A stretch of DNA of 64,000 nt from Herbaspirillum sp. 3R11 (lineage in GTDB: Bacteria > Pseudomonadota > Gammaproteobacteria > Burkholderiales > Burkholderiaceae_D): the NCBI RefSeq assembly GCF_004563925.1, contig NZ_SPNJ01000001.1, positions 1 through 64,000 on the forward strand, given 5' to 3'. The position numbers were made by a program, and so were the translations under genes. The notes below the pieces were generated by a model, which worked only from the letters and a program-made list of their open reading frames with translations, had not been told where the DNA came from and searched no databases. The first letter of the stretch is position 1, and each line of letters opens with the position of its first letter. Below, piece by piece: positions 1-64,000 of this stretch.

Positions 1-695
1 GCCTGACGATTGAACAAGGCCAGATCTACGGCCTGATCGGCCCCAACGGCGCCGGCAAGACCACCTTCTTCAACGTCATCACCGGGCTGTACCAGCCCGA
101 CACCGGCAGCTTCGAGCTGGCCGGCAAACCGTACAGCCCGAGCGCCCCGCACGAAGTGGCCAAGGCCGGCATCGCCCGCACCTTCCAGAACATCCGCCTG
201 TTCGGCGACATGACCGTGCTGGAAAACGTCATGGTCGGCTGCCACGTTCGCACCAAGCAGAACGTCTTCGGCGCCGTGTTCCGTCACAAGGCCGCACGCG
301 ACGAAGAAGCCCAAATCAAGGACAAGTCGCAAAAGCTGCTCGACTTCGTCGGCATCGGCAAATTCGCCTCCAGAACCGCGCGTCACCTGTCCTACGGCGA
401 TCAGAGAAGACTGGAAATTGCGCGCGCATTGGCGACGGAACCGCAACTGCTGGCGCTGGACGAACCTGCCGCCGGCATGAACGCCACCGAGAAGATCGGC
501 CTGCGCGAGTTGCTGGTGAAGATCCAGGCCGAAGGCAAGACCATCCTGCTGATCGAACATGACGTCAAACTGATGATGGGCCTGTGCAACCGTCTCACCG
601 TGCTGGACTACGGCAAGCCGATTGCCGAAGGTGTGCCGGCGGATGTGCAAAAAAATCCCGCCGTGATTGAAGCCTACTTAGGCGCTTCCCATTAA
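1..695 (+). CDS. livG: LivG-type branched-chain amino-acid ABC transporter ATPase, 5' truncated by the window
   Basis: ATP-binding subunit of a high-affinity branched-chain amino-acid (HAAT family) importer, working at the inner face of the cytoplasmic membrane. The reading frame is open from base 3, so the start lies outside the window. The Walker A motif GPNGAGKTT is read at about bases 33-59. The signature LSYGDQRR and the Walker B stretch LLALDEPAAGMN follow, then the H-loop (LLIEHDVKLMM). The C-terminal tail EGVPADVQKNPAVIEAYLG is the typical LivG ending. livF begins 19 bases downstream, as in standard liv operons. The true substrate (leucine-type amino acids, urea or other amides) cannot be told from the ATPase. 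Confidence 0.95.
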   Translation, partial: LTIEQGQIYGLIGPNGAGKTTFFNVITGLYQPDTGSFELAGKPYSPSAPHEVAKAGIARTFQNIRLFGDMTVLENVMVGCHVRTKQNVFGAVFRHKAARDEEAQIKDKSQKLLDFVGIGKFASRTARHLSYGDQRRLEIARALATEPQLLALDEPAAGMNATEKIGLRELLVKIQAEGKTILLIEHDVKLMMGLCNRLTVLDYGKPIAEGVPADVQKNPAVIEAYLGASH

Positions 696-714
696 GCCCG
701 CAGGACACACGACA

Positions 715-1440
715 ATGACAACGAACATCTTAAAAGTTGAAGACCTGAGCGTCGCCTACGGCGGCATCAAGGCCGTCAAGGGCGCGAGCCTGGAAGTCAA
801 TGAAGGCGAACTGGTGACGCTGATCGGCGCCAACGGCGCCGGCAAGACCACCACCTTGAAAGCCATCACCGGCACCTTGCCCGACTCGAAAGTGCAAGGT
901 CACATCAGCTATCTGGGCCAGCCCTTGAAGGGCCAAAGCTCCTTCAACCTCGTGCAACAAAAGCTGGCGATGGTGCCGGAAGGACGCGGCGTCTTTACGC
1001 GCATGAGCATCCACGAGAACCTCTTGATGGGCGCCTACACCAGCGACGACAAGCAGCAGATCGCGCAGGACATCGAGCACTGGTTCAGCGTGTTTCCGCG
1101 CCTGAAGGAGCGCGCCAGCCAGATGGCCGGCACGCTCTCCGGCGGCGAGCAGCAGATGCTGGCCATGGCGCGCGCGCTGATGAGCCATCCGAAGCTGTTG
1201 CTGCTGGATGAACCGTCGATGGGCCTGTCGCCGATCATGGTGGAGAAGATCTTCGAGGTGATCCGCAATGTATCGGCGCAGGGCATCACCATCCTGCTGG
1301 TGGAGCAAAACGCCAAGCTGGCGCTGGAAGCGGCGCACCGCGGTTATGTGATGGAGTCGGGGCTGATCACCATGACCGGCAATGCGAAGGAAATGCTGAA
1401 TGATCCGCGCGTCAAGGCGGCGTATCTGGGCGAGGCGTAG
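715..1440 (+). CDS. livF: LivF-type branched-chain amino-acid ABC transporter ATPase
   Basis: Second ATPase of the same HAAT importer, 241 residues, the usual LivF length. Walker A GANGAGKTT lies near residues 38-46. VPEGRGVFTRMS is the hallmark LivF sequence after the Q-loop. The signature is LSGGEQQMLAMARALM, with Walker B LLLLDEPSMGLSP and the H-loop region LLVEQNAKLAL. The gene follows livG directly and closes the operon on this side. The next gene begins 85 bases later and is unrelated. LivF and LivG form the ATPase pair that powers LivHM, whose genes must lie upstream of the window. Confidence 0.95.
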   Translation: MTTNILKVEDLSVAYGGIKAVKGASLEVNEGELVTLIGANGAGKTTTLKAITGTLPDSKVQGHISYLGQPLKGQSSFNLVQQKLAMVPEGRGVFTRMSIHENLLMGAYTSDDKQQIAQDIEHWFSVFPRLKERASQMAGTLSGGEQQMLAMARALMSHPKLLLLDEPSMGLSPIMVEKIFEVIRNVSAQGITILLVEQNAKLALEAAHRGYVMESGLITMTGNAKEMLNDPRVKAAYLGEA

Positions 1441-1525
1441 GACAAAAAACCTGTGCGCGTGGTGTAGCATGGGTTGGTGGTTTTACGTTTTCCTCTTCTT
1501 TCCATTTTCATAAAAAGGCACAGAT

Positions 1526-2092
1526 ATGAGCGATACCCCGATCACCATCCTCGGCATTTCCGGCAGCCTGCGCGCGGGTTCGTACAACACTGCCGCGCTG
1601 CATGCCGCAGCGGAGTTGCTGCCGCCCGGCGTGCGCCTGATCCAGGCCGACATTTCCGATATTCCGCTGTACAACGACGACGTGCGCGCCAAGGGATGGC
1701 CACCTTCGGTGGAGCGTTTCCGCAAGCAGATCGCCGAGGCTGACGCGATTCTGTTCTCCACGCCGGAATACAACTATTCCATTCCCGGCTTGCTGAAAAA
1801 TGCCATCGACTGGGCTTCGCGTCCGCCGGAACAACCGTTTGCCGGCAAGGCGGCTGCGATCATGGGCGCCAGTCCAGGCGCCGTTGGCACCGCACGTGCG
1901 CAATATCACCTGCGTCAGATCGGCGTGTTCCTGGACCTTAAATTCCTGAACAAGCCGGAAGTCATGATCGGCGGCGCCGGCGATCGTTTCGCTGACGGCA
2001 AGCTCACGCATGAGCCGACCCGTGAATTCATCAAGACTCTGTTGATAGCGCTGCACGACCTTGCGCTGCAACTGAAGCAGCACAAGAAATAA
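1526..2092 (+). CDS. NADPH-dependent FMN reductase (ChrR/quinone-reductase type flavoprotein)
   Basis: Cytosolic flavodoxin-fold oxidoreductase of 188 residues. The N-terminal phosphate-binding loop ISGSLRAGSYN (about residues 9-19) binds FMN. The motif TPEYNYSIPGLLKNAIDW (about residues 79-96) is the strongly conserved active-site block of the NADPH-dependent FMN reductase/ChrR family. Members reduce quinones, chromate or azo dyes by two-electron transfer, often as an antioxidant function. The substrate is not deducible here. The gene appears monocistronic, with a strong intrinsic terminator directly after it. An ATG at 1526 sits behind a purine-rich stretch (AAAAGGCACAG). Confidence 0.85.
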   Translation: MSDTPITILGISGSLRAGSYNTAALHAAAELLPPGVRLIQADISDIPLYNDDVRAKGWPPSVERFRKQIAEADAILFSTPEYNYSIPGLLKNAIDWASRPPEQPFAGKAAAIMGASPGAVGTARAQYHLRQIGVFLDLKFLNKPEVMIGGAGDRFADGKLTHEPTREFIKTLLIALHDLALQLKQHKK

Positions 2093-2109
2093 GCGTTCAA
2101 TTCACCCAT

Positions 2110-2140
2110 AAAAAAAGCGGCCCGCAGGCCGCTTTTTTTA
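2110..2140 (+). terminator. Intrinsic terminator after the FMN reductase gene
   Basis: A GC-rich hairpin (AAGCGGCC with GGCCGCTT, short CGCA loop) is flanked by A and T runs on both sides. It can therefore terminate the + strand reductase gene and also the convergent minus-strand gene ending at 2161. Confidence 0.9.
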
Positions 2141-2160
2141 TGGCGTCGTGAAGGAGACGC

Positions 2161-2625
2161 TTACGCCGCCTTCTTGGCGCGTACCTGATCGCGCAATGCC
2201 TTCACGCGATCATGGTTGGCCAGCACGCCCTGATACTGGCGTTCCACAATCAGTCGAACGTCGCTCGGCAGATCTTCGGACAATGCCTTGCGATATGCGT
2301 TGACGGCAGCGTCTTCACCGCGCTCGCACTCGTTCAGGATGGCTTCATCATCCTTGCCCATGATGGCGCTCTTGATGTTGACCCATTGGCGGTGCAGGGT
2401 GCCGCTCACGCTGCTGTGCGTGGCGGGATCGCCACCCAGCGCGCGCACCAGGTTTTGCAATTCCAGCACGGTCTGGCCGCAGGCTTGCGAGCGTTCCAGG
2501 AACTGGGTCTTGTAGTAGGCCTGACGTTCCGAGGCATCTTCGGCGCAGGTCCGGAAACCCTCTTCGCCGTCCTTGGAGATCTGGATCAGGTCGTTCAGGG
2601 TGTCAATCAGTCGGTCGTTTTTCAT
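2161..2625 (-). CDS. PA2169-type four-helix-bundle protein (DUF2383)
   Basis: A 154-residue all-helical protein that starts MKNDRLIDTLNDLIQISKDGEEGF, the typical opening of the PA2169/DUF2383 family (ferritin-like four-helix bundle). Acidic and histidine residues are spread over the helices. No membrane segment or signal peptide is seen, so it is likely cytosolic. Family members are commonly found next to CsbD, BON and ElaB-type genes, as here, and are thought to be stress-induced. The biochemical role is unknown. It lies downstream of a 25-residue membrane micropeptide gene on the same strand, and both may be expressed from the promoter-like motif at 2959-2987. Confidence 0.8.
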   Translation of the reverse strand: MKNDRLIDTLNDLIQISKDGEEGFRTCAEDASERQAYYKTQFLERSQACGQTVLELQNLVRALGGDPATHSSVSGTLHRQWVNIKSAIMGKDDEAILNECERGEDAAVNAYRKALSEDLPSDVRLIVERQYQGVLANHDRVKALRDQVRAKKAA

Positions 2626-2702
2626 GATGTGCCTTTCAGTCGAAGAGTGGAAAAGAAATATTATTTTTCTGTCGATTCTGCCGGTGCCCCAATGTGCGAA
2701 AT

Positions 2703-2780
2703 TCAGTGCACAAAAAAGTAAATCAGCACCAGTACGAATGCAGGGACACCGAGTATCCAGGCGAGGAAATATTTACCCAT
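2703..2780 (-). CDS. Single-helix membrane micropeptide, 25 residues
   Basis: A short reading frame that translates to a 25-residue hydrophobic peptide beginning MGKYFLAWILGVP and ending YFFVH. It is preceded by a clear ribosome-binding site (AAGGAGCAAGCC then ATG). One transmembrane helix covers nearly the whole peptide. The core W-I-L-G-V-P recurs as W-L-L-G-M-P in the micropeptide at 3816-3899, so the two look like paralogues. It is upstream of the DUF2383 gene on the same strand, and 180 bases upstream is a copy of the shared stress-island motif. The function is unknown. Expression is inferred from the ribosome-binding site and the paralogue, not proven. Confidence 0.65.
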   Translation of the reverse strand: MGKYFLAWILGVPAFVLVLIYFFVH

Positions 2781-2958
2781 GGCTTGCTCCTTGTTCAAGA
2801 GTGAGGTCAGGCGGGTCAGACGCCCGGGAAGATGCGCACGCCGGCTTCGGATTCAGCCGGAAGCCACACTGGCGTCGTGCAAATCTGTCATCTATCGGGC
2901 AACGGCACAGCGCCGCTATCCAATGTCTGCATCGTAGTTGCCGCTGCGCCCAGCCGCC

Positions 2959-2987
2959 ATCAGACGCCTGCGCAAACTGTTGTAGGA
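2959..2987 (-). promoter_or_regulatory. Stress-island promoter-like motif, copy E (minus strand)
   Basis: Read on the minus strand this is TCCTACA, 15 bases, GTCTGAT. It matches the bipartite motif found at 3062, 3620, 9838 and 12753 with identical spacing. It points toward the micropeptide gene at 2780. The 380-base spacer from 2781 to 3160 holds only this site and the oppositely directed copy A, so it behaves like a divergent promoter region. Confidence 0.5.
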
Positions 2988-3061
2988 GAGGAAGGGAAAA
3001 TGCCGGTAAATATTCCGCCTCAATCTCCTGAATCCCTTTGTGGGCGTGGGTTCTCATCTTG

Positions 3062-3090
3062 TCCTACAAGACAATGGGCGGGCGTCCTAT
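3062..3090 (+). promoter_or_regulatory. Stress-island promoter-like motif, copy A
   Basis: TCCTACA, 15 bases, GTCCTAT, lying 71 bases before the ATG at 3161. The preceding TTG makes it TTGTCCTACA, shared letter for letter with copy B. The two halves are near-identical heptamers (GTCCTAC and GTCCTAT) spaced 23 bases start to start. It could be a -35/-10 pair for an alternative sigma factor or a direct-repeat operator. Confidence 0.6.
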
Positions 3091-3160
3091 ACCTCTTGCC
3101 AACAGGCATTGCTACGATCTGTCCCACTGCTTCACCCATCCAACCACCGAGGAGCGCGTC

Positions 3161-3355
3161 ATGAACAAAGATCAACTGCTTGGCACCATGAAAATCGCCA
3201 TAGCTCGCCTGGAAGAAAACCTGGCCGGCCTGATGCACGATCAGACGCACCTTCGTCACGCCGCGCAATTGCAGCAAGCCGGTAAAGTGCAGCGCACGAT
3301 GGGTGAAGCACGCCAGCTTATCAAGCGTTCGCTCAAGCAGCACATGTCTGCCTGA
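3161..3355 (+). CDS. Small CsbD-like helical protein, 64 residues
   Basis: A 64-residue charged helical protein starting MNKDQLLGTMKIAIARLEENL. The opening MNKDQ and the spacing of later G-K-V-Q and G-E-A motifs echo the CsbD protein encoded at 9983 (MNKDQVQGKAKEVAGKVQ). The middle has diverged and carries a His-rich patch (MHDQTHLRHAAQ). I chose the ATG at 3161, behind GAGGAGCGCGTC, because the promoter-like motif A ends only 70 bases upstream. The next gene starts 36 bases downstream, probably in one transcript. The function is unknown. A stress role is inferred from family resemblance and neighbours. Confidence 0.7.
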   Translation: MNKDQLLGTMKIAIARLEENLAGLMHDQTHLRHAAQLQQAGKVQRTMGEARQLIKRSLKQHMSA

Positions 3356-3391
3356 TCAGCGCTGCAGAATTATTAAATCAGGGAGCCGACC

Positions 3392-3598
3392 ATGCTGAAT
3401 ACAAGAAATCTTTTGCTGACGTTGGGATTGACCGGCGCTGCAGTCGTTGCAGTCCTGAATGTCTGTGCCAATCGTTTGTCGACCCGTGAGGCTCGTTTGC
3501 AGCGCAAGGCGCTGCATCGCTGGGAAGGCGAGGGCGGCAACGTCATCACGCCGGCCATGCCCGTCAGGGATGAACTGTCGCAGGACGCAACGCCTTGA
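3392..3598 (+). CDS. Small single-pass membrane protein, 68 residues, unrecognised
   Basis: It begins MLNTRNLLLTLGLTGAAVVAVLNVCANRL. A single hydrophobic helix spans about residues 7-26 and ends near a lone cysteine. A basic, soluble tail (REARLQRKALHRWEG) follows. The helix could act as an uncleaved anchor with the tail in the cytoplasm or periplasm. It is preceded by CAGGGAGCCGACC and follows the CsbD-like gene by 36 bases, suggesting co-transcription from motif A. I recognise no family. The codon use is like its neighbours, so it is likely a real gene. Confidence 0.6.
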   Translation: MLNTRNLLLTLGLTGAAVVAVLNVCANRLSTREARLQRKALHRWEGEGGNVITPAMPVRDELSQDATP

Positions 3599-3619
3599 TG
3601 ACAGTCGATTGCGGGCTTG

Positions 3620-3648
3620 TCCTACAAGGTAATGAGCCGCAGTCCTAT
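3620..3648 (+). promoter_or_regulatory. Stress-island promoter-like motif, copy B
   Basis: TCCTACA, 15 bases, GTCCTAT, preceded by TTG as in copy A. It stands directly upstream of the run of same-strand genes from 3816 to 6125. The interval 3599-3815 contains no other feature that I can support. Confidence 0.6.
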
Positions 3649-3815
3649 CGCTGACAAACGCCGCTGCCAGTATCGTTCAGTTACCGACTTATCGGCGCAA
3701 GCAGCAAGCAGGAAGCAAGCACGGAATACAGCAGTAACCGAATGCAGTCGAGGAATTAGCAAGGAAGAGACAAGCGGTTCGTTTCAACACAAGAACGATC
3801 GAAACGGGTGCAACC

Positions 3816-3899
3816 ATGGAAAAAGAAAAACTGGTGATTTGCTGGTTACTGGGCATGCCTCTGGTGATGCTGCTCATTCTTCAGTACTTCATGTATTGA
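3816..3899 (+). CDS. Single-helix membrane micropeptide, 27 residues
   Basis: A 27-residue frame, MEKEKLVICWLLGMP then a hydrophobic run ending YFMY. It has the same architecture as the micropeptide encoded at 2703-2780: a short polar N-terminus, one membrane helix and an aromatic end. They share the W-[IL]-L-G-[VM]-P core. The ribosome-binding site is weak (GGGTG). It lies between motif B and the DUF883-type gene, 66 bases upstream of the latter. Its peptide similarity to the other copy is the main argument that it is translated. The role is unknown, perhaps membrane stress signalling or modulation of a membrane protein. Confidence 0.55.
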   Translation: MEKEKLVICWLLGMPLVMLLILQYFMY

Positions 3900-3965
3900 G
3901 TGTCGGCATCCAGACGATGCCGCCCGCTACAGAAGCTGACAACCAACACGAAAGAGAGGCAAGAA

Positions 3966-4277
3966 ATGCGCGAAGAAAAATTGCGAACCGTCCGTAGCGA
4001 TGTCCAGGTCCTGCTGCAGGAAGCACAGGAGTTGTTCACCGAAGCCGCAGCAACTACCGGCAAGAAAGCCGAAGATCTGCGCGCCAAGGGCGAGGAAATC
4101 CTGGATCGCGCCTTCATCAAGGCGCAAGGCATCCAATCCTATGTGGTCCAGACCGGCAAGGAGATCGCCTCCACCACCGACGACTACGTGCAATCGAATC
4201 CATGGCGCGCCATCGCGATTTCCACCGGCGTCGGCCTCTTGCTGGGCTTGTGCGTGTCGCGCACCGGTGAACGTTGA
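3966..4277 (+). CDS. ElaB/YqjD-type DUF883 membrane-anchored protein
   Basis: A 103-residue protein with a long amphipathic helical region (MREEKLRTVRSDVQVLLQEA onward) and a C-terminal transmembrane helix (AIAISTGVGLLLGLCVSR). A short Arg-containing tail follows. This is the architecture of the ElaB/YqjD/YgaM DUF883 family. E. coli members are tail-anchored inner-membrane proteins that bind ribosomes and are induced in stationary phase under RpoS. The ATG at 3966 follows GAGAGGCAAGA. The SNPWRAI sequence just before the membrane helix is a family hallmark. Its place in this stress island fits that role. Confidence 0.88.
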   Translation: MREEKLRTVRSDVQVLLQEAQELFTEAAATTGKKAEDLRAKGEEILDRAFIKAQGIQSYVVQTGKEIASTTDDYVQSNPWRAIAISTGVGLLLGLCVSRTGER

Positions 4278-4361
4278 GCATTCACTGCTTCGTCATCGCT
4301 CGCTATTCGTAATTCGTAGCCATCAGCAGCCATACAGCCAATCGGATAAAGGAACATCATC

Positions 4362-4916
4362 ATGTCAAGCAAACCATCGACGGTCAGCCATATTTCAGGT
4401 GAGCCGTTCCATATCGACCGCGATAAGGTGCGCGAAGCCGCAAAGAAGATCAGCGACGGCGCCGTGACCCAAGGTTACAAGGGTAATCGTGAAGAAGTCG
4501 TGGCGATGCTCAATGACGCTTTGGCGACCGAACTGGTCTGCGTACTGCGTTACAAGCGTCACTACTTCACTGCCACCGGCCTGGAGAACGAGCCGATCAA
4601 GGCCGAGTTCCTGGAGCACGCTGCTGAAGAAGAAGCGCACGCCAATCAGATCGCAGAACGCATCGTGCAATTGAACGGCGAGCCGGATTTCAATCCGAGC
4701 AAGTTGTCCGAGCGCAGCCATGCCGACTATGACGATTCCAGCGACATCAAGTCGATGATCCGCGCCAATCTGATCGCCGAGCGCATCGCCATCGAAACGT
4801 ATCGGCAGATGATCGAACGTATCGGAGATGACGACCCGACCACCAAGCATTTGCTCATTTCCATCATGGCGAAGGAAGAAGAGCACGCCGACGACATGAG
4901 CGACTTGCTCGATTGA
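4362..4916 (+). CDS. Ferritin-like (bacterioferritin-type) di-iron protein
   Basis: A 184-residue four-helix protein. Putative iron ligands are seen in order: Glu in ATELVCVLRY, the E-x-x-H pair in EFLEHAAEEEAHANQ, Glu in LIAERIAIETY and the E-x-x-H pair in MAKEEEHADD. This is the bacterioferritin/ferritin-like pattern with all ligands kept. An N-terminal extension of about 45 residues precedes the first helix. It probably oxidises and stores or detoxifies iron. The neighbours are stress genes rather than heme or iron transport genes, so an oxidative-stress role is more likely than bulk storage. SD AAAGGAACATCATC precedes the ATG. Confidence 0.85.
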   Translation: MSSKPSTVSHISGEPFHIDRDKVREAAKKISDGAVTQGYKGNREEVVAMLNDALATELVCVLRYKRHYFTATGLENEPIKAEFLEHAAEEEAHANQIAERIVQLNGEPDFNPSKLSERSHADYDDSSDIKSMIRANLIAERIAIETYRQMIERIGDDDPTTKHLLISIMAKEEEHADDMSDLLD

Positions 4917-4924
4917 CTGCGTCT

Positions 4925-4944
4925 GTCCGGCATCTGAGCCGGAC
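4925..4944. other. Perfect hairpin between ferritin-like and CsbD genes
   Basis: GTCCGGC, six-base loop ATCTGA, GCCGGAC. There is no T-run on either side, so it is more likely an mRNA processing or stability element than a terminator. Confidence 0.55.
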
Positions 4945-4990
4945 GAGTACAAAATTCGGCACTCGTGCCATCACCGTAAAGGAGAAAAAT

Positions 4991-5203
4991 ATGAATTGGG
5001 ACATCATCGAAGGCAACTGGAAGCAGTTCAAAGGCAAGGCCAAGGAACAATGGGGCAAGCTGACCGACGATCAACTCGACACCATCAACGGCAAGCGCGA
5101 ACAGCTGGCCGGCCGCATCCAGGAAGTCTACGGCATCAACAAGGACGAAACCGAGAAGCAGATCAAGGCATTTGAAGAGAACCACAAGGATTGGCGTCAC
5201 TGA
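4991..5203 (+). CDS. CsbD family stress protein, 70 residues
   Basis: A 70-residue CsbD-like protein (MNWDIIEGNWKQFKGKAKEQ...). The repeated pattern G-N-W-K-Q-F-K-G-K-A-K-E-Q-W-G-K-L is the family signature. Members are small, charged, intrinsically flexible helical proteins induced by general stress regulators: sigma-B in Bacillus, RpoS for YjbJ in E. coli. The biochemical role is still unknown. The start at 4991 follows a strong Shine-Dalgarno (AAAGGAGAAAAAT). A perfect hairpin lies just upstream and the next gene begins 82 bases downstream. Confidence 0.92.
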   Translation: MNWDIIEGNWKQFKGKAKEQWGKLTDDQLDTINGKREQLAGRIQEVYGINKDETEKQIKAFEENHKDWRH

Positions 5204-5285
5204 TCTTTCCTGCAGTTCGAACAGAGCTGTCTGCCGCACCCCGGCGCAAAAAAATCAATTTGTTAAAAACCAGAGGAGCTTACTC

Positions 5286-5663
5286 ATGAAAAAAATCATC
5301 GCCGCTTGTATCCTGACTTCCGCCGCATTGGGCGCCCATGGCCTGGCCAGCGCAGCAGATGCCGTCAAATCGCAATACAAGGCCGACGTGGCCTCCGCCG
5401 ATGCAGACTACAAGACTGCCAAGGCCAAGTGCAAACCGCTCAAGGGCAATGAACAGGACGTCTGCCAGAAGGAAGCCAAGGCTACTCATGAAACAGCAGT
5501 AGCCGACGCCAAGGCCAAGCGCAAGACGACTGATGCAAAGAAAGACGCAAAGAAAACCAGCAACGACGCTGAATACGATGCCGCCAAGGAAAAGTGCGAC
5601 GCAATGAGCGGCGCAACGAAGGACAAGTGCCAAGCCGACGCCAAGGTGAAGTACGCCAAGTAA
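5286..5663 (+). CDS. Secreted Lys/Ala-rich protein with paired-cysteine repeats
   Basis: A 125-residue exported protein. The signal peptide (MKKIIAACILTSAALGAHG, cleaved near ASA-AD) is followed by a Lys/Ala/Asp-rich helical region. Two cysteine-pair units are seen, CKPLKGNEQDVCQKEAK at about residues 46-62 and CDAMSGATKDKCQADAK at about residues 104-120. The first unit recurs in the unrelated-looking protein encoded at 11123-11446 (CKALKGAEAKGCRKEAR). The pairs probably form intramolecular disulfides in the periplasm. No family function is known to me. SD AGAGGAGCTTACTC precedes the ATG. Confidence 0.75.
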   Translation: MKKIIAACILTSAALGAHGLASAADAVKSQYKADVASADADYKTAKAKCKPLKGNEQDVCQKEAKATHETAVADAKAKRKTTDAKKDAKKTSNDAEYDAAKEKCDAMSGATKDKCQADAKVKYAK

Positions 5664-5670
5664 TCCGGGT

Positions 5671-5686
5671 CATATCTCCGGATATG
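5671..5686. other. Short hairpin with TCCG tetraloop
   Basis: CATATC, TCCG, GATATG lies 8 bases after the stop of the preceding gene. The outer G-G/C-C pairs can extend the stem. There is no T-run. It is probably a 3' end stabilising or weak termination structure. Confidence 0.45.
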
Positions 5687-5807
5687 CCCAGATGTAACTG
5701 AATAATCGAGCAATCGAGTATCGCAGTAAGGTCATGGAGAGGTAGCGATGCTTCTCCATAAAAAATCGCAGGCAACACGAATTGAAATTACCAACAGGAG
5801 ATTCATC

Positions 5808-6125
5808 ATGACTTTATCTTTGACCAAACGTATTACAGGCTTTTTCCTCGCACTGATGATGGTGTCGCTGGTCGGTTGCGCTTCCGGCCCGAACAAGGAA
5901 GGCACCGGCGAGTACGTCGATGACGCCGTCATCACCACCAAGGTGAAGGCCGCCATCGTCAACGAGCCGAACCTGAAGTCGACCGAAATCAACGTCGAAA
6001 CCTACAAGGGCGTGGTCCAACTGAGCGGTTTTGTCAGTTCGGCAACGGCAGCCAGCCGTGCGACTGAACTGGCTCGCGGCGTCAAGGGCGTGACTTCGGT
6101 CAAGAACGATCTGCGTCTGAAGTAA
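5808..6125 (+). CDS. BON-domain lipoprotein (OsmY-like)
   Basis: A 105-residue lipoprotein. A signal sequence ends in the lipobox LVGC, with Cys about residue 24. One BON domain follows, from DDAVITTKVKAAIVNEPNL to GVKGVTSVKNDLRLK. The glycine in VVQLSGFV and the final V-K-N-D-L match the BON consensus. BON domains bind phospholipid membranes. OsmY-type proteins are osmotically and stationary-phase induced and protect the envelope. The ATG at 5808 (SD CAGGAGATTCATC) was chosen because the lipobox follows at the right distance. It is the last gene of the first stress run. Confidence 0.92.
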   Translation: MTLSLTKRITGFFLALMMVSLVGCASGPNKEGTGEYVDDAVITTKVKAAIVNEPNLKSTEINVETYKGVVQLSGFVSSATAASRATELARGVKGVTSVKNDLRLK

Positions 6126-6137
6126 GTCGCCGGTCGG

Positions 6138-6173
6138 TCAGGGTGGCGCTCGCTTCGGCGACCGCCACCCTGA
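6138..6173 (+). terminator. Strong hairpin, likely end of the stress-gene run
   Basis: An eleven-base perfect stem (TCAGGGTGGCG with CGCCACCCTGA) around a 14-base loop, just after the BON gene. There is no clear T-run, so termination may need a factor, or the hairpin may simply protect the 3' end. Confidence 0.55.
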
Positions 6174-6348
6174 GATGCATTCAAATGGTACGAAATTTGC
6201 AATCGTTGAGGTATAGTTAGCCGCGGAAGACGTCCGGATCCCCGGATCACTCTGAACAAATGATGGACAGGCTGCAGCACCGGCAGTTTGACCGCATTTG
6301 CCTGATCAATGAGAGATATGCAGCATTGCTTTGATGCTGGTAAAAACT

Positions 6349-6978
6349 ATGACAAAAATATTAGTAGTCGATGATCACGCAGTAGTGCGCGCCGGCGTTC
6401 AGCATTTCATTGCTGATATCCCGAACATGGAAGTCGGCGGCGAAGCCAGTACGGCGGAAGAAGCGATCCGTCTGGTGCGCACCCAGGAGTGGGACATTGT
6501 CCTTCTCGATATCGCGATGCCGGACAAGAGCGGCGTCGAAGTGTTGAAACAGATCAAGCGCGAAAAGCCCAACCTGCCGGTCCTGATGCTCAGCATGCAT
6601 CCCGAAAGCCGCTATGCGGTGCAGGTATTGCGCAGCGGCGCCAGCGGCTACGTGCAGAAAGAAGCGCTCGCGACCGATCTGGTGAGCGCGATCAATACCA
6701 TTTTGCGCGGGCACAAATACATCAGCTACGGCGTGGCCGAGCTGCTGACCACCGATCCGGTGGATTCGGAAAAACCGCTGCATGAGACTTTGTCTCAGCG
6801 CGAATACGAAATTTTCTACAAGCTCGGGCAAGGTCAGGGCGTGACGCAAATCGCCGATGAACTTTGCCTCAGCGTCAAGACAGTGAGCACGTACCGCTCA
6901 CGTGTGCTGCAGAAGATGAACATGGCGAACAACGCCGACATTATTTATTACGCGATCAAGAACAACCTGATCGACTGA
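6349..6978 (+). CDS. NarL/FixJ-type response regulator
   Basis: A 209-residue DNA-binding response regulator. The receiver domain occupies about residues 1-120 (ILVVDDHAVVRAG, phospho-acceptor Asp in DIVLLDIAMP, conserved Lys in GYVQKEAL). The LuxR-type helix-turn-helix is at about 145-205 (LSQREYEIFYKLGQGQGVTQIADELCLS). I took the ATG giving MTKILVVDDH as start. TTG at 6331 and ATG at 6334 are possible upstream alternatives and no start has a good Shine-Dalgarno. It is encoded ahead of a receiver-only protein and a HisKA_3 kinase, its probable cognate partner. Placement inside the stress island suggests it controls that island. Confidence 0.9.
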   Translation: MTKILVVDDHAVVRAGVQHFIADIPNMEVGGEASTAEEAIRLVRTQEWDIVLLDIAMPDKSGVEVLKQIKREKPNLPVLMLSMHPESRYAVQVLRSGASGYVQKEALATDLVSAINTILRGHKYISYGVAELLTTDPVDSEKPLHETLSQREYEIFYKLGQGQGVTQIADELCLSVKTVSTYRSRVLQKMNMANNADIIYYAIKNNLID

Positions 6979-7068
6979 CTGCAGGATTGCAGGTCTGGGC
7001 AGACATGACGAAGCGGGAGACGGGCGGCAGTGTGCCGCATTGATGTTGGATGTTTTTGGGTAGCTATC

Positions 7069-7542
7069 ATGGAAGATGTATTGCAAGAACTGGCGACAAG
7101 AAAGGGGCATTCACCGGATGCTCCGCTTAAGATCTTCCTGGTTGAAGACTCGGAGGATGTGCGGGATCTCATCATTGAGAGTCTTGCCGAGATTCCGGGT
7201 GTGGAGCTGGCCGGCTATTCCGAAACCGAGCAGGACGCCATGGCGCGTCTGGAAAATGAGAACTATGACGTGCTCATCCTCGACATCCAGCTCAAGCAGG
7301 GCAACGGCATGCATTTGCTGCAATCGTTGGCGCGCACCGGAAAGCGCCGCCATGACGAACTCAAGATCATCTTCAGCAATCATGTCAGTTCGACCTATCG
7401 TCGCGTCGGCGTTCAGTACGGCGTACAGTTCTTCTTTGACAAATCCTCGGAATTCACCAAACTGCGCAGCCTGATCGAGCGTATCAGCGGGCGCGGCGTA
7501 GCGGGAAAAAGCAATTCGTCGCACGGATTCGCCTCAGCCTAG
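7069..7542 (+). CDS. Receiver-only response regulator
   Basis: A 157-residue protein with one receiver domain at about residues 20-140: acidic pocket VEDSEDVRD, phospho-acceptor in DVLILDIQLKQGNG, switch residue in FSNHVSS and Lys in FFFDKSSE. There is no output domain. About 20 residues precede the receiver and a Ser-rich tail follows it. Such stand-alone receivers act as phosphate sinks, phosphorelay intermediates or protein-protein switches. It sits between the LuxR-type regulator and the sensor kinase, so competition for phosphate from that kinase is plausible (inference). No clear Shine-Dalgarno is seen at the ATG at 7069. Confidence 0.85.
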   Translation: MEDVLQELATRKGHSPDAPLKIFLVEDSEDVRDLIIESLAEIPGVELAGYSETEQDAMARLENENYDVLILDIQLKQGNGMHLLQSLARTGKRRHDELKIIFSNHVSSTYRRVGVQYGVQFFFDKSSEFTKLRSLIERISGRGVAGKSNSSHGFASA

Positions 7543-7712
7543 CTCGGCTTAGTATTCTCTGTCAGGGACCTTGTCCCGACTCCCAAGCGTTCGCATCGCC
7601 ATGGCGCGAGGCCACGATGCCACGCCGCCACGATGCGGTAACCCAATATAATGTCTATGCATGCCGCCGCGCCTCGCTGCGCGGCCAACGAAAAAATCAG
7701 GGGCTTCAGCAC

Positions 7713-9734
7713 ATGCACATGACGTCAGTCAGAAACGATATCGGCGAAAGCTCTTCGCTCGAACACTACGTCGCCACCCAGGCCAATTTTGCCAGCATCA
7801 TCAGCGCCGCCATGAGCCTGGCGATGATCATCGCGCTATTCGGCGTGGTGGTGCTCATCAGTTGCTACGCCGACGACGGCTACCGCAAGATCCTGGCCGA
7901 CCTGATCGCCGTCCAGGGCAGCTCGGCAGCCGGCTTCATCCTCTCGGGCGCGGCCCTCTACCTGCAATGTCTGAATGTCGGCAAGACAAGCCGCAAGCTG
8001 GCGTTGGCGGCCCGCGTGCTCGCCGTGCTGCTGTTGCTTCTGAGCGCCGGCTTCCTGCTGCAGAATCTGTTCGGCGTGAAGTTGCTGCATGCCGCCTTGC
8101 CGGTGCTTTCCATGGCGGGAAGCGCATTCGGAGCCGAGATCCATCCGCTGGCGGCAGGCTGCTTCCTGCTCACTGCGCTGATCCTGTTGCTGCAAGACTT
8201 GCGCATTCGCGGCGGCCACTATCCCGCTGAATATCTGGCATTCATCCTGATCGGCCTGAGCGCGATTCCGCTGGTCGGTTATCTGTACGGCATCAGCAAA
8301 CTGACCTTCCTGCGTTATTCCACCGGCATCCCCTTGCTGACGGCACTGGGCTTCCTGTTGCTGGGTGCTGCCTTGCTGATGGCGCGGCCGTCGCACCGGC
8401 TGATGTCCATCATCATCGGCCATGCGCCGGGGGGCAACATGCTGCGGCGCTTGTTGCCGTCCATGCTTTTCCTGATCCTGCTGCTCAATCTGCTGGTGGC
8501 GAAGGGCGCAGAGCGCGGCTTCTATTCCGATCAGCTGATGCTGCCGTTCCTGACCCTGATTGACGGCGCGCTGGTAGTGTTCGTGTTCTGGCGTTTCGCC
8601 GGCAGACTTGATCGTGAATACGGCGCGCGCATGCAGAGTGCGGCCAAGCTGGCCGAGGCCAATTCCCTGCTGACCGCGGTCAGCGACAGCACCCGTGAAC
8701 CGATCTTCGTGAAGAATCGCCAGGGCTTGCTGGTGTTTGCCAATCCCGCGCTGTTGCAGCAGGTCGGCAAGACCTGGGAAGAAGCCATGTACCGCTCCAG
8801 CCGCGAACTGTTCGCCGAGCGGGAAGAGGCTGATCGCATCGACGAGGACGACAAGCGCGTCATGGCGCACGGCTTGCCGGAGACCATCGAACAGACGCTG
8901 CATCTGCAGCATGGCATCTTCACCTATCAGTCCACGCGGGTGCCCTGGTTCGACAAGGCCGGCAACGTGCTGGGCGTGATTGGCATCAGCACCGACATAT
9001 CTGAGCGCAAGCGCGCCGAAGATTCACTGCGCGAACGTGAAGCCCAGCTTGAGAAAGCCGTGGTTGAACGCACCGCCTTGCTGCGCGAGCTGACCAACCA
9101 TCTGGAAACCGTGCGTGAAGAAGAGAAACGCGCCATCGCGCGTGAGCTCCACGACAACATGGGCGCGTCGCTCACGGCGCTGAGCATGCATCTGGAAAGC
9201 GTCTACAAGATTTTGCCCGAAGACGAGAAATGGCAGGAGCGCAAGCCGCGCATGCAGGGGCTGATGAGTTCGCTGGTGAGCACCACGCGACGCATCCAGA
9301 CCGAGTTGCGGCCGAACATGCTGGACTTGTTCGGACTCAAGGCGGCCATCACCGAGCAGCTCGACGAATTGGCGGAGCGTACCGGCATCACCTGCAAGGC
9401 CAGCCTGCCTGATGAGGATGTGACGATCGGCCACGAGATGGAAATCGCCATCTATCGCATGCTGCAGGAGATGCTCAATAACGTCACCAAGCATGCCAAG
9501 GCGAATCAGGTGGATGTCATCCTCGACGTCGATGAGGAGCAGGTCTCGCTGACGGTGCGCGACAACGGCGTCGGTATTCCGCAGGAGCGCCAGGACAATA
9601 ACAAGACTTACGGTCTGCGCGGCCTGCGCGAGCGCGCCACATTCTTTGGCGGCAATGTCGCCATACGTTCCACGCCGGGCAACGGTTCCATCATTTCCAT
9701 ACATCTTCCGCTGGCGCCTGTCGCCGACGTCTGA
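7713..9734 (+). CDS. Membrane sensor histidine kinase (PAS, HisKA_3, HATPase)
   Basis: A 673-residue kinase. The N-terminal about 280 residues hold several hydrophobic segments forming a multi-pass membrane sensor of no family I recognise. A PAS domain follows (EPIFVKNRQGLLVFANPALL, then GVIGISTDISERKRAE). The dimerisation domain is HisKA_3 with ELHDNMGASL, the phospho-acceptor His near residue 480. The ATPase carries EMLNNVTKHAKA, DNGVGIPQ and GLRGLRERA boxes. This is the NarX/DegS class that pairs with LuxR-type regulators such as the one at 6349. The start at 7713 (behind CAGGGGCTTCAGC) avoids a non-hydrophobic 32-residue extension; the upstream ATG at 7617 is less likely. Confidence 0.9.
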   Translation: MHMTSVRNDIGESSSLEHYVATQANFASIISAAMSLAMIIALFGVVVLISCYADDGYRKILADLIAVQGSSAAGFILSGAALYLQCLNVGKTSRKLALAARVLAVLLLLLSAGFLLQNLFGVKLLHAALPVLSMAGSAFGAEIHPLAAGCFLLTALILLLQDLRIRGGHYPAEYLAFILIGLSAIPLVGYLYGISKLTFLRYSTGIPLLTALGFLLLGAALLMARPSHRLMSIIIGHAPGGNMLRRLLPSMLFLILLLNLLVAKGAERGFYSDQLMLPFLTLIDGALVVFVFWRFAGRLDREYGARMQSAAKLAEANSLLTAVSDSTREPIFVKNRQGLLVFANPALLQQVGKTWEEAMYRSSRELFAEREEADRIDEDDKRVMAHGLPETIEQTLHLQHGIFTYQSTRVPWFDKAGNVLGVIGISTDISERKRAEDSLREREAQLEKAVVERTALLRELTNHLETVREEEKRAIARELHDNMGASLTALSMHLESVYKILPEDEKWQERKPRMQGLMSSLVSTTRRIQTELRPNMLDLFGLKAAITEQLDELAERTGITCKASLPDEDVTIGHEMEIAIYRMLQEMLNNVTKHAKANQVDVILDVDEEQVSLTVRDNGVGIPQERQDNNKTYGLRGLRERATFFGGNVAIRSTPGNGSIISIHLPLAPVADV

Positions 9735-9837
9735 GTCCCAACCTCCAGCCTCACCTCTCCGGCCTGCACGCACGCTGCAGGCCGATCGCGGTCAATTCCT
9801 GCTCGGTTCCTCTCCCTGACTCATTCTTTTCGTATTG

Positions 9838-9866
9838 TCCTACGCTGCAAAGCGGGGCTGTCTTAT
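9838..9866 (+). promoter_or_regulatory. Stress-island promoter-like motif, copy C
   Basis: TCCTACG, 15 bases, GTCTTAT, preceded by TTG, 117 bases before the CsbD start at 9983. The spacing is identical to copies A, B, D and E. The interval 9735-9982 contains nothing else that I can support. Confidence 0.6.
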
Positions 9867-9982
9867 GGCCCTGAAAAGCGCCGCTGGTTAAGATGAATCA
9901 TCGCGTTTCCACTCAGGAGATGTGTGCAGTTGACTGTTCCAGATGACAGTAACTGGTCCCTTCACTTTCAGGAGCCATCATC

Positions 9983-10156
9983 ATGAATAAAGATCAAGTT
10001 CAAGGCAAGGCAAAAGAAGTAGCAGGCAAGGTCCAGCAAAAGGCCGGCGAAATCGTCGACAGCAAGGAACAGCAAGTCAAGGGCGCTGCAAAGCAAATTG
10101 ACGGCACTGTTCAGAAGAGCTACGGCGACGCCAAGGAAGCACTGAAGGACCGGTAA
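9983..10156 (+). CDS. CsbD family stress protein, 57 residues
   Basis: A 57-residue CsbD protein read directly from the sequence (MNKDQVQGKAKEVAGKVQQK...). Two repeats of the family pattern K-G-x-A-K-x-x-x-G-x-V-Q are present (GKAKEVAGKVQ and GAAKQIDGTVQ), ending K-S-Y-G-D-A-K. This is the canonical short CsbD. The start follows a strong SD (CAGGAGCCATCATC). It stands alone between motif C and an intrinsic terminator, so it is the clearest single-gene unit under that motif. It also reveals the CsbD ancestry of the diverged protein at 3161. Confidence 0.92.
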   Translation: MNKDQVQGKAKEVAGKVQQKAGEIVDSKEQQVKGAAKQIDGTVQKSYGDAKEALKDR

Positions 10157-10166
10157 GCCGCTTAGT

Positions 10167-10194
10167 GAAATGGGAGCTTCCAGCTCCCATTTTC
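10167..10194 (+). terminator. Intrinsic terminator after csbD
   Basis: AAATGGGAGCT, loop TCC, AGCTCCCATTT, followed by a short T-run. The stem starts 11 bases after the stop codon. Confidence 0.85.
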
Positions 10195-10365
10195 ATGTCT
10201 TGGCCAAGGCGATGTGTAGGAATCGTCTTACGGCAGAATCGGAGAAGCACGGCTGTTGAGCGCAATCCTATTTTGTCATGATGACCCGGTATCGCTGGTG
10301 CACGCTGGTGCATTCACTTAAACATTCCCGCGTCGTGATGTGTGCGACTTGTCGAGGGAGGGATT

Positions 10366-10686
10366 ATGAAAAAAATAACTACAGTGGCTTTGCTCGTATT
10401 GTCCGGTGCAATGGTGTGTTCCCCCGCCTTCGCCGCCAATGGAACAACGGGCAGCGACGGTGCCTCGCAGGCATTGACGCTTACCAAAGAGAGCACTGCA
10501 AAGTCCAAGGCCATCGCTGGCGCGGACAAGAAGAAATTCCTCTACCTCGACATGGTCCAGCGCAAGCATTCTCAATCGATCCGCAATGCGGTCATTGTGT
10601 ATGAGTATCCCGGTCTGAAAAAACAGGCTTGCAATGCCAAGGACGCGAAAAGTGTAAGCGAATGTTTGCGTAGTCCATCGACATGA
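10366..10686 (+). CDS. Small exported protein of unknown function
   Basis: A 106-residue protein. A signal peptide (MKKITTVALLVLSGAMVCSPAFA) is followed by a Ser/Thr/Gly-rich linker and a charged segment (KSKAIAGADKKKFLYLDMVQRKH). The last 25 residues contain two cysteines (ACNAKDAKSVSECLRS) that could form a disulfide. The ATG at 10366 follows an ideal GGGAGGGATT. The cysteine pair recalls, but does not clearly match, the CKxLKG units of the proteins at 5286 and 11123. I know no homologous family. A periplasmic location is the only supported statement. Confidence 0.65.
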   Translation: MKKITTVALLVLSGAMVCSPAFAANGTTGSDGASQALTLTKESTAKSKAIAGADKKKFLYLDMVQRKHSQSIRNAVIVYEYPGLKKQACNAKDAKSVSECLRSPST

Positions 10687-10794
10687 AACTCGCACGTTGA
10701 ACGTGGTCTAAAAAATTACCGGCTCGTCATTTGAGTCATCAAGAATTGACTGCTGCATACCGCAGCAACAACCATTTTTTAAAGAGGTGTCATC

Positions 10795-11010
10795 ATGAAA
10801 ATAACACATAAAATCGCAGTGACTTCGATCACTGTCTGTGCCCTGACAATCCTGAGCGGTTGCAGCGGCATGTCGGCGCGGGACCGTGATACGGCTGTCG
10901 GCGCCGGCGTCGGCGCAGTTGGCGGTGCAGTGCTGACGGGCGGTAGCGCCATCGGTACTGTCGGCGGTGCAGCAGTTGGTGGCGTGATCGGTAATCAGGT
11001 CGGCAAGTAA
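10795..11010 (+). CDS. Glycine-zipper lipoprotein (OsmB-like)
   Basis: A 71-residue lipoprotein. The signal sequence ends in the lipobox LSGC. A short polar segment with ARDRDTAVGAGVGAVGG then begins a glycine zipper (VGAGVGAVGGAVLTGG, GTVGGAAVGGVIGNQVG). This is the architecture of OsmB and related osmotically inducible lipoproteins (glycine-zipper 2TM domain), thought to oligomerise in or at the outer membrane. SD AAAGAGGTGTCATC precedes the ATG. It is followed by a strong terminator. Its place beside BON, CsbD and DUF3309 genes fits a stress-envelope role. Confidence 0.85.
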   Translation: MKITHKIAVTSITVCALTILSGCSGMSARDRDTAVGAGVGAVGGAVLTGGSAIGTVGGAAVGGVIGNQVGK

Positions 11011-11054
11011 CAAGGTATCGGCCGGCAGCTAGCGGACAGATCGTCGCTGCAATG

Positions 11055-11082
11055 AAAAAGGGGACCTGTGGGTCCCCTTTTT
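11055..11082. terminator. Bidirectional intrinsic terminator
   Basis: AAAAAGGGGACC, loop TGTG, GGTCCCCTTTTT. A-run and T-run flank a GC-rich stem, so it serves both the + strand lipoprotein gene and the minus-strand gene ending at 11123. Confidence 0.92.
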
Positions 11083-11122
11083 CACGTCGACGCTGTCAGC
11101 GCATTCGTCGTGCATTCTCTGC

Positions 11123-11446
11123 TTATTCGGCGGCGCTGCGTGTCTTGAGGATGCGTTTGGCGCGTGCCAGGTCGCTGTTCTGGTTCTCGCGTGCTTCCTT
11201 GCGGCAGCCTTTGGCTTCGGCGCCCTTGAGCGCCTTGCATTCCTGCAGCGCCTGGGCGCCGGCTGCGCGGGCTTCTTTTACCAGCGTCTTGTAATGCAGC
11301 TGGGCGGTGTCGTCACCCTGATACCAGCGTGCAGGATCTTCCTGGGAAACATCCTCTTCGGCGGCAAACACCGGCGCATGCGCGGCAAGGCCGGCAGCCA
11401 GCAATAGCGGCAACAGAAGCAGATGTGGTCGGCGATTTTTTCTCAT
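11123..11446 (-). CDS. Exported protein with a CKxLKG paired-cysteine unit
   Basis: A 107-residue protein. The signal peptide (RRPHLLLLPLLLAAGLAAHA, cleaved near VFA-AE) precedes an acidic linker containing ARWYQGDD. A helical domain follows with the unit CKALKGAEAKGCRKEAR at about residues 69-85. That unit matches the first repeat of the protein at 5286 (CKPLKGNEQDVCQKEAK). I set the start at 11446 because AGGAGTCTGCACC sits just upstream of this ATG; an ATG at 11500 would add 18 residues before the signal peptide. The role is unknown, probably periplasmic with one disulfide. Confidence 0.72.
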   Translation of the reverse strand: MRKNRRPHLLLLPLLLAAGLAAHAPVFAAEEDVSQEDPARWYQGDDTAQLHYKTLVKEARAAGAQALQECKALKGAEAKGCRKEARENQNSDLARAKRILKTRSAAE

Positions 11447-11550
11447 CGGTGCAGACTCCTCGGTAGAAATAATGAACGGCGCTGCACCATCAAGATGCAA
11501 CGCCGCTCATCATATCCTGTTTGCCCTGCGTGGCAGGGAAAACCGCCGGA

Positions 11551-11709
11551 CTATAGTCGTCCGAGCAACACCAGGATCAGCAGGATGATGACGATCGTGC
11601 CGGCAATCCCGCTGGGGCCATAACCCCATGAACGGCTATGCGGCCAGGTCGGCAGGGCGCCGATCAGGATCAGAATAAGAACGATCAGAAGTATGGTGCC
11701 GAGTGTCAT
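11551..11709 (-). CDS. DUF3309 family small membrane protein
   Basis: A 52-residue peptide, MTLGTILLIVLILILIGALP, then a loop TWPHSRSWGYGPSG and a second hydrophobic helix ending LLGRL. The central W-P-x-S-x-x-W-G-Y-G-P-S-G motif and two short membrane helices are diagnostic of DUF3309. The family is common in proteobacteria near stress genes. A strong SD (AAGGAGAACAAC) precedes the ATG. It is two-pass in the inner membrane with the aromatic loop exposed. No biochemical function is established. Confidence 0.88.
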   Translation of the reverse strand: MTLGTILLIVLILILIGALPTWPHSRSWGYGPSGIAGTIVIILLILVLLGRL

Positions 11710-11752
11710 GTTGTTCTCCTTGTTGTTACTGCAGGGTTGCAGCGTTCATCGT

Positions 11753-11776
11753 CGCAATGCGGAATTCCGCATTGCG
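11753..11776. other. Perfect 24-base palindrome
   Basis: CGCAATGCGGAA is followed at once by its exact reverse complement. It lies 7 bases beyond the stop of the outer-membrane protein gene and 44 bases upstream of the DUF3309 start, both on the minus strand. As RNA it forms a nine-pair stem with a GAATTC loop. As DNA it is a symmetric protein-binding candidate. There is no T-run. Confidence 0.6.
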
Positions 11777-11782
11777 TCCATG

Positions 11783-12625
11783 TTAGAAACGGACCTTCAC
11801 GTAAGCCGAAGGCCCTTTAAGACGAATATCCAGATTGGCGTCGTTGATGGTGCCGCCGCCGTCGCGGTTGATCTTGATGCGGGTGATGCCGTAGTCGGCG
11901 CCGATACCGAGGTTGGCCAGCGGATACCACTCGGCGCCGAGTGCTGCACCATAAATGTGGCCGGTGACCTTGCCCCAGTTTTTCTTGACGCCGGAGGCTT
12001 CTGCATAAATGCGGAAGTCTTTGCTGAAGGCATGTTTCCAACCGAGTTCCAGCAGGGGCGCCCAGGTCTTTTCGGAGTAGCTGTCGCTGAAGGTGCCGGC
12101 GGCGCCGTTCAGTGTGGCGGATGCATTGACGTCAATCTTGGCGCGATAGTAGCCGGCGCCGAGTCCGATACCGAACACATCGTTGCCTTGTCCGATCCAC
12201 CACTTGTAGGCCAGCGACGCCATGTCGACCTGGATGTTGGCGTCGCCGTTGGCGTTGAGGGTTGAACCGGTGCCGACAGGAATGGTGCGGTTGATGGCGC
12301 CGCCGTAATTCTTTTTGTACGTGAAATAGTCGAACGACAAGCCCTGGCTGTCGAACAGCAGCAACTCTGCGCGCACGCGCGGCAGGGCGGTGCGATCGCG
12401 GTCAATGTCGCCGGACTGATACGAGCCGTATTGGGAGTTGGCATTGACCCGGAAAGTCGGGTCAACATAGTAGGCGCCTGCCGACAGGCTGAAACGATCC
12501 AGCGCCGGCGAAGGATCAGCCAGCGCGCTGGCAGAGGTCAGCGCAAGTGCGCTGCCGGCGGCAAAATAAGTAACGAATTGCACGGACTTGCCGACGGCCG
12601 GCAGGCAACGAATGCGACGTGACAT
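11783..12625 (-). CDS. Outer-membrane beta-barrel protein
   Basis: A 280-residue protein. A basic N-terminus and signal peptide (cleaved near ASALA-DP) are followed by alternating hydrophobic/polar strands. Examples are RFSLSAGAYYVDPTFRV, GLSFDYFTYKKNYGG, WAPLLELGWKHAFS and GAALGAEWYPLANLGIGADYGI. It ends YVKVRF, the C-terminal phenylalanine signal recognised by the Bam complex. The size suggests 8-12 strands; a precise family is not assigned. The start at 12625 has an excellent SD (GGAGGAGATTACCC); an ATG at 12706 is possible but less likely. Copy D of the stress motif lies 100 bases upstream, tying it to the island. Confidence 0.8.
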   Translation of the reverse strand: MSRRIRCLPAVGKSVQFVTYFAAGSALALTSASALADPSPALDRFSLSAGAYYVDPTFRVNANSQYGSYQSGDIDRDRTALPRVRAELLLFDSQGLSFDYFTYKKNYGGAINRTIPVGTGSTLNANGDANIQVDMASLAYKWWIGQGNDVFGIGLGAGYYRAKIDVNASATLNGAAGTFSDSYSEKTWAPLLELGWKHAFSKDFRIYAEASGVKKNWGKVTGHIYGAALGAEWYPLANLGIGADYGITRIKINRDGGGTINDANLDIRLKGPSAYVKVRF

Positions 12626-12724
12626 GGGTAATCTCCTCCTGGCGGAAAGCAGAATCAAAAATAGTGCCCACTGTGCGAAGGCAGTTGACGCAATGGATGT
12701 TAACAACCGCCTTGCTTACGGTAG

Positions 12725-12753
12725 ATAGGCGTCTTCCTCAATTTCCTGTAGGA
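12725..12753 (-). promoter_or_regulatory. Stress-island promoter-like motif, copy D (minus strand)
   Basis: On the minus strand TCCTACA, 15 bases, CGCCTAT, ending 100 bases before the outer-membrane protein start at 12625. It has the same spacing as the other copies. The second half keeps only the CCTAT core. Confidence 0.5.
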
Positions 12754-12919
12754 AAAGGCGAGTTGCGCAGTAGGGAATGCGGCATGGCGATGCGACCGCG
12801 TCGCGTTTTTCTGGTTTGATTTTTGCTTGCATGATGCTGACGGTGCAGCAGGCAGAACGCGAAAAGAATGCATCACAAGATGATGGAAAGTGTGCGGCAT
12901 TTCCAAATGGGTTACTATT

Positions 12920-12959
12920 CGCCCGCTGCATCCGGGGATATTCGGGCGGGCATGCAGCG
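12920..12959 (+). other. Two mutually exclusive hairpins upstream of the ANTAR gene
   Basis: CGCTGCAT (12924-12931) pairs with ATGCAGCG (12952-12959). CGCCCG (12920-12925) pairs with CGGGCG (12943-12948). The two stems share bases and cannot form together. This is the only structured element in the 450-base spacer 12626-13075 apart from motif D. Confidence 0.4.
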
Positions 12960-13075
12960 TGGAGGTGTGGCAACATGAAGCCGGTGCAATCCGGTATGGG
13001 ATGTGCCACATCCACCCAGACCCGTAACGCGTTCAGAATCGATTTACGATGTCCAGGCGAACATTGGAACCTCAC

Positions 13076-13702
13076 ATGCGCAATCTACGCATTGTCGTCG
13101 TCAACACCATCATCGACCATGCCGATGATGAGACCGACACCGACCTGCAGGAGCAGGCCGAGCGTGGCAAAGCCTTGCGCATCGGCTTGCTGGAGGCCGG
13201 CTACAACATCATCGCCTCGCTGCCGGCCGACCTGTACCTGCCCGAGCGCATCGCCCAGCTTCAGCCCGACATGATCATCATCGACGCCGAGTCCGATGCG
13301 CGCGACGTGCTCGAGCACATCGTCATCGCCACGCGCGACGAGCGCCGCCCTATCGTCATGTTCACCGAAGACGACAACACCAGCACCATGGAAGCCGCCA
13401 TGGAAGCCGGCGTCACCGCCTATATCGTGGCAGGGCTGCAAGCCGAACGGATCAAGCCGGTGCTCGACGTGGCGCTGGCGCGCTTCCGCCAGGAGCAGAA
13501 GCTGCTGACCGAATTGTCCGACACCAAGCACAAGCTGGCCGAACGCAAGGTGATCGAGCGCGCCAAGGGCCTGCTGATGTCCCGTCACAAGCTGTCGGAG
13601 GACGAGGCCTATCAAAAGCTGCGCAGCATGGCCATGAACAAGAACCTCAAGCTTTCGGAAATCGCCCAGCGCCTGCTGGACGTCGAAGACTTGCTCGGCT
13701 GA
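13076..13702 (+). CDS. nasT: ANTAR-domain response regulator (NasT/NasR-type antiterminator)
   Basis: A 208-residue RNA-binding regulator. A receiver-like domain (DMIIIDAESD carrying the acceptor Asp) is followed by a coiled helix and an ANTAR domain. The ANTAR domain runs from ELSDTKHKLAERKVIERAKG through MSRHKLSEDEAYQKLRSMAM to LSEIAQRLLDVEDLL. ANTAR proteins bind paired hexaloop hairpins in nascent leader RNA and prevent termination. The nrtA leader downstream carries such a hexaloop and a terminator. NasT normally needs the nitrate sensor NasS, and no NasS gene is visible here. ATG at 13049 would add nine residues; I prefer 13076 on homologue-like length. Confidence 0.88.
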   Translation: MRNLRIVVVNTIIDHADDETDTDLQEQAERGKALRIGLLEAGYNIIASLPADLYLPERIAQLQPDMIIIDAESDARDVLEHIVIATRDERRPIVMFTEDDNTSTMEAAMEAGVTAYIVAGLQAERIKPVLDVALARFRQEQKLLTELSDTKHKLAERKVIERAKGLLMSRHKLSEDEAYQKLRSMAMNKNLKLSEIAQRLLDVEDLLG

Positions 13703-13751
13703 CATTTTTCCCGCATGCGGCGGTGTGCATGCACCGCCAAATTGGTGCGCA

Positions 13752-13766
13752 GCACAAAGCCGGTGC
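13752..13766. promoter_or_regulatory. NtrC-like enhancer site
   Basis: GCAC, seven bases, GTGC has exactly the spacing of the NtrC consensus GCACCATATTGGTGC. It is centred about 140 bases before the predicted start of the nrtA leader, a usual enhancer distance. A second looser GCACC/GGTGC dyad lies just upstream at about 13728-13747. Confidence 0.55.
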
Positions 13767-13870
13767 GCCGCCGACGCTACAAACTCCCCTCGTTTTGCTT
13801 TCCATCCGACCACGCCGGATTGCCGCCATGCCCATGAACGGCGCGGCTTTCACGCATTTTCCCAGCGGCT

Positions 13871-13886
13871 TGGCACGCTCTTTGCT
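13871..13886 (+). promoter_or_regulatory. Sigma-54 promoter for the nitrate transport operon
   Basis: TGGCACG, four bases, TTGCT is a full match to the -24/-12 consensus TGGCACG-N4-TTGCW. Transcription should start near 13898, giving a leader of about 135 bases before the nrtA ATG. With the NtrC-like site it indicates control by nitrogen limitation. Confidence 0.85.
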
Positions 13887-13897
13887 GAATCGTCTGC

Positions 13898-14010
13898 ATT
13901 AGCGCAAGGTTTGCGCAATGAACGATCCGGCCAATGGCGGTCGGATCCATCCAAGACAAAGGCGTCTTTCGACATGACTCAGTGCATGCCGGAGGGACGC
14001 CTTTTTTTTT
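13898..14010 (+). promoter_or_regulatory. ANTAR-responsive leader RNA with terminator
   Basis: The leader contains a nine-pair hairpin (13924-13947: GATCCGGCC, hexaloop AATGGC, GGTCGGATC) whose loop has A at position 1 and G at position 4, the ANTAR-target rule. A weaker upstream hairpin (GCGCAA with TTGCGC, 13902-13916) may be the first motif. An intrinsic terminator follows at 13958-14010 (AAAGGCGTC with GACGCCTTT, then a long T-run). The layout predicts that the ANTAR protein encoded just upstream lets transcription pass into nrtA when nitrate is present. Confidence 0.8.
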
Positions 14011-14034
14011 GCCGCCGAACAAATGGGGAATGCG

Positions 14035-15312
14035 ATGGAATTCAAAGAGCAAGCGAGCAAGGCCGTGGAAGCTGTGAACGAAGTGGATTTCAAGCGTCGT
14101 CAATTGATTCAGACTGCAGGACTTGCAACGGGAGCGAGCATGTTGGGACTAGCCACGGGAGGAGCCTGGGCGGCCGGCTCCGACAAGCCGGAGAAGGAAG
14201 AAGTGAAGATCGGTTTCATTCCGCTGACCGATTGCGCTTCCGTCGTGATGGCCTCGGTGCTCGGCTTCGACAAGAAATACGGCATCAAGATCGTGCTCAG
14301 CAAGGAAGCCTCCTGGGCCGGCGTGCGCGACAAGCTGACCAACGGTGAGCTGGATGCGGCGCACGTGCTCTACGGCCTCATCTACGGCGTGCAGATGGGT
14401 ATCGGCGGCCAGAAGAAAGACATGGCCGTGCTCATGAGCCTGAACAACAACGGCCAGGCCATCACGCTGTCGAAGAAGATCGCCGACAAGGGCGGCGTCG
14501 ATGGGGCGTCGCTGGCCAAGCTGATGCAAACCGACAAGCGCGAATACACTTTCGCGCAAACCTTCCCGACCGGCACCCACGCGATGTGGCTGTACTACTG
14601 GCTGGCCGCCAACGGCATCAATCCGATGAAGGACGCCAAGGTGATCACCGTGCCGCCGCCGCAGATGGTGGCCAACATGCGGGTCGGCAACATGGATGGT
14701 TTCTGCGTTGGCGAGCCCTGGGGCCACCGAGCGATCGTCGATGGCGTGGGCATCACCGCCACCACCACGCAGGACATCTGGAAAGACCATCCGGAAAAAG
14801 TCCTCGGCACCACGCTCGACTTCGCCAAGAAATATCCGAACACCTGTCGCGCCATGATGGCGGCGATCCTCGAGGCCGGCAAATGGATCGACGCCTCGCT
14901 GGCCAACAAGAACAAGATGGCTGAAGTGATCGCCGACAAGTCCTACGTCAACACCAGCAAGGACGTCATCGATCAACGCATCATGGGGCGCTACCAGAAC
15001 GGCCTTGGCAAGACCTGGGACGACCCGAACTACATGAAGTTCTACAACGACGGCGCGGTCAACTTCCCGTACCTGTCGGACGGCATGTGGTTCATGACGC
15101 AGCATCGTCGCTGGGGCCTGCTCAAGGATGATCCGGACTACCTGGCCGTGGCCAAGTCGGTCAACCAGATCGACTTGTACAAGGACGCCGCGACCATGAC
15201 CAAGACCAGTATTCCGAAGGACGTGATGCGCACCTCGAAGCTGATGGACGGCACCGTATGGGACGGCAAGAATCCGAAAGCCTACGCCGCTTCGTTCAAG
15301 GTCAAGGCCTGA
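14035..15312 (+). CDS. nrtA: Nitrate/nitrite-binding protein of the ABC importer (NrtA-like)
   Basis: A 425-residue solute-binding protein of the NrtA/CmpA/SsuA class. The N-terminus has a twin-arginine-like signal (FKRRQLIQTAGLATGASMLG), suggesting Tat export. The mature part begins with VKIGFIPLTDCASVVMASVLGFDKKYGI, typical of the NrtA/CmpA family. GEPWGHRAIVDG and FPTGTHAMWLYYWLAANG are further family blocks. It captures nitrate (or nitrite) in the periplasm and delivers it to NrtB. The ATG at 14035 is preceded by GGGGAATGCG and was preferred over ATG 14023, which lacks a ribosome site. Expression is predicted from the sigma-54 promoter and attenuated leader upstream. Confidence 0.92.
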   Translation: MEFKEQASKAVEAVNEVDFKRRQLIQTAGLATGASMLGLATGGAWAAGSDKPEKEEVKIGFIPLTDCASVVMASVLGFDKKYGIKIVLSKEASWAGVRDKLTNGELDAAHVLYGLIYGVQMGIGGQKKDMAVLMSLNNNGQAITLSKKIADKGGVDGASLAKLMQTDKREYTFAQTFPTGTHAMWLYYWLAANGINPMKDAKVITVPPPQMVANMRVGNMDGFCVGEPWGHRAIVDGVGITATTTQDIWKDHPEKVLGTTLDFAKKYPNTCRAMMAAILEAGKWIDASLANKNKMAEVIADKSYVNTSKDVIDQRIMGRYQNGLGKTWDDPNYMKFYNDGAVNFPYLSDGMWFMTQHRRWGLLKDDPDYLAVAKSVNQIDLYKDAATMTKTSIPKDVMRTSKLMDGTVWDGKNPKAYAASFKVKA

Positions 15313-15402
15313 GTGGATACATGCAGACATGCATGCGTGCTTGCTTAGTCAAGCCGTTGGATCGCAGGACATTTTGCAGCAGCATCAAGTGAGGGAATCA
15401 AT

Positions 15403-16305
15403 ATGAGCGCAGTCATGGACACGATGATGAACGACAAGCCGACACCAGCTATCGCAGAAGTAGCGGCACCCGCAGCCGTTGCTGTTCCGAAGGTAAAGAA
15501 GACGAAGCCGGTGAGGAGAAACCTGCCGTTTGCAGGTTGGCTGATGAAGATCTTGCCTCCCGTCACCGGCCTCGCTTTCCTGGTGCTGGTGTGGCAGATC
15601 ATCGCCGCCAAGACCGGCAATTTCCCGACGCCGCTGGTGACCTTGCAGGAAGCGATCAAGTTGTTTTCCGATCCGTTCTACCGCACCGGTCCGAACGACC
15701 AGGGCATCGGCTGGAACGTGCTGGCCTCGCTGCAGCGCGTGGCGATCGGCTTCGGCCTGGCCGCGCTGGTGGGCATTCCGCTGGGTTTCCTGATCGGCCG
15801 CGTGCGCTTCCTGTCGGGCATGTTCGGTCCCATCATCAGCTTGCTGAAACCAGTGTCGCCGCTGGCCTGGTTGCCGATCGGCCTGCTCGTGTTCAAGTCG
15901 GCCAATCCGGCCGCGATCTGGTCGATCTTCATCTGCTCGATCTGGCCGATGATCATCAACACCGCCGTCGGCGTACAGCGCGTGCCGCAGGATTACATGA
16001 ACGTGGCGCGCGTGTTGAATCTGTCGGAATGGAAGATCCTCACCAAGATCCTGTTCCCATCGGTGCTGCCGTACATGCTGACCGGCGTGCGTCTGGCCAT
16101 CGGCACTGCCTGGCTGGTGATCGTGGCGGCGGAAATGCTGACCGGCGGCGTCGGCATCGGCTTCTGGGTCTGGGATGAATGGAACAACCTGAACGTGCCG
16201 CACATCATCATCGCGATCGTGGTGATCGGCGTGGTGGGCCTGATCCTTGAACAATTGCTGGTGGCGCTGGCCAAGGCCTTCACCTATGAAGAAGTCAGCA
16301 GCTGA
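15403..16305 (+). CDS. nrtB: Nitrate ABC transporter permease
   Basis: A 300-residue inner-membrane permease. A cytosolic N-terminus of about 40 residues is followed by about six transmembrane segments. The binding-protein-dependent permease loop (EAA-type) reads MNVARVLNLSEWKILTKILFPSVLPYMLTGVRLAIG. It forms the channel of the nitrate importer. The start follows GTGAGGGAATCAAT. It lies 90 bases after nrtA and 62 before the ATPase gene, forming one operon. The strong match to the NrtB/CmpB pattern (GIGWNVLASLQRVAIGFGLA) makes nitrate more likely than taurine or sulfonate, as do the regulatory features. Confidence 0.9.
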   Translation: MSAVMDTMMNDKPTPAIAEVAAPAAVAVPKVKKTKPVRRNLPFAGWLMKILPPVTGLAFLVLVWQIIAAKTGNFPTPLVTLQEAIKLFSDPFYRTGPNDQGIGWNVLASLQRVAIGFGLAALVGIPLGFLIGRVRFLSGMFGPIISLLKPVSPLAWLPIGLLVFKSANPAAIWSIFICSIWPMIINTAVGVQRVPQDYMNVARVLNLSEWKILTKILFPSVLPYMLTGVRLAIGTAWLVIVAAEMLTGGVGIGFWVWDEWNNLNVPHIIIAIVVIGVVGLILEQLLVALAKAFTYEEVSS

Positions 16306-16367
16306 TTCTGGTTTCAATGCAACGCAATGCAATGACTTAACGCTTAACAAAGCAACAGGGGATTCTG

Positions 16368-17177
16368 ATGGACATGCACAACAAGTTTATCGACATCAAT
16401 GACGTCGAGATGGTGTTCCACACCAAGAAGGGCAGCTTCCACGCGCTGCGCGACATCAACCTGACCGTGCAGAAGGGCGAGTTCATTACGCTGATCGGCC
16501 ACTCCGGCTGCGGCAAGTCGACGCTGCTGAACCTGATCGCCGGCCTGCTCAAGCCGAGCGACGGTTTGCTCCTGTGCGCCAACCGCGAAATCGCCGGACC
16601 ATCGCCGGAGCGTTCGGTGGTGTTCCAGAACCACTCGCTGCTGCCGTGGCTGACCTGCTACGAGAATATTTTCCTGGGCGTCGAGCGCGTCTTCGGCGCC
16701 ACTGAAAATCGCACCCAGCTGCGCGACCGCACACGCGCCGCACTGGCGCTGGTGGGATTGACGGCGGCCGAGAGCAAGCGTCCCAACGAAATCTCCGGCG
16801 GCATGAAGCAGCGCGTCGGCATCGCCCGCGCGCTGGCGATGGAACCCAAGGTTCTGCTGATGGATGAACCGTTCGGCGCACTCGATGCGCTGACCCGCGC
16901 GCATCTGCAGGACGAGTTGCTGAAGATCGTCGCCAAGACCGAGTCGACCGTGGTCATGGTCACGCACGATGTCGACGAAGCGGTGCTGCTGTCGGACCGC
17001 ATCGTCATGATGACCAACGGCCCGGCCGCCACCATCGGCGAAATCCTCGAGGTCAAGCTGGCGCGTCCGCGCGAACGCGTGGCGCTGGCGCAGGATGCGC
17101 AGTATTCCGAATACCGTACGACGGTGCTGGAATTCCTGTATCGCAAGCAGGCGCATCCGGCCAAAGAAGCTGCATAA
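16368..17177 (+). CDS. nrtD: Nitrate ABC transporter ATPase (NrtC/D-like)
   Basis: A 269-residue ATPase: Walker [11 protein letters not shown]-loop [18 protein letters not shown], signature [19 protein letters not shown], Walker [15 protein letters not shown] and H-loop [26 protein letters not shown] is characteristic of the NrtC/NrtD/CmpC branch. There is no fused C-terminal binding domain, so it resembles NrtD rather than cyanobacterial NrtC. It likely acts as a homodimer powering NrtB. The next gene starts 34 bases downstream and is probably co-transcribed. Confidence 0.9.
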
Positions 17178-17210
17178 GAATATCTCCAGGGCTCACATGA
17201 AAGGAATGCC

Positions 17211-17906
17211 ATGATGGCGTCCGCACAAATCAGGCTGGTTCAGAACAACGAGACCGGAGAGGATGACAGCGGCATCAAGCCGTTGTCAGGTGAAGTGTTC
17301 GGCGCATTGATCAATCTGTCGGGGCGCAGGCGTTTCACTTCCCAGCGTCTGGTGTTGTATGCGGTGCTGGCGTCGCAGGGCCACGACGGTGCGGTGAAGA
17401 CCGCGCGCGAGGCACTGGCCTTGTTCCGTGGCGCCCACACGGCGCTGGTGAAGGGTTCCGATACCGTACCCGGGATTTTTTGCGAAGAAGTGCGCGAAGC
17501 CTATTTCGGCAAGCTCGACGGCGATGCGCAGATCGTCTACTTCATGAACCTGGCCGAGCGCACGCTCAACGCCATCGAGGATCGACTGCGCGATGCGCCG
17601 GCGCTGCTGGAGGAACTGGTGCGCATCACCACGCCGCTGCTGAGCGTGCTGAACCAGATCACCACCGTCTACGAAGAGCAATCCAAGCGCCATGCGGTGC
17701 TGATGAAGAAGCAGTTGCGCGGCATCATGACCGACATCGAAACCATCGCCAAGCAGGCCAAGATGGTGTCCTTCAATGCGCGCATCGTGGCCGCGCGTGC
17801 GGGTCAGGCGGGCAAGGAATTCTCCGTCGTTGCGGGTGTGCTGTCGAACATCACCACCGAGATCGACGACCTCGTCAGGGCGGCGCTGAGCGGCGCGGCG
17901 GCTTGA
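17211..17906 (+). CDS. Soluble PilJ/NarX-like motif protein with truncated chemoreceptor tip
   Basis: A 231-residue protein without signal peptide or membrane helix. Residues 34-46 (INLSGRRRFTSQR) match the P-box pattern of PilJ/NarX-type nitrate-sensing domains (N-x-A-G-R-Q-R-M-x-S-Q-R). The C-terminus (about 176-214) resembles the hairpin tip of methyl-accepting chemotaxis proteins (IAKQAKMVSFNARIVAARAGQAGKEFSVVA). Only this short part of the signalling domain is present. The gene is 34 bases after the nitrate ATPase gene with its own SD (AAAGGAATGCC). I infer a cytoplasmic nitrate sensor for this locus. The family and mechanism are unproven. Confidence 0.7.
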   Translation: MMASAQIRLVQNNETGEDDSGIKPLSGEVFGALINLSGRRRFTSQRLVLYAVLASQGHDGAVKTAREALALFRGAHTALVKGSDTVPGIFCEEVREAYFGKLDGDAQIVYFMNLAERTLNAIEDRLRDAPALLEELVRITTPLLSVLNQITTVYEEQSKRHAVLMKKQLRGIMTDIETIAKQAKMVSFNARIVAARAGQAGKEFSVVAGVLSNITTEIDDLVRAALSGAAA

Positions 17907-17943
17907 GTCCTTTCGGGGTGTATTGAGATCATTTCCCGGATTC

Positions 17944-17976
17944 TGTTCTAATTGAGGCAACTCAAAAAACAGAACA
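17944..17976. promoter_or_regulatory. Putative LysR-type operator before the LysR gene
   Basis: TGTTCT (17944-17949) and AGAACA (17971-17976) form an inverted pair separated by 21 bases, ending 15 bases before the LysR start. The same half-sites recur closer together at 18941-18959. Confidence 0.45.
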
Positions 17977-17990
17977 GGCAGGGAAGGGCG

Positions 17991-18905
17991 ATGAAAAAAC
18001 TCAGCGAGCAGCGGCTCGTCTATTTCTTTGAAGCGGTCCAGTGCGGCAGCGTACGCGCGGCAGCCGACAAGCTCGACATCGCGCCCTCGGCGGTGAGTCG
18101 CCAGATCACGCTGCTCGAACAGGAGATTGCCATCCCGGTGATGGAGCGCCATCGCCGCGGCGTCGTGCCGACCGAAGCGGGCCAGTTGCTGATCGACTAC
18201 TACCGCGAGCAGGGCGCGCACCAGGCCGACCTGTTGTCCAAACTGCAAGGCCTGCGCGGACTCAAGCGCGGGCATGTCAGCATCGTCATCGGCGAAGGTT
18301 TCGTGAGCGATTTCATGAGCCGGCCGATGACGTATTTCTGCGAACGCCATCCGCAGATTTCAGTCTCGCTCGACCTCGCCGGCACCAACGACGTGCTGCG
18401 CATGGTGGCCGAAGACATCGCCGAAATCGGCCTGGTCTACAATCCGCCGGCCGATCCCAAGATCGTCTCGCGCTCGGTGCAGCGGCAGCCGATGATGGCG
18501 GTGGTCAGCGCCAACTCGCCGCTGCGCAACAGCAAATCCTGCACCTTGCAGGAGCTCAGCGAATATCCGGTCGGGCTGATGCACACGTCCTACGGTACGC
18601 GGCAATTGCTGGCGCTGGCCGAATACGCCGCCAAGATCAAGCTCAATCCCACACTCACCACCAACTCCATCAACGTGCTCAAGCACTTCGTCAGATCCGA
18701 GCTGGGTGTGACGCTGCTGCCGCGCTTTGCGGTATCGACCGAACTGGCGGCGGGGGAGCTGTTTGCGATTCCGCTGGAGGACGATGTGCTGGCGGTAGCC
18801 GAGGTGCACCTGGTCACGCGCGTCGGCCGCAAGCTGTCGGTGGCCGCCAATCGCTTCGTGTCGTACTCGAGTTCGCTGATGCAGGCGTTCCAGGTCACCA
18901 GCTGA
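17991..18905 (+). CDS. LysR-family transcriptional regulator
   Basis: A 304-residue LTTR. The N-terminal winged helix-turn-helix (FFEAVQCGSVRAAADKLDIAPSAVSRQITLLEQEI, residues 11-45) and linker are followed by a ligand-binding periplasmic-like domain. The effector domain includes GHVSIVIGEGFVSDF and LGVTLLPRFAVS. The start follows AGGGAAGGGCG. It is co-directional with the dehydrogenase, aldehyde dehydrogenase and DUF3100 permease genes. TGTTCT/AGAACA dyads lie before itself and before that operon, so it likely controls both. The effector is unknown, perhaps the substrate of the pathway. Confidence 0.9.
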   Translation: MKKLSEQRLVYFFEAVQCGSVRAAADKLDIAPSAVSRQITLLEQEIAIPVMERHRRGVVPTEAGQLLIDYYREQGAHQADLLSKLQGLRGLKRGHVSIVIGEGFVSDFMSRPMTYFCERHPQISVSLDLAGTNDVLRMVAEDIAEIGLVYNPPADPKIVSRSVQRQPMMAVVSANSPLRNSKSCTLQELSEYPVGLMHTSYGTRQLLALAEYAAKIKLNPTLTTNSINVLKHFVRSELGVTLLPRFAVSTELAAGELFAIPLEDDVLAVAEVHLVTRVGRKLSVAANRFVSYSSSLMQAFQVTS

Positions 18906-18940
18906 ACGACGTTCTGCAATTCGTCCTGCTACACATTCTG

Positions 18941-18959
18941 TGTTCTCATAAATAGAACA
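18941..18959. promoter_or_regulatory. Putative LysR-type operator before the dehydrogenase operon
   Basis: TGTTCT, seven bases, AGAACA forms a symmetric 19-base site just after the LysR gene and 94 bases before the dehydrogenase ATG. It shares half-sites with 17944-17976. Confidence 0.5.
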
Positions 18960-19052
18960 ATATTGGCTTTTCGATGTAATTGACGCTCATTCCCGCTGCT
19001 TGCACACTGGACCCGTCTGATTTGACCTACGACTTATCCAGTGAGGAGCGGC

Positions 19053-19925
19053 ATGAAACATATCGGTGTGGCAGGCTTGGGCAACATGGGGCGCGGCATG
19101 GCGCTGTCGTTGCAGCGCGGCGGCTTTACGGTGTCCGGCTACGATCCGGCGCCTGCGGCGGTGGAAAGCATCGCCCGTGAAGGCGTGCAGACATTTGCGT
19201 CCGTGGCGGCGCTGGCGGCGGAAGTCGACGTGCTGATCCTGTCGCTGCCGACGTCGGACGTGGTCGAGGCCGTGGTGTTCGGCACCGACGGCGTGCTTGC
19301 CGGCGCCAAAGCCGGTTTGCTGGTGGTCGACACCACCACGGCGGACCCCAACAGTACGCGCAAGGTCGCCGCAGCGCTGGCGGAAAAGGGCGTGCGCTTC
19401 ATCGATGCGCCGGTCAGCGGCGGTCCCAAGGGCGCCATCACCGGCACCATGACCATGGTGCTGGGCGGTGCGGCGGAAGACGTCGCGGCGGTCACGCCGG
19501 TGCTGGAAGCGATGAGCGCCAAGCGCGTGCATGTCGGCCCGGTCGGCGCGGGCCACGTCACCAAACTGCTCAACAACCTGATGTGCGGCGCGCACCTGAT
19601 CGTCGCCGGCGAAGCGGCGCGCATCGCCGCCGCCGCCGGCCTCGATGCGCAACAAATTTTCGAAGGCATCAATGCCGGCTCGGGCCGCAGCGGCATCACG
19701 CAAGTCAACTATCCCACCTGGATTTTCAACGACGCCTTCGACTCCGGATTCACGATGAAGCTCATGCGCAAGGACCTGCGCCTGGCCATGGGTTTGCTGA
19801 GCGAGCTCGGCACCTCGGCGCCGCTGTCGGGCGAAGTCGGTCGTCTGTGGGCCGCGAGTGCGGACGCAGCTGGCACCGCCGATAGCGAGGATTTCAACCG
19901 CATCGTGCAGTTCATCGAAAAGTAA
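19053..19925 (+). CDS. 3-hydroxyisobutyrate-dehydrogenase-family beta-hydroxyacid dehydrogenase
   Basis: A 290-residue NAD(P)-dependent oxidoreductase. The Rossmann motif IGVAGLGNMGRGMA (residues 4-17) binds the cofactor. DAPVSGGPKGAITGTM is the substrate-binding signature, and the catalytic Lys lies in GAGHVTKLLNN. GGAAEDVAAVTPVLEAM is another family block. Members oxidise beta-hydroxyacids such as 3-hydroxyisobutyrate, tartronate semialdehyde or threonate; the substrate is not determined. It is followed at 26 bases by an aldehyde dehydrogenase, suggesting sequential oxidation. SD GTGAGGAGCGGC precedes the ATG. Confidence 0.9.
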   Translation: MKHIGVAGLGNMGRGMALSLQRGGFTVSGYDPAPAAVESIAREGVQTFASVAALAAEVDVLILSLPTSDVVEAVVFGTDGVLAGAKAGLLVVDTTTADPNSTRKVAAALAEKGVRFIDAPVSGGPKGAITGTMTMVLGGAAEDVAAVTPVLEAMSAKRVHVGPVGAGHVTKLLNNLMCGAHLIVAGEAARIAAAAGLDAQQIFEGINAGSGRSGITQVNYPTWIFNDAFDSGFTMKLMRKDLRLAMGLLSELGTSAPLSGEVGRLWAASADAAGTADSEDFNRIVQFIEK

Positions 19926-19951
19926 ATTACCTACCGGATCAGGAGCCTTAC

Positions 19952-21463
19952 ATGCAATCGAGTGAAGCAGAACAATTGTTGGCGGCGTTTGCCCCGTTCT
20001 TCCCGGACGCCGGCTTTGTCGGCTCGTACGTCGGCGGCAAGCTGGTGCAGGGCGATGGCGCGGCCGTGGTGCTGCAGAATCCGGCCACCGGCGCCGACAG
20101 CCTGAGCTATCGCGACGCCGGTGCTGCAGTCGTGCAGCTGGCCGCCGACGCCGCGCTGGCGGCGCAGGCTGAATGGTGGAAGCTGACGCACGCCGCGCGC
20201 GGCCGCATCGTGTTCGCCGTCGGCCAGAAAATCCGCGACAACACCGAAGCGCTGGCGCAGCTGGAGTCGCTCAGCGCCGGCAAGCCGATCCGCGATTGCC
20301 GCGGCGAAGTCGGCAAGGTCGCCGAGATGTTCGAGTACTACGCGGGCTGGACCGACAAATTTTATGGCGACGTGATTCCGGTGCCGAGTTCGCATCTGAA
20401 TTACACACGCCGCGAGCCGGTCGGCGCGGTGCTGCAGATCACGCCGTGGAACGCGCCGATCTTCACCTGTGGCTGGCAGGTCGCGCCGGCGATCGCCATG
20501 GGCAACGCGGTGTTGCTCAAGCCATCCGAACTGACGCCGTTCACCTCGCTGGCGGTGGCTGCGCTGGCTGAACAGGCCGGCGTGCCGAAGGGGCTGATCA
20601 ACGTGCTGGCCGGTCAAGGCCACACGGTCGGCCAGGCCGCCATCGATCATCGCGTCGTCAAGAAAGTGGTGTTCGTCGGCTCGCCGCAAACCGGCAAGAA
20701 GATCGCCGAAGCCGCTGCGCGCCGCTTGCTGCCATGCGTGCTGGAGCTGGGCGGCAAGTCGGCCAACATCGTCTTTGCAGACGCTGACCTCAAGCGCGCC
20801 TGCCTCGGTGCGCAGGCGGCGATCTTTTCTTCAGCCGGACAAAGTTGTGTGGCCGGTTCGCGCTTGCTGGTGCAGCGTTCCGTCTATGACGAATTCGTCG
20901 CCATGCTGGCCAGCGGTGCGAGCAGGATCAAGGTCGGACAGCCGCTCGATGCGCAGACCGAAGTCGGGCCGATTTCCAATCGCAAGCAATACGAACACGT
21001 GCGCGGCATGATCGCCGAAGGCGTGCGCAACGGTGCGCGGCTGGCGACGGCGGAGCAGGATTTTTCAGCACCTGGATTCTTTGTGCGGCCGACCGTATTG
21101 GCCGACGTCAGCAACGACATGGCGGTGGCGCAGCAGGAAATCTTCGGACCGGTGGTGGTGGCGATTCCGTTCGACACCGAAGAAGACGCGGTGCGCATTG
21201 CCAACGACAGCGACTTCGGCCTGGCCGGCGCGGTCTGGACCAATGATGTGGCGCGTGCGCATCGCGTGGCGGCCAATATCAACGCCGGCACCTTCTGGAT
21301 CAACGGCTACAAGACCATCAACGTGACCTCGCCGTTCGGCGGCTATGGACAGAGCGGCTACGGCCGTTCCAGCGGCGTCGAGGCCTTGTATGAATACACG
21401 CAGACCAAGAGCGTGTGGGTCGAGACGGCGAAGGAACCGGCAGCGACCTTCGGCTACGTATGA
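19952..21463 (+). CDS. NAD(P)-dependent aldehyde dehydrogenase
   Basis: A 503-residue ALDH superfamily enzyme. TPWNAPIFTCGWQVAPAIA is the conserved N-x-P region before the cofactor site. The catalytic Glu is in LELGGKSANIVF. The nucleophilic Cys is in FSSAGQSCVAGSRLLV. EIFGPVVVAIPFD and the C-terminal PFGGYGQSGYGRSSG blocks are all present, so it should be active. It probably oxidises an aldehyde made by, or feeding, the neighbouring hydroxyacid dehydrogenase. The stop codon coincides with the first unit of a tandem 14-base repeat. Confidence 0.93.
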   Translation: MQSSEAEQLLAAFAPFFPDAGFVGSYVGGKLVQGDGAAVVLQNPATGADSLSYRDAGAAVVQLAADAALAAQAEWWKLTHAARGRIVFAVGQKIRDNTEALAQLESLSAGKPIRDCRGEVGKVAEMFEYYAGWTDKFYGDVIPVPSSHLNYTRREPVGAVLQITPWNAPIFTCGWQVAPAIAMGNAVLLKPSELTPFTSLAVAALAEQAGVPKGLINVLAGQGHTVGQAAIDHRVVKKVVFVGSPQTGKKIAEAAARRLLPCVLELGGKSANIVFADADLKRACLGAQAAIFSSAGQSCVAGSRLLVQRSVYDEFVAMLASGASRIKVGQPLDAQTEVGPISNRKQYEHVRGMIAEGVRNGARLATAEQDFSAPGFFVRPTVLADVSNDMAVAQQEIFGPVVVAIPFDTEEDAVRIANDSDFGLAGAVWTNDVARAHRVAANINAGTFWINGYKTINVTSPFGGYGQSGYGRSSGVEALYEYTQTKSVWVETAKEPAATFGYV

Positions 21464-21520
21464 CGCGAACCGGTTGACGCGAACCGGTTGACACGAATCG
21501 GATGACACGAATCGGATGAC
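21461..21520. repeat. Tandem 14-base repeat, four units
   Basis: TGACGCGAACCGGT occurs twice and is then followed by TGACACGAATCGGA twice and a partial TGAC. The first TGA is the stop codon of the aldehyde dehydrogenase. The rest of the 265-base spacer 21464-21728 shows no gene. Confidence 0.9.
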
Positions 21521-21728
21521 TGCGCTGTTCCCGTCGAATGAGAACGTTGTCATTTTCATTGCAGCGAGGAGCAGGGCAGGGCATGATTGACGCCGGACAA
21601 CGAAGGCGATCAAGAAACACGTCGAAACGCCGTCATCAATCGTTGCAACAAGAATAGCTGTATCAGGGAGGGCCGCGCACAATGCGGCTTTTGAACAGTC
21701 TTCGCACACAATATCCGGAGGGAACAAT

Positions 21729-23063
21729 ATGCAAGCATCCGCCACAACACCACCCACAACACCCGCCATCCAGCCAGGACTGCAGACATGGAAGCTCTAT
21801 GTCTACGCGGTGCTGATCCTGGTCGTGGCCGAACTGATAGGTTCGGTGGCGTTCAAGATGGGACCGGGCAAAGTCGTGCTCCTGCCGATGGTCTGGGCGC
21901 TCATCATGGGCGCCGTGATCGGCAGCCTGCAATCGAAAATGGGACCGCTGGCGCTGACCCAGCCGCTGCAATTCCGCGCTGCAGCCATCCTGCAGCCGGC
22001 GCTGCTGCTGTTCGTCGCCAAGCTCGGCCTGATGGTCGGCAGTTCGCTGCCGAAGATCATCGGCGCCGGCTGGGCGTTGGTGTTCCAGGAGTTCGGCCAC
22101 TTTGTCGGCACCATCGTGATCGGCTTGCCGCTGGCGCTGCTGCTGGGCATCAAGCGTGAAGCCATCGGCGCGACGTTCTCGGTCGGCCGCGAACCGAGCC
22201 TGGCGATCATCGGCGAACGCTACGGCATGAACTCGCCGGAGGGACGTGGCGTGCTGGCCGAGTACATCACCGGCACGCTGTTCGGTGCGGTCTTCATCGC
22301 GATCTTCGCGGGCTTCATCACCAGCCTCAACATCTTCCATCCAGTCGCACTGGCGATGGGCGCGGGTGTCGGTTCGGGCAGCATGATGGCAGCCGCAGCG
22401 GGCGCCATCGCGGCGCAGCAGACACCGGAGATGGCCAAGGACGTGGCGACCTTCGCCGCGGCCAGCAACCTGATCACGACCACCATCGGCACCTACTTCA
22501 CGCTGTTCATTTCGCTGCCGCTGGCGGTGTGGGGCTATCGCGTGCTGGAACCGATCATCGGCCGCACCACGTCGTCCTCGAGCACCGCCGCCGACGACAA
22601 GCTGCATGAGCAGACCCATACCGAAGTAGCTGACCTGAACCTGGCCGGCCGCATCGCCGCCTGGGTGTTCGCCGGCGTGCTGACCATCATCGCCAACTGG
22701 ATCGCCTACAAGGTCGCGCCGCTGGAATCGGTGGGCTGTATCGTGATCATGATCGGCGCCGTGCTGGTGGGCGACCTGCTGTGCAACCTGACCGGCAGAA
22801 AGATTCCGGCAGTCTGCTGGGTGACGCTGGTGGCGATGTTCCTGACTTCGCCGGCCTGCCCATGGGCGGATGCGATCGTCGCAATCACCGGCAAGATCAA
22901 CTTCCTCGCCGTGATTACGCCGATGCTGACATTCGCGGGTCTGTCGATCGCCAAGGATATTCCGGCGTTCCGCAAGCTCGGCTGGCGCATCGTGCTGGTG
23001 TCGTTCGCGGCCAATGCGGGCACCTTCATCGGCGCCACACTGATCGCGGAGTTCTTCCACTGA
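21729..23063 (+). CDS. DUF3100 family membrane transporter
   Basis: A 444-residue integral membrane protein with about ten or eleven hydrophobic segments, from WKLYVYAVLILVVAELIGS to the C-terminal GTFIGATLIAEFFH. Motifs FSVGREPSLAIIGERYG and AMGAGVGSGSMMAAA with MGPGKVVLLPM match the DUF3100 family of uncharacterised permeases. A cytosolic loop rich in Ser/Thr/Ala lies near the middle. Its position after the dehydrogenase and ALDH genes suggests it imports their hydroxyacid-type substrate (inference). SD CCGGAGGGAACAAT precedes the ATG at 21729. A strong terminator follows. Confidence 0.82.
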   Translation: MQASATTPPTTPAIQPGLQTWKLYVYAVLILVVAELIGSVAFKMGPGKVVLLPMVWALIMGAVIGSLQSKMGPLALTQPLQFRAAAILQPALLLFVAKLGLMVGSSLPKIIGAGWALVFQEFGHFVGTIVIGLPLALLLGIKREAIGATFSVGREPSLAIIGERYGMNSPEGRGVLAEYITGTLFGAVFIAIFAGFITSLNIFHPVALAMGAGVGSGSMMAAAAGAIAAQQTPEMAKDVATFAAASNLITTTIGTYFTLFISLPLAVWGYRVLEPIIGRTTSSSSTAADDKLHEQTHTEVADLNLAGRIAAWVFAGVLTIIANWIAYKVAPLESVGCIVIMIGAVLVGDLLCNLTGRKIPAVCWVTLVAMFLTSPACPWADAIVAITGKINFLAVITPMLTFAGLSIAKDIPAFRKLGWRIVLVSFAANAGTFIGATLIAEFFH

Positions 23064-23091
23064 TCTGCATGCAAAGTTGTGCGTAAAAATG

Positions 23092-23126
23092 AAAAGGCCG
23101 GTAATTCACATTACCGGCCTTTTTTG
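23092..23126. terminator. Bidirectional intrinsic terminator
   Basis: AAAAGGCCGGTAAT, loop TCAC, ATTACCGGCCTTTT, followed by further Ts. A-run and T-run flank the stem. It serves the DUF3100 gene and the convergent DUF423 gene. Confidence 0.93.
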
Positions 23127-23149
23127 TTTTTGCCTGTTCGCGGCGAGGA

Positions 23150-23524
23150 TTATTGCGCCTTGTAAGCCGCCCACGCCACCAGCAGCCAGCCGGCCAGGAA
23201 TGCCAGGCCGCCGATCGGGGTGATCGCTCCGAGGAAGCGCACGCCGCTCAATGCCAGCACGTACAGACTGCCGCTGAAGATCACGATGCCGATGAACATC
23301 GCGCTGCCGGCCCAGCCGAGGATGGCGGGACCGAACTTGGGAATCAGCAGCGCCACCGCGAACATGCCCAGCGCATGCACCATCTGGTAGATCACGGCGG
23401 TTTGCCAGATTGCCAGCATGTCGGCGTCGAGGATCTGCTTGAGGCCGTGTGCACCGAACGCGCCGGCGCCGACCGCGATGAACATGTTGAGACCTGCCAG
23501 GATGACGAGAAGACGTTCGCTCAT
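23150..23524 (-). CDS. DUF423 family small membrane protein (YgdD-like)
   Basis: A 124-residue protein with four transmembrane helices. The diagnostic DUF423 opening LNMFIAVGAGAFGAHGLK and the later YQMVHALGMF and FSGSLYVLALSG blocks are all present. It is an inner-membrane protein of unknown function, widely conserved in proteobacteria. The E. coli relative YgdD is uncharacterised. It is transcribed away from hmuS with 77 bases between the two reading frames. Its role in this setting cannot be stated. Confidence 0.92.
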   Translation of the reverse strand: MSERLLVILAGLNMFIAVGAGAFGAHGLKQILDADMLAIWQTAVIYQMVHALGMFAVALLIPKFGPAILGWAGSAMFIGIVIFSGSLYVLALSGVRFLGAITPIGGLAFLAGWLLVAWAAYKAQ

Positions 23525-23601
23525 GTGTGATTCCCCAAAAAGTAAGATGCTTATTTTAATTCTTGTACCCGCCGGCCATCATTGGTGACGGCGCGGCCGC
23601 C

Positions 23602-24639
23602 TCAGACGCCGAAAATCGGCATCAGCCGCATGATGGCTTCGCGCCATTCGCGCGGCTCGGGCTGGCCGTTGGACTTCTTGCTCAGGAAGCTGGCGATGTG
23701 CGTGCCCTGGCGGTTGAACAATTCCAGCGAGGTGATGATGCCGTCGGTGGTCGGCTTCTTGGCGACCCAGACCGAATCGATGTGGTCTTCGCGCAGTTGC
23801 ATGCGGAAACCTGAATTCGTGATCTTCAGGCGCGAGTCCTTGACACGGATGTTCTTGATCTTGCCGTAGTAAGCCTGGACGATGCCGGCGTTGCCGACCT
23901 GCGCCATGATGGAGGTGCCGAATTCGGTCATGCGCTGCAGGATCACGCGCGCCGAATCGTTGGCGACCTGGTAGGCGAAGGCCTTGCCGGCCAGGCGCAG
24001 CTTGCGCAGCCGCTGCTGGTCGAAGGCTTCCTGGCGTTGGACGAAATCGTCGTGGTTGTGGGTGTGCGCCCAGTCCGCGCGCAAGGCGTCGACATCGATC
24101 TGGCGCAGGCTGTCGTCTTCGCTTTCGGCGTCGCTGTGGAGCGGATGGACCAGGTGCGGCGCGAGCTGCTCGGCGGCGGCATGGTCGCTGACCAATTGCC
24201 GGAACGATGCGATGTCGCCGTCTTCACCGAGCACGATCTTGTGCATCATGTTGCCGTAGCGGTCGAAGAATTGCAGGCTGTGCTGCTTGGCGCCGCCGCT
24301 GCCATTGCTGTCGCTGCTGTCCTTGCCGCAGTTGCAAGCGTCATGTTCTTCAAGCGCGTAGCCGTGTTCCCACTGCGGGTAGAAAATCCGCAGGTGCATG
24401 GCTTCGGCCGGCGCCAGTTCGATTTCATTGTTGACGTAGAGGGTGCCGCTGACGTTGTCTTTCTCAAGCAGGGCGGAGGAGTTGCGGGTGACTTCAGTGA
24501 GGTTGCCGAGTGCGGCGAGACGCTGCATCAGGGGCGCGAAATCTCCGTGCAGGCGCGTCGCGCTGGGCTGCAGCGCAATGCGTTGTACATCGGTCAGGTT
24601 GGGGAGTTGCTGATCGTCGAGGGGGCGCAGACGCATCAT
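23602..24639 (-). CDS. hmuS: Heme-utilisation protein HmuS/HemS family
   Basis: A 345-residue cytosolic heme-binding/degrading protein of the HemS/HmuS/ChuS family, built of two similar halves. The N-half has RLHGDFAPLMQRLAALG, LTEVTRN and MHLRIFYPQWEHGYALEEHD. The C-half has DHIDSVWVAKKP, DGIITSLELF and WREAIMRLMPI. It frees iron from imported heme or traffics heme to an oxygenase. A Cys/Gly/Ser insertion near residues 102-118 (CNCGKDSSDSNGSGG) is unusual. ATG at 24639 follows AAGGAAAAGATC; ATG 24672 is an alternative. A Fur box stands 225 bases upstream. No heme transporter genes are adjacent. Confidence 0.85.
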   Translation of the reverse strand: MMRLRPLDDQQLPNLTDVQRIALQPSATRLHGDFAPLMQRLAALGNLTEVTRNSSALLEKDNVSGTLYVNNEIELAPAEAMHLRIFYPQWEHGYALEEHDACNCGKDSSDSNGSGGAKQHSLQFFDRYGNMMHKIVLGEDGDIASFRQLVSDHAAAEQLAPHLVHPLHSDAESEDDSLRQIDVDALRADWAHTHNHDDFVQRQEAFDQQRLRKLRLAGKAFAYQVANDSARVILQRMTEFGTSIMAQVGNAGIVQAYYGKIKNIRVKDSRLKITNSGFRMQLREDHIDSVWVAKKPTTDGIITSLELFNRQGTHIASFLSKKSNGQPEPREWREAIMRLMPIFGV

Positions 24640-24865
24640 GATCTTTTCCTTCGGTGTTCGGTACGGCTTCATTTCCGGCGGCCGGTGCGAATGGGTTGGC
24701 AGCCTTGGCGGTGTTCTCCGTGGCGTGCTCCGCATTCTTGATTCCGACCCAAGTGGGGGCGGGTTGCAGATATCCAAGAGACAAGGAGATATCGGGGCCG
24801 CCGAGGGCATCGCATCAGAAGGAAAATCGCGTGCTTTGTGGGCACCCGACCTCGAAATCCTACAA

Positions 24866-24882
24866 ATGAGAATAATTCTCAT
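24866..24882. promoter_or_regulatory. Fur box upstream of hmuS
   Basis: ATGAGAATAATTCTCAT, a perfect 7-1-7 type inverted repeat that fits the Fur consensus. It predicts iron-dependent repression of hmuS, which is encoded downstream on the minus strand. The 24640-24865 interval is presumably the hmuS leader; I see no convincing hemP-like gene there. Confidence 0.82.
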
Positions 24883-24950
24883 CTATTGTCGTGCACGCAT
24901 CATGAAATAGCAAGCCCGGTTAAACACTTTTACAGAAAGTTGATGACGCT

Positions 24951-25066
24951 AGGGCCTGTTAGCAATCAATTTTCGAATGCGAACGCGCGGCAGGCGACGC
25001 CTGCAGCCGTTCCCGAAGGGTTGCTGCCAGAAAGCGCATCTCGTAAATTGATTGTTAACAGGCCCT
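24951..25066. repeat. MITE-like element with long terminal inverted repeats
   Basis: A 116-base unit whose ends are inverted copies: AGGGCCTGTTAGCAATCAAT at the left against ATTGATTGTTAACAGGCCCT at the right, 19 of 20 matching. Weaker pairing extends inward to about 31 bases. The interior has no reading frame. No target-site duplication is evident. It looks like a non-autonomous transposon remnant inserted between the hmuS regulatory region and the small-RNA candidate. Confidence 0.7.
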
Positions 25067-25079
25067 GGGCTGTCAGAAA

Positions 25080-25215
25080 AGTGTTGAAAGTGTGTCTGAC
25101 TGTAAATCTGGTGGCGACCGATGCTGCGTCGCGATAACCTGAATTCGTCTCCTCCAGTTCCTCCCTCTTGAATTGGATTCAGCCCCCGGCCTGTGAAGGC
25201 CAGGGGCTTTTTTTT
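25080..25215 (+). ncRNA. Candidate small RNA with CCUCC loops and intrinsic terminator
   Basis: There is no open frame, but three hairpins run in order: GCGAC/GTCGC (25114-25132), CTGAAT/ATTCAG (25139-25182) with an inner CAGTTC/GAATTG stem, and a strong terminator with eight Ts (25182-25215). Two CCTCC motifs (25151-25155 and 25160-25164) lie in unpaired parts of the middle hairpin, where they could pair with Shine-Dalgarno sequences of target mRNAs. No protein gene precedes the terminator, which supports a stand-alone transcript. The 5' end is uncertain and no clear promoter is seen. Confidence 0.55.
25182..25215 (+). terminator. Intrinsic terminator of the candidate small RNA
   Basis: GCCCC-C-GGCCT, loop GTGA, AGGCC-A-GGGGC and eight Ts. 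It is one of the strongest terminators in the window, with no coding gene ahead of it on this strand. Confidence 0.93.
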
Positions 25216-25316
25216 GTTCTGTTCCCCGTCTTCCGGCGCGCTTGGGTAACGGCGCATTCCGTTCCAGCGCTGCTGCTGTGCGCCATCGAAGTTCAGCCGT
25301 TTTTCCAGATTTCAGG

Positions 25317-25345
25317 TTGACACGGGATTTTGGCGGACCTAATAT
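25317..25345 (+). promoter_or_regulatory. Sigma-70 promoter of the PhyH operon
   Basis: TTGACA at 25317-25322 and TAATAT at 25340-25345 with a 17-base spacer. The expected start is near 25352, inside the adjacent palindromic operator. Confidence 0.88.
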
Positions 25346-25359
25346 GTTCGCGCGAACAT
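25344..25359. promoter_or_regulatory. Palindromic operator, probable LacI-family site
   Basis: ATGTTCGCGCGAACAT is a perfect 16-base palindrome with a central CG, as in LacI/PurR/GalR family operators. It overlaps the -10 box and start site, the classical repressor position. The LacI-type gene at 28809-29840 is the obvious candidate. Confidence 0.75.
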
Positions 25360-25430
25360 TGATTTTGCAACACATCCGGAAAACGGCGCGTTTGCTTGCC
25401 GCAGTCATTCCAACATCAAGGAGAGTCCTC

Positions 25431-26324
25431 ATGCTGACCCCTGCGCAGATCGAACAGTATCGAACCGACGGCTTGCTGGTCGTGCCCGGTTTATTGGATG
25501 TTTTCACGCTGCAGCGGATGAAGGAGGCGCTCGCTCAATGGCTGGAGCAATCGCGCGCCGTCGACACCCACACTCAGGTGTTCGATCTGGAAAACGGCCA
25601 TAGCGCCGCCGATCCGCGCCTGCGCCGCATCAAGCAGCCGCACAAGCATCACCCTGTGTTTGAGGAGTTCATCCGTTCGCAGCCGGTGGTGGCGGTGCTG
25701 CGCGATTTGCTGGGGCAGGGCTTGCGATTGCAGAGCTCCAAGCTCAACCTGAAATCACCGCGCTTCGGTTCGCCGGTGGAATGGCATCAGGACTGGGCTT
25801 TCTATCCGCACACCAATGACGACATCCTGGCGGTGGGCGTGATGCTCGACGACACCTCGCTGGAAAACGGCGCGATGCTGGTGGTGCCCGGCTCGCATAC
25901 CGGCCCGACCTACGACCACCATGCCGACGGCCGATTCTGCGGCGCCATCGATCCGGCCACGCCGGGGCTCAATCTCGACCGGGCGGTGCCGGTGACGGGC
26001 AAGGCAGGATCGGTGTCGTTCCACCACGTGCGCGCGGTGCACGGTTCGGCGCAGAACCGCTCGACCATGTCGCGCAATTTCCTGCTGTATGAAGTGTGTG
26101 CGGCGGATGCCTTCCCGTTGCTGGGCGTGGCGGATTTCGATGAATTCAATTCGCGGCTGCTCAGCGGCGCGCCGACCATCGTGCCGCGCTTCCGCGACGT
26201 GCCGGTGCGCATGCCGTTGCCGCCCGCCTTGAACCAGGGTTCGATTTATGAGAACCAGGCCTCCAGTGGCAAACGCTTCTTCGACATTGCCGACGATGCG
26301 GCGGTGCAAGCCGTCTCCACCTGA
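25431..26324 (+). CDS. Phytanoyl-CoA-dioxygenase (PhyH) family Fe(II)/2-oxoglutarate oxygenase
   Basis: A 297-residue oxygenase with the jelly-roll fold of the PhyH family. The metal-binding H-x-D is in EWHQDWAFYPHT and the distal His probably in FHHVRAVHGSAQN. The 2-oxoglutarate-binding Arg is likely in the following NRSTMSRNF. PGSHTGP is a family marker. It hydroxylates a small molecule using Fe(II), oxygen and 2-oxoglutarate; the substrate is unknown. The start (SD AAGGAGAGTCCTC) lies about 80 bases after the predicted transcription start. It heads an operon with a TIM-barrel isomerase-like gene. Confidence 0.88.
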   Translation: MLTPAQIEQYRTDGLLVVPGLLDVFTLQRMKEALAQWLEQSRAVDTHTQVFDLENGHSAADPRLRRIKQPHKHHPVFEEFIRSQPVVAVLRDLLGQGLRLQSSKLNLKSPRFGSPVEWHQDWAFYPHTNDDILAVGVMLDDTSLENGAMLVVPGSHTGPTYDHHADGRFCGAIDPATPGLNLDRAVPVTGKAGSVSFHHVRAVHGSAQNRSTMSRNFLLYEVCAADAFPLLGVADFDEFNSRLLSGAPTIVPRFRDVPVRMPLPPALNQGSIYENQASSGKRFFDIADDAAVQAVST

Positions 26325-26338
26325 GCCGGCGGTACATC

Positions 26339-27217
26339 ATGCAACAGTTACGCGTCTATCAATCCCTGTGGGCCATGGAGCGCCGCCGTCCCGACGGCCA
26401 CGAATGGACCCTGGAGCAGAAGCTCGCCATGATCCGCGACGCCGGTTTTGACGGCGCCGGCGTGCGTTTCTTCGATCGCGACTATGCGCGCGAAGTCACC
26501 GCCTTCCTGCGCGAACACGGCATGAGCTGGCAGGCGCAGTGCTATCCGCGCAGCGTTGACGAGCTCAAGCCGATCATCGAACACGTGCAGGAATTCGGCG
26601 CCGACCACATCAACCTGCAGGCCGACGTGCGCCCCTATACGCTGGATGAGTGCATTCCCTATATCGAAGGATGGCGACGCCTGGCCGATGATGCCGGCAT
26701 CGCATTGCACATCGAGACGCATCGCGACCGCATGACCACCGACCTGTTCTTCACGTTGCAGTTGCTGGACCGGTTTCCGGATCTGCGACTCACCGCCGAC
26801 TTGTCGCACTACGTGGTGGGTCGCGAATTCGCCTGGCCGATTTCGGATGAGAACCACGCGCTGATGCACCGGATCATCGACAACGCCTGGGGCTTCCACG
26901 GCCGCGTCGCGAGCCGCGAGCAGATCCAGCTGCAACTGGCGTTTCCGCAGCATCAGCAATGGCTGGCGCTGTTCATGCAGTGGTGGGAATACGGATTCCG
27001 CAGCTGGCGTCGCCGTGCGCCGGCCGACGGGGTGCTGACGTTCCTGTGCGAACTCGGCCCGCCGGAATACGCCATGACCGGCGCCGACGGCTATGAGTTG
27101 TCGGACCGCTGGCAGGAAGCCGGCGTCATGAAGGACAGTGTGCGTGCGCTGTGGCAGGCCTGCGCAGACGATGCAGGAGCGGGGAAAGACAAGGAACAGG
27201 AACGCGCAGCCGCATGA
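26339..27217 (+). CDS. Sugar phosphate isomerase/epimerase-like TIM-barrel protein
   Basis: A 292-residue protein of the xylose-isomerase-like/AP-endonuclease-2 superfamily. The barrel has the usual strand ends MIRDAGFDGAGVRFFD, HINLQADVRPYT, IALHIETHRDRMTTD and LRLTADLSHYVVGREF. Metal ligands are probably Glu in HIETHR, Asp in ADLSH and His in GFHGRV. Members act as ketose epimerases, inosose dehydratases or isomerases. It begins 14 bases after the PhyH stop, so the two products likely act in the same catabolic route. The substrate is unknown. Confidence 0.85.
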   Translation: MQQLRVYQSLWAMERRRPDGHEWTLEQKLAMIRDAGFDGAGVRFFDRDYAREVTAFLREHGMSWQAQCYPRSVDELKPIIEHVQEFGADHINLQADVRPYTLDECIPYIEGWRRLADDAGIALHIETHRDRMTTDLFFTLQLLDRFPDLRLTADLSHYVVGREFAWPISDENHALMHRIIDNAWGFHGRVASREQIQLQLAFPQHQQWLALFMQWWEYGFRSWRRRAPADGVLTFLCELGPPEYAMTGADGYELSDRWQEAGVMKDSVRALWQACADDAGAGKDKEQERAAA

Positions 27218-27326
27218 TTTCAGGGTTTCACATTTTCAGATCAACCAGCAAGGCCAAGGAGAAGTATCGCTTCCATCAATGAGCACACGGCGTCCCGCCG
27301 GTCGTAGATCGAGATAACACGACACG

Positions 27327-27354
27327 TCCCCATGCTTTACCATGAGCATGGGAC
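27327..27354 (+). other. Hairpin before the MHS transporter gene
   Basis: CCCATGCT (27329-27336), eight-base loop, AGCATGGG (27345-27352), extended by a bulged GT/AC pair. There is no T-run. It sits between the isomerase gene and the transporter and may adjust differential expression in a shared mRNA. Confidence 0.5.
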
Positions 27355-27390
27355 CGGCAAGGGCGCCGATATCCACAGGAGACAGACAGC

Positions 27391-28779
27391 ATGAATACAA
27401 TCGCCAGCAGCCCGCGCGCGGACCACGCCCTCGGGTCCGTTTCAGAGCACCAGACTGAACGCGACGCCAGCAATGCCGCAGACCGCGAGAGGGTCGGACT
27501 TGAGCGCCAGCGCGTCATCGCGCTGCGTTCTTCGGTGGTCGGCACCGCGCTCGAATGGTATGACTTCTTCCTCTACGGCACCGCTGCGGCGATTGTCTTC
27601 AACGTGCTGTTCTTTACCAAGCTCGATCCGATGATCGGCACGCTGGCGGCCTTCGGTTCCTACGCGCTGGGGTTTGTGGTGCGCCCGCTGGGCGGCTTCG
27701 TGTTCGGTCATATCGGCGATCGCATCGGGCGCAAGAATGTGCTGGTGGTCACTTTGCTGATGATGGGGCTAAGCACGACGCTGATCGGCTTCCTGCCGAC
27801 CTATGCAAGCATCGGCATCGCCGCACCCATCCTGCTGACGCTGTTGCGGCTGGTCCAAGGCTTCGCCGCCGGGGCGGAATTCGGCGGCGCGGTCACCATG
27901 TCGGCCGAATATGCGCCGGTCAACAAGCGCGGCTATTACGCCAGCTGGCCGGGTGTCGGTGTGGCGCTGGGCGTGGTGCTGTCGGCCGGCATCTTCACGC
28001 TGGTGCGGCAGATGCCGGAAGCCGATTTCATGGACTACGGCTGGCGCATTCCCTTCATCCTGAGCAGCATCGGCCTGGCCGTCGGGATGTATATTCGCCT
28101 GTACGTGCTGGAGTCGCCCGCGTTTGAAAAAATCAAGTCGAAGAAGGCCGTGCTGAAGTCGCCGATCTCGGCGGTGTGGAAACATCATCGTCGCCATCTG
28201 TTCATCGCCATCGGCGCACGCTTTTCCGAGAATACCGCCGGCTATATTTTCCAGGTGTGGGCGTTGTCTTACCTGACCGCGCAACTGAAAGTCGACGCCA
28301 GCATCGGCCTGATCGCAGTGCTGATCGGCGCCGGCCTGGGTGCCTTGCTTAATCCGTTCTGGGGCATGCTGTCGGATCGCATCGGCCGCAAGCCGGTGTA
28401 CATCCTCGGCATCGTGGTCATGATCCTGGGCTCGTGGCCGTTCTTCATGATGCTGGAGACGCGCGAGACGCCGATGATCATCGCCGGCTTCGTGATGATG
28501 ATCGTGTTCGGCCTTTATCCGATGTTCTCGGTGCAGGCGGCGTTCTTCGCCGAGCTGTTCCCGCCGAGCGTGCGCATGAGCGGCATCTGCATGGCGCGTG
28601 AATTGTCGTCGGTGATCACGGGCGGCATGGCCCCGGTCATCGCGACAGGCTTGCTGGCGTATTACGGCGGCAGCTATTACCCGATCATCGGTTATCTGGT
28701 GTTCATGGGCGGCATTGCGTTGATCGCGCTGCTGATGGCGCCGGAGACACGCGGCGTGATCTACGAAGAGGACGCCTGA
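27391..28779 (+). CDS. MHS-type major facilitator (metabolite:proton symporter)
   Basis: A 462-residue MFS transporter with 12 predicted helices. The MHS hallmark GTALEWYDFFLYGTAAAIVF opens the first helix. GHIGDRIGRKNVLV is the loop 2-3 motif and is repeated as GMLSDRIGRKPVYI in the second half. FAAGAEFGGAVTMSAEYAP is also typical. Relatives carry alpha-ketoglutarate, proline/betaine, shikimate or citrate. An N-terminal acidic extension of about 45 residues is longer than usual. SD CACAGGAGACAGACAGC precedes the ATG. It probably imports the substrate of the PhyH/isomerase pathway. Confidence 0.92.
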   Translation: MNTIASSPRADHALGSVSEHQTERDASNAADRERVGLERQRVIALRSSVVGTALEWYDFFLYGTAAAIVFNVLFFTKLDPMIGTLAAFGSYALGFVVRPLGGFVFGHIGDRIGRKNVLVVTLLMMGLSTTLIGFLPTYASIGIAAPILLTLLRLVQGFAAGAEFGGAVTMSAEYAPVNKRGYYASWPGVGVALGVVLSAGIFTLVRQMPEADFMDYGWRIPFILSSIGLAVGMYIRLYVLESPAFEKIKSKKAVLKSPISAVWKHHRRHLFIAIGARFSENTAGYIFQVWALSYLTAQLKVDASIGLIAVLIGAGLGALLNPFWGMLSDRIGRKPVYILGIVVMILGSWPFFMMLETRETPMIIAGFVMMIVFGLYPMFSVQAAFFAELFPPSVRMSGICMARELSSVITGGMAPVIATGLLAYYGGSYYPIIGYLVFMGGIALIALLMAPETRGVIYEEDA

Positions 28780-28808
28780 AAGCGAAGGAGGGCGGGCAGC
28801 GTCTGCGT

Positions 28809-29840
28809 TCAGGCGCTGCCGCGGCGCACGATGGAGAAGCCGAGATCGCTGACCGTGTCGGCCTCGGCGTCTTTGCCGCCCAGTCTTGCCAGCAACATCC
28901 GCGCTGCGGTCTCGCCGATGCGATGGCTGCTGACGTGTACGGTGGTGAGCGGCGGATTGATTTCCGAAGCGATGTCGAGATTGGCGAAGCCGGCGATGGC
29001 GATGTCCTGCGGAATGCGCACCTTGCGCCGATCGCACTCCAACACTGCACCGGCGGCAATGACGTCGTTGCTGAAGAAGGCGGCGTCCACATCGCGATGC
29101 TGCTCCAGCAGCGTCACCATGGCTTCGCGGCCGCCTTGCAGGAATGATCCCGGCGACGCCGTGATGCGTATCGGCGCACGCAGGCGATGCCGCTGGAGCG
29201 CGGCGCTGAGGCCGGCCAGGCGCGCCACGCCACGCGGATCTTCACCGCCGACGAAGGCGATGCGACGATAACCTTGTTCGACCAGATAATCGCCCATGGC
29301 CGCGCCGGCGTCGTAGTTGGAGAAGCCGGCCAGCATGTCGATCGGCTCGGGCGTCAGGTCCCAGGTTTCCACTACCGGAATGCCGGCGGTCTTGAGTCGT
29401 TGCAGCGTCGCAGGGGTGTGCTGCACGCCGGTCAGCACCAAGCCGTCGACGCGGCGGCCGATGAAGGCTTCAACCAATCTGGTTTCGATGTCTTCGGAAT
29501 AATCGCTCTGGCCCAACAGCAGCTGGTAGCCGTGCGCCATCAGATACTCCGACATGCCGCGCACGGTTTCCGCAAAGATGGAGTGGCCGATGGTCGGCAC
29601 CACGGCTGCGACGATGCGCGTACGCCGCGAGGCCAGTCCGCCCGCCAGCAGATTGGGAATGTAGCCCATGCGGGTGATCTCGGCCTGCACTTTTTCGCGC
29701 GTGGCCGGCGCCACCTTGTCGGGTGAGTTGATCACGCGCGACACGGTGATGTGCGACACGCCGGCGACGCGCGCGACATCTTCCTTGGTGACGGCGCGCG
29801 CCGGACCGCCGTCTTCTTGCGATGTAATTCTTTTTGCCAT
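28809..29840 (-). CDS. LacI-family transcriptional repressor
   Basis: A 343-residue regulator. The helix-turn-helix is TKEDVARVAGVSHITVSRVINSPDKVAPATREKVQ (residues 18-52). The hinge helix is IPNLLAGGLASRRTRIVAAVVPT, followed by a periplasmic-binding-protein-like effector domain ending DLGFSIVRRGSA. The domain layout resembles GntR/gluconate-type members. An extra charged N-terminal segment of about 17 residues precedes the motif. It converges on the MFS gene. The perfect CG-centred palindrome at 25344-25359 is its likely operator, with induction by the sugar-like substrate. Confidence 0.92.
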   Translation of the reverse strand: MAKRITSQEDGGPARAVTKEDVARVAGVSHITVSRVINSPDKVAPATREKVQAEITRMGYIPNLLAGGLASRRTRIVAAVVPTIGHSIFAETVRGMSEYLMAHGYQLLLGQSDYSEDIETRLVEAFIGRRVDGLVLTGVQHTPATLQRLKTAGIPVVETWDLTPEPIDMLAGFSNYDAGAAMGDYLVEQGYRRIAFVGGEDPRGVARLAGLSAALQRHRLRAPIRITASPGSFLQGGREAMVTLLEQHRDVDAAFFSNDVIAAGAVLECDRRKVRIPQDIAIAGFANLDIASEINPPLTTVHVSSHRIGETAARMLLARLGGKDAEADTVSDLGFSIVRRGSA

Positions 29841-30068
29841 GCGGGATCAGAGTGACGGGTTGTCGCCGGAGAAAGCTTCCCGGCGGTGCCTATTCTGACA
29901 TTAAAAATGTGGTTTGCGATGCTGACTTGTCCACATGGCAAGCATGCAACACCTCCTCCGGAGAAGAGGTGATTGTTGATTGTTCGAGGAGGAGCTTTGC
30001 GCAGAGGGAGTCGCGATATGAATGTATCCCGGCATCCATCGAGGACATTGCATGTGCCGCCGGAAACG

Positions 30069-30099
30069 AAAAAGGGCTCCAATTGCTTGGAACCCTTTT
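30069..30099 (-). terminator. Intrinsic terminator after tRNA-Lys
   Basis: On the minus strand GGGTTCCAA, loop GCAA, TTGGAGCCC then five Ts, with one mismatch in the stem. It lies 30 bases past the tRNA 3' end. The 29841-30068 spacer beyond it holds only a CACCTC/GAGGTG dyad (about 29949-29970) and no gene I can support. Confidence 0.85.
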
Positions 30100-30129
30100 G
30101 CTTGCTGCTTATTTTTACTGCTGAATTTC

Positions 30130-30205
30130 TGGTAGGCCGTGCGGGATTCGAACCTGCGACCAACGGATTAAAAGTCCGCTGCTCTACCAGCTGAGCTAAC
30201 GACCC
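30130..30205 (-). tRNA. tRNA-Lys (anticodon UUU)
   Basis: A 76-base cloverleaf read on the minus strand. It starts GGGTCGTTAGCTCAGCTGG, has the anticodon loop ACTTTTAAT and the T-arm GGTTCGAATCC, and ends CGGCCTACCA with an encoded CCA. Acceptor-stem bases GGGTCGT and the 3' strand pair with the usual wobble positions. It lies 54 bases after cpoB on the same strand and is followed by a terminator. Confidence 0.96.
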
Positions 30206-30259
30206 GAAAGACCGCTATTATATGCAAAATCGATCAATCGTGTCAAACCCGCTGGCAAA

Positions 30260-31030
30260 CTATTTCAACGTCGCCAGTTTTTCCTTGCCGGTCTGCGCCG
30301 CCGGACTTTCCGGATACTTCGCAATCAGCGCATCCCAGGCCTTCTTCGCCGCCGCCTTGTCCTTGAGCTCCACGTAAGAACTGCCGATGTTGAGCATCGC
30401 GTCCGCTACCTTGGGGCTGTCCGGATAATTCTTCACCACGACTTGCTGAGCGGCGATCGCTCCCTTGTAGTCGCGTTGCGCGTACAGAGAGTTGCCGACC
30501 CAGTATTGCGCCGACGGCGCGTAACCGGATTGCGGATAACGTTTCAGGAAGTCATTGAAGGCTGCGCCGGCGCCCTTGTAGTCGCCGCCCTTGAACATGT
30601 TCAGGGCCGCGTCATAGGTCTTTTGCTCATTCAGATCGACGCTGGATTCCTTGCCGTCGATCGTGACTTTTTGCGGTTCCAGCTTGCGCACGCGCGCGTC
30701 CAGATCGACGTAGAAGTCTTTCTGGCGTTGCTGCGTGTTGGCGAGTTCATTGCTGAGGACTTCGACCTGGCCGCGCAAACGGGCGATTTCCTGACGCAAT
30801 TGGTCGTTTTGATCGGACAGACTCAGCGCGCTGCTCTTGTCCGATTTGTTGGCGACATCTTTTTGCAGGGCATCAATCTTGTTGCGGATATCGAGGATGG
30901 CCTTGCGCGCTTCTTCATCGTCAAACAAGCCTGCGTGCGCCGTTGCCGGCAACACGGAAAGGCTTGCGACAGCGGCCATCATGGCCGCTGCGGAAAACGA
31001 CTTGAGCGCAGTCTTCAGGGAAGTGCGCAT
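30260..31030 (-). CDS. cpoB: Cell division coordinator CpoB (YbgF)
   Basis: A 256-residue periplasmic protein. The signal peptide ends near ATAHA-GL. A coiled-coil trimerisation region (ILDIRNKIDALQKDVANKSD and LRQEIARLRGQVEVLSNELAN) is followed by a C-terminal TPR domain. The TPR domain reads DAALNMFKGGDYKGAGAAFNDFLKRYPQSG, then YWVGNSLYAQRDYKGAIAAQ. CpoB links PBP1B/LpoB cell-wall synthesis with the Tol-Pal constriction machine. It is the last gene of the tol-pal operon, five bases after pal, as in most proteobacteria. Confidence 0.95.
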   Translation of the reverse strand: MRTSLKTALKSFSAAAMMAAVASLSVLPATAHAGLFDDEEARKAILDIRNKIDALQKDVANKSDKSSALSLSDQNDQLRQEIARLRGQVEVLSNELANTQQRQKDFYVDLDARVRKLEPQKVTIDGKESSVDLNEQKTYDAALNMFKGGDYKGAGAAFNDFLKRYPQSGYAPSAQYWVGNSLYAQRDYKGAIAAQQVVVKNYPDSPKVADAMLNIGSSYVELKDKAAAKKAWDALIAKYPESPAAQTGKEKLATLK

Positions 31031-31035
31031 AAGTC

Positions 31036-31566
31036 TTATTGGTAAGCGATGTCGGAACGACGGTTTTCAGCCCATGCTGCTTCGTCGCTGCCCAGGGCCT
31101 TCGGCTTTTCCTTGCCGAACGACACTGCTTCAACTTGCGCATCGGACACGCCCAGCAGGACCAGCGCCTTGCGGACTGCTTCTGCACGCTTCTGACCCAG
31201 CGCCAGGTTGTACTCGGTGCCGCCGCGATCATCGGTGTTGCCCTGGATGATGACCTTGCGATCCTTGTGCGAATTCAGGTACTTGGCATGCGCTTCGACG
31301 ACCGAACGGAACTCGTCCTTGACGGTGTAGCTGTCATAGTCGAAATAGATGCTGCGCTTGGAGAGGATGCCTTGTGGATCATTCAGCGGATCGGCGGAGC
31401 CGGCGTTGACGGTGTTGACAGCGCGTGGATCTGCGCCGCTGTTGGTGGCGCCTGTACCTGCACGGTTTTCAACCGGGGCGTTCTTGTCGTCCAGTTTGGT
31501 GGACGAGCATGCCGCCAGCAGCATGGCTGCCGAAAGAACGATTGCAAAAGAACTGAATGTACGCAT
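31036..31566 (-). CDS. pal: Peptidoglycan-associated lipoprotein Pal
   Basis: A 176-residue outer-membrane lipoprotein. The lipobox LLAACSS (Cys about residue 20) is followed by a flexible linker and an OmpA-like peptidoglycan-binding domain. That domain has SIYFDYDSYTVKDEFR, IQGNTDDRGGTEYNLALGQKRAEAVRKAL and ENRRSDIAYQ. The diaminopimelate-binding Asp and Arg are in NTDDRG and RAEAVRKAL. It tethers the outer membrane to peptidoglycan and works with TolB. Its place directly after tolB is conserved. Confidence 0.97.
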   Translation of the reverse strand: MRTFSSFAIVLSAAMLLAACSSTKLDDKNAPVENRAGTGATNSGADPRAVNTVNAGSADPLNDPQGILSKRSIYFDYDSYTVKDEFRSVVEAHAKYLNSHKDRKVIIQGNTDDRGGTEYNLALGQKRAEAVRKALVLLGVSDAQVEAVSFGKEKPKALGSDEAAWAENRRSDIAYQ

Positions 31567-31605
31567 GTGAAACTCCTTGTGTCGTGAATGAATGTGAATA
31601 ATTGT

Positions 31606-32916
31606 TTATTTCATGAACGGCCCCCAGGTTGGCTCCCTGACATCGCCGACCTGAGTTGTTAAGCGCTGTTTGATCCGGCCATCCGTGGAAACGATGGCCA
31701 ATGACCCGCGACGACCTGATTCCGTCGCGTACATGATGTATTTGCCGTTTGGCGAGAAGCTGGGCGACTCATCTTTGACGGTGTCGGACAGGCGTTGTTC
31801 CTGACCGTTGGTCAAATCCAGCGCGTAAAGCTGGAATTTGCCTTCGCGGCGTGAAATAAACGCCAAAGTCTTGCCGTCCGGGGAAATCCGCGGGCTGATG
31901 TTGTAGCTGCCGCCGAAGGTCACGCGCTGGGCTTCGCCGCCGTTCGGGCTGACCTTGTAGATCTGCGGGCCGCCGCTGCGGTCGCTGGTGAAGTAGACGT
32001 AATTGCCATCCGGCGAGAAGCGTGGCTCGGTGTCGATGCCAGCGGTATTGGTCAGGCGGCGCAGGCCGCTGCCGTCGGCGTTGATCACATAGACCTGGGT
32101 CAGACCGTCGCGGGTGAGCGCCACGGCGAGGCGCTGGCCGTCAGGGGCCCAGGCCGGGGCCGAGTTGCTGCCCTTGAAGTTGGCCACCAGCGTGCGCTGG
32201 CGCGTCACCAGGTTCTGGATGTAGATGACCGGCTTCTTGGCTTCGAAGGAAACGTAGGCGACCTTGCCGCCGTCCGGCGACCAGGACGGCGAAATGATCG
32301 GTTCGTTGGAGCGCAGCGCGACTTGTACGCCTTCGCCGTCGGCGTCAGCCACTTCCAGGCGGTATTCCTTGCCGGAACGTGTCACATAGGCAATGCGGGT
32401 CGAGAAAATGCCGGGGATGCCGGTCAGCTTTTCATAGATGTCGTCGGCGATCTTGTGCGCGGTGAGACGGATCAGTTGCGGCTGGCTGCCGAACGACAGC
32501 GCCGACAATTGCGCCGCCTTGATGGTGTCGAACAGGCGATAGCGCACATCGAAGCGGCCGTCGGCCAGGCGCTGCACGCTGCCTACGGCGAGTGCATTGG
32601 CGCCGCGGTTCTTCCAGTCGCCATAGTTGATGGCGGAGGCGTCGGACAGCGAGTCGCTGTTGTCGATCAGCTTGAAGACGCCGCTGCGCGCGAGGTCGGC
32701 CTTGACGATGGAAGTGATCTGCTGCGGACCGCCTTCTTCGCCCGGGAAAGCGGCGATGGCGACCGGGATCTGGCTGGCGCCGACGCCAGAAATTTCAAAG
32801 CGCAATTCTGCATGCGCAGCGGACGCGGCGGCGATGCCCATGACGGTCAGGGCAATGCCGGTCAGGCGGAGAAAATGATGCGGTGACTTCAGTGCTGTGC
32901 GCGAGTTTCTGATCAT
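31606..32916 (-). CDS. tolB: Tol-Pal system beta-propeller protein TolB
   Basis: A 436-residue periplasmic protein. The signal peptide ends near AAHA-EL. An N-terminal alpha/beta domain (ISGVGASQIPVAIAAFPGEE) precedes a six-bladed beta-propeller. Its repeats contain P-x-[WF]-S-P-D-G motifs: SPSWSPDGGKVAYVSF, APAWAPDGQRLAVALT, EPRFSPDGNYVYFTSD and SPRISPDGKTLAFISR. It binds Pal and the TolA C-terminus. The ATG overlaps the tolA stop. Confidence 0.97.
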   Translation of the reverse strand: MIRNSRTALKSPHHFLRLTGIALTVMGIAAASAAHAELRFEISGVGASQIPVAIAAFPGEEGGPQQITSIVKADLARSGVFKLIDNSDSLSDASAINYGDWKNRGANALAVGSVQRLADGRFDVRYRLFDTIKAAQLSALSFGSQPQLIRLTAHKIADDIYEKLTGIPGIFSTRIAYVTRSGKEYRLEVADADGEGVQVALRSNEPIISPSWSPDGGKVAYVSFEAKKPVIYIQNLVTRQRTLVANFKGSNSAPAWAPDGQRLAVALTRDGLTQVYVINADGSGLRRLTNTAGIDTEPRFSPDGNYVYFTSDRSGGPQIYKVSPNGGEAQRVTFGGSYNISPRISPDGKTLAFISRREGKFQLYALDLTNGQEQRLSDTVKDESPSFSPNGKYIMYATESGRRGSLAIVSTDGRIKQRLTTQVGDVREPTWGPFMK

Positions 32917-33842
32917 CAGTTCTGATCCTTCGGGTAGTGTTTAAAGGTAAAGCTGTTCGGCACCTTGCCGTCCTTGTCGGGAGGGAACGGTTGCGATTTG
33001 TTGATCGCCTGCTGGACTGCTTCGTCAAAGCCCGGAATGCCGGATGACTTGTTCTTGCGGATGCCGCGCACCGTGCCGTCAGGCAGCAGTTCGACAGTGT
33101 ATTCTACCGCCGGGTTTGCGCTCAATTCGCCGGGCATGTCGAAGATCGTGTTGGAGCGGATCTTCGCACCCAGCTTGTTGCCGTAGTCGGCTGCGCCGCG
33201 CGGGCCCTGGGACTGCGCCGCCGTACCGGTGCCGCCGCCGGCGCTGGTGGCCTGACCCATCATGCGCTTCAAGTCATCCTGACGGCGCTGATCGGCAGCC
33301 TTGTTGTCAGCGGCTTGCTGCTTCTGTTTCTTCTCTGCGGCGAGCTTGTCGGCTTCAGATTTCTTCTTGGCCTCGGCGTCGTCTTTCTCTTTCGCCAGCT
33401 TCTTGTCGGCGTCGATCTTGTCCTGCTTTTCTTTCTTCAGGCGATCGGCTTTTTCACGCTCGAGCTTGGCTTCTTTTTCCTTCTCGTCGCGTTCCTTCTT
33501 TTCGGCTTCCTTGCGCTTCTTTTCCTTCTCTTTTTCGAGCGCGATGTCAGGCTTGACCACGGGCGGTTCTTCCACCTTCGGTGGCGGCGGCTTGACGGGT
33601 TCCGGTACGGGTTGCGGGACCGGAGTGGGCTTCGGCGGCTCCGGCTCGGGCGCCGGTTGCGGCAACGGCGCCGCTTCCTTGATGTTCGGATCCCAGATTT
33701 CCGCTTCGACGGTCAGCGGCGTTTCGCTCTGCCAGCTGATGCCGAACCAGAGGAAAGCCAGCAAGGCCATGTGGACCACCACCGCCAGGGCGATGGCGCG
33801 CCAGCGGCCCGGTTGTCTCGGTACTTGGTAAGGAGTGCTCAT
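32916..33842 (-). CDS. tolA: TolA energy-transducing protein
   Basis: A 308-residue protein. A single N-terminal membrane helix (AIALAVVVHMALLAFLWFGI) is followed by a Pro-rich stretch. A long Lys/Glu/Ala-rich helix follows (KEKEKKRKEAEKKERDEKEK and on) that spans the periplasm. The C-terminal globular domain ends FPPDKDGKVPNSFTFKHYP. It couples the TolQR proton-driven motor to TolB-Pal. The start at 33842 is set by the tolR stop just upstream; ATG 33896 would overlap tolR. Confidence 0.95.
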   Translation of the reverse strand: MSTPYQVPRQPGRWRAIALAVVVHMALLAFLWFGISWQSETPLTVEAEIWDPNIKEAAPLPQPAPEPEPPKPTPVPQPVPEPVKPPPPKVEEPPVVKPDIALEKEKEKKRKEAEKKERDEKEKEAKLEREKADRLKKEKQDKIDADKKLAKEKDDAEAKKKSEADKLAAEKKQKQQAADNKAADQRRQDDLKRMMGQATSAGGGTGTAAQSQGPRGAADYGNKLGAKIRSNTIFDMPGELSANPAVEYTVELLPDGTVRGIRKNKSSGIPGFDEAVQQAINKSQPFPPDKDGKVPNSFTFKHYPKDQN

Positions 33843-33843
33843 A

Positions 33844-34272
33844 TTACTTCGTTGCCAGTCCCACGCGTGCGATGCCCAGCTTCTTGGCGGCTGCAATAAC
33901 CTGCACGACTTCGTCGTACTTGATTTCCTTGTCGGCGGAAATCATCACCGGCATGTCCGGGCTTTCCGTGTGCAGCGCCTGCAGCTTTTGCGTCAGGTCG
34001 GGACGACCGGAGGCGGTTTGTGTTTCACCGCGCTTGGGACCGTTGACCTTGATGGTGGCCTTGGCGTCGGGTTTCAGCGCGATCTCGATGTATTCGCTCG
34101 GCGGCACGGTCGACTTGCCGGCAGTCGGCAGGTTGATGACGCTCGGGTCGTTCACCGGTGCCGCCACCATGAAGATGATCAGCAGCACCAGCATCACGTC
34201 GATGTACGGCACGACGTTGATTTCCGATTTGAACTTGCGGGGACGTCCCCCGCGCATGGATGAGCCTGCCAT
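33844..34272 (-). CDS. tolR: TolR inner-membrane motor subunit
   Basis: A 142-residue ExbD/TolR family protein. A short cytosolic N-terminus (GGRPRKFKSEINVVPYIDVML) leads into one membrane helix with the essential Asp in the P-Y-I-D-V motif. A periplasmic domain that contacts peptidoglycan follows. It forms the proton channel with TolQ. It overlaps the tolQ stop by one base and ends one base before tolA. Confidence 0.97.
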   Translation of the reverse strand: MAGSSMRGGRPRKFKSEINVVPYIDVMLVLLIIFMVAAPVNDPSVINLPTAGKSTVPPSEYIEIALKPDAKATIKVNGPKRGETQTASGRPDLTQKLQALHTESPDMPVMISADKEIKYDEVVQVIAAAKKLGIARVGLATK

Positions 34273-34973
34273 CAGCGTGCCTGACGTTGCAAGATGTTGG
34301 AGAATTCTTCGATGAAGCTTTCGAAGCGGATCGCCAAGCGGTCGATGTCATGCGCAAAGCGGTTGTAGGCAATCACCGCAGGGATCGCAGCGAACAGGCC
34401 GATGGCGGTGGCGATCAGCGCTTCGGCGATGCCCGGTGCGACCGCTGCCAGCGTTGCCTGTTGCACGTTGGCAAGGCCGCGGAAGGCGTTCATGATGCCC
34501 CACACCGTGCCGAACAGGCCGACGTAAGGGGACACCGAGCCGACCGTCGCCAGGAAGGCCAGGTGCGATTCCAGTGCATCCATTTCACGTTGATACGCAG
34601 CGCGCATGGCGCGGCGGGCGCCGTCCAGTACGCCGGTCGAATCGATCGCCGCGCCTTTGCCGACTTGCGCCTTGGCCTTGTTGAATTCACCCATGCCGGC
34701 CTGGAAGATGCGTTCCAGCGCGCCGCCGTGGCCGCCGCCCTTGCGGCGGTTGGAAAGCGTGTCCTGGTACAGCGCGATCAGATTGCCGCCGGACCAGAAG
34801 GAACGCTCGAATTCTTCGGTCTGCGCGCGTGCGCTGCGGATCGTGAACATCTTGCGGAAGATGTAAGTCCAGCTGAAAACGGAGGCCAGCAACAGCAGCA
34901 GCATGACGAACTGCACGATGACGGAGGCGTTGGTGATCAGGGCAAAGAAGGATAGATCTTGAGTGACGTTCAT
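34272..34973 (-). CDS. tolQ: TolQ inner-membrane motor subunit
   Basis: A 233-residue MotA/TolQ/ExbB family protein with three membrane helices: N-terminal VIVQFVMLLLLLASVFSWTYIF, then helices in LAFLATVGSVSPYVGLFGTVWGIM and IAEALIATAIGLFAAIPAVIAY. The polar residues in helices two and three (Thr in GLFGTVWG and ATAIG) line the proton path. First gene of the tolQRAB block. ybgC lies 148 bases upstream on the same strand. Confidence 0.97.
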   Translation of the reverse strand: MNVTQDLSFFALITNASVIVQFVMLLLLLASVFSWTYIFRKMFTIRSARAQTEEFERSFWSGGNLIALYQDTLSNRRKGGGHGGALERIFQAGMGEFNKAKAQVGKGAAIDSTGVLDGARRAMRAAYQREMDALESHLAFLATVGSVSPYVGLFGTVWGIMNAFRGLANVQQATLAAVAPGIAEALIATAIGLFAAIPAVIAYNRFAHDIDRLAIRFESFIEEFSNILQRQAR

Positions 34974-35121
34974 GGAGGCGTGTGGGGTCGAGGTTCAATA
35001 CGGGATTCGGTTTGGCGCGGTCTGGCGTTCGGTCGAGAGGCTCAATTGTACGTGCAAAAATTTTCTGTCCGGTCGCGGCAGGTGTAAAGATGCCGCTGCG
35101 GTCGTGCGTGGCGATGATGAA

Positions 35122-35595
35122 TTATAAATTTCCCTTGAGGCGGGCCAGCATTTCTTCCGGAATGGCCTGGGGCCGGAAGTTGGCGGCATTGACGCAGGCA
35201 ATTTTGATTTGGCCGCGCGCCAGCAATGTTTGTTCTGTTCCCTGAAGGCGCCAGGCCTCTTGTACAAAAGACATGGACGCGTTGCGGAACTGTTCGACCA
35301 CGACGGTCAGTTTCAGTTCATCGTCAAGCCGCGCGGGCGCAAAGTAGTCCACCGCAGTGCTCTTGACCACAAAGATCAGACCGCTCGATTCGACCAGTGC
35401 TTGCTGGGAAAAGCCCAGCGCGCGCAGCCATTCGGTGCGCGCGCGCTCAAAGAACTTGAGGTAATTGGCGTAAAACACGACGCCGCCGGTGTCGGTGTCT
35501 TCATAGTAGACCCGGACCGGCCACGAAAAAGCGTCGTTGCTCTGGTTGCTGCCGACGCTGTTGCTGCTATTGTTTTTATTGGTTGAATCGGACAT
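35122..35595 (-). CDS. ybgC: YbgC-type acyl-CoA thioesterase
   Basis: A 157-residue hot-dog-fold thioesterase. A low-complexity Asn/Ser N-terminus of about 22 residues precedes the core FSWPVRVYYEDTDTGGVVFYANYLKFFERARTEWLRA. The core carries the catalytic Asp (YYEDTDTGG) and the conserved tyrosine motif. YbgC hydrolyses short-chain or phospholipid-linked acyl-CoA/ACP thioesters. The gene is the conventional companion of tolQ. It starts 12 bases after the SDR gene, suggesting one transcript. Confidence 0.92.
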   Translation of the reverse strand: MSDSTNKNNSSNSVGSNQSNDAFSWPVRVYYEDTDTGGVVFYANYLKFFERARTEWLRALGFSQQALVESSGLIFVVKSTAVDYFAPARLDDELKLTVVVEQFRNASMSFVQEAWRLQGTEQTLLARGQIKIACVNAANFRPQAIPEEMLARLKGNL

Positions 35596-35607
35596 TGAGG
35601 AGCGTTT

Positions 35608-36360
35608 TTATTGGGTGCGTTTGATGTTCAACGGACCGAAACCTTGGCAAGTCGGCATCAGTTCGATGTAGTTGATGTTGACGTGCGCCGGCAGCGTGGC
35701 GACCCAGAACGCGGCTTCGGCGATATCGACTGCGGTCAGCGGCGTGGTGCCTTCGTAGACCTTGGCGGCGGCGCCGTCGTTGCCCTTGAAGCGTACGTTG
35801 GAGAACTCGGTGCCGCCGCACAGGCCGGGCGCCAGGTTGGTGGCGCGTACGCCGGTGCCGACCAGATCAGCGCGCAGGTTCAGCGTGAACTGGTCGACGA
35901 AGGCCTTGGTGGCGCCGTAAACATTGCCGCCCGGATACGGATACGCGCCGGCGATCGAGCCGAGGTTGATGATGGTGCCGGTGCCGCGCTTGACCATGTT
36001 CGGCAGAATGAAATGGGTGACCGTGACCAGACCCTTGACGTTGGTGTCGATCATGGTTTCCCAGTCTTCCAGCGCGACCTGGTGGGCGGGCTCCAGGCCC
36101 AGCGCCAGACCGGCGTTGTTGATCAGCACGTCGATGTCCTGCCAGCCTTGCGGCAGCGAGGCGAGGGCGCTCTTGATCGAATTCTTGTCGGTGACGTCAA
36201 GCACCAGCGGCAGCACCTTGTCTGCGCCGAATTCGCCGGCCAGTGCATCGAGGCGGTCCTTGCGGCGGCCAGTAGCGATGATCTTGTGACCATTTTGGAC
36301 GAACTTGCGCGCCATTTCGGCGCCGAAACCGGCTGTTGCACCTGTAATCAAAACGATCAT
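35608..36360 (-). CDS. YdfG-like short-chain dehydrogenase/reductase
   Basis: A 250-residue SDR. The cofactor motif is TGATAGFGAEMA (residues 6-17), with an adjacent basic patch (ATGRRKDRL) that suggests NADP. The structural motif is NNAGLALG, and the catalytic Ser-Tyr-x3-Lys is in INLGSIAGAYPYPGGNVYGATKAF. The closest match is E. coli YdfG (3-hydroxy acid/malonic semialdehyde reductase), which shares the opening MIVLxTGATAGFG. The ATG at 36360 was chosen because the longer upstream frame carries no family sequence. Confidence 0.9.
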   Translation of the reverse strand: MIVLITGATAGFGAEMARKFVQNGHKIIATGRRKDRLDALAGEFGADKVLPLVLDVTDKNSIKSALASLPQGWQDIDVLINNAGLALGLEPAHQVALEDWETMIDTNVKGLVTVTHFILPNMVKRGTGTIINLGSIAGAYPYPGGNVYGATKAFVDQFTLNLRADLVGTGVRATNLAPGLCGGTEFSNVRFKGNDGAAAKVYEGTTPLTAVDIAEAAFWVATLPAHVNINYIELMPTCQGFGPLNIKRTQ

Positions 36361-36529
36361 CTGTAGTTCTCCCTGTTGGCGTAGGACAATGCAAACAATG
36401 TCTGTTTGCGTCAATAACCCGAAATTGTAGCCCAAAGCGCCGCTGCGCGAGATGCAACGCTTTCCTGACCCTGTCTGGAGGCAAATCTTGCCGAATTCAA
36501 AGGCATCCCTTACAATGCGCAGACCATTT

Positions 36530-36656
36530 CGTCTCACGTGACTGGCGAAAAACCGGGACCTTGTTCCGGCTCAAGATGGGTATCCATCGGGAAGCGTGAG
36601 ATTTCATTAGCCGTGCGCCTGGGCAGCCCTGAATGGAAAGAACGATTGAGGCTGCC
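36530..36656 (+). promoter_or_regulatory. ZTP (pfl) riboswitch upstream of glyA
   Basis: The leader carries the conserved pfl/ZTP blocks in order: GTGACTGGCG (36538-36547), CATCGGGAAGCGTGAG (36585-36600) and CCGTGCGCCTGGGCA (36611-36625). The P1 stem pairs TCTCACG (36532-36538) with CGTGAGA (36595-36601). Just after it, GGCAGCC (36622-36628) can pair with GGCTGCC (36650-36656), a structure competing with the pseudoknot strand. ZTP riboswitches sense the purine/folate alarmone ZMP/ZTP and raise one-carbon genes such as glyA. No strong T-run terminator is obvious, so control may be translational or Rho-linked. Confidence 0.88.
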
Positions 36657-36800
36657 TGCAATTCCCTTATTCACCCTGGCCCTCATTCGATTTGGAAGTC
36701 TTCAAGTCGGCATTGCCTATTGTGTTTTGGCGTTACCAGGCGTTTTTTAGGCGCTACCGGCTGATGTGCTTCAGGCGCACCCTTATCCATTGGAGAAATC

Positions 36801-38048
36801 ATGTTTGCAAAGAATCACACCATCGCGAATGTCGACCCGGAACTGTGGTCCGTCATCCAGAAGGAAAACGTCCGTCAGCAAGAACATATCGAGCTGATCG
36901 CTTCCGAAAACTACACCTCGCCTGCAGTCATGGAAGCGCAAGGCACGCAACTGACCAACAAGTACGCCGAAGGCTATCCCGGCAAGCGTTACTACGGCGG
37001 CTGTGAGTTCGTCGACATGGCCGAGCAACTGGCCATCGATCGTCTCAAGAAGCTGTTCGGCGCCGAAGCCGCCAACGTACAACCGAACTCCGGTTCGCAA
37101 GCCAACCAGGGCGTGTTCTTCGCCATGCTCAAGCCGGGCGACACCATCATGGGCATGTCGCTGGCTGAAGGCGGTCACCTCACGCACGGCATGGCATTGA
37201 ACATGTCCGGCAAGTGGTTCAACGTGGTGTCCTACGGCCTGAACGACAAGGAAGAAATCGACTACGAAGCCATGGAAGCACTGGCGCGCGAAAAGAAACC
37301 GAAGCTGATCATCGCCGGCGCCTCCGCTTACGCGCTGCGCATCGACTTCGAACGTTTCGCCAAGATCGCCAAGGAAGTCGGCGCTTACTTCATGGTCGAC
37401 ATGGCGCACTACGCCGGTCTGATCGCTGCAGGCGTTTATCCTAACCCTGTGCCGCACGCCGACTTCGTCACCTCGACTACACACAAGTCGCTGCGCGGTC
37501 CACGCGGCGGCATCATCCTGATGAAGGCCGAGCACGAAAAGGCCATCAACTCCGCGATCTTCCCAGGCATCCAGGGCGGTCCGCTGATGCACGTCATCGC
37601 CGGCAAGGCCGTGGCATTCAAGGAAGCGCTGTCGCCTGAGTTCAAGGAGTATCAACAGCAAGTCGTGAAGAACGCCGATGTGTTGGCCAAGACGCTGATC
37701 AAGCGCGGTCTGCGCATCGTCTCCGGTCGTACCGAATCGCACGTGATGCTGGTGGATCTGCGTCCGAAGAATCTGACCGGCAAGGAAGCCGAAGCGATTC
37801 TGGGTTCGGCCCACATGACCTGCAACAAGAACGGCATTCCTAACGATCCTGAGAAGCCATTTGTGACTTCCGGTATTCGCCTGGGCAGCCCGGCGATGAC
37901 TACACGCGGTTTCAAGGAAGCGGAAGCGGAAAAGGTCGCCAACCTGATCGCCGACGTGCTGGACAATCCACATGACGCCGCCACCATCGAACGCGTGAAG
38001 GTCGAAGTCAAGAAGTTGACTGATGCCTTCCCGGTCTATGCAGCGTAA
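36801..38048 (+). CDS. glyA: Serine hydroxymethyltransferase
   Basis: A 415-residue PLP enzyme interconverting serine and glycine with tetrahydrofolate, the main source of one-carbon units. The PLP-binding Lys is in [15 protein letters not shown]. Other family blocks are [31 protein letters not shown] and [18 protein letters not shown]. The ATG follows TTGGAGAAATC. It is preceded by a ZTP riboswitch and followed by nrdR 129 bases downstream, the order usual in Betaproteobacteria. An 8-pair hairpin (TGCGGCCT/AGGCCGCA, about 38092-38119) lies between the two genes. Confidence 0.98.
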
Positions 38049-38177
38049 TCGGCAAGCACGGCAATAAAGTAGTTGTTTGATCTTGCGGCCTTCGCTGTTG
38101 CGGAGGCCGCAGGCGCAGTAAGATGGTCTCCGGTATTTAACCTGTAGTCTGCTCCGATTTGCCTCGATCTTGCCTCT

Positions 38178-38660
38178 ATGAAATGTCCCTTCTGCAATCA
38201 TGACGACACGCCGGTGTTGGACACGCGCCTCTCGGAAGAGGGCGACGCGATCCGCCGCCGCCGCCGTTGCGCCAATTGCGACAAACGTTTCACGACTTAC
38301 GAGCGCATCGAGCTGACCATGCCGGTCATCGTCAAGAAGAACGGCAGCCGCAGCGAATTCGATCCTTCCAAATTGCGCGCCAGCCTGATGCTGGCCTTGC
38401 GCAAGCGTCCGGTGTCGGCCGAAGCGGTCGATGCGGCGATCCAGAGCATCCAGGAAAAGCTGTTGTCCAGCGGCGCCCGCGAAGTGGTGTCAGGGCAGGT
38501 CGGCGAACTGGTGATGCGTGAATTGAAGCGCCTGGACAAGATCGCGTACATCCGTTTCGCATCGGTCTACAAGAGCTTTGAAGACGTCACCGAATTCCAG
38601 GACGCCATCGCCGAAGTCGGCCAGGAACGCAAGGCCGCAGCGAAGAAGCGCAACGACTGA
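38178..38660 (+). CDS. nrdR: Transcriptional repressor NrdR
   Basis: A 160-residue regulator of ribonucleotide reductase genes. The N-terminal zinc ribbon has two Cys pairs, [10 protein letters not shown] and [10 protein letters not shown]. An ATP-cone domain ([30 protein letters not shown]) follows and ends [16 protein letters not shown]/dATP bound to the cone sets the oligomer that represses nrd promoters. It follows glyA as in many proteobacteria. Length and motifs match the family exactly. Confidence 0.97.
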
Positions 38661-38741
38661 CGTCAGCCATTGACGTCCCGGCATGCACCTTGTCGTGCAT
38701 GCCATCCTCCCTGATTCACATTTCCCATTCCGCGCAGGCAT

Positions 38742-38773
38742 AAAAAAAGCGACTGTATTTCTACAGTCGCTTT
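38742..38773 (-). terminator. Intrinsic terminator of 6S RNA
   Basis: On the minus strand AAAGCGACTGTA, loop GAAA, TACAGTCGCTTT then more Ts. The twelve-pair perfect stem stands just beyond the 6S 3' end. Confidence 0.93.
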
Positions 38774-38775
38774 AG

Positions 38776-38954
38776 TAATTCAGTCCCGCCTGTGCCGCTA
38801 TGCTGGCATCCTGAACCAAGCGGTTCAAGTTGGCTGCAGTTAGTTTAATTTCGGGTTCATCGGACTAGCGACGCTCACGCCCACCAAACAAAATCCCACA
38901 GCCTGTGCACATAAATGGTTCAAGGAATATAAGCATTCGCGAACACGGCAGGAG
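38776..38954 (-). ncRNA. ssrS: 6S RNA
   Basis: About 180 bases on the minus strand. The 5' end AGTCTCCTGCCGTGTTCG pairs with the 3' part GCGGCACAGGCGGGACT to make the closing stem. A conserved-type hairpin CTTGAACCGCTTGGTTCAGG precedes the 3' strand, as in E. coli 6S RNA. A central bubble lies between. It sits downstream of zapA on the same strand, the usual genomic place. 6S RNA binds the sigma-70 holoenzyme in stationary phase. Exact ends are estimated from promoter and terminator. Confidence 0.85.
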
Positions 38955-38959
38955 ACTTA

Positions 38960-38987
38960 AGTCTACTCTATTCGGGATTCTTGTCAA
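38960..38987 (-). promoter_or_regulatory. Promoter of 6S RNA
   Basis: Minus-strand TTGACA (38982-38987), 16-base spacer, TAGACT (38960-38965), placing the start near 38954. The 38988-39193 interval up to zapA holds no gene I can support. Confidence 0.8.
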
Positions 38988-39193
38988 AGGCTTTGCGTAA
39001 AAATCCCGAGGTATTTTCACTCTGCGACATGTGTAAATTTTTCATGCGCGCGCGGCAACATCCGTGCACATTAAAATGCAGCGCCAAGACATTTCTTGCA
39101 GATCAATGATTGGACAGGACTGAAGGAAGCAGAAAGAAATTGCGGCGCGTGCATGAACGCACGCGCGCAAATCAGACGAGGGTCGGGGGACGA

Positions 39194-39505
39194 TCAGAAC
39201 AATTTTTCCTGCGGCGCCAGTGCATCGTCGAGCACGCTATGCATCGACGCGATGCTTTGCTTCCACTCCGCCACCGTCAGGCCGGCGAAGGTACCGTCGC
39301 CGCCCGGTTGGGTCGACAGCAGTTCGGCAGCGATACCAAGTGCAGCCATGACGGCGATGCGATCGTTGCCCTTGATCTTGCCGGTGTCGCGGATTGCGCA
39401 CATTTTTTCATCGAGATAAGCCACTGCCTGGCGCAGCGTCGCTTCTTCATCTTCCTTGCACACCAGCGTGTAGGCGTGACCCATGATCGACACATTGAGC
39501 TGCAT
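39194..39505 (-). CDS. zapA: Cell division protein ZapA
   Basis: A 103-residue FtsZ-ring-associated protein. It starts MQLNVSIMGHAYTLVCKEDEEATLRQAVAYLDEKM, the characteristic ZapA N-domain, then a coiled-coil C-terminal helix (NDRIAVMAALGIAAELL). It bundles FtsZ filaments. I place the ATG at 39505, overlapping the upstream stop (TGATG); a GTG at 39508 is also possible. It forms an operon with the small coiled-coil gene upstream and is followed by 6S RNA. Confidence 0.93.
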   Translation of the reverse strand: MQLNVSIMGHAYTLVCKEDEEATLRQAVAYLDEKMCAIRDTGKIKGNDRIAVMAALGIAAELLSTQPGGDGTFAGLTVAEWKQSIASMHSVLDDALAPQEKLF

Positions 39506-39735
39506 CACGCGGTCTCCTCTTCATTGTCTGCCAGCGTCGGCGCTGCGACCGGAAGTTTGTCCAGCAGTGCGGTGACGCGCTGGTGGGCTTCATCCATGCG
39601 TTGCGACAATTCGGTATTCTCGGTGGTCAGGGCCGCAACGTTAAGACGCAGGTCGGCGTTTTCGCGGCGCAAGGATTGCGTCATTGCGGCAAGTTGCGCG
39701 ACTTTCTCTGAGAGTTGGTGGAATTCGGAGCTCAT
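39505..39735 (-). CDS. ZapB-like small coiled-coil protein (TIGR02449 type)
   Basis: A 76-residue coiled-coil protein: MSSEFHQLSEKVAQLAAMTQ, then LRRENADLRLNVAALTTENTELSQRMDEA with clear heptads. Small coiled-coil genes of this type regularly precede zapA in Beta- and Gammaproteobacteria and are thought to be ZapB-like divisome factors. The ATG at 39735 follows a GA-rich stretch; a longer frame starting at 39849 has no coiled-coil in its extra part. Its stop overlaps the zapA start. Confidence 0.8.
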   Translation of the reverse strand: MSSEFHQLSEKVAQLAAMTQSLRRENADLRLNVAALTTENTELSQRMDEAHQRVTALLDKLPVAAPTLADNEEETA

Positions 39736-39903
39736 GGCCTCAGCTGTAGTGCAAAAGATGTGCGCCATTATATTCTGTTGGCGGCGTCCGGCACGACAAA
39801 TAGCGCGACGGTTGCAGAAGGTTACAGAATTCCTGGCGTGATTTTGCAACGCTGCGGATCGTCCGCGTAAAAAGAGCGTGAGTTGTTGTCAGAAAATTAA
39901 TCG

Positions 39904-40755
39904 TTACGGCCGGCGCAGCTGCTCCACCAGCGTGTCCGGCAGGTAATGCGGCCCGTCGAAGAGCGACACGCGATAGCCGCGATACGTACGCAGCTGTGGC
40001 CAGATCTCTTCCGCGGTGGCGCTGCGGAATCCGCCGCCCGGCAGCGGCCGGAACATTTCTGCAATGACCCGTACGCGCGCGTGACCGAGCCGCTTTGACA
40101 GTACCTCGATGTAGTGAAGTGCAACATGCGGCTCACGCGCATAGACACCGACGCCGTCCTGGAAGAACACGCCGACGTCCGGCGGCAGCCATTTGAGCAG
40201 ACCGTCGGCCAGTGCGTCCGGGCCGACGTTGGCGCTGTCGTACACGGTGATCCATAGCGGTCGCGGCAGCTTGGCGAGGAGTGCCGCCAGCCGTGTCGCT
40301 TCTTGCCAGGTCGGATCGATTTCCACCGGGAAGTACCAGCCCGTCACATGCAAGGGTGTCGGCAAGGCGGCCAGTCTGGCGGAGTCGGCGGCGAGTTGTT
40401 CGATATCGGCGCGCGCGGCTTTCTCGTCAAAGCGACCGGCCAGACCGACGATGACGTCGCGCGCCCACGGCTCTTTGGCGATGCGCTCCCAATCGGGAAG
40501 CTTGGCGGCGGTCGGCATGGCGCTGCCTGGGACGAAGGCCGTGCCGTCGACCGCCGTCCATTGCACCAGCAGTTCACTCGCGCCGAGGCGGTTCCAGTTG
40601 CCGCGCGGCGCGATGGTGGCATTGTCGGGTTGCCAGACGACGCCTCCGACCTGCACCGGTTCCGGCGCAGAATTGCAACCGGCGCAGGCAGCCAGCAGCA
40701 ATGCTGCAGCGATGGCCAGCGTGGTGGTGCGCAATCCGTTGATGGTGAAAGTCAA
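39904..40755 (-). CDS. Lipoprotein with glycoside-hydrolase-like TIM-barrel features
   Basis: A 283-residue lipoprotein. The signal sequence ends LLLAACAGC (lipobox LAAC, a second Cys two residues later). The body reads like a DUF4434/DUF3142-type barrel: VVWQPDNATIAPRGNWNRL, VIVGLAGRFDEKAARADIEQ, VTGWYFPVEIDPTWQ, PPDVGVFFQDGVGVY and VRVIAEMFRP. That family is predicted to act on polysaccharides. The start is a TTG with an excellent SD (CGGAGGACAT). It is the last gene of the glycan operon, 15 bases after nfrA, and may trim or modify the exported polymer. Confidence 0.7.
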   Translation of the reverse strand: MTFTINGLRTTTLAIAAALLLAACAGCNSAPEPVQVGGVVWQPDNATIAPRGNWNRLGASELLVQWTAVDGTAFVPGSAMPTAAKLPDWERIAKEPWARDVIVGLAGRFDEKAARADIEQLAADSARLAALPTPLHVTGWYFPVEIDPTWQEATRLAALLAKLPRPLWITVYDSANVGPDALADGLLKWLPPDVGVFFQDGVGVYAREPHVALHYIEVLSKRLGHARVRVIAEMFRPLPGGGFRSATAEEIWPQLRTYRGYRVSLFDGPHYLPDTLVEQLRRP

Positions 40756-40770
40756 ATGTCCTCCGGTCGC

Positions 40771-43158
40771 TCAATAAGACAGCGTGGTCGACATGAAGAA
40801 CCCGTGCGCGCGTTCGTCGCCGCTGATCTTCATGCGATATTGCAATGAGACTTCCACGTAGGAACGCGGCGCGTGATAGGTATCTTCGCGGAACCAGTAT
40901 CGCAGATTGACGCCCGGACCGATGCCGGTTGCGCTGCGTTGCTGATTCAACGAGTTGTAGTCGGTATTGAGTGTGAGGTGCGGGAACACCACCAGCCGCT
41001 GATCCACGCCGTCAAGACGGAAACTGCGCCCCGCCTGCAGTGAAGCCAGGCCATAAGTCTGCGGATGCTGCAGATAGCGGCCGGCCTCGGCATACCATTG
41101 CGTGGTCCACCATGACGGCCGGTCCACGCGCAGGTCGGTGCCGATGCCGTCCGAATACGCCAGCTGCGCCAGCCAGTCGCTGCTCGCCTGTGCGCCGATC
41201 GGAATCAGGCGGCCGAACGACACCACCACGTTCTGGCTGCTCCAGGGTTTCCAGCGTGCGCCGACCGTGGCTTGCGCGGTTTGCGTGCCGGTGGCGCCGC
41301 CGCTGCGATCTTGCAAGGTCTGGAACACGCGCCCGAATATTTCCACGGTGCTGCCGTTGCGATAGCCGAACGGCCGCCAGTACGCTTCCGCACCGGCCTG
41401 CAGGCTGCCGTTGTTGCCGGAAGCACCCGGCTGTGCGCCTGCTGCGGCCGTGCTGCCTGCGCTGGGTCCGCCGCCACTGCGCGTAAGCGACGTGATGAAG
41501 CCGAATTCGCGATCGATGGTTGATACCGCGCGACGTGTGTCGAATTTCTGCTGTGCGCTTTTATCTGCAGGATTGGTATCGTTGGCGGCATCGATGCTGC
41601 GCTTGAAATACGCCAGCGCGCTGCGGTCATCGTGCGCGCGTGTCGCAGCGAAGGCGGCGTCATCCAGCGCCTTGTCCGGAAGTTTGCCGGAGCGGTCAGC
41701 CTCGCTGAAGGCGGCATGCGCGGCCGCATCGTCGCCCGCGCTGCTGGCAAGATAGGCCAATTCCAGCGGACCCAGTTGAGCCAGCGCTCCCGAGCGACGC
41801 GCATCGTCAAAGACCTTGCGCGCTTCGCTGCGACGATGCAGATGGGCCAGCAAATCGATCTGCGTTGCCGGTGGCAGGCCGCCCAGCGCAAGCGCTTCAG
41901 CATAGTCCTCGCGTGCAGCGGCGGCTTTGCCCAGCCGTTCACGGATTGCGCCGCGCTGCGCCAGAAGTGCGGCATCCTGGCCTTGTACCAAGGCGTCGTC
42001 TGCTGCTTGCTCCGCTGCGACGAAGTCGTTGGCATCGGTCAATGCGTCCAGCAGCAACACGCGATAATCGTGATTCTGCGGTGCGGCCGCGATGGCCTTG
42101 CGCGCATGCATGGAGGCTGCGGCGTAGTCCTTGCCGTCGAGCGCCTGGTAGGCCAGCGTCGCTTCGTCATAGCCGCGATCACGGGGAGGCTGGCCGGCCA
42201 ATACACGACAAGCCGCGGGATTGGAACAATCCAGCTCCGGTGTCGGCAGGTTGCGCGCCAGCGTCGTGCGCGATTTCTGCGTGTCGGAAATGAAGCGCTG
42301 CACGTTGTCGCGTTCGTCATTGCCGGCTAGTGCGGCGGCCGATGAAAAGTCTTCGTTCGCTGCTTCATCTTTTTCCAGGCGCTGATAGGCATAGCCACGC
42401 AGAAGGAGCGGTGCAGCTTGCATCGCTTCACGCGCATGTGCATCCGATGCAGCAACGATGGCCTCATCCGATTGCTCGCCGCGTAGCAACGCCACGATCA
42501 GCATCAGGCGATAGGAAGAATTGCCGGGTGCATAGCCGACGGCCTCGCGGATGGCGGCGAGTTCGCCCGCGCCATCGTCGTTGCGGCGCGCATTGAATGC
42601 CTTCGCCGCTGCGCGGGCTGCGAGTTCACGCCGGACTTCATCGCGCCGCTGCCGCAGGGCGGTGTTGTCCGCGACCTTGCCGGCGCCTTCATCCAGCGTG
42701 CGGTCGGCGTCTTCATAGCGATCGTCTGCGATCAGCGCATTGCCCAGCAACAGCCAATAGGCGGCGTTGTCGGGCGCCTTGTCCGCAGCATCGCGCGCGA
42801 GTCGCACCGCATTGTGATAGTCCTTGCGGCCATAGGCGGTGAAGGCGGCATTGGCGTCGCGATAGCCGGCGTCGCGCACCGTGCTTTGCATGTCGCGGGA
42901 ACGGGTTTGCTCCTGCCGGATCTTTTGCAACTGCTCGCGCAGCGCCGCGACGTCGGGACGCAGTCGTATTGCTTCGCGCAATTGCGCTTCGGCGCGCCGG
43001 TAGTCGCCGTGCGCCGAAGCGCGATAGGCGTCCTGCGCCAATGCATACGCCGGACCGCTCAAGGGCAACGGCACCACGCGCATCTGTGCGTGGACGGCCG
43101 CAGGTGCGAGCAGCACCGCCAGTGCGGCGCCAAGTCTGAATGTCGAGAAGGTCGTCAT
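40771..43158 (-). CDS. nfrA: NfrA-like outer-membrane glycan export protein (phage N4 receptor type)
   Basis: A 795-residue protein. The signal peptide ends near AVHA-QM. About 500 residues of TPR-like repeats follow (ALAQDAYRASAHGDYRRAEAQLREAIRLRP, DKAPDNAAYWLLLGNALIAD and others). The C-terminal domain is rich in beta-strands and ends SLQYRMKISGDERAHGFFMSTTLSY. This TPR-plus-barrel layout is that of NfrA, the phage N4 adsorption protein A and partner of NfrB, analogous to BcsC/PgaA exporters. Its ATG overlaps the nfrB stop (ATGA). It likely carries the polymer across the outer membrane. Confidence 0.85.
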   Translation of the reverse strand: MTTFSTFRLGAALAVLLAPAAVHAQMRVVPLPLSGPAYALAQDAYRASAHGDYRRAEAQLREAIRLRPDVAALREQLQKIRQEQTRSRDMQSTVRDAGYRDANAAFTAYGRKDYHNAVRLARDAADKAPDNAAYWLLLGNALIADDRYEDADRTLDEGAGKVADNTALRQRRDEVRRELAARAAAKAFNARRNDDGAGELAAIREAVGYAPGNSSYRLMLIVALLRGEQSDEAIVAASDAHAREAMQAAPLLLRGYAYQRLEKDEAANEDFSSAAALAGNDERDNVQRFISDTQKSRTTLARNLPTPELDCSNPAACRVLAGQPPRDRGYDEATLAYQALDGKDYAAASMHARKAIAAAPQNHDYRVLLLDALTDANDFVAAEQAADDALVQGQDAALLAQRGAIRERLGKAAAAREDYAEALALGGLPPATQIDLLAHLHRRSEARKVFDDARRSGALAQLGPLELAYLASSAGDDAAAHAAFSEADRSGKLPDKALDDAAFAATRAHDDRSALAYFKRSIDAANDTNPADKSAQQKFDTRRAVSTIDREFGFITSLTRSGGGPSAGSTAAAGAQPGASGNNGSLQAGAEAYWRPFGYRNGSTVEIFGRVFQTLQDRSGGATGTQTAQATVGARWKPWSSQNVVVSFGRLIPIGAQASSDWLAQLAYSDGIGTDLRVDRPSWWTTQWYAEAGRYLQHPQTYGLASLQAGRSFRLDGVDQRLVVFPHLTLNTDYNSLNQQRSATGIGPGVNLRYWFREDTYHAPRSYVEVSLQYRMKISGDERAHGFFMSTTLSY

Positions 43159-45314
43159 GCCATCTGTCCGCCATTGCGCTGGAACAAGCGGCGCTGTTCG
43201 CGCACGGCCTGTTCAATGGCGTCGCGCGAAATCACCGATTGCGCCACCAGGTAGTCGCCGATGCGGCCGTGCCGGTCGGGCCGGTAGCGTTGCATGGCGG
43301 CGTCGAATACTTCACGCGACAACATGCCGCCGCCAATCAGCAAGTCGCCCAGCAGCGGTACCCCGGCCTCGGTCTGGTTCTTGTCGAAAGCATTGCGCTG
43401 ACCGTGCAGAAGGCGCAGGCCGGCGGCGATCTCGGATTCACGCGCAACCATCGGGAACGGCGGCAAGCCGAGCGCGGCTTCGAGTTCTGCGCGCGCTTCA
43501 TCGCCAAGCGCGCTGGCCACTGCGATGCGCGCCACACGCCGGCCGTCGACAGCGTCGTCGCCGATGTACAGCGCGCGCAGGCGCGTGGCTAGTTCGCCGG
43601 GCAGGGCGGCGGCATGCTGTTCGACGGATTCCTTGTCGAGTCGTACGCGCGGTAAATTTTCCTGATACGCCAGCGCTTCGGCCAGCGTCTCTTCGTCGAG
43701 CCAGCCGTGCGAGACCATGACGGTGCCCAGCGGCAGACGGGTGCGGCGTTGTTCTTCCAGCGCCCGTTCCAGCGTGGCGTCGTCGACCGCCTGCCAGGTC
43801 TTGAGCAGGTCGCCCAGACGGCGACGCGGTACGGCCAATCGGTCCTCGCTGGGGAAATCATGCATGGTCTTGTCCCAGGCCAGCGCCTTGCCCGCGAACA
43901 GGTACAGCAGGAACAGGCGCCACGCGCGAGCCACCGCCATGAAGTTGACGAAGTTCGACACCACCATGCGCGGCAGCGACATCAGGCCGTGGCGCCAGCC
44001 GTACAACTGCGCGGTGAAATAGTAGCGATGAGCGCAGCGATTGATCATCGCCAGTGCATTGAGCAGCAGTACCGTGCGCCACCAGCCGTCGCCGGCCAGC
44101 AAGGGCGGGTAGAAGATCTGCCAGAGATGGAAGGTGGTGGCCGCCGAGAACAACATGAACTGCAGCGCCAGCACATACGCCAGCATGCTCACGAACGCAG
44201 TGACGATACCCTTGCGATCACGCAGCAGCAGATAGCGCGCCGCCAGCGAACCCTTCCAGCCGATCTGCTCCCAGCTCTGCAAGCCGATGCCCAGCACCCA
44301 GCGCGCTTTCTGTCGATAGGCCTGGCGGAAGGTGTCGGGGAAAAATTCGCGCACGCTGAGCGGTACTTCCAGCGAGTGCGTCTTGCCCGTACCATCGCTG
44401 AACCACGGCTTGCGCTGCACCGTGAACTGCACCGGGAAGCGCGCAAAGATGGTCTGCATGCCCATCTGTGACAGCCGCGTGCCGACTTCATAATCCTCGG
44501 TCAGGCTGGCGGTGTTGAACGGCTCGCCGCCGGTCTCTGCCTGCAGACCGAGTAAGGCGCGGCGCGAGAAGCAAGTGCCGACGCCGGCCGAGGGCACCGT
44601 GCCGGCCACGCTCTCGCGCACCAGCATGTCCTTGGCGTGACTCTCGGCGAACTCATCCATGTAGGTGCCGGCCACCAGTTCGTACCATTCGCGTTCGAGC
44701 GACGCCACCGGCAGCTGGATCATGTCTTTGCGCGGCAACAGGTAGTTGAAGAACTTCAGCTCCAGCGGATGCAGGACGTCTTCACTATCGTGCAGCACCA
44801 CGCCGGCGAATTCCATGTCGCGTGCGCGCTCATAGGCGAAGATCGCCTTGACCACCCAGTTGAGGCAATCGGCTTTGCAGGTCGGTCCGGCGTGCGGCAC
44901 TTCGACCCGATGCAATTGCTTGTAGCGGCCCCGCATGCGTTCGACTTCTTCAATGGTGGTGCGGTCGTTGACGTAGGTGCCGACGAATATCACGTAGCGG
45001 CGGTAGTCGAGCACGGCCACCATGTTTTCGATCATGTGGGCGATGACGTCGTACTCCAGCCAGGCCGGCACCATGATGGCGATCGGTTGCTCATCGCGTT
45101 CGCGCAATTGCGCGGCGGTCAGCGGCGTGGCCTTGCGTTCGATGGTGAATTTCCGGTACAGGCGGCGCGTCCAGTACCAGACGTCGAAGAAGAAATCGTC
45201 GGCGGCGGAAATCAGGATGATGACGGCGACCACGGCGGCCGAAATTTCCAGCGCGGCGTAATAATTCGCCGTCAGGAAATCCAGCTGGGCAGTGGCATTG
45301 GCGGTGCTGAACAT
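43155..45314 (-). CDS. nfrB: NfrB-like glycosyltransferase with c-di-GMP-binding MshEN repeats
   Basis: A 719-residue inner-membrane processive glycosyltransferase (GT2). An N-terminal membrane helix is followed by the catalytic domain with the IAIMVPAWLEYDVIAHMI opening, DxD-type HDSED (residues 175-179), TED (272-274) and QKARW (335-339, the Q-x-x-R-W motif). Membrane helices lie at about 370-475. The C-terminus has two MshEN-like modules (RRLGDLLKTWQAVDDATLERAL near 499-520 and LLGDLLIGGGMLSREVF near 654-670), the c-di-GMP-binding type. This matches E. coli NfrB, whose glycan synthesis is c-di-GMP dependent. It probably polymerises UDP-ManNAc supplied by the operon's WecB. Confidence 0.9.
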   Translation of the reverse strand: MFSTANATAQLDFLTANYYAALEISAAVVAVIILISAADDFFFDVWYWTRRLYRKFTIERKATPLTAAQLRERDEQPIAIMVPAWLEYDVIAHMIENMVAVLDYRRYVIFVGTYVNDRTTIEEVERMRGRYKQLHRVEVPHAGPTCKADCLNWVVKAIFAYERARDMEFAGVVLHDSEDVLHPLELKFFNYLLPRKDMIQLPVASLEREWYELVAGTYMDEFAESHAKDMLVRESVAGTVPSAGVGTCFSRRALLGLQAETGGEPFNTASLTEDYEVGTRLSQMGMQTIFARFPVQFTVQRKPWFSDGTGKTHSLEVPLSVREFFPDTFRQAYRQKARWVLGIGLQSWEQIGWKGSLAARYLLLRDRKGIVTAFVSMLAYVLALQFMLFSAATTFHLWQIFYPPLLAGDGWWRTVLLLNALAMINRCAHRYYFTAQLYGWRHGLMSLPRMVVSNFVNFMAVARAWRLFLLYLFAGKALAWDKTMHDFPSEDRLAVPRRRLGDLLKTWQAVDDATLERALEEQRRTRLPLGTVMVSHGWLDEETLAEALAYQENLPRVRLDKESVEQHAAALPGELATRLRALYIGDDAVDGRRVARIAVASALGDEARAELEAALGLPPFPMVARESEIAAGLRLLHGQRNAFDKNQTEAGVPLLGDLLIGGGMLSREVFDAAMQRYRPDRHGRIGDYLVAQSVISRDAIEQAVREQRRLFQRNGGQMA

Positions 45315-45329
45315 ATGTCCTCGCTACCG

Positions 45330-47621
45330 TCAGGATGGGTCGTGCGGCGGCGGTGGCGCATTGTCGCGCTCAGCGGTTTGCTTCTCTGCCTCCTGGCGCG
45401 CCAGGTGACGGCGACGCACGCGATTGGCCAGCACCAGCATCATGATGAACAAGGCGACGATGAACAACGGCACCGCCCACCACAACACATCGGACACGTT
45501 CAGGCGCGGCGCGTCCTGCACCGAGTCGCGGCCGGCAGTGTCGTCCGTATTGATCTCGGACAAGAGGCCGCTGCCGCCGACTGCGGCCACATTACCGCTT
45601 GAAAGCTGGAAGGGACGTTCCAGCACCGGCGCTTGCGGGCCGACGCTGCGATAGACCACGCCTTCCTTGCCGCCGACTGTCACCACTTCGAGCGCACCGA
45701 AGCGATTGAGTCCGCTGACGTCGAGCAGGGGCTTGTGCGAGCTGTCGTTGAGGACCAGCGTGTTGCCGCTGACCTCGATCATGTGCTTGCTTTCCTTGAG
45801 CGGGACATCCAACGCCAGGAAATGATTCCGGGGAGAGATTTCCTTGCCGTCTTCCGCCACAACCAGCTTGCTGTTGGCCGGCGGCAAGCCGGTGCTGGCG
45901 GCCAGCATGATCACGTTTTGCAGCGAGGTGTCGGCATGCGCAAGGTAAGCCTGCGGCAGCACGATGTCGGCGCCGCCGGCGAAGCGTCTCACCATGCCGG
46001 TGAAGTTGGCGTCGGTACGCGCCTTGCCGAGCTTGAGGTGGCTCGACGCCAGCACGGCTACCGGGAACGCCTGCGGTGTTTCGCGGCAGTTGTCGCTCGA
46101 TGGCTGACGCACGAAGGCGACCTTCAGCTGGTTTTGCGCCGCCAGCGCGTTCGCCGGAATCTTGGCGACAATCCGTTCGGGCCGACCGTCGGCTTGCAGA
46201 TGTTTCGCGCCCAACAACACGTCGTTGAGCGAGACCGACACTACCGGCGGAGTGCGTCCGGCGCCAGGAGCTGCCGAGACGTCGAGCACCAGCTCGGACG
46301 GCACGCGGCCGTCGCTGGCGACTTCGGCGATGTCGAACGAGGCGGTCCAGTCGGCACGGCTCATGACATCGAAGCTGCCGGGGGCACCGCCCAGATTCTT
46401 GAGCAGGATGAAGGCTTCTTCGCTGTGCGGGCGATGCACGGTGCGCACGGTCAATGCCGGCGCGCCGCTGATGTTGCGCCAGAAATTATCGAACAGGCCG
46501 GCGAAATTGGCGCCCGCTTGCGGCGCCACCAGAATCACCGGACGACCGAAGGCCGATACCAGCCGCAACTCTTTCGGATCGAGTCCGGCTGTATCGGGCT
46601 CAAGGCGCTTGCGCCATTCGCGGAATGCATCGATCGCATCCGGCGCATTGCTGCGCAATTGTTCTTGCAAGGCGTTCAACCCGGATGAGATGGCATTGAG
46701 CAAGACCGGGTCACCGACCACGATGTCGCCGCGCAGTTGTGCATCCGCGCCATTCTGGCCCAGCGCGAGCAGCGCACCGATCTCGGCCTGGTCTTTGAGC
46801 ACATGGCGGCCGCCGCCGCTGAGGGCGGCAAAGGCGGGCACGCTGCGCAGCGCCGCCGGGACGTTCAGGCGGCCAAGGTCAATGCTGTCGCCGATCGCAG
46901 GCATGACGGTGACGGTGCTGTGCTTGCCGGCGCGTTCCAGCGCCACGCCGATGCGCCAGGCAGTGTCATACGACTGCGCCGACAGGCGCTTGCTGCCGAC
47001 CATGATGGCCGTCACCGCCGGCAAGGCGCCCCAGGCGGTGCGCAGGTCAGCAATGGTCTTGCTGTCGTAGCGGTAGCTGAAGCTCGACTCCGGCGCCACG
47101 CGCAATACGTTGCCCGGTGTACGCGGATCGGAGCAATTGGTCTGGCCCGCCAGCATCGTAGTCCAGTTCACACCGAGTTTGACGAAGCCGTTGGCGCGCG
47201 GCGCGCCGTCGATGCCCAGCGTCATTCCGGCGTCGCCCTGGTCCGCGGTCATGGCGCGTGCGGCGGCGGGATAGGTATCCACCGCCAGCACCATTGTGGT
47301 CCGGCCGCCGTCGGCGCGCAGATAGCCGGCGCGCATGTTCAGGGCGGCGTCGGAGAGCTGCACATTGGCAGGAACAGGGAGATAGATTTCGCGGCTGCTG
47401 TCGTTCGACGCCAGCACCAGCGGTGTGGTGAAGCCGAGACTGGACAACGTCTCCTTGCGCGTGATCCAGGTGTCGTCGCTGAGCTGGCGGAATGCTGCGG
47501 CGACACCGCCCGTGGGTGCGGAATATGCAGGAGAGGAAATGAGAAAAGGGGCGCATATCGGCATCAGCGAAATAGCGCGTAAGACCTGGCGAAGTATTGT
47601 TGTAGGACGGTCTGTATTCAT
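45330..47621 (-). CDS. BcsB-like periplasmic glycan synthase subunit
   Basis: A 763-residue protein. An N-terminal signal/anchor is followed by alternating jelly-roll and flavodoxin-like domains typical of cellulose synthase regulatory subunit BcsB: WITRKETLSSLGFTTPLVL, REIYLPVPANVQLSDAALNM, SVSLNDVLLGAKHLQADG and NQLKVAFV. A C-terminal membrane helix (LWWAVPLFIVALFIMMLVLA) and a basic tail complete it. In BcsAB, this subunit anchors the transmembrane synthase and guides the polymer. It lies 15 bases upstream of nfrB, so it is likely the NfrB partner. SD AGGAACCC precedes the ATG. Confidence 0.85.
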   Translation of the reverse strand: MNTDRPTTILRQVLRAISLMPICAPFLISSPAYSAPTGGVAAAFRQLSDDTWITRKETLSSLGFTTPLVLASNDSSREIYLPVPANVQLSDAALNMRAGYLRADGGRTTMVLAVDTYPAAARAMTADQGDAGMTLGIDGAPRANGFVKLGVNWTTMLAGQTNCSDPRTPGNVLRVAPESSFSYRYDSKTIADLRTAWGALPAVTAIMVGSKRLSAQSYDTAWRIGVALERAGKHSTVTVMPAIGDSIDLGRLNVPAALRSVPAFAALSGGGRHVLKDQAEIGALLALGQNGADAQLRGDIVVGDPVLLNAISSGLNALQEQLRSNAPDAIDAFREWRKRLEPDTAGLDPKELRLVSAFGRPVILVAPQAGANFAGLFDNFWRNISGAPALTVRTVHRPHSEEAFILLKNLGGAPGSFDVMSRADWTASFDIAEVASDGRVPSELVLDVSAAPGAGRTPPVVSVSLNDVLLGAKHLQADGRPERIVAKIPANALAAQNQLKVAFVRQPSSDNCRETPQAFPVAVLASSHLKLGKARTDANFTGMVRRFAGGADIVLPQAYLAHADTSLQNVIMLAASTGLPPANSKLVVAEDGKEISPRNHFLALDVPLKESKHMIEVSGNTLVLNDSSHKPLLDVSGLNRFGALEVVTVGGKEGVVYRSVGPQAPVLERPFQLSSGNVAAVGGSGLLSEINTDDTAGRDSVQDAPRLNVSDVLWWAVPLFIVALFIMMLVLANRVRRRHLARQEAEKQTAERDNAPPPPHDPS
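47579..47607 (-). promoter_or_regulatory. Possible extra copy of the stress motif inside the BcsB-like gene
   Basis: Minus-strand TCCTACA, 15 bases, GTCTTAC overlaps codons 5-15 of the BcsB-like gene. Thirteen of fourteen motif positions fit. It may be chance, since the codons fully explain the sequence. Confidence 0.25.
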
Positions 47622-47783
47622 GGGTTCCTGTGACGAGAAGTCTTGGCCGGAAGCCGCGCAGCGAGGGGGCTGTGCGGCTGTATCCCTTCAGCGGCGGGCG
47701 CTGCAGGCGGCTGGGCTATTTTTTGTACGACCTCCGCAGACAAGATTTGGTTGCAGAAAATCGCTTTGTTCAGAGTCGGTGAT

Positions 47784-49010
47784 CTATTGCGGACGTGAGG
47801 AGGCGAGCGTGAAATCACGGCGCAGGGGAATAGCGCGTACACGTTCCTGCACGTCGGCGAATTCATCGACGCGATGACCCGACACCGCTGCCACGATGCG
47901 TGCCGATGCCTTGCCGTCGCCATAGGGATTGTGACGACGCGAATAGCTTTGGCGCAGCGCGTCGTCATTGAGCAGGGCCGATACCGCATGCACGATATGC
48001 AAGGTGTGCGTGCCGACCAGTTGTACGGTGCCGGCTGCGACGGCTTCGGGACGTTCGGTGACGTCGCGCATGACCAGCACGGGTTTGCCCAGCGACGGCG
48101 CCTCTTCCTGCACGCCGCCGGAGTCGGTGAGGATGATGTCCGCACGTTGCATCAGCCGCACGAACTGGAGGTAATCGAGCGGCTCGATCAGGTGGATGTT
48201 GGCACGGCCGGAAAGCGACTCCATCACCGGCCCCAGCACGTTGGGATTCAGATGCACCGGATAGACGATCTCAAGGTCGTCGCGCTGCGCCAGCGATGCC
48301 AGCGCGCTGCAGATGTTGAGGAAACCATCGCCGAAATTCTCGCGCCGGTGACCGGTGACCAGCAATACTTTGCGTCCGGGTCGCAAGGCGGGCAGTTGCG
48401 CATCGATGCGCTCACGCAGCGATGTGTCTCCTTCCAGCTTTGCCACGGTCATGTGCAAGGCGTCGATCACCGTGTTGCCGGTGACGATGATGCGACCCTG
48501 CAAGGTTTCTTCGAGCAGGTTGCGCTGCGCCTGCATGGTGGGAGCGAACATCATGTCGCTGACCACGTCGATGGTGCGGCGATTCATTTCTTCCGGACAC
48601 GGTTGTGTGAGGTCGCGTGTACGCAGTCCGGCTTCCACGTGCGCCACCGGGATGCGACGGTGGAACGCCGCAAGCGCCGCGACCATGGCGGTGGTGGTGT
48701 CGCCGTGCACCAGTACGCGATCGGGCTGCTCCTGCGCGAGCAAGCTGTCCAACCCGCTGAACAGGCGTGAACTCAAACCATTGAGTGTCTGATCGGGCTC
48801 CATGACGTCCAGATTGTGATCCGCGTGAATGTCGAACAAAGCGAGCACCTGCTGCAGCATCTCCCTATGCTGGCCGGTGACGCACACTTGGGAGTCGATG
48901 CCGGGTGCAACTTGCAGCGCTTTCAGCAAGGGCGCCATTTTGATTGCTTCCGGTCGTGTACCGAAGATTGACATTATTTTTATGCAAGCTTGTCCGATGA
49001 TTCTCTCCAT
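47784..49010 (-). CDS. wecB: UDP-N-acetylglucosamine 2-epimerase
   Basis: A 408-residue enzyme converting UDP-GlcNAc to UDP-ManNAc. IKIMSIFGTRPEAIKMAPLL is the diagnostic opening, CVTGQHREML and VLVHGDTTTAMVAALAAF follow, and VEAGLRTRDLTQPCPEEMNR and LLVTGHRRENFGDGF are further blocks. Active-site His and Asp/Glu residues are all present. The start at 49010 gives a ten-residue lead; longer frames add non-family sequence. It is the first gene of the glycan operon, 162 bases before the BcsB-like gene, which holds no other gene. The 256-base spacer upstream (49011-49266) holds the presumed promoter and a small ACATAC/GTATGT hairpin. Confidence 0.95.
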   Translation of the reverse strand: MERIIGQACIKIMSIFGTRPEAIKMAPLLKALQVAPGIDSQVCVTGQHREMLQQVLALFDIHADHNLDVMEPDQTLNGLSSRLFSGLDSLLAQEQPDRVLVHGDTTTAMVAALAAFHRRIPVAHVEAGLRTRDLTQPCPEEMNRRTIDVVSDMMFAPTMQAQRNLLEETLQGRIIVTGNTVIDALHMTVAKLEGDTSLRERIDAQLPALRPGRKVLLVTGHRRENFGDGFLNICSALASLAQRDDLEIVYPVHLNPNVLGPVMESLSGRANIHLIEPLDYLQFVRLMQRADIILTDSGGVQEEAPSLGKPVLVMRDVTERPEAVAAGTVQLVGTHTLHIVHAVSALLNDDALRQSYSRRHNPYGDGKASARIVAAVSGHRVDEFADVQERVRAIPLRRDFTLASSRPQ

Positions 49011-49266
49011 GATGGTCAGGTTGTGCCGTGATGTGTTTCCACGCGGATGAAACGCTGGTGGAACACCGATGTGTAAGTGCGGCTGAGAACGAAGCGAGTC
49101 GGGCAAACATACAAAGTCGTATGTCGCTAATGATGGAGTCGAAATTATTCGAATGGGTTCCGCGTGGCGGGCGGGAAGAGCGGGGAGCTTTGTATCGAAA
49201 TGTAAAGGATGCTGCCGAATTGGCAATCGATTCAACTCAATTCAGTAAGGAGTCGGGCTGATGATT

Positions 49267-50190
49267 TCAGCCCCCGCGCGCTTGCCCCATGCGGTCAGCG
49301 ATCTCATTCCAGAGATGCATGGCGACGTAGGCGCGCCACGGCCGCCAGAGTTCGGCGCGGGATTTTTGATGCGTGAGCTTGAGCAAGCCTGGATCGCGAT
49401 CGATGATGGCCTGCATCAACACGAGATCCGAAGCCGGCCAGGCATCGGCGTCGCGCCATGCACGCATGGCGACGTATTCGACAGTCCACGGGCCGATTCC
49501 CGGCAAACCGAGCAAGGCCTTGCGCAGGTCGGCCGTGTCGGCTTCAGGATCGTCCACTGGCACGTCGCCTTGCGCCACTGCATGCGCAAAACCTTGTAGC
49601 GCGGCAACGCGTTTTCCGGGCATGCCGATGGCCGTGAGATCGACTGCCGCCAGTGCATGCGGCGTCGGGAAGCGCCATGCGGTTGCTGGGTGCGCATGGC
49701 CTTCTATGCGTTCTCCGGCGCGTTCGACTAGCCTGCCCACGATGGTGGTCGCCGCTTTCACACTGACTTGCTGACCGACGATGGTGCGCACCACCAACTC
49801 GAAAGCCGACCACGCGCCGGGTACGCGCAGACCCGGCGCCGCCTTGAACAACGGCGCCAGCCAGGGATCTTTCGCCAGATGTTTACGGATGCGCCTGGTA
49901 TCCGTCTGCAGATCGAACATGCGACTCAGCGGTGCGACCAGTGCGTCGGCGTGACGGCTGACCTTGCCGTTGATCACGGCAACCAGGCAATCCTTGTCTG
50001 CATGACGCGACACGGCCAGTGTTCCATGGTCGCCGTTCCATTCGATGGCGCGCAGATAGACGCCATGTTCCACCGCTTCGACGCCGGCCGTGGCGCGCCC
50101 ACCGAAGAAGCGCAGCAGGCGTTGCCAGTCAAGCGGAGGCTGGAACGGCAGTTCACGGACGGCAGCGGATGCTTGCTTGTGGGCGGGCAT
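49267..50190 (-). CDS. alkA: DNA-3-methyladenine glycosylase II (AlkA-like)
   Basis: A 307-residue base-excision repair enzyme. The AlkA N-terminal domain (PPLDWQRLLRFFGGRATAGVEAVEHGVYLRAI) is followed by a helix-hairpin-helix-GPD fold. This reads AFELVVRTIVGQQVSVKAATTIVGR, LLGLPGIGPWTVEYVAMRA and then the catalytic Asp in WPASDLVLMQA. It removes alkylated purines from DNA. The ATG at 50190 lacks a good SD; the longer upstream frame contains no family sequence. A GGGCTG/CAGCCC hairpin (49255-49273) overlaps its stop codon. It is divergent from the hemerythrin gene. Confidence 0.92.
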   Translation of the reverse strand: MPAHKQASAAVRELPFQPPLDWQRLLRFFGGRATAGVEAVEHGVYLRAIEWNGDHGTLAVSRHADKDCLVAVINGKVSRHADALVAPLSRMFDLQTDTRRIRKHLAKDPWLAPLFKAAPGLRVPGAWSAFELVVRTIVGQQVSVKAATTIVGRLVERAGERIEGHAHPATAWRFPTPHALAAVDLTAIGMPGKRVAALQGFAHAVAQGDVPVDDPEADTADLRKALLGLPGIGPWTVEYVAMRAWRDADAWPASDLVLMQAIIDRDPGLLKLTHQKSRAELWRPWRAYVAMHLWNEIADRMGQARGG

Positions 50191-50353
50191 GTTTGTGCTG
50201 AGAAAAAGTTTCGCTGGAGATGTGGAAGCACGATCATATATTGCTTCGCCTGCGCCTACATGAGGAGAGGGAATTTGCTGATCGCGCCCCACCTCGCTCC
50301 GCTCAATAATGAGACGGCGCATATGTGTGCGCTTATCATCACCGGAGAGACAA

Positions 50354-50833
50354 GTGAACGCTACTAGCCAAGACGCCATCGCGTTACTGAAATCGGACCA
50401 CAAGGAAGCCAAGGAACTGTTCGACGAATATGAAAAGAAAAAAGACCATGCCAGCGACGAACAGAAGATGGAGATCGCAAGAGAGGTTTGCGGCGCATTG
50501 CTGATCCACATGGAAATCGAAGAAAAGATTTTTTATCCGCGCATCCGTCAAAAGATTGATGACGACGATCTGATGAACGAAGCAGAGGTCGAGCATGAGG
50601 GCGCCAAGGACCTTATTCGCCAGCTCGGCGAATTGAAGCCGAGCGATCCGATGTTCGATGCCAAGATCAAGGTGCTCGGCGAACAGATCGAACATCACGT
50701 CGAAGAAGAGGAGACTGAGATGTTTCCCAAGGCCCGCAAATCCGGCGTTGATCTCGACGCTCTCGGCGCCGAATTGCTGGCAGCGAAGAACCAGATGCGC
50801 GTGGACCATGGTTTGCCTGCCGTGGCCGCCTGA
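50354..50833 (+). CDS. Hemerythrin (HHE cation-binding) domain protein
   Basis: A 159-residue helical protein with the hemerythrin ligand pattern: His in LLKSDHKEAKELF, H-x-x-x-E in LIHMEIEEKIFYP, His in EVEHEGAKDL and H-x-x-x-E in IEHHVEEEETEMFP. It binds a di-iron centre and may store oxygen or sense or repair oxidative and nitrosative damage. The start is GTG at 50354 behind CCGGAGAGACAA; the ATG at 50309 gives no extra family sequence. It is a single gene with an intrinsic terminator downstream. Divergent promoters with alkA presumably lie in 50191-50353. Confidence 0.9.
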   Translation: MNATSQDAIALLKSDHKEAKELFDEYEKKKDHASDEQKMEIAREVCGALLIHMEIEEKIFYPRIRQKIDDDDLMNEAEVEHEGAKDLIRQLGELKPSDPMFDAKIKVLGEQIEHHVEEEETEMFPKARKSGVDLDALGAELLAAKNQMRVDHGLPAVAA

Positions 50834-50905
50834 ATTGATTTTTCCGCAGGCTGGCCTGATCGGTCACAAGGCAGGCGTTTGTTGGCGTTTGATCAATGTT
50901 CTGAG

Positions 50906-50928
50906 TCCGCCCTTGTGGCGGATTTTTT
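50906..50928 (+). terminator. Intrinsic terminator after the hemerythrin gene
   Basis: TCCGCC, loop CTTGT, GGCGGA followed by six Ts. Confidence 0.88.
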
Positions 50929-51077
50929 ATATCCTTACCAGGAAAGAAAAAGCCTAAAACCCGTTCTGGTTTCATAGAAAGTTTTAATACGCATGAAACA
51001 TTCTGATGGGTATAATGTTTTCAAAACAAAGACTTATTGTTGTGCCGCGAGAGCGGATTTGTCCGGGGGGACAATCA

Positions 51078-51308
51078 ATGATTTCATTTGCAACCGCGCC
51101 ATTCCTGGGCGCATCTCTGGCCGCACTTGCATTGGTGCTGGCTGGCCTGGTGTTCATTTTCCAGCAAGTCATTGCCGAGCGACGCTACGTAAGGCTGCGT
51201 GCCGAGTATGAAGCGCGGCGGGCGGCGTATTTTGCAGCCGAGTTCACTGTTGCGCGAGAAGCCGGCGATGAGCTGCGCGTTGTCGACGAAAGCGTCGTGC
51301 GCTGCTGA
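51078..51308 (+). CDS. Small single-pass membrane protein, unrecognised
   Basis: A 76-residue protein starting MISFATAPFLGASLAALALVLAGLVFIFQQVI. One membrane helix (about residues 8-30) is followed by a basic/coiled helix (ERRYVRLRAEYEARRAAYFAAE). SD CGGGGGGACAATCA precedes the ATG at 51078. Alternatives at 51006 and 51015 would add a basic leader. I recognise no family. It stands alone between the hemerythrin terminator and a cluster of hairpins, so it is probably its own transcription unit. Confidence 0.5.
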   Translation: MISFATAPFLGASLAALALVLAGLVFIFQQVIAERRYVRLRAEYEARRAAYFAAEFTVAREAGDELRVVDESVVRC

Positions 51309-51355
51309 TTTCTCTTCAGTAATTTTCTGATGTAATTTCTTGGGGGAATCTCCCA

Positions 51356-51445
51356 CGGTTTGGCTTGCAAGCCAAACCGGCTCGTCCGGCGTGAAGCAGT
51401 GCTTCACGCAACCCCGGACTCGCCCCGCGTCCGTACCGGACGCGG
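51356..51445. other. Cluster of three perfect hairpins next to the tmRNA gene
   Basis: Hairpin 1 (51356-51379) is a perfect 24-base palindrome, CGGTTTGGCTTG and its complement. Hairpin 2 (51389-51409) is GCGTGAAGC, AGT, GCTTCACGC, enclosed by GTCCGG/CCGGAC (51384-51419). Hairpin 3 (51425-51445) is CCGCGTCCG, TAC, CGGACGCGG. They follow one another between the small membrane protein gene and the tmRNA terminator. The purpose is unknown. Confidence 0.75.
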
Positions 51446-51472
51446 ATTCGATCTCTCTGGCGCATTACCAAT

Positions 51473-51502
51473 AAAAAAGGCCACCCTTTCGGGTGACCTT
51501 TT
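51473..51502 (-). terminator. Intrinsic terminator of tmRNA
   Basis: On the minus strand AAAGGTCACCC, loop GAAA, GGGTGGCCTTT followed by Ts, 8 bases past the tmRNA CCA end. A-rich flank allows weak action on the + strand too. Confidence 0.9.
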
Positions 51503-51509
51503 GTATTGG

Positions 51510-51872
51510 TGGTGGAGCCGGCGGGAATCGAACCCGCGTCCGCAAGCACTCTACAGACAGTTCTACATACTTAGCGCTGCCATTTGATTTAACCCGAACG
51601 ACGCGGACGCGCACGCTTCGTTAAGGCGAGTCACCTTAGATTTAGCCTTGAATCAAGTGACCCGATTCAAAGCGATTCCTTGTAAATGACTCTACTGCTG
51701 TTTTACCAGCCTACCCCAAGGAAGAAGTAGTGTAGAGCAAGCGGGTATTAAGCCGCTTGTGCGTACGAGTTATCGTTTGCAGTTATATCTTGTCTGATTG
51801 TATTTACGAGGTAGTCAGTCCTCGGTATGCCCTGCGCTGCTTTGCAACCCACGTCGAAACCAAGTCGGCCCC
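51510..51872 (-). ncRNA. ssrA: Transfer-messenger RNA (tmRNA)
   Basis: 363 bases on the minus strand. The 5' end GGGGCCGACTTGGTTTCGAC and the 3' end GGTTCGATTCCCGCCGGCTCCACCA-type T-arm form the tRNA-like domain with encoded CCA. The tag frame at 51748-51780 reads GCA AAC GAT AAC TCG TAC GCA CAA GCG GCT TAA, giving the peptide ANDNSYAQAA. With SmpB it rescues stalled ribosomes and marks products for proteolysis. The one-piece form is as expected for a betaproteobacterium. Confidence 0.96.
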
Positions 51873-51884
51873 ATGCAGACTTGC

Positions 51885-51890
51885 ATTATA
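51885..51890 (-). promoter_or_regulatory. -10 box of the tmRNA gene
   Basis: TATAAT on the minus strand, 13 bases before the mature 5' end. A short 5' leader removed by RNase P is expected. No good -35 match is visible at the usual distance. Confidence 0.6.
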
Positions 51891-51957
51891 ACTCAGTGTG
51901 GGGGCGGCTCGCCCGATTATCAAGAGCGCGGGACGCGCCGCTGCCACCAGTGTTGCC

Positions 51958-54900
51958 TTACTGCTGCAAGCTCAGGTCGACCCGGCTGCCTTGTCCCTTG
52001 TCCTTGATGCCTTCGGCCGTGAGCTTGGGGGCGATCAGGAAGATGCGGTCGGCCGAGATGATGCTCTGGTCCTGCAGATAATTGCGCACCACGTCCGCGC
52101 GGCGCTGGGCCAGGTTGCGCAGGTCGTCTTCGGTGACCGGCGTGTTGTCGACGATCAGTTTCTGCATTTCTTCCGGTGGTAGGGACTTTGCGAGGCCGAC
52201 CACGTTGCGCGGCTTCTTGAATTTCTCGTCCTTGTAGACCTTTTCCATGTACTTGGCGCGATCGGCGTCGCTGAGACTGTTGTCCTTGCCGGTCGGCTGG
52301 CCTTCCTTCTCGATGACGTCCTTGCGCTTCAGCGCGCGCATCTTGCGGTTGAGGACTTCCTGGCGCAGGCCGGCGTCGTCGACCGCAGGGTCGGCGCGGC
52401 CCATGACATCGATCTTGAGCGCTGGACGCTGGTGCAGGGCGTAGCCAAGCGTGTCGAGCTTCTTGCGGATGTCGGCGGTGATCTCGGACGAACCCGGCTC
52501 GAATTCAATGTAGCTGAGCTCGGCGTCGCCGCCGCCGCTGCCGAACATCGAGCTGATCAGCGCGAACGGCGACGTGACGGCCTTGACGATCAGGTTGACG
52601 AAGACGCGCATGATGATGCCGCCGATCGAGAATTGCGGATCGGACAGCGAGCCGGAAATCGGCAGGTTCAGATTGATGGTGCCGTCGCGGTCCTTGAGCA
52701 GCGACACCGCCAGCATCACCGGCAGCTTGGTGACGTTGGGGCCGTCGACATGATCGCCGAAGGTCAGCTGTTCAATGCGCACGTCGTTCTGCGCCACCAG
52801 CTTGTCGTTCTCGATCTTGTATTGCACGTCCATCGACAGCTTGCCCTTGGTGATCGGGTAGCCGGCGTATTTGGCCGAGTAGGGCGTCAGGCGCGGCAGC
52901 TGGACGCCGTTGGCGCTCGCCTTGATGTCAAGGAACATCGGTTTGAACAGGGGATTGAGCGAACCCGAGATCTGCAGCGGCGCATCGTTGTCGACCTTGC
53001 CGCGCAAATCGATGGTGGCCGGTTGCGGCTTGTCGGAAGCGATGCTGCCGATGGTGCCTCCCATGCCGGTCATGTTGACCGTGTAGTTCGGCTTGACGAA
53101 GTTGTCGGTGAAGTTGATGTTGCCGCTTTGCAGAACGGTCTGGCCGATGCGAATCACCGGGGCGTTGGGATCGGGCGCGGCGGGCGTGACCGGCGCGGTC
53201 GAGGTGGTGGTCTTGGCGACGGTCGTCGACGGCTTGTCTGCGCTGGTTTCCGGTGCAGTGACAGAGCTGCGCGGCGCTTCCTTGGAGACCACGATGTCTT
53301 GCAGGTTGAGCTTGCCTTGATCAGACAGGATGGCGCGTGCGTAGAAATCGGACAGCGCGATTTTTTCCAGCGTGACCAAGGGCTTGCCGCCGATCTTGGC
53401 GTTGATGCCTTGCAGGTTCAGCGTGCGCCAGCGCAGGAAGTCGCTCGACGTGAGCTTGTCGAGCACGCGGAAATTATTGAGGCTGGCCGAGCCGTTGTAT
53501 TGCAGCGCCAGCGCCTGTTTGTTGATCGGCGGCGTCAGCGCCAGCTTGCCCTTGGTGCTGAGCGTGCCGCTGGTCAGCGTGACGTTGAGGTAGTCGGTGA
53601 AATAGGTCTGGAACGGCGCGATCGGCAGGTTCTGCGCATCCAGCGCAAGATCCACGGTTTTGAGTTGCGGCGCCGCTTGGCCGGTCACGGACAGCTTGCC
53701 GTTCTTGTTCAGTGTGGCCTGCAGCGACAGCTTGCTGGTCTGGTCGAGCTGGCTGGAGAGGTTGTCCACCTTGAGATCGAGAGCTTCGATGCGCAGCTTC
53801 TGGGCCGGCGTCACGCTGCTGTCTTCGTAGGAAATATTGCTGTTGCTGATAGACAGGTTGCGCAGACGCGCTTGCCAGGCGGTGGCGGCGGTATTGGCGC
53901 TTTGTTTCTTTGCCGGTGCCGCCGGTGCTGTGGATGCTGCGGATGCCGCAGATGTGGCGGCTGGTTCTTTGGCCGGCTCGCCGGCTGTCGCGGGTTTGCT
54001 TCCCGGCGCCGCCAGCAGGTCTTGCAGATTCAACGCGCCTTTGGCATCGCGGCGCAGATCGCCATTGAGGCCGACTACACGGAAGGCATCCGCTTCGGCT
54101 TTGCGGCCCTGCAAGTCGATGCTGGCATTGTCGAGCGCGATGGTTTTGGCGCCGATGACTCCGGTGGCAGCTTTGGTCTTGGGAGACAGCTTGAGGTCGG
54201 CGATTTCGACGCCGAGTTTGCCGAGCTTGACCTGGCCATTCGCAACCTGCACCTCGGTGCTGCCTGAAACCTGGCCGCTAAGTGCGCCGTTCAGCGAACG
54301 GTTGAGGTAGTTCTGATAGCCGCTCAGCTGGATCGCTTTCAAAGTGGCCGTGCCGTTGACCTCGCCTTTGAGTGGCGCCAGTGCGCCGGTGAAGCCGATT
54401 TCGCCCTTGCCGTTTTCGGTGAGCGACAGCGCCAGTTTGGCCGGCTTGGCGTCGGCCAGTGTGGAGACTTCTTCGGCGTCGACCGTGATCTTGTCGAGAT
54501 GAACGGTCTGGCGCGGCGAGGCATTGGCGTCATCCGTCCATTGCACGCTGCCGTCGTGCACCAGAAGTTTGCGGATTGTGATCGCGGGAGCTGTCGCGTC
54601 CTTCGGTTCAGCCTTGGCTTCGGTTGCAGTCGTCGTCGAAGTCGCTGCTGGCGCCGGCTTCTTGGTGGCTGCGTTGGGTTTCGTGCGGTCGTTCTTGCCG
54701 ATGCGGGTCCAGTTGATTTCTCCGCGGGCATTCATGTCGGCCCAGATTTGCGGCTTGTCGATGGCGATCTGGTCGATCACGCCGCTTAATTTGATGAGGT
54801 CGAGCTTGTTGATCTTGGCGGATACCGAGCCGATCTTGATCAGTGGCGCGGCATTTTTTTCCTGCACCGAGATGTCGGCCAGCGTGAGGTCGCCGTCGAG

Positions 54901-55722
54901 GCCGATCTGCGGTTTGTCCTTGTCGCGGCTGAAAGTCAGGTCCAGTCGCGTCGAAAGCTTCGCGCTTTCCAGTTTGACCGGCAGCGCGACCGGCGAGAAG
55001 GGCAGGTAGCTGGCGACATCCAGCTTGTCGATGTCAATTGCCAGGGTGGTGTCGAGCGAACTGGCGAAGAGTTTGCTGCGGCCCTTGAGCGAGAACGGGG
55101 TGCCGTTGACCGTCATCGACAGCACCGGTTGCACGAAGGTGTCCACGTTGCGTGGCAGGTTGGAGACAAAGGGCACGCCGATATTGAGCGCACGGATGTC
55201 GATGGTCTTGCCGCTGACCTTGTCGTCGAACAGGATGGCGCCGTTTTGCAATTGCACGTTGGCCAGCGAGAACAGCGTCTGGCCTTCGCTCTTGGGCATC
55301 GCCTGCACGCGGTCGATGATGTCGGAGAAGTTGTAGCGTCCGATGCCTTCATCGCTCAGCCGTACGACGTGGACCTTGGGTTCGACCAACTGGATTTCGT
55401 CGAGGATGGCGGCCAGGCGCAGCGCGGAAGTGGACGAGGCGTTGATCACCAGTTCCTTGGCGCTGAAGGCCGAAGTCTTCTGGTCCGGTTCATACAGCGT
55501 GACATCATGCACGCGCAACGCAAGCAGGAAGGGATTGAAACTGAGTTCGCCGATGTCGAGCTTGCGGCCGATCTTTGCCTGCGTTTGTTCGATCGCGATT
55601 TTCTTGACCAGCGACGGCAACGCGAGCCAACTGACCAGCGCCAGCAACAGCAGGAAAACGATGGTGTATGCGGACCAGCGCAAGGTGCGCAGTTGCCAGG
55701 CAGGACGGGGATGATTGGCCAT
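51958..55722 (-). CDS. Giant AsmA-like DUF748 envelope protein
   Basis: A 1254-residue protein. One N-terminal membrane helix (AYTIVFLLLLALVSWLALPSL) is followed by a long periplasmic region of beta-rich DUF748/AsmA repeats. Examples are GRKLDIGELSFNPFLLALRVHDVTLYEPD, IDIRALNIGVPFVSNLPR and LRNLSISNSNISYEDSSV. Ala/Thr/Lys-rich linkers separate them. The C-terminal part (SYIEFEPGSSEITADIRKKLDTLG, then IDVMGRADPAVD) resembles an OmpA-type domain. AsmA-like proteins bridge the membranes and carry phospholipids. The start at 55722 has SD GAGGAAAGATC; the longer frame to 55926 overlaps gph and is unlikely. Confidence 0.88.
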   Translation of the reverse strand: MANHPRPAWQLRTLRWSAYTIVFLLLLALVSWLALPSLVKKIAIEQTQAKIGRKLDIGELSFNPFLLALRVHDVTLYEPDQKTSAFSAKELVINASSTSALRLAAILDEIQLVEPKVHVVRLSDEGIGRYNFSDIIDRVQAMPKSEGQTLFSLANVQLQNGAILFDDKVSGKTIDIRALNIGVPFVSNLPRNVDTFVQPVLSMTVNGTPFSLKGRSKLFASSLDTTLAIDIDKLDVASYLPFSPVALPVKLESAKLSTRLDLTFSRDKDKPQIGLDGDLTLADISVQEKNAAPLIKIGSVSAKINKLDLIKLSGVIDQIAIDKPQIWADMNARGEINWTRIGKNDRTKPNAATKKPAPAATSTTTATEAKAEPKDATAPAITIRKLLVHDGSVQWTDDANASPRQTVHLDKITVDAEEVSTLADAKPAKLALSLTENGKGEIGFTGALAPLKGEVNGTATLKAIQLSGYQNYLNRSLNGALSGQVSGSTEVQVANGQVKLGKLGVEIADLKLSPKTKAATGVIGAKTIALDNASIDLQGRKAEADAFRVVGLNGDLRRDAKGALNLQDLLAAPGSKPATAGEPAKEPAATSAASAASTAPAAPAKKQSANTAATAWQARLRNLSISNSNISYEDSSVTPAQKLRIEALDLKVDNLSSQLDQTSKLSLQATLNKNGKLSVTGQAAPQLKTVDLALDAQNLPIAPFQTYFTDYLNVTLTSGTLSTKGKLALTPPINKQALALQYNGSASLNNFRVLDKLTSSDFLRWRTLNLQGINAKIGGKPLVTLEKIALSDFYARAILSDQGKLNLQDIVVSKEAPRSSVTAPETSADKPSTTVAKTTTSTAPVTPAAPDPNAPVIRIGQTVLQSGNINFTDNFVKPNYTVNMTGMGGTIGSIASDKPQPATIDLRGKVDNDAPLQISGSLNPLFKPMFLDIKASANGVQLPRLTPYSAKYAGYPITKGKLSMDVQYKIENDKLVAQNDVRIEQLTFGDHVDGPNVTKLPVMLAVSLLKDRDGTINLNLPISGSLSDPQFSIGGIIMRVFVNLIVKAVTSPFALISSMFGSGGGDAELSYIEFEPGSSEITADIRKKLDTLGYALHQRPALKIDVMGRADPAVDDAGLRQEVLNRKMRALKRKDVIEKEGQPTGKDNSLSDADRAKYMEKVYKDEKFKKPRNVVGLAKSLPPEEMQKLIVDNTPVTEDDLRNLAQRRADVVRNYLQDQSIISADRIFLIAPKLTAEGIKDKGQGSRVDLSLQQ

Positions 55723-55838
55723 GATCTTTCCTCGTGAGGAAGGTCGCGTGCGCCAGCGGCGTGCGCCTTCGTTTAATTGTATGGCCGGCGCCGGAAAGGC
55801 GTCGGCGGGTAACTCAACTACGGCAACGACGGTAACGG

Positions 55839-56501
55839 TTATTGCGTTTTGATCAGTTCCAGCAACTGCAGCGGATCGTGCAGCAAGACGTCGGCTTGCC
55901 ATGATTCGGGTTCGACATGGCCGCAATAACCCCAGGCGGCCGCGATGGTGGGCATGCCGGCGGCACGTCCGGCCTGGATGTCGCGCAGGTCGTCGCCGAC
56001 GTACCAGCAGTCGGCCGGGGCCAGTTGCAACCGGCTTGCCGCTTCATACAGCGGCGCCGGATGGGGTTTGGTGTGCGGTGTGGTGTCACCGGAGACCACG
56101 CATCCCGCATGGCCCAGGCCGATTTGCGGCACCAGCGGGTCGGTAAAGCGCGACGCCTTGTTGGTGACGATGCCCCAGGCGAGTCCGCGCGCTTCCAACT
56201 GCGTGAGCAGAGCGGCGACGCCGTCGAAGAGTTTGCTTTTGACGACCAGCTTTGCTTCGTAATTGTTGAGGAAGCGTACGCGCAGGTCCTCATATTCAGC
56301 GTCGTCCGGCTTGACGCCGAAGGCTGCGCCGATCAGGCCGCGCGCGCCGGCGGATGCCACCGGACGTAATTGTTCATACGGTGTCGGTTCCAGGCCGCGT
56401 TCGGCGCGCAACTGGTTGACGGCTTCGGCCAGGTCGGGTGCCGTGTCGGCGAGCGTGCCGTCGAGGTCGAACAGGATGGCGCGGGGTGTTTTCAATGGCA
56501 T
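55839..56501 (-). CDS. gph: Phosphoglycolate phosphatase
   Basis: A 220-residue HAD-superfamily phosphatase. Motif I is ILFDLDGTLADTAPDL with the nucleophilic Asp. Motif II is in WGIVTNKASRF, the motif III Lys is in TKPHPAPLYEAA, and motif IV is WYVGDDLRDIQAGRAAGM. PHPAPLYEA and the cap region match Gph. It removes 2-phosphoglycolate arising from DNA repair and oxidative metabolism. It follows ubiG on the same strand by 105 bases, a conserved ubiG-gph pairing in Betaproteobacteria. Confidence 0.92.
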   Translation of the reverse strand: MPLKTPRAILFDLDGTLADTAPDLAEAVNQLRAERGLEPTPYEQLRPVASAGARGLIGAAFGVKPDDAEYEDLRVRFLNNYEAKLVVKSKLFDGVAALLTQLEARGLAWGIVTNKASRFTDPLVPQIGLGHAGCVVSGDTTPHTKPHPAPLYEAASRLQLAPADCWYVGDDLRDIQAGRAAGMPTIAAAWGYCGHVEPESWQADVLLHDPLQLLELIKTQ

Positions 56502-56606
56502 GGTCGTGACGGTGAAGACGGTTGGGGCAACAGCGGAAGCTGCTGCGATTTGCCGGCGATATCCGCTGCGGGACGTCGCCGGCTATTGCGTATTGAGTAT
56601 GTGGTC

Positions 56607-57305
56607 TCAGGCCAGCGGCTTGCGGCACGCCACCATGTAATTGACGCTGGTGTCCTGGTTGATCGAGTACAGCTTGGTCAGCGGATTGTAGGACAGTCCC
56701 TTGAATCCATCGAGTTCCAGGCCGGCTTCGCGGATGAAGCGCGCCAGTTCGGCCGGCGTGATGAATTTCGCGTAATCGTGCGTGCCTCGGGGCAGCATAC
56801 GCAATAAATACTCGGCGCCGATGATGGCGAACAGGTAAGCCTTGGGATTGCGATTCAGTGTGGAAAAGAACACGTGGCCGCCCGGTTTCACCATTGCCGT
56901 GCAGGCGCGCACGATGGAGGCGGGGTCAGGGACGTGCTCCAGCATTTCCATGCAGGTGACGACGTCGAATTGGCCTGGTTCACGCGCGGCCAGGTCTTCT
57001 GCGGCGATCTTTTCGTAGCGGACCTGGACACCGGACTCCATGCCGTGCAGGTCGGCGACCTTGAGCGCTTTTTCGGACAGATCGATGCCGGTTACTTTGG
57101 CGCCTTTGCGCGCCATCGATTCGGCCAGGATGCCGCCGCCGCAGCCGACATCGACCACGCTCTTGCCGGATAGCGCGGCGCGGGCGTTGATCCATTCCAG
57201 CCGGAGCGGATTGATTTCGTGCAAAGGACGAAATTCGGAAGTGGGGTCCCACCAACGATGGGCGAGATCGCTAAATTTTTGCAGTTCTTGAGGATCGGCA
57301 TTCAT
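56607..57305 (-). CDS. ubiG: Ubiquinone biosynthesis O-methyltransferase
   Basis: A 232-residue SAM-dependent methyltransferase. [27 protein letters not shown] is the UbiG opening and [20 protein letters not shown] the SAM-binding motif [12 protein letters not shown] and [21 protein letters not shown] are further UbiG signatures. It carries out both O-methylation steps of ubiquinone synthesis. The ATG at 57305 gives the usual length; a GTG-like upstream frame adds only 16 residues. It sits between ompA and gph, as in related genomes. Confidence 0.96.
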
Positions 57306-57361
57306 AGGCTGAATGATAGCCGAAGCCACCTGATGCTGTCCGTCACAAAGCAAATTTCCAT

Positions 57362-57391
57362 AAAAAAACCCCGCCGAAGCGGGGTTTTTCC
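57362..57391 (-). terminator. Intrinsic terminator of ompA
   Basis: Minus-strand AAAAACCCCGC, loop TTCG, GCGGGGTTTTTTT. Very strong, 25 bases after the ompA stop codon. Confidence 0.93.
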
Positions 57392-57415
57392 TCGATTGAA
57401 AATCGCGTGTCGGTA

Positions 57416-58036
57416 TTACTTGTTACGTGTACCAACGACTTCGATTTCAACGCGGCGGTTCTTGGCGCGGCCAGCTGCGGACTTGTTGTCAGCGACTGGT
57501 TGCGATTTGCCCTTGCCTTCAGTGTAGACGCGGTTAGCTTCGACACCCTTGGAAACCAAGTATGCCTTGACCGATTCAGCGCGGCGGACGGACAGTTTTT
57601 GGTTGTAGGCGACGGAGCCGACGGAGTCAGTATGGCCGACAGCGATGATGACTTCCAGGTTCAGACCGTTCAGGTTTGCAACCAGTTCGTCCAGTTTGGA
57701 CTTGCCGGCTGGCTTCAGAACTGCCTTGTCAAAGTCAAAGAATGCGTCAGCAGCGTAAGTAACTTTTTCCGATGTCGGAGCGGCTGCTGCAGCGGCAGCT
57801 GGAGCAGCTGGGGCAGCGGCTGGAGCAGCAGCTTGAGCAGGAGCTTCTTCGCATGGGCCGTTGACAAACGCTGTTTGCCAGCACAGACCGAAGCCGCTGC
57901 GAGTAACGACGTCACGGCTGTCTTGCAGGTACAGGCTGTTTGGACGAACCTTAATGTCCTTGATTTCCTGTGCGGTCGCAGACAGAGCGATGGCTGCGGA
58001 CGCAGCAGCGAAGACGAGTTTTGCTAATTTGTTCAT
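57416..58036 (-). CDS. ompA: OmpA family outer-membrane protein
   Basis: A 206-residue protein. The signal peptide ends near ALSATA-QE. A short N-domain with [19 protein letters not shown] (two Cys) and an Ala/Pro-rich linker follow. The C-terminal OmpA domain ([57 protein letters not shown]) binds peptidoglycan. There is no eight-strand barrel, so it is the short OmpA-like type of Betaproteobacteria, likely very abundant. SD GAGAGGAGAAAC is ideal and a CGCAG/CTGCG hairpin (58061-58075) sits in the 5' UTR. A close paralogue follows upstream. Confidence 0.93.
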
Positions 58037-58060
58037 GTTTCTCCTCTCGGGTGAGATATC

Positions 58061-58075
58061 CGCAGATAAACTGCG
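58061..58075 (-). promoter_or_regulatory. 5' UTR hairpin of ompA
   Basis: CGCAG, five-base AT loop, CTGCG, 25-39 bases upstream of the ompA ATG. ompA leaders often carry such stems, which stabilise the mRNA. Upstream, an AT-rich TATTAT could be the -10 box. Confidence 0.5.
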
Positions 58076-58242
58076 CTACAAAATTACGACATCAAAAAAA
58101 CGAATAATATCATGTGTTCAGGTCGTTACATGCCCCACTTTGCAGGAGGGCGTGCAATGAACTTAGCCGCCATTCTGCCACAGGCTGGTGCAATCAGCGA
58201 ACGTTGCCAAATAGTCCAATCAACGTTTTTAGTACTCTGTTG

Positions 58243-58298
58243 TTTTTTGGTAACAAGATGTTTAACTTCATAAAGTGCTGCAGTCTGTTGCCAAAAAA
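58243..58298. other. Long-range inverted repeat between the two OmpA paralogues
   Basis: TTTTTTGGTAACA (58243-58255) and TGTTGCCAAAAAA (58286-58298) are inverted with one mismatch around a 30-base loop. They lie just beyond the stop of the upstream paralogue and could end its transcript on the minus strand. The remaining 58076-58320 spacer is AT-rich with no gene. Confidence 0.55.
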
Positions 58299-58320
58299 GC
58301 CAATTTTTAGCTAAAAAACC

Positions 58321-59124
58321 TTATTTTTCATGCCCTTGCACGTGAATAACCACACGCCGATTCGGTGATAGGCAGTCTGCCAATTTCCTGGCGGGAAGAT
58401 TTTCCCGGCATTGCACAACGGGTTCATTATTGCCGGCCCCGACGATTTGAATCGGAGTAGCAACATTTTTGCTCTTCAGAAACTTTGCAACGGCTTCTGC
58501 TCGTTTGGTGGCGATTTCTTCATTATGTTTCCGGGAGCCAAGCCGGTCTGCGTGGCCGGTGGCAATAATTCCCTCAATTTCGTCGCAATTGGCCAGCCGA
58601 TCCACGACTTGCTCCTGAATGCGCTGTTGCGCAGCCTTGTTCAGCGCCGTCTTGCCGAAGCCGAATGTCCGGCTTTCGGCGAGCGTGACCTCAAAGCTGC
58701 AGTTGGCACCTGCGGCCGGTGCGGCTGCGGCAGCGGCGATGGCTGCCGGATTATTCACCAGCGCCGGTGCGGTCGGGTTCGTGATGGGCGGGGCCAGTTC
58801 GCCATCGCAGCCGCTGAGGGAATCCGAGGGCGTCCAGTAACCGGTGCGCCAGCACAGACCGTACTGGCTGCGCGCGACACTACCCTGATTGTCCTGGCCG
58901 TAGGCGGTGGTGGTCGGCGTCGCGGCGACATTGGTGCTGCTCTGGGCACGAGCGGGAAGGGCAGCGCCCAGCAAGAGGCCGGGCAGGCCGAGGAGTTTAT
59001 AAGACCTATTAATTAGAGAGTTGCGAGAGCATGAGCAGGATGGGCGGCGAAGAGCGGCTTGTCTGGCGGAAATGCTGCCGGCGCCGGGATTGCCGCAATG
59101 TGGTTTTCTTTTGAAGGCTCGCAT
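58321..59124 (-). CDS. OmpA-domain paralogue with altered motif and unclear start
   Basis: Up to 267 residues. A signal-like segment (YKLLGLPGLLLGAALPARAQ) is followed by an N-domain sharing RSQYGLCWRTGYW with the neighbour OmpA ([13 protein letters not shown]). The OmpA-type C-domain is changed: TFGFGKTALNK replaces [11 protein letters not shown], losing both Asp, and extra Cys residues occur. ATGHADRLGSRKHNEEIATKRAEAVAKFL is kept. The only in-frame ATG is at 59124, which puts about 37 atypical residues before the signal segment. No ATG, GTG or TTG lies near it. It may use a rare start or carry a sequence error. Confidence 0.7.
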   Translation of the reverse strand: MRAFKRKPHCGNPGAGSISARQAALRRPSCSCSRNSLINRSYKLLGLPGLLLGAALPARAQSSTNVAATPTTTAYGQDNQGSVARSQYGLCWRTGYWTPSDSLSGCDGELAPPITNPTAPALVNNPAAIAAAAAAPAAGANCSFEVTLAESRTFGFGKTALNKAAQQRIQEQVVDRLANCDEIEGIIATGHADRLGSRKHNEEIATKRAEAVAKFLKSKNVATPIQIVGAGNNEPVVQCRENLPARKLADCLSPNRRVVIHVQGHEK

Positions 59125-59217
59125 TTTAATGATAATTACCGCTTTTGCCCGTATCTGTTTGTGCTCCCGGCTGCATATTGCCGGGGAGCTAAAACCGGTC
59201 CTGCAAAGGCTCGGCGT

Positions 59218-59225
59218 GCTAGAAT
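59218..59225 (+). promoter_or_regulatory. Extended -10 promoter for gyrA
   Basis: TGCTAGAAT-type extended -10 (TAGAAT at 59220-59225) with no good -35 box. It lies about 80 bases before the gyrA ATG. A GCTCCCGG/CCGGGGAGC hairpin (59163-59189) sits upstream. Confidence 0.5.
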
Positions 59226-59306
59226 GCTTCGTTTGTAGTCGCTGCCCGTAATGAACAGGTTCCGGGCCTGATTTAACCTCTCAAATCAATACCTCTCGAC
59301 TCGCCA

Positions 59307-61982
59307 ATGGATCAATTCGCTAAAGAAACCATCCCCATTTCCCTTGAAGAAGAGATGCGCAAGAGCTACCTCGATTACGCCATGAGCGTGATCGTCGGAC
59401 GTGCTCTGCCGGACGTGCGTGACGGCCTCAAGCCGGTGCACCGCCGCGTGCTGTTTGCGATGCATGAAATGAACAACGTCTGGAATCGCCCGTTCGTCAA
59501 ATGCGCGCGCGTGGTCGGTGAAGTCATGGGTAAGTATCACCCGCACGGCGACGCGTCGATTTACGACACGCTGGTGCGCATGGCGCAGGACTTTTCGCTG
59601 CGTTACATGCTGGTGGACGGACAAGGCAATTTCGGCTCGATCGACGGCGACGGCGCCGCGGCGATGCGTTATACCGAGTGCCGGCTGGACAAGATCGCCA
59701 ACGAATTGCTGGCCGACATCGAGAAGGAAACCGTCGATTTCGATCCCAACTATGACGGCAAGGAACGGGAGCCGTCGGTGCTGCCGACCCGTATCCCCAA
59801 CCTGCTGATCAACGGTTCGTCCGGCATCGCGGTGGGTATGGCGACCAACATTCCTCCGCACAACATCACCGAAGTCATCAACGGCGCGCTGCATGTATTG
59901 TCGAATGCGGATTGCACAATCGACGAACTGATCGAACTGATTCCGGCGCCGGACTTCCCGACCGGCGGGATCATTTACGGTGTGTCCGGCGTGCGCGATG
60001 GTTACCGCACCGGCCGCGGCCGCGTGGTGATGCGCGCCAAGACGCACTTCGAAGAATTCGGTCGCGAAGGCCGTACGGCGATCATCGTCGACGAGCTGCC
60101 GTACCAGGTCAACAAGAAGGCCTTGCTCGAGCGTATCGCCGAGCTGGTGCGCGACAAGAAGCTGGAAGGCATTTCCGACCTGCGCGACGAATCCGACAAG
60201 TCGGGCATGCGCGTCGTGATTGAACTCAAGCGCGGCGAAGTGCCTGAAGTGGTGCTCAACAACCTGTACAAGCAGACCCAGTTGCAAGACACCTTCGGCA
60301 TGAACATGGTGGCGCTGGTGGACCGTCAGCCGAAGCTGCTGAACCTCAAGCAGATGCTGGAATGCTTCCTGTCGCATCGCCGCGAAGTGGTCACACGTCG
60401 CACGATCTTCGAACTGCGCAAGGCGCGCGAACGCGGCCACGTGCTGGAAGGTCTGGCGGTTGCGCTGGCCAATATCGACGACTTCATCGCCATCATCCGC
60501 GCGGCGCCGACGCCGCCGATCGCGAAGTCCGAACTGATGGCGCGCGCCTGGGATTCATCCATGGTGCGCGAAATGTTGTCCCGCACCGGTGCGGAAAACA
60601 GCAGCGGCATCGAAGCCTTCCGTCCGGAAAACCTGCCGTCGCATTACGGCATCCAGACCGATGGCCTGTACAAGCTGTCCGACGACCAGGCGCAGGAAAT
60701 CCTGCAAATGCGTCTGCAACGCCTGACCGGTCTGGAACAAGACAAGATCGTCAATGAGTACAAGGAAGTGATGGAACAGATCGCCGACCTGTTGGACATC
60801 TTGTCCAAGCCGTCGCGCGTGACCACCATCATCACTGACGAACTGACGGCCGCGAAGAACGACTTCGGCATCGGCGTCAAGGACGAGCGTCGCTCGACCA
60901 TCGAACACAACGCCACCGATCTCGGCACCGAAGACCTGATCACTCCGCAAGACCTGGTCGTGACGCTGTCGCACTCGGGCTACATGAAGTCGCAGCCGGT
61001 GTCCGAATACCGTGCACAAAAGCGCGGCGGCCGCGGCAAGCAAGCCATGGCGACCAAGGATGACGACTGGATCGATCAGCTGTTCATCGCCAACACGCAC
61101 GATTACATCCTGTGCTTCTCCAACCGCGGTCGTCTGTACTGGTTGAAGGTATGGGAAGTGCCGCAAGGTTCACGCAATTCGCGCGGCAAGCCTATCGTCA
61201 ACATGTTCCCGCTGCAGGACGGCGAAAAGATCACCGTGGTGTTGCCGCTGTCGGGCGAGAATCGCGTGTTCCCTGAGGACCGCTACGTCTTCATGTCGAC
61301 CAGCCTTGGTACCGTCAAGAAGACGCCGTTGTCCGACTTCAGCAATCCGCGCAAGGCCGGCATCATCGCGGTCGACCTCGATGAGGGCGACTTCCTGATC
61401 GGTGCTGCGCTGACTGATGGCCAGCACGACGTCATGCTGTTCTCCGATTCAGGCAAGGCAGTGCGCTTCGACGAAAACGACGTGCGTCCGATGGGCCGCA
61501 CCGCCCGCGGCGTGCGCGGCATGAACCTGGAAGAAGGTCAGCAGGTTATCGCACTGCTGGTCGCCGAAAACGAACAGCAGTCGGTCCTGACGGCTACCGA
61601 GAACGGCTTCGGCAAACGTACGCCGATCACCGAGTACACCCGCCACGGCCGCGGCACCAAGGGCATGATCGCGATCCAGACCAGCGAACGCAACGGCAAG
61701 GTGGTTGCGGCGACGCTGGTTGAAGCCAGCGACGAAATCATGCTGATCACCACCGGTGGCGTGCTGATCCGTACCCGCGTCGCGGAAATCCGCGAAATGG
61801 GTCGTGCAACGCAAGGCGTGACGCTGATCGCAGTGGAAGACGGCACCAAGCTGAGCGGTCTGCAACGTGTGGTTGAGTCTGATGCAGAAGAAGACAAGCT
61901 CGAAGGCGATGTCGAAGGTGCTGTTGGCTCCGAAGGCGGCGGTGATGCAGCCGCCGGTGAAAGCGACGCAACTGCGGAATAA
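59307..61982 (+). CDS. gyrA: DNA gyrase subunit A
   Basis: An 891-residue subunit of type II topoisomerase that cuts and rejoins DNA to add negative supercoils. The catalytic Tyr is in [34 protein letters not shown] is the quinolone-resistance region; residue 83 is Ala, not Ser or Thr. QRRGGRGKQ is present as [10 protein letters not shown], the GyrA box that separates gyrase from ParC. Six-bladed C-terminal wrapping repeats follow ([20 protein letters not shown] and others), then an acidic tail ([22 protein letters not shown]). No Shine-Dalgarno is evident. serC lies downstream after a terminator. Confidence 0.98.
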
Positions 61983-61996
61983 TTCGGGTTGAACAC

Positions 61997-62025
61997 AAAA
62001 TGACCGGCTGATGGCCGGTCATTTT
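61997..62025 (+). terminator. Intrinsic terminator of gyrA
   Basis: AAAATGACCGGC, loop TGATG, GCCGGTCATTTT. 14 bases after the gyrA stop codon; flanking A and T runs. Confidence 0.9.
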
Positions 62026-62123
62026 CATCCTGTTGCGCTTGTTTGTTCGGTCGTCTGTTGCTGTCCTTCCTGGCCTTGTTCTTGTATCGTTGCCTTGTCT
62101 TTTCTTTATTTTTTACCTAGATC

Positions 62124-63224
62124 ATGGTCTACAATTTTTCCGCCGGTCCGGCCGTATTACCGAAAGAAGTGTTGCAGCAAGCTGCCGACGAAATGCTGGA
62201 CTGGCACGGCAGCGGCATGTCCGTGATGGAAATGAGTCATCGCGGCAAGGAATACATGTCGATCATCGAGACGGCCTTGCGCGACATGCGCGAGCTGTTC
62301 GCGGTGCCGGCCAATTACAAGATCCTGTTCCTGCAAGGCGGCGCCATCGCCGAGAACGCCATCATCCCGATGAACCTGGCCGGCTTGCGCGGCAAAGGCG
62401 CGGGCGTGGCGGACTACATCAACACCGGCTCATGGTCGACCAAGTCGATCAAGGAAGCGCGGCGCTATTGCGAAGTCAACGTTGCCGCCTCGTCCGAAGC
62501 TGAAAAATTCGCCCGCATCCCGGCGCGTGACACATGGAAGCTCTCCCGTAACGCCGCCTACGTGCATCTGTGCACCAATGAAACCATCGACGGCGTCGAA
62601 TACCAGTTCACGCCTGACGTCGCAGCTGACACCGACAATGCGCCCATCGTGGCCGACATGTCGTCGCACATCCTGTCGCGCGCGGTGGATGTCTCCAAAT
62701 ACGGCGTCATCTACGGCGGCGCGCAAAAGAACATCGGCCCGGCCGGACTGACCATCGTCATCGTGCGTGAAGACCTGCTCGGCCACGCCTTGCCGATCTG
62801 CCCGTCGGCCTTCGACTGGAAGATCGTCGCCGATAACGACTCCATGTACAACACGCCGCCGACCTATGCGATCTACATCGCCGGCCTGGTGTTCCAGTGG
62901 CTCAAGCGCCAGGGCGGCGTGGCCGAAATGGAACGCCGCAATATCGCCAAGGCCGACTTGCTGTACGACTATCTCGACAGCACCGAATTTTATACAACAC
63001 GGATTGCAAAGGACTGCCGTTCACGCATGAACGCGCCGTTTTTCCTGCATGACGAAACATTGAACGAGACATTCCTGGCCGGCGCCAAAGAGCGCGGCCT
63101 GCTGCAGCTGAAAGGCCACAAGTCGGTCGGCGGCATGCGCGCATCGATCTACAACGCGATGCCGATGGAAGGCGTAGAAGCATTGGTGGAGTACCTCCGC
63201 CACTTCGAACGCACACGCGGCTGA
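62124..63224 (+). CDS. serC: Phosphoserine aminotransferase
   Basis: A 366-residue PLP aminotransferase for serine and pyridoxine synthesis. It opens [37 protein letters not shown] and [18 protein letters not shown] follow, and the PLP-binding Lys is in [20 protein letters not shown]. The C-terminal [25 protein letters not shown] closes the family pattern. Full length. It is followed by a repeat-like dyad and then pheA, the standard gyrA-serC-pheA order of Burkholderiales. Confidence 0.97.
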
Positions 63225-63230
63225 GAGCGA

Positions 63231-63319
63231 CTGGAAAAACACCGCTGGCGGCGTTGCACCTCCTTGCCGTACTAGCGTACTGTCTGCGTCGGCGCGCCTT
63301 GCCACCGGCGTTTTGCCAG
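63231..63319. repeat. REP-like imperfect inverted repeat between serC and pheA
   Basis: Left arm CTGGAAAAACACCGCTGGC (63231-63249) and right arm GCCACCGGCGTTTTGCCAG (63301-63319) are inverted with 16 of 19 matching, closing on an inner GTACTAGCGTAC dyad. The total is 89 bases. Such intergenic dyads resemble REP elements. Other copies cannot be checked within this window. Confidence 0.55.
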
Positions 63320-63394
63320 CCGCTCTCTGAGGGTTGGGCTGACCGCATTTATTTGCTGCCGGCCGGAACGGATTGAACAAGAAAGACCACAACA

Positions 63395-64000
63395 ATGAGT
63401 GAAGACAAACTCTTGCCCTTGCGTCAGAAGATCGACGCCATCGATGCGCAAATCCTTGATTTGCTGAATCAGCGCGCGCGCGTCGCGCAGGAAGTCGGGC
63501 ACGTCAAGGCCGAGACCAATGCGCCGGTGTTCCGTCCCGAGCGTGAAGCGCAAGTGCTGCGCAAGGCTGCCGAACGCAATCCGGGGCCGTTGCTGGGCAC
63601 TGATATCCAGACCATTTTCCGTGAAGTCATGTCGGCCTGCCGCGCGCTGGAAAAGCGCGTGGTGGTGGCCTATCTCGGTCCCGAAGGCACCTTCAGCGAA
63701 CAAGCCGTGTACCAGCAGTTTGGTCACGCCGTCGAAGGCTTGCCGTGCGCGTCGATCGATGAAGTATTCCGCGATGCCGAAGCCGGCACTGCTGATTTCG
63801 GCGTGGTGCCGATCGAGAATTCTTCCGAAGGCGTGATCAATCGCACGCTGGACCTGCTACTGCAAACCACGTTGCGCATCAGCGGCGAGATTTCGATCCC
63901 GGTGCACCACAGCCTGATGACCAAAGCGGGCGGCATGCAAGGCGTGACACGCATTTGCGCGCACTCGCAGGCGCTGGCGCAATGCAACGCCTGGCTCAAC
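63395..64000 (+). CDS. pheA: Bifunctional chorismate mutase/prephenate dehydratase, 3' truncated by the window
   Basis: The first 202 residues of the P-protein for phenylalanine synthesis. The N-terminal AroQ chorismate mutase domain (LRQKIDAIDAQILDLLNQRARVAQEVG, residues 9-35, then FRPEREAQVLR) is followed by the dehydratase domain. The dehydratase domain starts VAYLGPEGTFSEQAVYQQFG and continues DFGVVPIENSSEGVINRTLD. ATG at 63395. The regulatory ACT domain lies beyond the window. It follows serC, as in Burkholderiales. Confidence 0.96.
   Translation, partial: MSEDKLLPLRQKIDAIDAQILDLLNQRARVAQEVGHVKAETNAPVFRPEREAQVLRKAAERNPGPLLGTDIQTIFREVMSACRALEKRVVVAYLGPEGTFSEQAVYQQFGHAVEGLPCASIDEVFRDAEAGTADFGVVPIENSSEGVINRTLDLLLQTTLRISGEISIPVHHSLMTKAGGMQGVTRICAHSQALAQCNAWLN

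Follow-up and report, generated by a model that had tools for sequence, protein, structure and literature searches.

A soluble PilJ-type protein with a chemoreceptor-tip-like tail in the nitrate transport operon of Herbaspirillum

The nitrate transport locus and its RNA leader

The window, which is the whole 64,000-nucleotide stretch of Herbaspirillum sp. 3R11 DNA analysed here (from a genome of 5.22 Mb in 10 contigs), carries the genes of a nitrate ABC transporter together with an ANTAR regulator gene, an RNA leader and, behind the transporter genes, a small gene whose product is referred to below as the stub. The features are as follows.

13076..13702, + strand: ANTAR gene of the nasT type, which precedes the leader and the promoter-like site (ANTAR, E 8.8e-22)
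13871..13886, + strand: TGGCACGCTCTTTGCT, presumably a sigma54-type -24/-12 site by its consensus; the sole match of the pattern used on both strands of the window
13924..13947, + strand: ANTAR target hairpin 1 with the hexaloop AATGGC (leader analysis; motif from PMC3369931)
13953..13968, + strand: ANTAR target hairpin 2 with the hexaloop AAAGGC, overlapping the terminator (leader analysis)
13960..14010, + strand: intrinsic terminator with its T run in the nrtA leader (leader analysis)
14023..15312, + strand: nrtA, nitrate-binding protein with a twin-arginine-like signal, judged by eye (PF13379, NMT1_2, E 2.7e-103)
15403..16305, + strand: nrtB, nitrate ABC transporter permease (TIGR01183, E 2.6e-76)
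16368..17177, + strand: nrtC, nitrate ABC transporter ATPase (TIGR01184, E 1e-99)
17211..17906, + strand: stub, a soluble PilJ plus MCP-like protein of 231 amino acids (open reading frame, Pfam, structure model)
17310..17348, + strand: N-box/P-box-like stretch INLSGRRRFTSQR, stub residues 34-46 (translation and alignment; motifs from PMC6381276 and PMC8199190)
17676..17849, + strand: MCP-signalling-like stretch, a variant of the chemoreceptor tip, stub residues 156-213 (Pfam, tip comparison)

According to the excerpted text of PMC3369931, ANTAR targets carry the signature of hexaloops with A1 and G4 and of a terminator that excludes hairpin 2. Among 20 aligned leaders (13 with NasT and 7 without, taken from 30 loci), the hairpins pair in 97.9% of 239 cells; 11 of these cells are two-sided, a number reached by none of 500 shuffles, and 4 pairs are changed on both sides, which was reached by 30 of the 500. 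For the terminator, 89.9% of 138 cells pair, and no covariation was found in its stem in the aligned leaders.

The stub gene follows closely behind nrtC, as had been noticed originally, and the spacing is 33 bases rather than the 34 first counted. Because of this position, and because it lies downstream of the sigma54-type site and the ANTAR leader, the stub is probably itself a product of the ANTAR switch. Further upstream there is a gene for a PAS/HisKA_3 histidine kinase (window 7617-9734); of 30 Herbaspirillum nrt loci, 25 have it ahead of nrtA at a distance of about 2.6-4.5 kb.

Domain structure of the stub protein

The stub reading frame extends from the ATG at 17211 to the end of the stop codon at 17906 and encodes 231 residues, in which no membrane-like segment was found (the highest 19-residue Kyte-Doolittle mean is 1.18); the coordinates, the length and the soluble character given in the original prediction were thus borne out. 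In Pfam searches both expected domains score above their cut-offs, PilJ (PF13675) with 28.0 bits against 26.6 over residues 32-86 (58 of 114 profile positions), and MCPsignal with 39.2 bits against 34.6 (E 8.5e-10). The tip-like stretch had been placed at residues 176-214; it is present, but Pfam assigns it the somewhat longer extent of 156-213. This match covers profile positions 31-79, that is 49 of 172, and not a complete MCP signalling domain with its methylation helices. Neither NMT1 nor, up to E 1, the NIT domain (PF08376) was matched in the stub. The protein resembles NasR, a NIT-ANTAR protein, in being a soluble helical sensor-type protein tied to nitrate assimilation, but it differs from NasR by the absent NIT match and by having no ANTAR domain.

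The structure model of the stub is all-helical and predicts a PilJ/McpN-like four-helix bundle at about residues 25-161, whose helix four runs on as the MCP-like stretch, and the anticipated PilJ-like fold was thereby recovered. In structure comparison this fold is also common to sensors of other ligands, and Foldseek alone gave no match of the model to the PDB at E <= 0.001. The 57 aligned relatives of the stub have 16 invariant residues, including N35, R39, R41, S44, Q45, R46, N189, R196, G201 and F204, which shows that the domain pattern is beyond chance. Taken together, the first reading of the domains is correct, and the nitrate operon does encode a soluble protein that combines a PilJ-type sensor fold and an MCP-tip-like tail. 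The idea that the MCP hairpin has been lost in the stub was dropped: the model has one unbroken helix at residues 129-230, but 29 genuine MCP tips, cut equally, are also modelled as one helix (2-117), so the model is uninformative on the hairpin.

The tail was compared with MCP tips that had been chosen by a pattern fixing several positions, which are not to be counted in the comparison, but leaving free the places that we take, in Tsr numbering, to be those of E385, T375 and G395. The E385 place is occupied by glutamate in 28 of 28 MCP tips and in none of the 57 stubs, while 56 of the 57 stubs have alanine at the T375 place and, equally, 56 have glutamate at the G395 place. N189, A194, R196, G201 and F204 of the tip are invariant in all 57. 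Judged by its sequence, the tail is a variant of its own that has been conserved, and not a random remnant. The stub shares a tip-like sequence with MCPs, the soluble ones included, but differs from them in its short profile match and its replaced tip residues.

These tip features bear on the possibility that the stub is a cytosolic chemoreceptor adaptor, whose tip would inform CheA/CheW or Pil-Chp arrays of the nitrate inside the cell. The MCPsignal match and the five invariant tip residues are consistent with such a function, and an attempt to refute the chemotaxis link by finding stub genomes without CheA failed, since a CheA-type domain is present in 30 of the 30 stub genomes searched. However, this count covers stub genomes alone and includes one match at only E 5.7e-5, and the substitutions at the E385, T375 and G395 places, together with the restriction of the match to 49 profile positions, argue against array coupling; we consider the adaptor rather unlikely.

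The second conserved element of the stub is the box at residues 34-46, where translation confirmed the reported INLSGRRRFTSQR. In McpN, nitrate is held at the dimer interface via R61 and the R61A exchange abolishes binding, and the N-box is defined as [IVL]-[ND]-x-A-G-x-Q-R-M-L-[ST]-Q (PMC6381276, excerpted text); the shorter G-x-x-R is common to NarX/NarQ-type sensors (PMC8199190, excerpted text). Stub R41 aligns with McpN R61, and G38-x-x-R41 retains the G-x-x-R of the nitrate-binding domains. The window stub, with INLSGRRRFTSQ, does not match the N-box exactly and differs from it at 4 of the 10 specified positions. Among the 57 aligned stubs the box arginine is found in 57, G-x-x-R in 47, the INLSGRRRFTSQ variant box of the window stub in 24 and the exact McpN N-box in 10. 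Binding of nitrate by the stub is plausible on these sequence grounds. Apart from the box, the stub shares the four-helix bundle with McpN and other PilJ-type ligand-binding domains (PF13675) but has neither their membrane helices nor HAMP, and it differs from the P-box-bearing sensor domain of NarX/NarQ in lacking a kinase and a membrane anchor.

Distribution of the stub and of ANTAR regulators

The stub is a member of a 'stub' family in Burkholderiales and their relatives. A contig profile scan gave at least 179 confirmed relatives, of which the best 80 were kept; by record titles these come from genera that we take to be betaproteobacterial, among others Herbaspirillum, Massilia, Duganella, Methylotenera, Pelomonas, Paraburkholderia, Cupriavidus and Acidovorax. 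Among the matches listed, Herbaspirillum lusitanum P6-12 has the closest named stub (98% identity). Of the best 80 loci, 46 have nitrate-assimilation genes at a distance of up to 10 kb (45 by script and L221 by hand), 6 have only a double-PilJ protein there, and 28 have none of the genes searched; 21 have an ANTAR gene within reach. Linkage to nitrate genes turns up repeatedly in separate clades of a tree of 57 stubs, with differing neighbours, and NasT within 10 kb of the stub is confined to one Oxalobacteraceae clade. Stubs that are 46-69% identical to that of the window adjoin unrelated genes in Massilia, Noviherbaspirillum, Methylotenera and Pelomonas/Roseateles (loci L165, L166, L168, L171 and L172-L188).

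The loci that lack nitrate genes nearby raise the question of whether the stub might be no nitrate sensor at all, but a PilJ-MCP protein that has drifted, has a different ligand or some general function, and often resides in nitrate operons. The INLSGRRRFTSQ variant box in 24 of the 57 stubs and the occurrence of the fold in sensors of other ligands would fit this explanation as well, but the arginine of the box is invariant throughout the alignment and separate clades repeatedly show linkage to nitrate genes, which makes it improbable in our view.

A class-level scan, with up to 8 candidates scored per genome, recovered it at E <= 1e-18 in 1 of 369 genomes, which is the window's own, and a 399-genome search of the order also gave a stub in G377, a genome outside the later sample of 349. 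In these 349 genomes of the order, the stub is present in 5, nasA in 137 and an ANTAR gene in 165, and all 5 stub genomes contain both. The stub is associated with nasA (p 0.009) and with ANTAR genes (p 0.023), but among the nasA-bearing genomes, where 5 of 5 with the stub and 113 of 132 without it have an ANTAR gene, the latter association is gone (p 1). Measured from the stub, the closest ANTAR gene of G116 is about 5 kb away, that of G340 about 15 kb and that of G171 about 20 kb, so stub and ANTAR gene have a nitrate region in common more often than an operon.

Within the genus, 34 Herbaspirillum genomes were sampled, 24 of which contain the stub. An ANTAR gene is present in 33 of them, being of the NasT type in 20, of the NIT-ANTAR type in 12 and of another type in one (G403); none was found in G420, which is 63% complete. 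No genome of the genus was found to have both NasT and NIT-ANTAR, yet the ANTAR hairpins of the nrtA leader are kept in both groups alike. The two regulators appear to have replaced each other on one leader RNA. The NIT-ANTAR group comprises loci L043, L120-L128, L144 and L261, and in G178 the gene adjoins reading frames that, by eye, resemble urea amidolyase.

The nrtABC operons were readable in 29 of the 34 genomes; as to the others, the NasT operon of G428 runs off the end of its contig, and no nrtABC operon was seen in G403, G419, G420 and G427. NasT and stub flank the transporter genes together in 14 of the 29 operons, the stub alone is present in 10, NasT alone in 4 (G430, G413, G416 and G400) and neither in one (G405), which speaks against an obligate partnership of the stub with NasT. 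All 10 genomes of the stub-only operons contain a full-length NIT-ANTAR protein, whose NIT domain is recognised by Pfam in the G178 copy (E 2.2e-47). The NrtABC tree of the genus needs only about two changes each for NasT and stub, so the independent events are few.

No nasS gene had originally been seen in the window, and none was recognised in the whole genome, in which a single ANTAR gene exceeds the cut-off. Three NrtA-like matches are present there; two have signal-type N-termini by eye, and the third shows 24% identity at 33 bits and is not reached by the NasS query at E 1e-20. Across the genus, what the same query picked up at E <= 1e-20 was one true NasS, in G427, the nrtA genes with 43-46% identity, and weaker matches with 31-35%; the only copy inspected among these last, that of the window genome, is of the signal type and stands beside a permease. 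The N-termini of 29 nrtA genes have a signal-bearing look, and in each of G430, G413, G416 and G400 the one match is the genome's own nrtA. NasT without a recognisable NasS is common in the genus, G427 being the only one of the 20 NasT genomes in which a true NasS was found (NasT loci: window 13076-13702, Herbaspirillum L111-L115 and L131-L143).

In seven loci of other Oxalobacteraceae (L152, L155, L156, L157, L161, L162 and L163), NasT, an NrtA/NasS-like gene, the stub and cobA follow in this order, with no nrtBC between them. The N-termini of the NrtA/NasS-like proteins were inspected by eye in five of the seven: L155, L156 and L161 are without a hydrophobic signal, and L152 and L163 have no twin-arginine motif. 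Like NasS, the stub is a candidate for a cytosolic partner in a nitrate operon, but it is unrelated to this NMT1-type binding protein and stands beside NasS-like genes in these seven loci.

The original prediction, according to which the stub stands in for NasS and, as nitrate sensor, retains or releases the ANTAR protein encoded at 13076, could draw on the lack of a recognised NasS, without which NasT otherwise has no sensor, on the 14 operons with both genes and on the ANTAR genes in all 5 stub genomes of the order, at about 5-20 kb in three; it is nevertheless rejected as the main reading, and very improbable altogether, by the four operon combinations, with NasT operons that have neither stub nor NasS and stub operons in genomes with NIT-ANTAR, by the coexistence with NasS-like genes, by the association that vanishes within nasA genomes and by the position of the stub downstream of the ANTAR leader. 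A modulating contact between stub and NasT in some species is conceivable.

Proposed role of the stub

On the computed footing of the predicted fold, the conserved box, the gene order, the leader and the nitrate linkage with its exceptions, we lean towards the view that the stub is an accessory, post-induction sensor of cytosolic nitrate, whose output is protein contact and which does not provide the input to the ANTAR switch. It would be a small cytosolic protein of the PilJ/McpN type, and we infer that its bundle dimerises and may bind nitrate or nitrite between the R41 residues of the two subunits, by analogy with R61 of McpN. The tail into which helix four continues, a derivative of the signalling tip of MCPs, would serve as the output surface. 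The stub gene is probably co-transcribed with nrtABC behind the sigma54-type promoter and the ANTAR-controlled terminator, and the protein would therefore be made once nitrate uptake is already on. Its contact would most likely regulate nitrate uptake or assimilation in an accessory or feedback manner, with the direction of control being conjectural, and the upstream PAS/HisKA_3 histidine kinase could be a partner.

It is possible, if doubtful, that stubs form a stand-alone signalling class of chemoreceptors that have been reduced to the sensing bundle and a re-purposed tip helix and tune nitrate uptake by direct contact in the cytosol, with no kinase, RNA-binding domain or array. No description of the stub protein was found in a literature search, as judged from the search results. 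If the proposed role is true, plant-associated genera measure cytosolic nitrate by a soluble chemoreceptor derivative besides the antitermination switch, and the MCP tip has a second, non-chemotactic use. Furthermore, the control of NasT in Herbaspirillum becomes a testable question, with NasS missing in nearly all genomes looked at.

Other proteins with PilJ matches were also noticed. In Cupriavidus/Ralstonia, a PilJ protein that is signal-bearing by eye and has two Pfam stretches follows the stub, and its homologues are found within nirB-nasA regions of Comamonadaceae (loci L050, 12560-13453; L191, L198, L199, L203, L204 and L218; L208, L214 and L217). In addition, at L003 (G000, C3:579586-579756) a protein that by eye looks like a membrane diguanylate cyclase has a PilJ score of 19.6 bits, below the cut-off.
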